In this document: positions 1-8,191 of the stretch, piece by piece | Layout: each line of letters opens with the position of its first letter | How positions within the stretch are numbered: position 1 is the stretch's first letter | From: Deltaproteobacteria bacterium | Lineage (GTDB): Bacteria; Desulfobacterota; Syntrophia; Syntrophales; UBA2210 | NCBI GenBank assembly: GCA_019314085.1 | Contig: JAFCZZ010000086.1 | Coordinates: 1 to 8,191 of the forward strand | Direction of reading: 5' to 3' | Length of the DNA: 8,191 nt | Program-made: the position numbers and the translations under genes | The notes under the pieces: model-generated | Database searches by the model: none | What the model saw: only the letters and a program-made list of their open reading frames with translations | What the model was told of the DNA's origin: nothing

Positions 1-1
1 G

Positions 2-265
2 TTATCTCCACTATCCAAACGCGACTTTTTTCATCGAATAGTAGAGTTACGGAATTTAGGACTCGTCAAAATTGGGGGAGGACTCAGAAGAGGGGAAAGA
101 GTGCAGGTATTTGTTTCTCATAATATTGAGACGGGCGATTCAGTGGAGCCTGCTGTAGTGCTTTTGGATGACGATTTGAATCAACTGATGAAAACTAGGG
201 GTAGTGACCGTTCTGGTGTAACGGACACCGCAAAATTATCACACGTGGGCGAAGGATACGCATGA
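2..265 (+). CDS. Winged-helix-like protein, 3' end only (partial)
   Basis: An open frame enters from the left edge and stops at TGA 263-265, giving the last 87 residues of a protein whose start is outside the window. The first 35 or so visible residues look like the second half of a winged helix: a recognition-helix stretch (KRDFFHRIVELRNLGLVKI), then a glycine/arginine-rich hairpin (GGGLRRGERVQVFV) as the wing. The remaining tail is acidic then polar (LDDDLNQLMK onward), with no motif I recognise. The same architecture occurs at the C-terminus of archaeal viral regulators, replication initiators and helicase-like proteins, so the full protein could be larger and enzymatic. The frame has coding-like codons throughout. 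The other two forward frames hit stops at 41 and 121. The DNA-binding role is a fold-level inference. Confidence 0.65.
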   Translation, partial: LSPLSKRDFFHRIVELRNLGLVKIGGGLRRGERVQVFVSHNIETGDSVEPAVVLLDDDLNQLMKTRGSDRSGVTDTAKLSHVGEGYA

Positions 266-361
266 TTTAGGACAATGGTAAATAGTAATTGGTGGATAAA
301 CACAAAACAACGCTTGAGTGTGACGTTTATGATAAAGGTACCTGGGGGGATTTTCAAAGCT

Positions 362-388
362 AAAAGACCCCCAAGGTCTTTTTCTTTT
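362..388 (+). terminator. Hairpin followed by T-run, terminator or attenuator
   Basis: Bases 362-369 (aaaagacc) pair perfectly with 375-382 (ggtctttt) around a 5-base loop, and the T-rich run continues to 388. The hairpin lies about 100 bases after the partial gene ending at 265 and 20 bases before the ribosome-binding site of the next gene. It can therefore be read as a terminator of the first gene or as a leader structure of the second. The 3' arm of a second, competing hairpin (341-354 with 361-376) overlaps its 5' arm. Confidence 0.45.
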
Positions 389-407
389 CAAAATCACGGA
401 GGTGCCA

Positions 408-638
408 ATGCCACCACGCATAACTCCTGACCTCAAAGAATTTCTGCTCAAATGCTGGGACGTTGCTGGCACCGAGACGTTCACGTATGGCGACATCGAC
501 CCCGCCCCACGCAGGTACTGGAGGACTTTCCAGAAGGCACATACCGACAAGTGGATAGAGTGCGTCGGCAGGCAGGGACATTTCAAGCGTTTGTGGAAGC
601 TGACTCAGAGGGCGATTCAGCAACTTGGAGTTGGGTGA
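408..638 (+). CDS. Small winged-helix DNA-binding protein, 76 aa
   Basis: The start is ATG 408, preceded by GGAGGTG at 398-404. A GTG at 402 in the same frame lies inside that ribosome-binding site and is less likely. The protein is 76 residues. Helix 1 covers about 5-20 (ITPDLKEFLLKCWDVAG), a short strand follows (TFTYGDI), then a recognition-helix region (PAPRRYWRTFQKAHTDKWI), a hairpin wing (VGRQGHFKRLWKL) and a final helix (TQRAIQQL). This is the usual order of a compact archaeal winged helix whose wing ends in a [WF]-x-[LV]-T pattern. It is likely a transcriptional regulator of the element, but no target can be deduced. It is basic and has no membrane segment. It faces the long - strand operon tail to tail. 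Confidence 0.72.
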   Translation: MPPRITPDLKEFLLKCWDVAGTETFTYGDIDPAPRRYWRTFQKAHTDKWIECVGRQGHFKRLWKLTQRAIQQLGVG

Positions 639-759
639 TGCTGGTGGACGGCGTTTATCGGGTCGGGAAAGATTAATGAAAGGATAATTGAAAATCCATT
701 TTTCAAAACAACCGCTTTTTTTGAAAGTGCACTTTCCAAAATCACAATTTAACCATGAA
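639..759. other. Convergent intergenic region
   Basis: This 121-base gap separates the + gene ending at 638 from the - gene ending at 760. It holds a 7-bp hairpin (688-694 with 700-706, ttgaaaa/ttttcaa), a seven-T tract just after it (715-721), and a perfect palindrome at 723-736. The hairpin plus T-tract could end the + transcript. On the - strand the same arms are followed by T-rich sequence, so it could serve both directions. No ORF of note lies here. Confidence 0.5.
723..736. promoter_or_regulatory. Perfect 14-bp palindrome, possible operator
   Basis: The sequence gaaagtgcactttc reads identically on both strands. It has no room for a long RNA stem-loop (5-bp stem at most), which suits a dimeric DNA-binding protein better than a terminator. 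It lies 23 bases beyond the stop of the - operon and is not repeated elsewhere in the window, so an operator role is only suggested. Confidence 0.3.
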
Positions 760-1110
760 TCAATCCTGAACAATCCTTGACATCCAACGTATGCACGAAA
801 GAATAAAACGAACGCCGTCTGCTCGCTCTGGTGGAACGCTCCATATGAAGGGTTTATTTTTCGACCTATCTATCACACCCTCATTTCTTAGAATGTATAG
901 TATACGAGTTGCCTTCCTGCGGCTCGTGCTTGTATCCTTCCAGTTGAGCTGGTGGAGCAGTTGGCGCATACTAATACCATATTTCCCCTTTTTGTATACG
1001 TGGTAAAGTATCCTAAACCACAGCACAAAGCCAGTGCTGAATATATATTCGGTTTTATGCAAGTCACCATCGACGTACAGTTCGCGCAAGGAGGATATAT
1101 CGTCTACCAT
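760..1110 (-). CDS. Winged-helix DNA-binding protein, 116 aa
   Basis: This is the last gene of the - operon. It starts at ATG 1110, with a GAGGGGG ribosome-binding site that overlaps the stop codon of the surface-protein gene upstream, so the two are probably translationally coupled. Residues about 26-92 form a winged helix: helix 1 (TGFVLWFRILYHVYKK), helix 2 (ISMRQLLHQL), a basic recognition helix (STSRRKATRILYILRNEGVI) and a wing (DRSKNKPFIWSV). The last 20 residues (about 97-116) may form one more helix. The first 20 residues are acidic. The family is widespread in archaeal regulators (MarR/ArsR-like folds), and I cannot assign a subfamily. Placement downstream of structural-looking genes suggests a regulator of the element, possibly autoregulatory. 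Confidence 0.72.
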   Translation of the reverse strand: MVDDISSLRELYVDGDLHKTEYIFSTGFVLWFRILYHVYKKGKYGISMRQLLHQLNWKDTSTSRRKATRILYILRNEGVIDRSKNKPFIWSVPPERADGVRFILSCIRWMSRIVQD

Positions 1111-1120
1111 AAGCGCCCCC

Positions 1121-2632
1121 TCACTTTGGCAGTCTCGGCTTCCTTAGCTCGCTCAACCTCTCTGTAATCTCGTCCTTCTTCTTATATGCAATGATGCACG
1201 CCGCGATTGAGACTATCACAACGAAGAACAGCCACGGACCGATTGATGCACCCACACACGTCACCGTCTTGCTGGTGCCTGTGTAGTACCCGATTGGTCT
1301 TATAGACAGCGTGTATATTCCAGCATCTGACGGCACCTTCCAGACCCCCCTACCATCGCTCAGTGCTACGTCCACACCGAATCCAGTCACGGACTCCACC
1401 TCTATGGACCGTATCGCCCTTATCCTGTCTCCAGACGAGTCTATGACCTTCACGTATATCTCCTCGTTGGCTGTGACCGTGCTAACCTCGGTGCCTGTGC
1501 TCTGGCTGTATAGCACGATGGTTGGCGTCTCGCACACGACGACCTGGGTGCTACCGCTTGCGTAGTCCTTTTCGGCAGACACTGTGTACGTCCCAATCTG
1601 TGTTGGAACGAATGATACCGTCCCAGTCGATGCCGTCTCTGTCCTCTCAATCCCTGGTCCAGATATTACCACCTTGGAGCCGACTGGCACGCTGACGCTG
1701 ACCTCGCTGCCGACCAGCGGCTCAGTAGTCAGCACGCTGACAGAAAGCGGCTCTGTAGTAGCCTTGACCTCGCACTCAGCGGTCTTCTCACCGACAGTTA
1801 CAGAGAACTTCCACGGACCCACCTGGTCCAGTCTGACCGACACCTTTCCGTACCTATCAGTCGTGTCGTACGTCTTGGAGCCGTCTGGCTCTGTGATGCT
1901 TATCGTGCGGTACGAGAGCGGAGTGTCGCCCTGGTACAGCTTGACCGCCACCGTCGTTCCAGCTTGTGCTGACGAGGGCGCGTCGAAATTTGGCGCCTCG
2001 GACGTTGGCGCATAACCAGACGACTCTATCGTGAAGCTCTTGTATATAGGGTCAAACTCGTTTCCGACCACCCTGACCCACGCTGAACCACGCTCATCTA
2101 CACCCAGGCTTGCTGTTCCGAAACCATTCTCCATTTCAAACGTATAGATGTTCCCACTATCCGAGCAGAACAGGAACCCACTACCACTGAACAGTTTTAG
2201 GTTACCAGTCCCCTTTTCGAGCAGGTAGAAAGCGACATCCTTGCCAGCTACTGGTTTTGATGGTGACATCGCCAGCTCCAACCCGTACATTTCAGGTTTT
2301 ATCACTATTAGTTGACCAGCAGTCTTTCCATCGTACTCGTATGTCAGCACTCCTGTGGCACCATCTGTTATGACCAGACGGATATAGAAGTCGCTACCCA
2401 CCTCAGATACAATTGCGGGATAGTCCTTCAGTGTGTCATCCATAGACACCGTTGTATTCGCTATGTCGGTAGCACTAGCTACCTTGATATTCATCGTATC
2501 TCCAGGCTTCCCAGTTATTTCTACTAATGAATTTGTGAGTGTTACTGTTGGTGCACCTACTGCTGGAACAGCGGTTGCCAGAAGCATCGCTGAGACCAGC
2601 AGGATTAATACGATTTTTCCTTGCTTGTTCAT
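1121..2632 (-). CDS. Large Ig-like surface protein with signal peptide and C-terminal anchor, 503 aa
   Basis: The start is ATG 2632 with a GAAGGAA site upstream, 2 bases after the preceding stop. Residues 1-6 are basic, 7-22 hydrophobic, with likely signal cleavage near 24-27. The ectodomain is rich in Thr, Ser, Val and Gly and divides into roughly four to five beta-sandwich units (about 28-112, 115-203, 215-292, 295-368, 370-460). Several end with the Ig-like pattern G-x-[YW]-[TK]-[FLV]-[ST]-V (GPWKFSVTV, GTYTVSA, GIYTLSI). A transmembrane helix spans about 464-483 and a Lys/Arg-rich tail follows (YKKKDE), so the protein sits N-terminus out, C-terminus in. Cysteines are at 156, 287, 367, 459 and 479, and one NTT sequon lies at 59. 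Pleolipovirus spikes have the same overall topology, but S-layer or adhesin proteins do too. The role as spike or surface adhesin is inferred. Confidence 0.8.
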   Translation of the reverse strand: MNKQGKIVLILLVSAMLLATAVPAVGAPTVTLTNSLVEITGKPGDTMNIKVASATDIANTTVSMDDTLKDYPAIVSEVGSDFYIRLVITDGATGVLTYEYDGKTAGQLIVIKPEMYGLELAMSPSKPVAGKDVAFYLLEKGTGNLKLFSGSGFLFCSDSGNIYTFEMENGFGTASLGVDERGSAWVRVVGNEFDPIYKSFTIESSGYAPTSEAPNFDAPSSAQAGTTVAVKLYQGDTPLSYRTISITEPDGSKTYDTTDRYGKVSVRLDQVGPWKFSVTVGEKTAECEVKATTEPLSVSVLTTEPLVGSEVSVSVPVGSKVVISGPGIERTETASTGTVSFVPTQIGTYTVSAEKDYASGSTQVVVCETPTIVLYSQSTGTEVSTVTANEEIYVKVIDSSGDRIRAIRSIEVESVTGFGVDVALSDGRGVWKVPSDAGIYTLSIRPIGYYTGTSKTVTCVGASIGPWLFFVVIVSIAACIIAYKKKDEITERLSELRKPRLPK

Positions 2633-2634
2633 TT

Positions 2635-2841
2635 TTATTCCTTCTCAATTTTCTCGAATGCCCGCTCGACCACGAGCTTCCTTATTTTTATCGCGTCCTC
2701 ACCTGTTTCCTCGTAATCTATGAAGCACTTGTCAGCCTTGTCGTCGTAATATCCGCCTAGGAAATTGCACGTCCTTGGGTCTAACCCCTCCAGCGTCGCT
2801 ATTTTTGTCGCCTTCTCTCTTGACAGCGGTATCATTCCCAT
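2635..2841 (-). CDS. Two-cysteine microprotein C, 68 aa
   Basis: I choose ATG 2841, which has GAAGGAGG upstream. A TTG at 2850 is in frame but sits almost on that site. The preceding gene stops one base before this ATG (TAAaATG). The core is LEGLDPRTC, then NFLGGYYDDKADK, then C: Cys25 and Cys39, 14 apart, with a Gly-Gly pair five residues after the first cysteine. It aligns without gaps to the 69-residue protein just upstream over LEG[LI]DP-x-[TV]-C-x2-L-x-G-x-Y-D-D-x4-C. The C-terminus is a charged, probably helical tail (IRKLVVERAFEKIEKE). There is no signal peptide or CxxC. A single Cys pair suggests a disulfide-stapled hairpin or half of a metal site. Function is unknown. Confidence 0.78.
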   Translation of the reverse strand: MGMIPLSREKATKIATLEGLDPRTCNFLGGYYDDKADKCFIDYEETGEDAIKIRKLVVERAFEKIEKE

Positions 2842-2842
2842 T

Positions 2843-3052
2843 TTATTCAATCCTCCTTCTTCTAACTGGTCTCTCTACTGGCATGTGTTTCAGCTCTATC
2901 TGGTCTGGAGATACTTCCTTCTTCAACGTGGTGCACGTCCCAACATTATCGTCATAGTCTCCCTTCAGCTTCTCGCAGACCTCTGGGTCTATGCCCTCAA
3001 GGACCACTATCGATTCATCATCCTTTTTCCTATGCAGTGCTAATTTTGCCAT
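2843..3052 (-). CDS. Two-cysteine microprotein B, 69 aa
   Basis: ATG 3052 is chosen because GAGAGGTA lies 5 bases upstream. The frame is open further upstream, but that extension would overlap the real 54-residue gene in another frame. The protein has a basic N-terminus (MAKLALHRKK), then IVVLEGIDPEVC, EKLKGDYDDNVGT and the second Cys (Cys26 and Cys40). It closely matches the neighbouring downstream protein in the LEG-[IL]-DP...C...GxYDD...C core, so the two are paralogues. The tail has a MPVERPVRRRR segment, strongly basic, which could bind nucleic acid or be an assembly tail. Function is unknown. It is the middle member of three adjacent copies, probably created by tandem duplication. Confidence 0.78.
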   Translation of the reverse strand: MAKLALHRKKDDESIVVLEGIDPEVCEKLKGDYDDNVGTCTTLKKEVSPDQIELKHMPVERPVRRRRIE

Positions 3053-3056
3053 GATT

Positions 3057-3221
3057 CTACCTCTCTGGTTTTGTGACCTTGAGCTTGACTGAGTTCGGAT
3101 TCGCGTCATCTTCGACCAGCGTGACCAGACAGTTACCAGTCTTGTCTGGCGTTCCTAGCAGTCTCTTGCATGTTATCGGGTCCAGCGGTCCCAAGTTCAC
3201 AAATTTTTCTACTACTCCCAT
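3057..3221 (-). CDS. Two-cysteine microprotein A, 54 aa
   Basis: A short gene supported by context: GGAGGT lies 4 bases before ATG 3221, the upstream gene stops one base before that ATG, and the next ribosome-binding site begins at its own stop codon. The protein starts MGVVEKFVNLGPLDPITC, continues KRLLGTPDKTGN, and has the second Cys at 31 (Cys18 and Cys31, 13 apart). The pattern L-x-[GP]-[LI]-DP-x-[TV]-C-x2-L-x-G matches the next two genes, making this the shortest and most divergent of the tandem trio. After the second Cys come a beta-like LVTLVEDD and a basic end (VKLKVTKPER). Its frame uses AGA, AGG and CTG-type codons like its neighbours. Function is unknown. Confidence 0.75.
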   Translation of the reverse strand: MGVVEKFVNLGPLDPITCKRLLGTPDKTGNCLVTLVEDDANPNSVKLKVTKPER

Positions 3222-3222
3222 G

Positions 3223-3945
3223 TCAACCTCCATACGGTTCTATATGTCTTTTAACACTATAATGCTCTGGGTCAACCCTTTCAAGATACCCCTTCTCAAG
3301 CATGGCACCAATATATTCCCTGAGCTCGCTAACGCTCTCAACCCACCCAATCTTTTCAATCATGTACTTCATAAGCCTATCTGTAGTTACCTTGCCGTTG
3401 TGTTCGGTGAACTCCCATATTTCTAGCATAATTGGGTTATAGCCAACCCTCAGAGGGATTAGGCTGTTCCCAGTTGGTATCTCCCTGCCGACCTTGTACT
3501 CGTCTCCAGACATTAGAAGGAACGTGTTCCTGTGCATGTCCTTTACTATGTACTCTACAAACAACCTTGACTCCCTAGTGTTCGGCAGGTGCCTGCCATC
3601 CAGTATAACGTAGTCACAAATCTCTGACATTGAAGCGTACCTAACCGAGTGCACGAACCCACCGATTATCTGCTTGAACGGGCTCTGCCCGTCCGCCAGA
3701 TATCCTTTTGGCACGGACTTCTCTATTGAAATGGCTCTCCATCTGGCGTGGAGGATATCTGGCTCCATGACTTCTCTAGGAAGCTCGACATCGTACAGCC
3801 CAAGAGCCGCGTTCGTGACTGGGATTATCTCCTTCAGGATGCCCCCCCTGAACCTGTGTATCTCTGCGTTCTCGTGCGTTGCTTTCTTTTTCAAATCTTC
3901 AATCCCATATCCAGGCCTTGGAACGAGCACGTTTACGTACGTCAC
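3223..3945 (-). CDS. Unknown protein with C-terminal winged helix, 240 aa
   Basis: GTG 3945 is the start. It overlaps the previous stop as GTGA and is preceded by GAAGGTGG. I do not recognise residues 1-165, which mix strands and helices with a few conserved-looking spots (LVPRPGYGIEDLKKK, RFRGGILKE, DYVILDGRHLPNTRESRLF). Residues about 170-232 read as a winged helix: helix 1 (PIMLEIWEFTEHNG), helix 2 (TTDRLMKYMIEKI), recognition helix (SVSELREYIGAMLEKGYL) and wing (ERVDPEHYSV). The N-terminal part could be an enzymatic, partner-binding or oligomerisation domain. The last codons (PYGG) also hold the ribosome-binding site of the 54-residue gene. The role is inferred to be DNA-binding; the N-terminal domain is unassigned. 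Confidence 0.75.
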   Translation of the reverse strand: MTYVNVLVPRPGYGIEDLKKKATHENAEIHRFRGGILKEIIPVTNAALGLYDVELPREVMEPDILHARWRAISIEKSVPKGYLADGQSPFKQIIGGFVHSVRYASMSEICDYVILDGRHLPNTRESRLFVEYIVKDMHRNTFLLMSGDEYKVGREIPTGNSLIPLRVGYNPIMLEIWEFTEHNGKVTTDRLMKYMIEKIGWVESVSELREYIGAMLEKGYLERVDPEHYSVKRHIEPYGG

Positions 3946-4274
3946 GATACCACCTTCAAAAACTTATCTATCTGCTTTTTTGTGTTATCCATCTCGGCTT
4001 TAATCTTCTCCGTGACCTCCTTTTTGACCTTCTCGATGACGAAGACGTGGTTTGGCAGGAACTTAACCAGTGGCGTCACATCCCTGCCGAACTGGCTGTT
4101 TGTGAAGTTTTTCCACCATGTGTATTCTGCCCCCCTGTCCACGTCGACATCTATGACCCTCAGGTTTATCTTGCCGATGTATGCAAGGGGCTCCATCACG
4201 GTTACCTCGAACCGCTCGCAGACTGGGCACTCGTACTCAACGAACAGAATAGCCTCTGGCGTATTGTGGTTCAT
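3942..4274 (-). CDS. Thioredoxin-fold protein with CPVC site, 110 aa
   Basis: ATG 4274 overlaps the previous stop (ATGA), with GGAGGGG just upstream. Residues 7-12 form the first strand (EAILFVEY), then E-C-P-V-C at 15-19 begins the active-site helix. RVIDVDVD at 39-46 is the next strand, and V-T-P-L-V-K-F at 66-72 carries the expected cis-proline (Pro68). A long charged helix ends the protein (about 81-108). The length and order match a minimal thioredoxin/glutaredoxin fold. Pro at the first x position of CxxC, with no leader sequence, suggests a cytosolic glutaredoxin-like or disulfide-handling protein. Redox activity is likely from the two cysteines. The substrate is not shown, though three two-cysteine proteins are encoded downstream in the same operon. 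Confidence 0.8.
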   Translation of the reverse strand: MNHNTPEAILFVEYECPVCERFEVTVMEPLAYIGKINLRVIDVDVDRGAEYTWWKNFTNSQFGRDVTPLVKFLPNHVFVIEKVKKEVTEKIKAEMDNTKKQIDKFLKVVS

Positions 4275-5140
4275 GTCCCCTCCACCGTAATTTCTGGTTT
4301 CCCTTCCGTTTTTCCTTTTTGGGTTAATTCAGCGATTTTGCCCTCAAGTTCCTTGACCTTGTTCCTGAGGTCGACATCGGTACTAGTTGCACCAGGTGAC
4401 ATTGTGCCAAGTGTTTCTGTCAGCTCTTTCCCCTTCTCGGCCAATTCCATCAATTTATCCATGTCAGTTATTCCAGCGAACTCACCCGTCTTCCAAGCTT
4501 CTTTTATTTCTTCCGAGGTTTTTCCCTTAAATATCAGTTCCATCACCCTTAGCGAGTCCCTGTCAACCTCGGCCTGCTTTCTCCTCCTCCTCTCGTCGAT
4601 TAGGTCTTTCTGGAGCTTCTCGTTCTCGTACACAAGAGACCTGTGGTCGCTCTTGACGGCTTCAGCTTCCCTCTCGTATTTATCCTTTAGACGACTTTGC
4701 TCGTCAAGCCTTGAACTAAGCTCAGAGATGACCCTGTTCTTTTTCGAGATTTCGTCCTCCAGCTCCTTCAGCTCCTCTGACCGCTTAGGAGGCAGCAACC
4801 AGACGAAGCCCTTGTCCTCAAGGTCGAATGCAGACCTAGCCGTCAGGATAAAGGATTTGTTCTGGAAGATGGTACAGTCCTTCAAACGACCATCTGCCTT
4901 ATCGTAGTAATCCAAGAACTCCTTCTGCACGCCGTTTAATGTTACAACTGTTGCCAGCTTCCTGTATTCATCCACCATACCGCTCTCATAGTGAGCCTCG
5001 ACATCCGTGACGATTCCAGCAAGCTCATTCGTGGTTCTAATCAGCAACTTCATCCCCTGCTGTGGCATCCACTTGTCAATCGTTTTCAGTATCTCCTTGG
5101 CCCACAACTCTCTTTGATTTATTTTAATACCCCCAGACAC
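4271..5140 (-). CDS. Coiled-coil protein, 289 aa
   Basis: The start is GTG 5140, sharing its G with the TAG of the upstream gene (TAGTG). AAGGAG lies immediately upstream, an unusually short spacing, and no ATG occurs before codon 30. Residues 1-118 form a compact mixed domain containing a single cysteine (Cys89) and ending FVWLLPPKR. From about 120 to 200 the sequence is a strongly heptad-like, charged coiled coil (ELKELEDEISKKNRVISEL, then KLQKDLIDERRRRK). A helical linker and a second short coil at about 256-274 follow (LRNKVKELEGKIAELTQ). I recognise no family. Such proteins often act as scaffolds or structural parts, and the position next to the thioredoxin-like gene fits an assembly or structural role only loosely. 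Confidence 0.78.
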   Translation of the reverse strand: MSGGIKINQRELWAKEILKTIDKWMPQQGMKLLIRTTNELAGIVTDVEAHYESGMVDEYRKLATVVTLNGVQKEFLDYYDKADGRLKDCTIFQNKSFILTARSAFDLEDKGFVWLLPPKRSEELKELEDEISKKNRVISELSSRLDEQSRLKDKYEREAEAVKSDHRSLVYENEKLQKDLIDERRRRKQAEVDRDSLRVMELIFKGKTSEEIKEAWKTGEFAGITDMDKLMELAEKGKELTETLGTMSPGATSTDVDLRNKVKELEGKIAELTQKGKTEGKPEITVEGT

Positions 5141-5346
5141 TACTCCTTGATGACCACTTCGACCTTTTCAAGGTTCGCAATCCTGTACGTTGGAGGGCTG
5201 CTCTCTTCCTTCAGCACGACGACCTCCCGCTTGCCGTCCTTGTTTAGGCGTGTTAGATTGAGCTCCTCTATTAGTTGCTTTGGAAAGTACACCTTGTTGT
5301 CCTTGCCCAACGGCATCGTGCACACGAGTGTCAACTTCTCGACCAT
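5140..5346 (-). CDS. Possible AbrB/SpoVT-like regulator, 68 aa
   Basis: This is the first gene of the - operon. It starts at ATG 5346 with GGGAG upstream. The protein has the broad layout of a swapped-hairpin AbrB-type domain: an initial strand, a basic turn (PLGKDNKV), the Y-F-P-K-Q-L-I-E-E-L-N-L stretch that resembles the [IV]-P-K-x-[IL]-R-x-x-L-x-[IL] signature, then a second strand set (REVVVLKEES, TYRIAN, KVEVVIKE). The match is by eye and loose; a glycine-Asp turn usual for the family is absent, replaced by LNKDGK. If correct, it would be a small dimeric DNA-binding protein, well placed to control the divergent promoter 1-100 bases upstream. It could equally be an unrelated beta protein. 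Confidence 0.6.
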   Translation of the reverse strand: MVEKLTLVCTMPLGKDNKVYFPKQLIEELNLTRLNKDGKREVVVLKEESSPPTYRIANLEKVEVVIKE

Positions 5347-5446
5347 GCTCTCCCAATTTTGAACGATTTTATTCGTTTCGGCTATTTTTGTCTGATTAAA
5401 TTTATATGTTTAGTATATTAAACTTTGCTCTTGGAGGTTTTCAACA
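5347..5446. promoter_or_regulatory. Divergent promoter region between the two operons
   Basis: The only gene-free gap between the outward-facing operons. The AT-rich stretch 5397-5423 holds a TATA-like box (tttatatg, 5401-5408) about 26 bases before a plausible + start near 5430. This leaves a short leader with TTGGAGGT before ATG 5447. Read on the other strand the same segment gives catataaatt, placing a - start near 5378-5390. A small inverted repeat, aacga/tcgtt (5361-5365 and 5372-5376), lies in the presumed - leader. Confidence 0.6.
5408..5423. promoter_or_regulatory. Near-palindrome gttta-n6-taaac, candidate operator
   Basis: Bases 5408-5412 and 5419-5423 are exact inverted repeats around gtatat, so 14 of 16 positions are symmetric. 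It overlaps or abuts the TATA-like boxes of both operons. It would suit a dimeric repressor that controls both directions at once, and several candidate regulators are encoded in this window. Confidence 0.35.
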
Positions 5447-5800
5447 ATGGGAAAAGCATACGCGATTGAAAGGCCGACTGTAGAACATGTAAGCGACGTG
5501 ATAGCGATAAGGGGAGCCCCAGACATGAGGCTCACTCAGACGCCCTTCGGAACGCCCCCAGGAATGGACACCGTGTACCCGTCAGGAGCAGTCGCTTGGA
5601 AGGGCAAGACAGGCAAGAGAGGAGCGAAAGGCACAGACATCCCAGAGCTGCCATCTAAGGTAAAATCTGGACTGGCGAAAGCCATAAGCCTATCTGAGAG
5701 ATGCAAAGGTATCAAGGGAACTGCAGTTGACCCAGAGACTGGCTTTGAAGTACCCAGAAAAGTGCTCTGCCAGAGAGACCCAGCAGCGTTCGGCAGGTAG
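5447..5800 (+). CDS. Basic small protein with C-terminal cysteine pair, 117 aa
   Basis: First gene of the + operon. ATG 5447 follows GGAGG by 10 bases. It is Gly/Pro/Lys-rich in the middle (GTPPGMDTVYPSGAVAWKGK, then TGKRGAKGTDIPELPSK), with little predicted regular structure until about 70, where an amphipathic helix starts (KVKSGLAKAISLSERC). Cys86 and Cys108 bracket KGIKGTAVDPETGFEVPRKVL. The pattern C-x2-[IL]-K-G resembles the core of the two-cysteine microproteins, with a longer loop (22 residues apart). The strong leader and first position suggest high expression, fitting a structural or DNA-compacting protein. No signal peptide or transmembrane segment is seen. I do not recognise the family. 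Confidence 0.78.
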   Translation: MGKAYAIERPTVEHVSDVIAIRGAPDMRLTQTPFGTPPGMDTVYPSGAVAWKGKTGKRGAKGTDIPELPSKVKSGLAKAISLSERCKGIKGTAVDPETGFEVPRKVLCQRDPAAFGR

Positions 5801-5823
5801 AATAATTCCCTTTTGACACTACC

Positions 5824-6108
5824 ATGGGAATAGTATACGACCCCGACCTAGCCAAGGCTACAAACTGCCACTGCTACGCATACGACGGAAAGGACATCTG
5901 CTGGAGCAGCGGCATAATAGGTACACTGAGTGCCGCACAGGAAGAGATATACTGCAACCCAAAGACCATCATGGGTCCAGTCCCGCCGAAGATGGAGGCG
6001 AGGTACAGCGGTTTCGTAGAAGCGGTCCGCATCTGCGAGAACCTGCCGAAGGGCGAGTTCTGGAGTTGTATGGGCCGCGAGCTTGAAAAGCGGGGCATCG
6101 AAGTATAA
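5824..6108 (+). CDS. Six-cysteine small protein, 94 aa
   Basis: The frame runs from ATG 5824 to TAA 6108 with archaeal-type codons. The 23-base gap before it has no clear ribosome-binding site, so the start is less certain than for its neighbours. Cysteines are at 15, 17, 26, 44, 71 and 82. The N-terminal part is NCHCYAYDGKDICWSSG, with CxC followed by a Cys nine residues later. The C-terminal part is RICENLPKGEFWSCMGREL, in which C-x2-L-x2-G-x-F-x2-C is reminiscent of the two-cysteine core with a shorter loop. Six cysteines in 94 residues suggest metal binding or several disulfides. There is no signal peptide, so metal binding or a disulfide-rich virion protein are both possible. The family is not recognised. 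Confidence 0.72.
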   Translation: MGIVYDPDLAKATNCHCYAYDGKDICWSSGIIGTLSAAQEEIYCNPKTIMGPVPPKMEARYSGFVEAVRICENLPKGEFWSCMGRELEKRGIEV

Positions 6109-6173
6109 GGGTTTCTTTTGGTGATGTCTTTCTGCTAGGGGGTGAGAAAACCAGTCTGACGGAGTAGATGATA

Positions 6174-6431
6174 ATGGGACAACTCAATGGAAATAAAGTA
6201 TCGTTGGATGTCAGAACCTGCGGAGAAATCGGAGGCAGGTGGCTGTACAAGACGAATGAGTGTCTCATAAATTCAAGGTCGCTGCCGTTCTACGTCGGCG
6301 ACTTCGTTTCTTTTTATCCAATAGGGCAGGAAAAGCCCATTACCGTGCACAGTGATGTTTTTGATGATATCAGCACCGAGGGGGCACGTTTCCACCAGTT
6401 TTACACTTTTATAGTCAAGGGGGAAGGGTGA
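6174..6431 (+). CDS. Two-cysteine microprotein with GG core, 85 aa
   Basis: ATG 6174 lies 9 bases after CGGAG and gives a Met-Gly start like many neighbours. ATG 6168, two codons earlier, is also possible (spacing 3). The N-terminal third holds the family core: SLDVRTC, then GEIGGRWLYKTNE, then CLIN (Cys16 and Cys30, 14 apart), nearly identical in layout to the 68-residue - strand protein (C-NFLGGYYDDKADK-C). The rest (PFYVGDFVSFYPIG onward) is beta-rich with aromatic residues and ends FIVKGEG. This is a single-Cys-hairpin domain fused to a second small beta domain. Function is unknown. Codons are more mixed than in the first two genes of the operon. Confidence 0.75.
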   Translation: MGQLNGNKVSLDVRTCGEIGGRWLYKTNECLINSRSLPFYVGDFVSFYPIGQEKPITVHSDVFDDISTEGARFHQFYTFIVKGEG

Positions 6432-6440
6432 TTTAAATGG
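6422..6440 (+). repeat. 19-bp direct repeat over a translation start, copy 1
   Basis: ggaagggtgatttaaatgg covers the stop codon of the 85-residue gene, a GGTGAT ribosome-binding site (complementary to the 16S 3' end) and the ATG of the next gene. An exact second copy is at 6776-6794. Confidence 0.85.
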
Positions 6441-6715
6441 GTGTGATTGGCGATGAGAAACCGATGAAAGAACTGATAACCGAAGACGTGTGCAAACGAC
6501 TCGGTGGCGAGTTTTTAATAGATACTTTAACATACGCGAAGGTGTGTAAGGTAAACTTGCCAACTGAAAGGAAGGGCGAAGTCAACGAATTGGTGCGCGA
6601 TATTACTATAGGGCACGGCGAGTTCTCTCAATACCGTACTCATGGCGATGTAACGGATAAGAGCGGTGATAATTACGTTGGGCTGTCGGTTCCAACATCC
6701 AAGGACTCCACATGA
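6437..6715 (+). CDS. Two-cysteine microprotein with GG core, 92 aa
   Basis: ATG 6437 follows GGTGAT (6427-6432) by four bases. The core is TEDVC, KRLGGEFLIDTLTYAKV, CKVN: Cys19 and Cys37, with the C-x2-L-GG-x-F-L segment aligning to C-x2-I-GG-x-W-L of the preceding gene and a four-residue longer loop. The two are probably paralogues. The C-terminal half (ELVRDITIGHGEFSQYRTHGDV onward) is polar and its ending (VPTSKDST) looks disordered. No membrane segment or known domain. The gene lies between two copies of a 19-bp repeat, which hints that it arrived or was duplicated as a unit. Function is unknown. Confidence 0.75.
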   Translation: MGVIGDEKPMKELITEDVCKRLGGEFLIDTLTYAKVCKVNLPTERKGEVNELVRDITIGHGEFSQYRTHGDVTDKSGDNYVGLSVPTSKDST

Positions 6716-6790
6716 GGCGTTATTATATAGTGACATATGCGATGCATCTATAAAACTTAATAAGGGCGGTATGGAGGAAGGGTGATTTAA
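6716..6790 (+). promoter_or_regulatory. Internal promoter-like gap
   Basis: The only sizeable gap inside the + operon. A TATA-like element (ctataaaactt, 6748-6758) lies about 25 bases before 6775, giving a very short leader that starts at the GGAAGGGTGAT ribosome-binding site. A tiny in-frame remnant, Met-Glu-Glu-Gly-stop at 6771-6785, matches the gene end found in the other repeat copy (Gly-Glu-Gly-stop). Confidence 0.45.
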
Positions 6791-6794
6791 ATGG
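6776..6794 (+). repeat. 19-bp direct repeat over a translation start, copy 2
   Basis: Exact copy of 6422-6440, here serving the start of the 77-residue gene. The TGA inside it no longer ends a real upstream gene, which suggests copy 2 is a duplicated gene junction. Confidence 0.85.
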
Positions 6795-7024
6795 TAGATA
6801 TCGACGTGCGTACATGCAATAAGATGCTTCTTGACATAACAGAAAAACTTGAACACTACCGAAGTGCAAGGACGGCATTCGATATTGCCGACGTAATCGA
6901 GGCAAACAACCTAACCAACCCAGACCCGATAGTGTTCGACAGAGAAGTTGCTAAGAGGGTCATGGGCGAAGCATCTGACGAATATCATAAAGCAATAGAA
7001 GAATTCGAGAAGGAGTGTTTATAG
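6791..7024 (+). CDS. Small acidic helical protein, 77 aa
   Basis: ATG 6791 is preceded by GGTGAT with the same spacing as the 92-residue gene. The N-terminus IDVRTC resembles LDVRTC of the 85-residue protein, but no GG core follows. Instead the sequence becomes long amphipathic helices (NKMLLDITEKLEHYRSARTA; then DREVAKRVMGEASDEYHKAI). Cys9 and Cys76 are at opposite ends. The protein is acidic, has no transmembrane segment and resembles no family I know. It could be a helical-bundle adaptor. The shared DVRTC head plus a different body fits the modular head swapping seen elsewhere in this operon. Confidence 0.7.
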   Translation: MVDIDVRTCNKMLLDITEKLEHYRSARTAFDIADVIEANNLTNPDPIVFDREVAKRVMGEASDEYHKAIEEFEKECL

Positions 7025-7039
7025 GAACAGTGACCTAAA

Positions 7040-7195
7040 ATGACAGAAAGCAGGTTCGAGATAATCGGAGCGGCGACAACCCGCGATATGAATGAAAAGC
7101 TGGCGAACCCAAAGATAATCAAGGTCGTCAGCTGCTCAAGCCACAGGGTTCGCGAACAGCCAGCCATAATCTGCCTTGTCGAGATGGGGGACTGA
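7040..7195 (+). CDS. Short two-cysteine protein, 51 aa
   Basis: An open frame from ATG 7040 to TGA 7193-7195 fills the space between two well-supported genes, with codon use like its neighbours (AGG, ATA, GTC). No strong ribosome-binding site is seen; AGGA at 7023-7026 is rather far. The sequence has a mixed first half (FEIIGAATTRDMNEKL), then KIIKVVSC, SSHRVREQPAII and CLVEM (Cys32 and Cys45, 13 apart). The Cys spacing equals that of the 54-residue - strand protein, and both have CLV after the second Cys, but the intervening GG or LxG core is missing. It is placed in the family only by spacing. Function is unknown. Confidence 0.55.
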   Translation: MTESRFEIIGAATTRDMNEKLANPKIIKVVSCSSHRVREQPAIICLVEMGD

Positions 7196-7197
7196 CC

Positions 7198-7461
7198 ATG
7201 GGCAAGATGGGCGGCACGCCAAAGACGTACAAAGGCGTAAAGTACGTTTCGGCACGCTGGAAGGAGGACAAGTGGAACGTCGAGCTGACTAATACTGGCA
7301 GGGTAAGAACTACAGCCGACAAGATATACTCAAGTGCTGGAGTCATCGATGCCAGGGAAGGCGAGATTCACATATCGTTGCCGCTTGGGGCTACGTGCGA
7401 AAGAGTCATGGTAGCAGGTAGGAGACACATCAACTGCTGGAAGGAAAAGGAGGAGACATGA
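7198..7461 (+). CDS. Small beta-rich two-cysteine protein, 87 aa
   Basis: ATG 7198 follows GGGGGA by six bases and the preceding stop by two. Residues 11-65 are basic and beta-like (YKGVKYVSARWKEDKWNVEL, then RVRTTADKIY, EGEIHISLPL). The end is GATC, ERVMVAGRRHIN, CWKEKEET (Cys67 and Cys80, 13 apart). Here the cysteine hairpin sits at the C-terminus instead of the N-terminus. No known domain is seen; a small SH3- or OB-like barrel is conceivable for the first part. The last codons (KEKEET) contain the GGAGGAG site of the next gene and are duplicated 219 bases downstream. Function is unknown. Confidence 0.72.
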   Translation: MGKMGGTPKTYKGVKYVSARWKEDKWNVELTNTGRVRTTADKIYSSAGVIDAREGEIHISLPLGATCERVMVAGRRHINCWKEKEET

Positions 7462-7475
7462 CCGCTGAAAAAGAG
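7445..7475 (+). repeat. 31-bp direct repeat, copy 1
   Basis: Matches 7664-7694 at 30 of 31 positions. It covers the C-terminal KEET codons of one gene, the GGAGGAG site, the ATGA overlap and the first six codons of the next gene (MT-[AV]-EKE). Confidence 0.85.
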
Positions 7476-7637
7476 CAGAGGTTGACGGACGCTCAACTCA
7501 TTGCTGTGGTTTTGATTATCTTTGGCATAAGTGCCATTTTTGGTACTGTGTTAAATATGCCGATTCCAGCCCTTGTTCTTGCTGGTATTGGTGTTTTAAT
7601 TCTGATATATTTTAGAGCATTTGAGTTGGAGGGATGA
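7458..7637 (+). CDS. Two-helix membrane protein, 59 aa
   Basis: ATG 7458 overlaps the preceding stop (ATGA) and is preceded by GGAGGAG. After a charged head (MTAEKEQRLTDAQ), residues about 14-33 (LIAVVLIIFGISAIFGTVLN) and 36-53 (IPALVLAGIGVLILIYF) are two transmembrane helices joined by a very short Met-Pro turn, so both ends lie on one side. The tail is RAFELEG. It has no cysteine, unlike nearly all its neighbours. It uses many T-ending and TTG codons (GTT, ATT, GCT, TTG), giving a more AT-rich frame than adjacent genes. This may reflect hydrophobic content or separate origin. It could be a virion membrane protein, a holin-like protein or a small membrane partner of the surface protein; none can be preferred. 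Confidence 0.78.
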   Translation: MTAEKEQRLTDAQLIAVVLIIFGISAIFGTVLNMPIPALVLAGIGVLILIYFRAFELEG

Positions 7638-7657
7638 CATGGGAGTGATAGCACCAG
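7633..7657 (+). repeat. 25-bp direct repeat, copy 1
   Basis: Matches 7933-7957 at 23 of 25 positions. It covers a gene-end TGA and the first six codons of a gene starting MGV-[IM]-AP. Confidence 0.85.
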
Positions 7658-7680
7658 GCGTAAAAAAGGAGGAGACATGA
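7639..7680 (+). pseudogene. Chimeric 13-codon remnant between two small genes
   Basis: ATG 7639 to TGA 7678-7680 encodes MGVIAPGVKKEET. Its head copies the start of the gene at 7939 (MGVMAPE) and its tail copies the end of the 87-residue gene (KEKEET), so it looks like a small gene that lost its body by deletion or recombination. It still carries GGAGGAG for the next gene and overlaps its ATG, so it may persist as a translational coupler or leader peptide. Confidence 0.6.
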
Positions 7681-7694
7681 CCGTTGAAAAAGAG
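7664..7694 (+). repeat. 31-bp direct repeat, copy 2
   Basis: Second copy of 7445-7475, offset by 219 bases. It includes the tail of the chimeric remnant and the start of the 85-residue gene at 7677. Confidence 0.85.
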
Positions 7695-7934
7695 GAAATC
7701 ATCGAGGGCAAGTTCCTCAGGTGCTTCCGAGAACACCCTATGGCTACGATGACTCACATGATAGTCAAGACCGATGGCGACAAGATGATATTCTCAGGGG
7801 ATTGGAGGCCCATGAGAAGCATATGCGACGCTCTGGACGAGGGCGACTTTCTCAGGATAAGATACAGGCAACCTTGGGACTGGACGGTTGAAAAGCTCAA
7901 GGAGCCGATGCCTAGGTTCGAGAGATGGTGGTGA
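7677..7934 (+). CDS. Small beta-rich protein, possible OB-fold, 85 aa
   Basis: ATG 7677 has GGAGGAG upstream and an ATGA overlap with the remnant before it. The order strand (IEGKFLRCF), strand (HMIVKTDG), strand (KMIFSGD), helix (RPMRSICDAL), strand (GDFLRIRYRQ), strand (DWTVEKLKE) fits a five-stranded barrel of OB type. The EGD-[FY]-[LV]-x-[IV]-x-Y turn is typical of small nucleic-acid-binding OB proteins. The C-terminus is aromatic and basic (PRFERWW), as in some single-stranded DNA-binding proteins that recruit partners by an aromatic tip. This is judged by eye and is tentative. Its first six codons were copied from, or to, the membrane-protein gene at 7458. Confidence 0.72.
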   Translation: MTVEKEEIIEGKFLRCFREHPMATMTHMIVKTDGDKMIFSGDWRPMRSICDALDEGDFLRIRYRQPWDWTVEKLKEPMPRFERWW

Positions 7935-7957
7935 TGACATGGGAGTAATGGCACCAG
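7933..7957 (+). repeat. 25-bp direct repeat, copy 2
   Basis: Second copy of 7633-7657, offset by exactly 300 bases, at the start of the last gene. Confidence 0.85.
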
Positions 7958-8191
7958 AGGACGTATCAGAAATGCTTGAGATTGAAACCAGGTCATGTAT
8001 CAAGAGCACAGATGACAGCTTTATCAGATGCTTTGATTCTGTCGACGTTGCAAAACGTAATCTATCAGAGATTGTTGACTATATTAAAGACAACAGTAAG
8101 GCGTGGGAACTGGCAATTAGCAATGACCCTAGATACGGTAAAGATGGCACAGAACACATAGCGATTGATACGGCAGGGTATATGGGTGCGG
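7939..8191 (+). CDS. Small two-cysteine protein, 3' end beyond the window (partial)
   Basis: ATG 7939 follows GGTGAT by three bases and the previous stop by four. The frame stays open for 84 residues to the window edge. The visible part has MGVMAPED, a short helix (VSEMLEIE), then TRSC, IKSTDDSFIR, CFDS (Cys20 and Cys31, 11 apart). A longer helical region follows (VAKRNLSEIVDYIKDNSKAWELAI), then a polar stretch containing DPRYGKDG. The single Cys pair near the N-terminus recalls the microprotein family, but the Gly of the core is absent. It uses CGT, TCT and GAT codons more than the 5447-6108 genes. The family is not recognised. Confidence 0.7.
   Translation, partial: MGVMAPEDVSEMLEIETRSCIKSTDDSFIRCFDSVDVAKRNLSEIVDYIKDNSKAWELAISNDPRYGKDGTEHIAIDTAGYMGA

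Follow-up and report, generated by a model that had tools for sequence, protein, structure and literature searches.

A tandem trio of paralogous two-cysteine microproteins in a window rich in two-cysteine small proteins

In viruses of hyperthermophilic archaea, STIV and SSV1 among them, small intracellular proteins are said to be stabilised by disulfides (Menon et al. 2008 and Larson et al. 2007, as cited in PMC3177088 and PMC4187194). In the passages of the literature drawn on here, an even-cysteine excess points to disulfides forming inside the cells of thermophilic archaea, and the viruses of these archaea were examined too (PMC3177088; on cysteine parity as such a sign in these archaea see also PMC4187194). 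The same passages report that most of the examined viruses of disulfide-rich thermophiles appear to encode disulfide proteins, assign SSV1 f = 1, i.e. full disulfide use, with a host group called disulfide-rich, and exclude the methanogens from the disulfide-using thermophilic Euryarchaea (PMC3177088). That a thermophile's mobile element encodes small orphan proteins with disulfides is nothing new in kind; the new parts of the present locus are a narrow paralogous family and a pattern of exactly two cysteines.

We analysed a stretch of 8,191 nucleotides, here called the window, in which three small genes, A, B and C, lie in tandem. Like the small intracellular disulfide proteins of STIV and SSV1, their products are small and, judged by eye, have no signal peptides, and their cysteine numbers are even, as in STIV. 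However, exactly two cysteines are found in 13 of the 17 small proteins here, as against 5/23 in STIV and 1/17 in SSV1. The locus also recalls the archaeal protein disulfide oxidoreductase (PDO) system in that a CPxC-containing, weakly thioredoxin-like protein, T110, is encoded beside two-cysteine small proteins, but T110 has 110 residues with one CxxC, and its thioredoxin fold and activity are putative.

The trio and its relatives

The three adjacent minus-strand reading frames of 54, 69 and 68 amino acids described by the first-pass annotation are present where it had placed them:

3057..3221, minus strand: gene A, 54 aa, with Cys18 (3168-3170) and Cys31 (3129-3131); orthologues P0004 and P0005
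2843..3052, minus strand: gene B, 69 aa, with Cys26 and Cys40 and a basic RRRR near the C-terminus; orthologue P0003
2635..2841, minus strand: gene C, 68 aa, with Cys25 and Cys39 in the C-x3-GG form; orthologue P0002

On the minus strand the gene order is U240 - A - B - C - S503 with intergenic gaps of 1, 4, 1 and 2 nt; the ATGs of A, B and C are each preceded by a purine-rich stretch, and GGAGG stands ahead of A and C. The motif that had been quoted for the trio, L-x-[GP]-[LI]-D-P-x-[TV]-C-x2-L-x-G-x-x-D-x(4,5)-C, is exact in all three proteins, and the cysteine spacing, given as 13-14, measures 13 in A and 14 in both B and C. Two further remarks needed narrowing: the Cys-x3-GG start is, within the trio, exact in gene C only, and the basic RRRR tail does occur in gene B, where it is followed by I-E and so lies near, not at, the end. 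The conserved region runs beyond the cysteines to an E-R common to A, B and C, of which the late E alone stays invariant when the orthologues are added. Since L, D, P, C, L, G, D, C and this late E, plus the start M, are invariant in the resulting seven-row alignment, conservation extends over about 50 residues, a longer unit than the core reported earlier.

Short ORFs with cysteines can look alike, and three unrelated small ORFs might have come to carry a short motif by chance. This explanation, to which we assign a practically negligible probability, is refuted by the local alignments, in which the pairs score 100 (B-C), 66 (A-B) and 50 (A-C) while shuffled sequences average 21-24, none of 300 shuffles reaching any pair score, and by the orthologues, which keep both motif and cysteines. 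The two cysteines are invariant in 9/9 aligned sequences, gene E (see below) and its orthologue among them. Judged by these alignments and by the close orthologues that exist for all three, A, B and C are, as had been claimed, paralogous and one protein family.

Searching proteins with the trio profile, we obtained scores for 10 candidates; the five listed were gene B of the window and P0002, P0003, P0004 and P0005. These last four are encoded on JGI metagenome contigs and are orthologues of C (P0002), B (P0003) and A (P0004 and P0005); P0003 is identical to gene B at 61 of 69 residues and P0002 is 94% identical to gene C, and the longest contig is 3,170 bp for P0002, P0003 and P0005 each and 72,451 bp for P0004. 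When consensus-like probes were used, 68 candidates were obtained, and P0002, P0004, P0005 and P0006 alone passed E 10. Counting as a curated-family match one at or above the curated cut-off or with E at most 0.001, we found none for A, B or C in Pfam, NCBIfam and PHROGs at E 0.001, nor any in PADLOC at E 0.1, the best being that of gene B to Pfam HPIP_like (E 0.03, below cut-off). Contig scans with the trio family and with the neighbouring proteins gave no true relative, the sole match, L001, being taken as chance, and gene C had no tblastn match in a phage collection including SSV1 and STIV. A word-based search can miss distant relatives, and these results therefore indicate that the family is narrowly spread in the databases searched, which does not make it absent from nature. 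The earlier statement that no named family has this arrangement thus holds within Pfam, NCBIfam, PHROGs, PADLOC and the protein and contig searches. On this sequence comparison the trio family is an orphan with a narrow distribution in the searched databases.

The two structure models are of low confidence (mean pLDDT 59.8 and 71.6); in each, a helix holds the first cysteine and a strand the second, and they suggest a small beta-alpha-beta-beta fold, for which a structure search with the models of genes A and C returned no significant match. DUF5710, known from plasmid and phage proteins, names 5 of the 50 viral-structure matches listed for the gene C model (E 2.4-6.1) and is absent among the 50 listed for the gene A model. 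Its order of strand, helix, L-G-x-[WY]-D and hairpin, a motif seen in nine sequences, resembles the trio, whereas the nine sequences read have no cysteine pair; the fold comparison is one of low-confidence models with structure-match E values of 2.4 and above. A sequence relationship to DUF5710 was not supported, the profile comparison score of 8.8 being matched or beaten by 37/200 column shuffles. The DUF333 lipoproteins, such as E. coli YoaF, have in common with the trio an Asn-Pro or Asp-Pro just before the cysteine, the C-x3-GG and a second cysteine. However, YoaF is annotated as a lipoprotein while the translations of A, B and C, read by eye, contain no hydrophobic signal-like N-terminus, and alignment to YoaF, the one sequence compared, was equalled by 292 (C), 860 (B), 462 (A) and 473 (E) of 1000 shuffles, so that the suggested resemblance to small secreted cysteine proteins was not borne out.

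Further candidates for membership, and one more two-cysteine protein, are encoded on the opposite strand:

6174..6431, plus strand: gene E, 85 aa, fourth family member (LDVRTCGEIGGRW...C), with Cys16 and Cys30; orthologue P0006
6437..6715, plus strand: gene F, 92 aa, probable fifth member by its profile score against shuffles (VCKRLGGEF...C), cysteines 18 apart
7198..7461, plus strand: gene J, a two-cysteine small protein by cysteine count (T-C-x12-C)

Gene E scores 13.8 bits against the trio-core profile, a value reached by none of 2000 shuffles with the cysteines fixed, and its local alignment score with gene C was reached by 0/300; by these comparisons it is clearly a family member, on the opposite strand from the trio. 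The profile was also run on 13 window proteins besides E, each with 2000 cysteine-fixed shuffles. Gene F, which itself reads T-E-D-V-C at the core, was equalled by 14/2000 shuffles with the trio profile and by 1/2000 once E and P0006 were included, and it is graded a probable fifth member to allow for the number of tests. For the other proteins the trio-core profile gave 30/2000 (H), 117 (R68), 194 (G) and at least 236 (remainder), and the extended profile 0/2000 for H, 55 for G and at least 260 for the ten others besides F, G and H; the score of gene J did not rise above shuffles with this extended profile (299/2000). Gene G, its score equalled by 194 and then 55 of 2000 shuffles, is not claimed as a member, nor is gene H, in which the G and a near second cysteine are missing and which was not counted because it has the D-V-R-T-C half alone in common. 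A core D-x-x-[TV]-C-x2-[LI]-x-G...C scoring above shuffles was found in A, B, C, E and F, which points to a family of at least four members in the window. The description as a trio is therefore right in that the three genes are related and too narrow in that E is a further member on the other strand.

Gene neighbours and cysteine counts

The trio is flanked on its own strand by four larger genes:

4271..5140, minus strand: K289, coiled-coil-rich, preceding T110 in the gene run
3942..4274, minus strand: T110, 110 aa with C-P-V-C, weakly thioredoxin/glutaredoxin-like, in the trio's gene run as the second gene upstream of A
3223..3945, minus strand: U240, directly upstream of A with a 1-nt gap; no significant family match
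1121..2632, minus strand: S503, the next gene after C; read by eye, its N-terminus resembles a signal sequence, and it has a membrane segment at the C-terminal end as well as a basic tail

T110 matches Pfam PF05768 (E 3e-4) and PF13462 (0.008) and NCBIfam TIGR00411 (0.012), all below the curated cut-offs, and phmmer against the sequences of solved structures returned no thioredoxin; we consider it a candidate, putative oxidase or isomerase. S503, which has five cysteines, matches Pfam PF13620 (8e-5) and PF10670 (8e-4), both below cut-offs, its sub-threshold similarity including a carboxypeptidase-regulatory-like match, and had no relatives in phages or viral contigs. The sub-threshold matches of K289, mostly within residues 97-283 (Pfam KIF21A_4th, 8e-4; PADLOC LmuB, 4e-4), are read as coiled-coil similarity. 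No window protein that was scanned could be recognised as the product of a hallmark gene (capsid, portal, terminase or other).

Cysteines were counted in 20 genes hand-picked from the ORF list, X78 and Y116 at the left being less certain and N being cut by the window end. Of 17 small proteins (at most 120 aa), two have one cysteine, one has none, one has six and 13 have exactly two, as against 4.5 expected from random placement of the same 34 cysteines (p 3e-5), a raw count inflated by the common ancestry of the trio, E and F. Without X78 and N the share is 11/15 (4.0 expected, p 2e-4), and with the trio and E additionally taken as one it is 8/12 (3.2 expected, p 0.004); among spurious ORFs of 50-120 aa it is 6/36. 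The cysteines are 11-18 residues apart, a range chosen after seeing the data, in 8 of the 13 two-cysteine proteins (2.2 expected, p 5e-4), in 5/10 without B, C and E (p 0.016) and in 4/9 when A is also removed (p 0.04). T, S or V stands just before the first cysteine in 9/13, or 6/10 without B, C and E. The window thus holds an excess of two-cysteine small proteins, the pattern having been found and tested post hoc on the same data.

In the comparison genomes, exactly two cysteines occur in 1/17 (SSV1), 5/23 (STIV), 0/8 (psiM2) and 1/19 (T7) of the annotated genes of 50-120 aa, none above expectation. Those lists omit one gene of SSV1, one of STIV and ten of T7, which lay at the record start, were spliced, too short or nested, or had an alternative start; five of these in the size range have 0 (SSV1), 0 (STIV) and 2, 5 and 1 (T7) cysteines, giving 2/22 for T7 and leaving the comparison as it was, and one spliced T7 gene within the size range stands outside this recount. 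Nonzero-even and odd counts are in the ratio 14:2 in the window, compared with 1:6 in SSV1, 9:2 in STIV, 1:3 in psiM2 and 1:11 in T7. Hence the even-cysteine excess of thermophile-virus disulfide proteins is seen here, post hoc, and not in SSV1, and because SSV1 is placed at f = 1 while its small genes are 1:6 even to odd, parity is suggestive only and no simple readout.

Codon use in 18 genes (AGG and AGA for 97/128 Arg, ATA for 78/159 Ile) and a TATA-like box upstream of gene G suit a thermophile, probably an archaeon. Such codon use is also compatible with some thermophilic bacteria, and an archaeal origin is plausible. A methanogen host would weaken a disulfide reading, since methanogens stand outside the disulfide-using group in the passages drawn on (PMC3177088).

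Proposed role and alternatives

With confidence slightly above even, we propose that the trio are disulfide-stapled cytoplasmic microproteins, tandem duplicates on the virus or plasmid of a thermophile, probably archaeal, with an adaptor-like role. A, B and C would be tandem copies, since diverged, of one small cytoplasmic protein, lying in a tightly packed run of genes on a thermophile's mobile element, either a virus or a plasmid. Their core of about 50 residues would consist of a strand, a short helix and a beta hairpin, and an intramolecular disulfide between the helix cysteine and the cysteine at the start of the long hairpin strand would staple this mini-domain and keep a 50-residue protein from unfolding in the heat. 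Through its variable N- and C-terminal tails each copy would bind a partner of its own, so that the copies would be small binding or assembly adaptors, not enzymes, and T110 could make or repair the bond. We favour disulfide-stapled microproteins because the even-cysteine excess is a published sign and a CPVC protein lies in the same run; we infer the adaptor role from the divergent tails, the tandem copies and the lack of an enzyme-like residue set, just as we infer the disulfide state, the thermophily, the mobile-element nature, co-transcription and the part of T110.

A hetero-oligomer would also be in keeping with three neighbouring copies that each have two invariant cysteines, and the microproteins might bind metal: the four cysteines that hold zinc or an iron-sulfur cluster would come from a dimer, or from a heterodimer of two copies, and there would be tandem copies because they pair with one another; the HPIP_like match of gene B is to a high-potential iron-sulfur-like model, albeit at chance level. 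We think this unlikely, as the cysteines, 13-14 apart, form no C-x2-C or C-x4-C knuckles, the alignment has no conserved histidine, and the exactly-two pattern reaches small proteins of the window beyond the demonstrated relatives. The CPVC of T110 in the same gene run would also fit a trio of redox-active substrates or partners of T110, in a thiol relay or redox switch instead of a structural staple; with the family matches of T110 below cut-offs and no CxxC in the trio, we hold this to be quite improbable. The single-strand order K289-T110-U240-A-B-C-S503, with 1-4 nt gaps around the trio, and the by-eye resemblance of S503 to a membrane-anchored surface protein would fit minor proteins of virion or surface assembly, co-made with S503 and K289, whose cysteines cross-link subunits. 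This proposal is doubtful in our view, for no hallmark gene was recognised among the scanned window proteins and the trio matches no structural family.

A wider form of the disulfide-staple proposal, which we offer as speculation with little weight, is that the window holds 'one-staple' microproteins of 50-120 aa, each with exactly one disulfide, which form a scattered and rapidly evolving superfamily, spread by repeated duplication over both divergent gene runs and served by the element's own thioredoxin-like oxidase, a minimal scaffold diversified in the manner of venoms or defensins but within a prokaryotic cell; the bond would close a loop of 11-22 residues in 9/13 two-cysteine proteins. 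If the staple is true, the element would amount to a naturally occurring collection of tiny intracellular proteins, each held by a single bond, with which one could study the heat resistance of the smallest folds and the origin of viral orphan genes through duplication. The exactly-two pattern, moreover, can be checked cheaply from sequence and could point to elements of this type, with a hint of their redox environment, in metagenomes where hardly any gene's function is recognisable.

Other features of the window

Gene D (5824-6108, plus strand, 94 aa) has six cysteines, including C-E-N-L-P-K-G-E-F-W-S-C, and had no significant family match and no relative on viral contigs. At the left edge a plus-strand frame enters the window and stops at 265 (1-265), by eye the tail of a winged-helix-like protein.

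Near-identical stretches of 20-31 nt recur in the window, pairing 7445-7475 with 7664-7694 (97%), 7633-7657 with 7933-7957 (92%), 6419-6440 with 6773-6794 (95%) and, inverted, 3209-3228 with 7632-7651 (85%). They comprise a ribosome-binding site and start codon, plus the first codons in three of the four pairs, and the small genes downstream otherwise differ, as if start cassettes had been copied between genes. A further likeness of 21 nt (76%) links 3265-3285, encoding the C-terminal end of U240 (L-E-R-V-D-P-E), to 2981-3001 in the core of gene B (L-E-G-I-D-P-E), and may be chance or a trace of the core's source.
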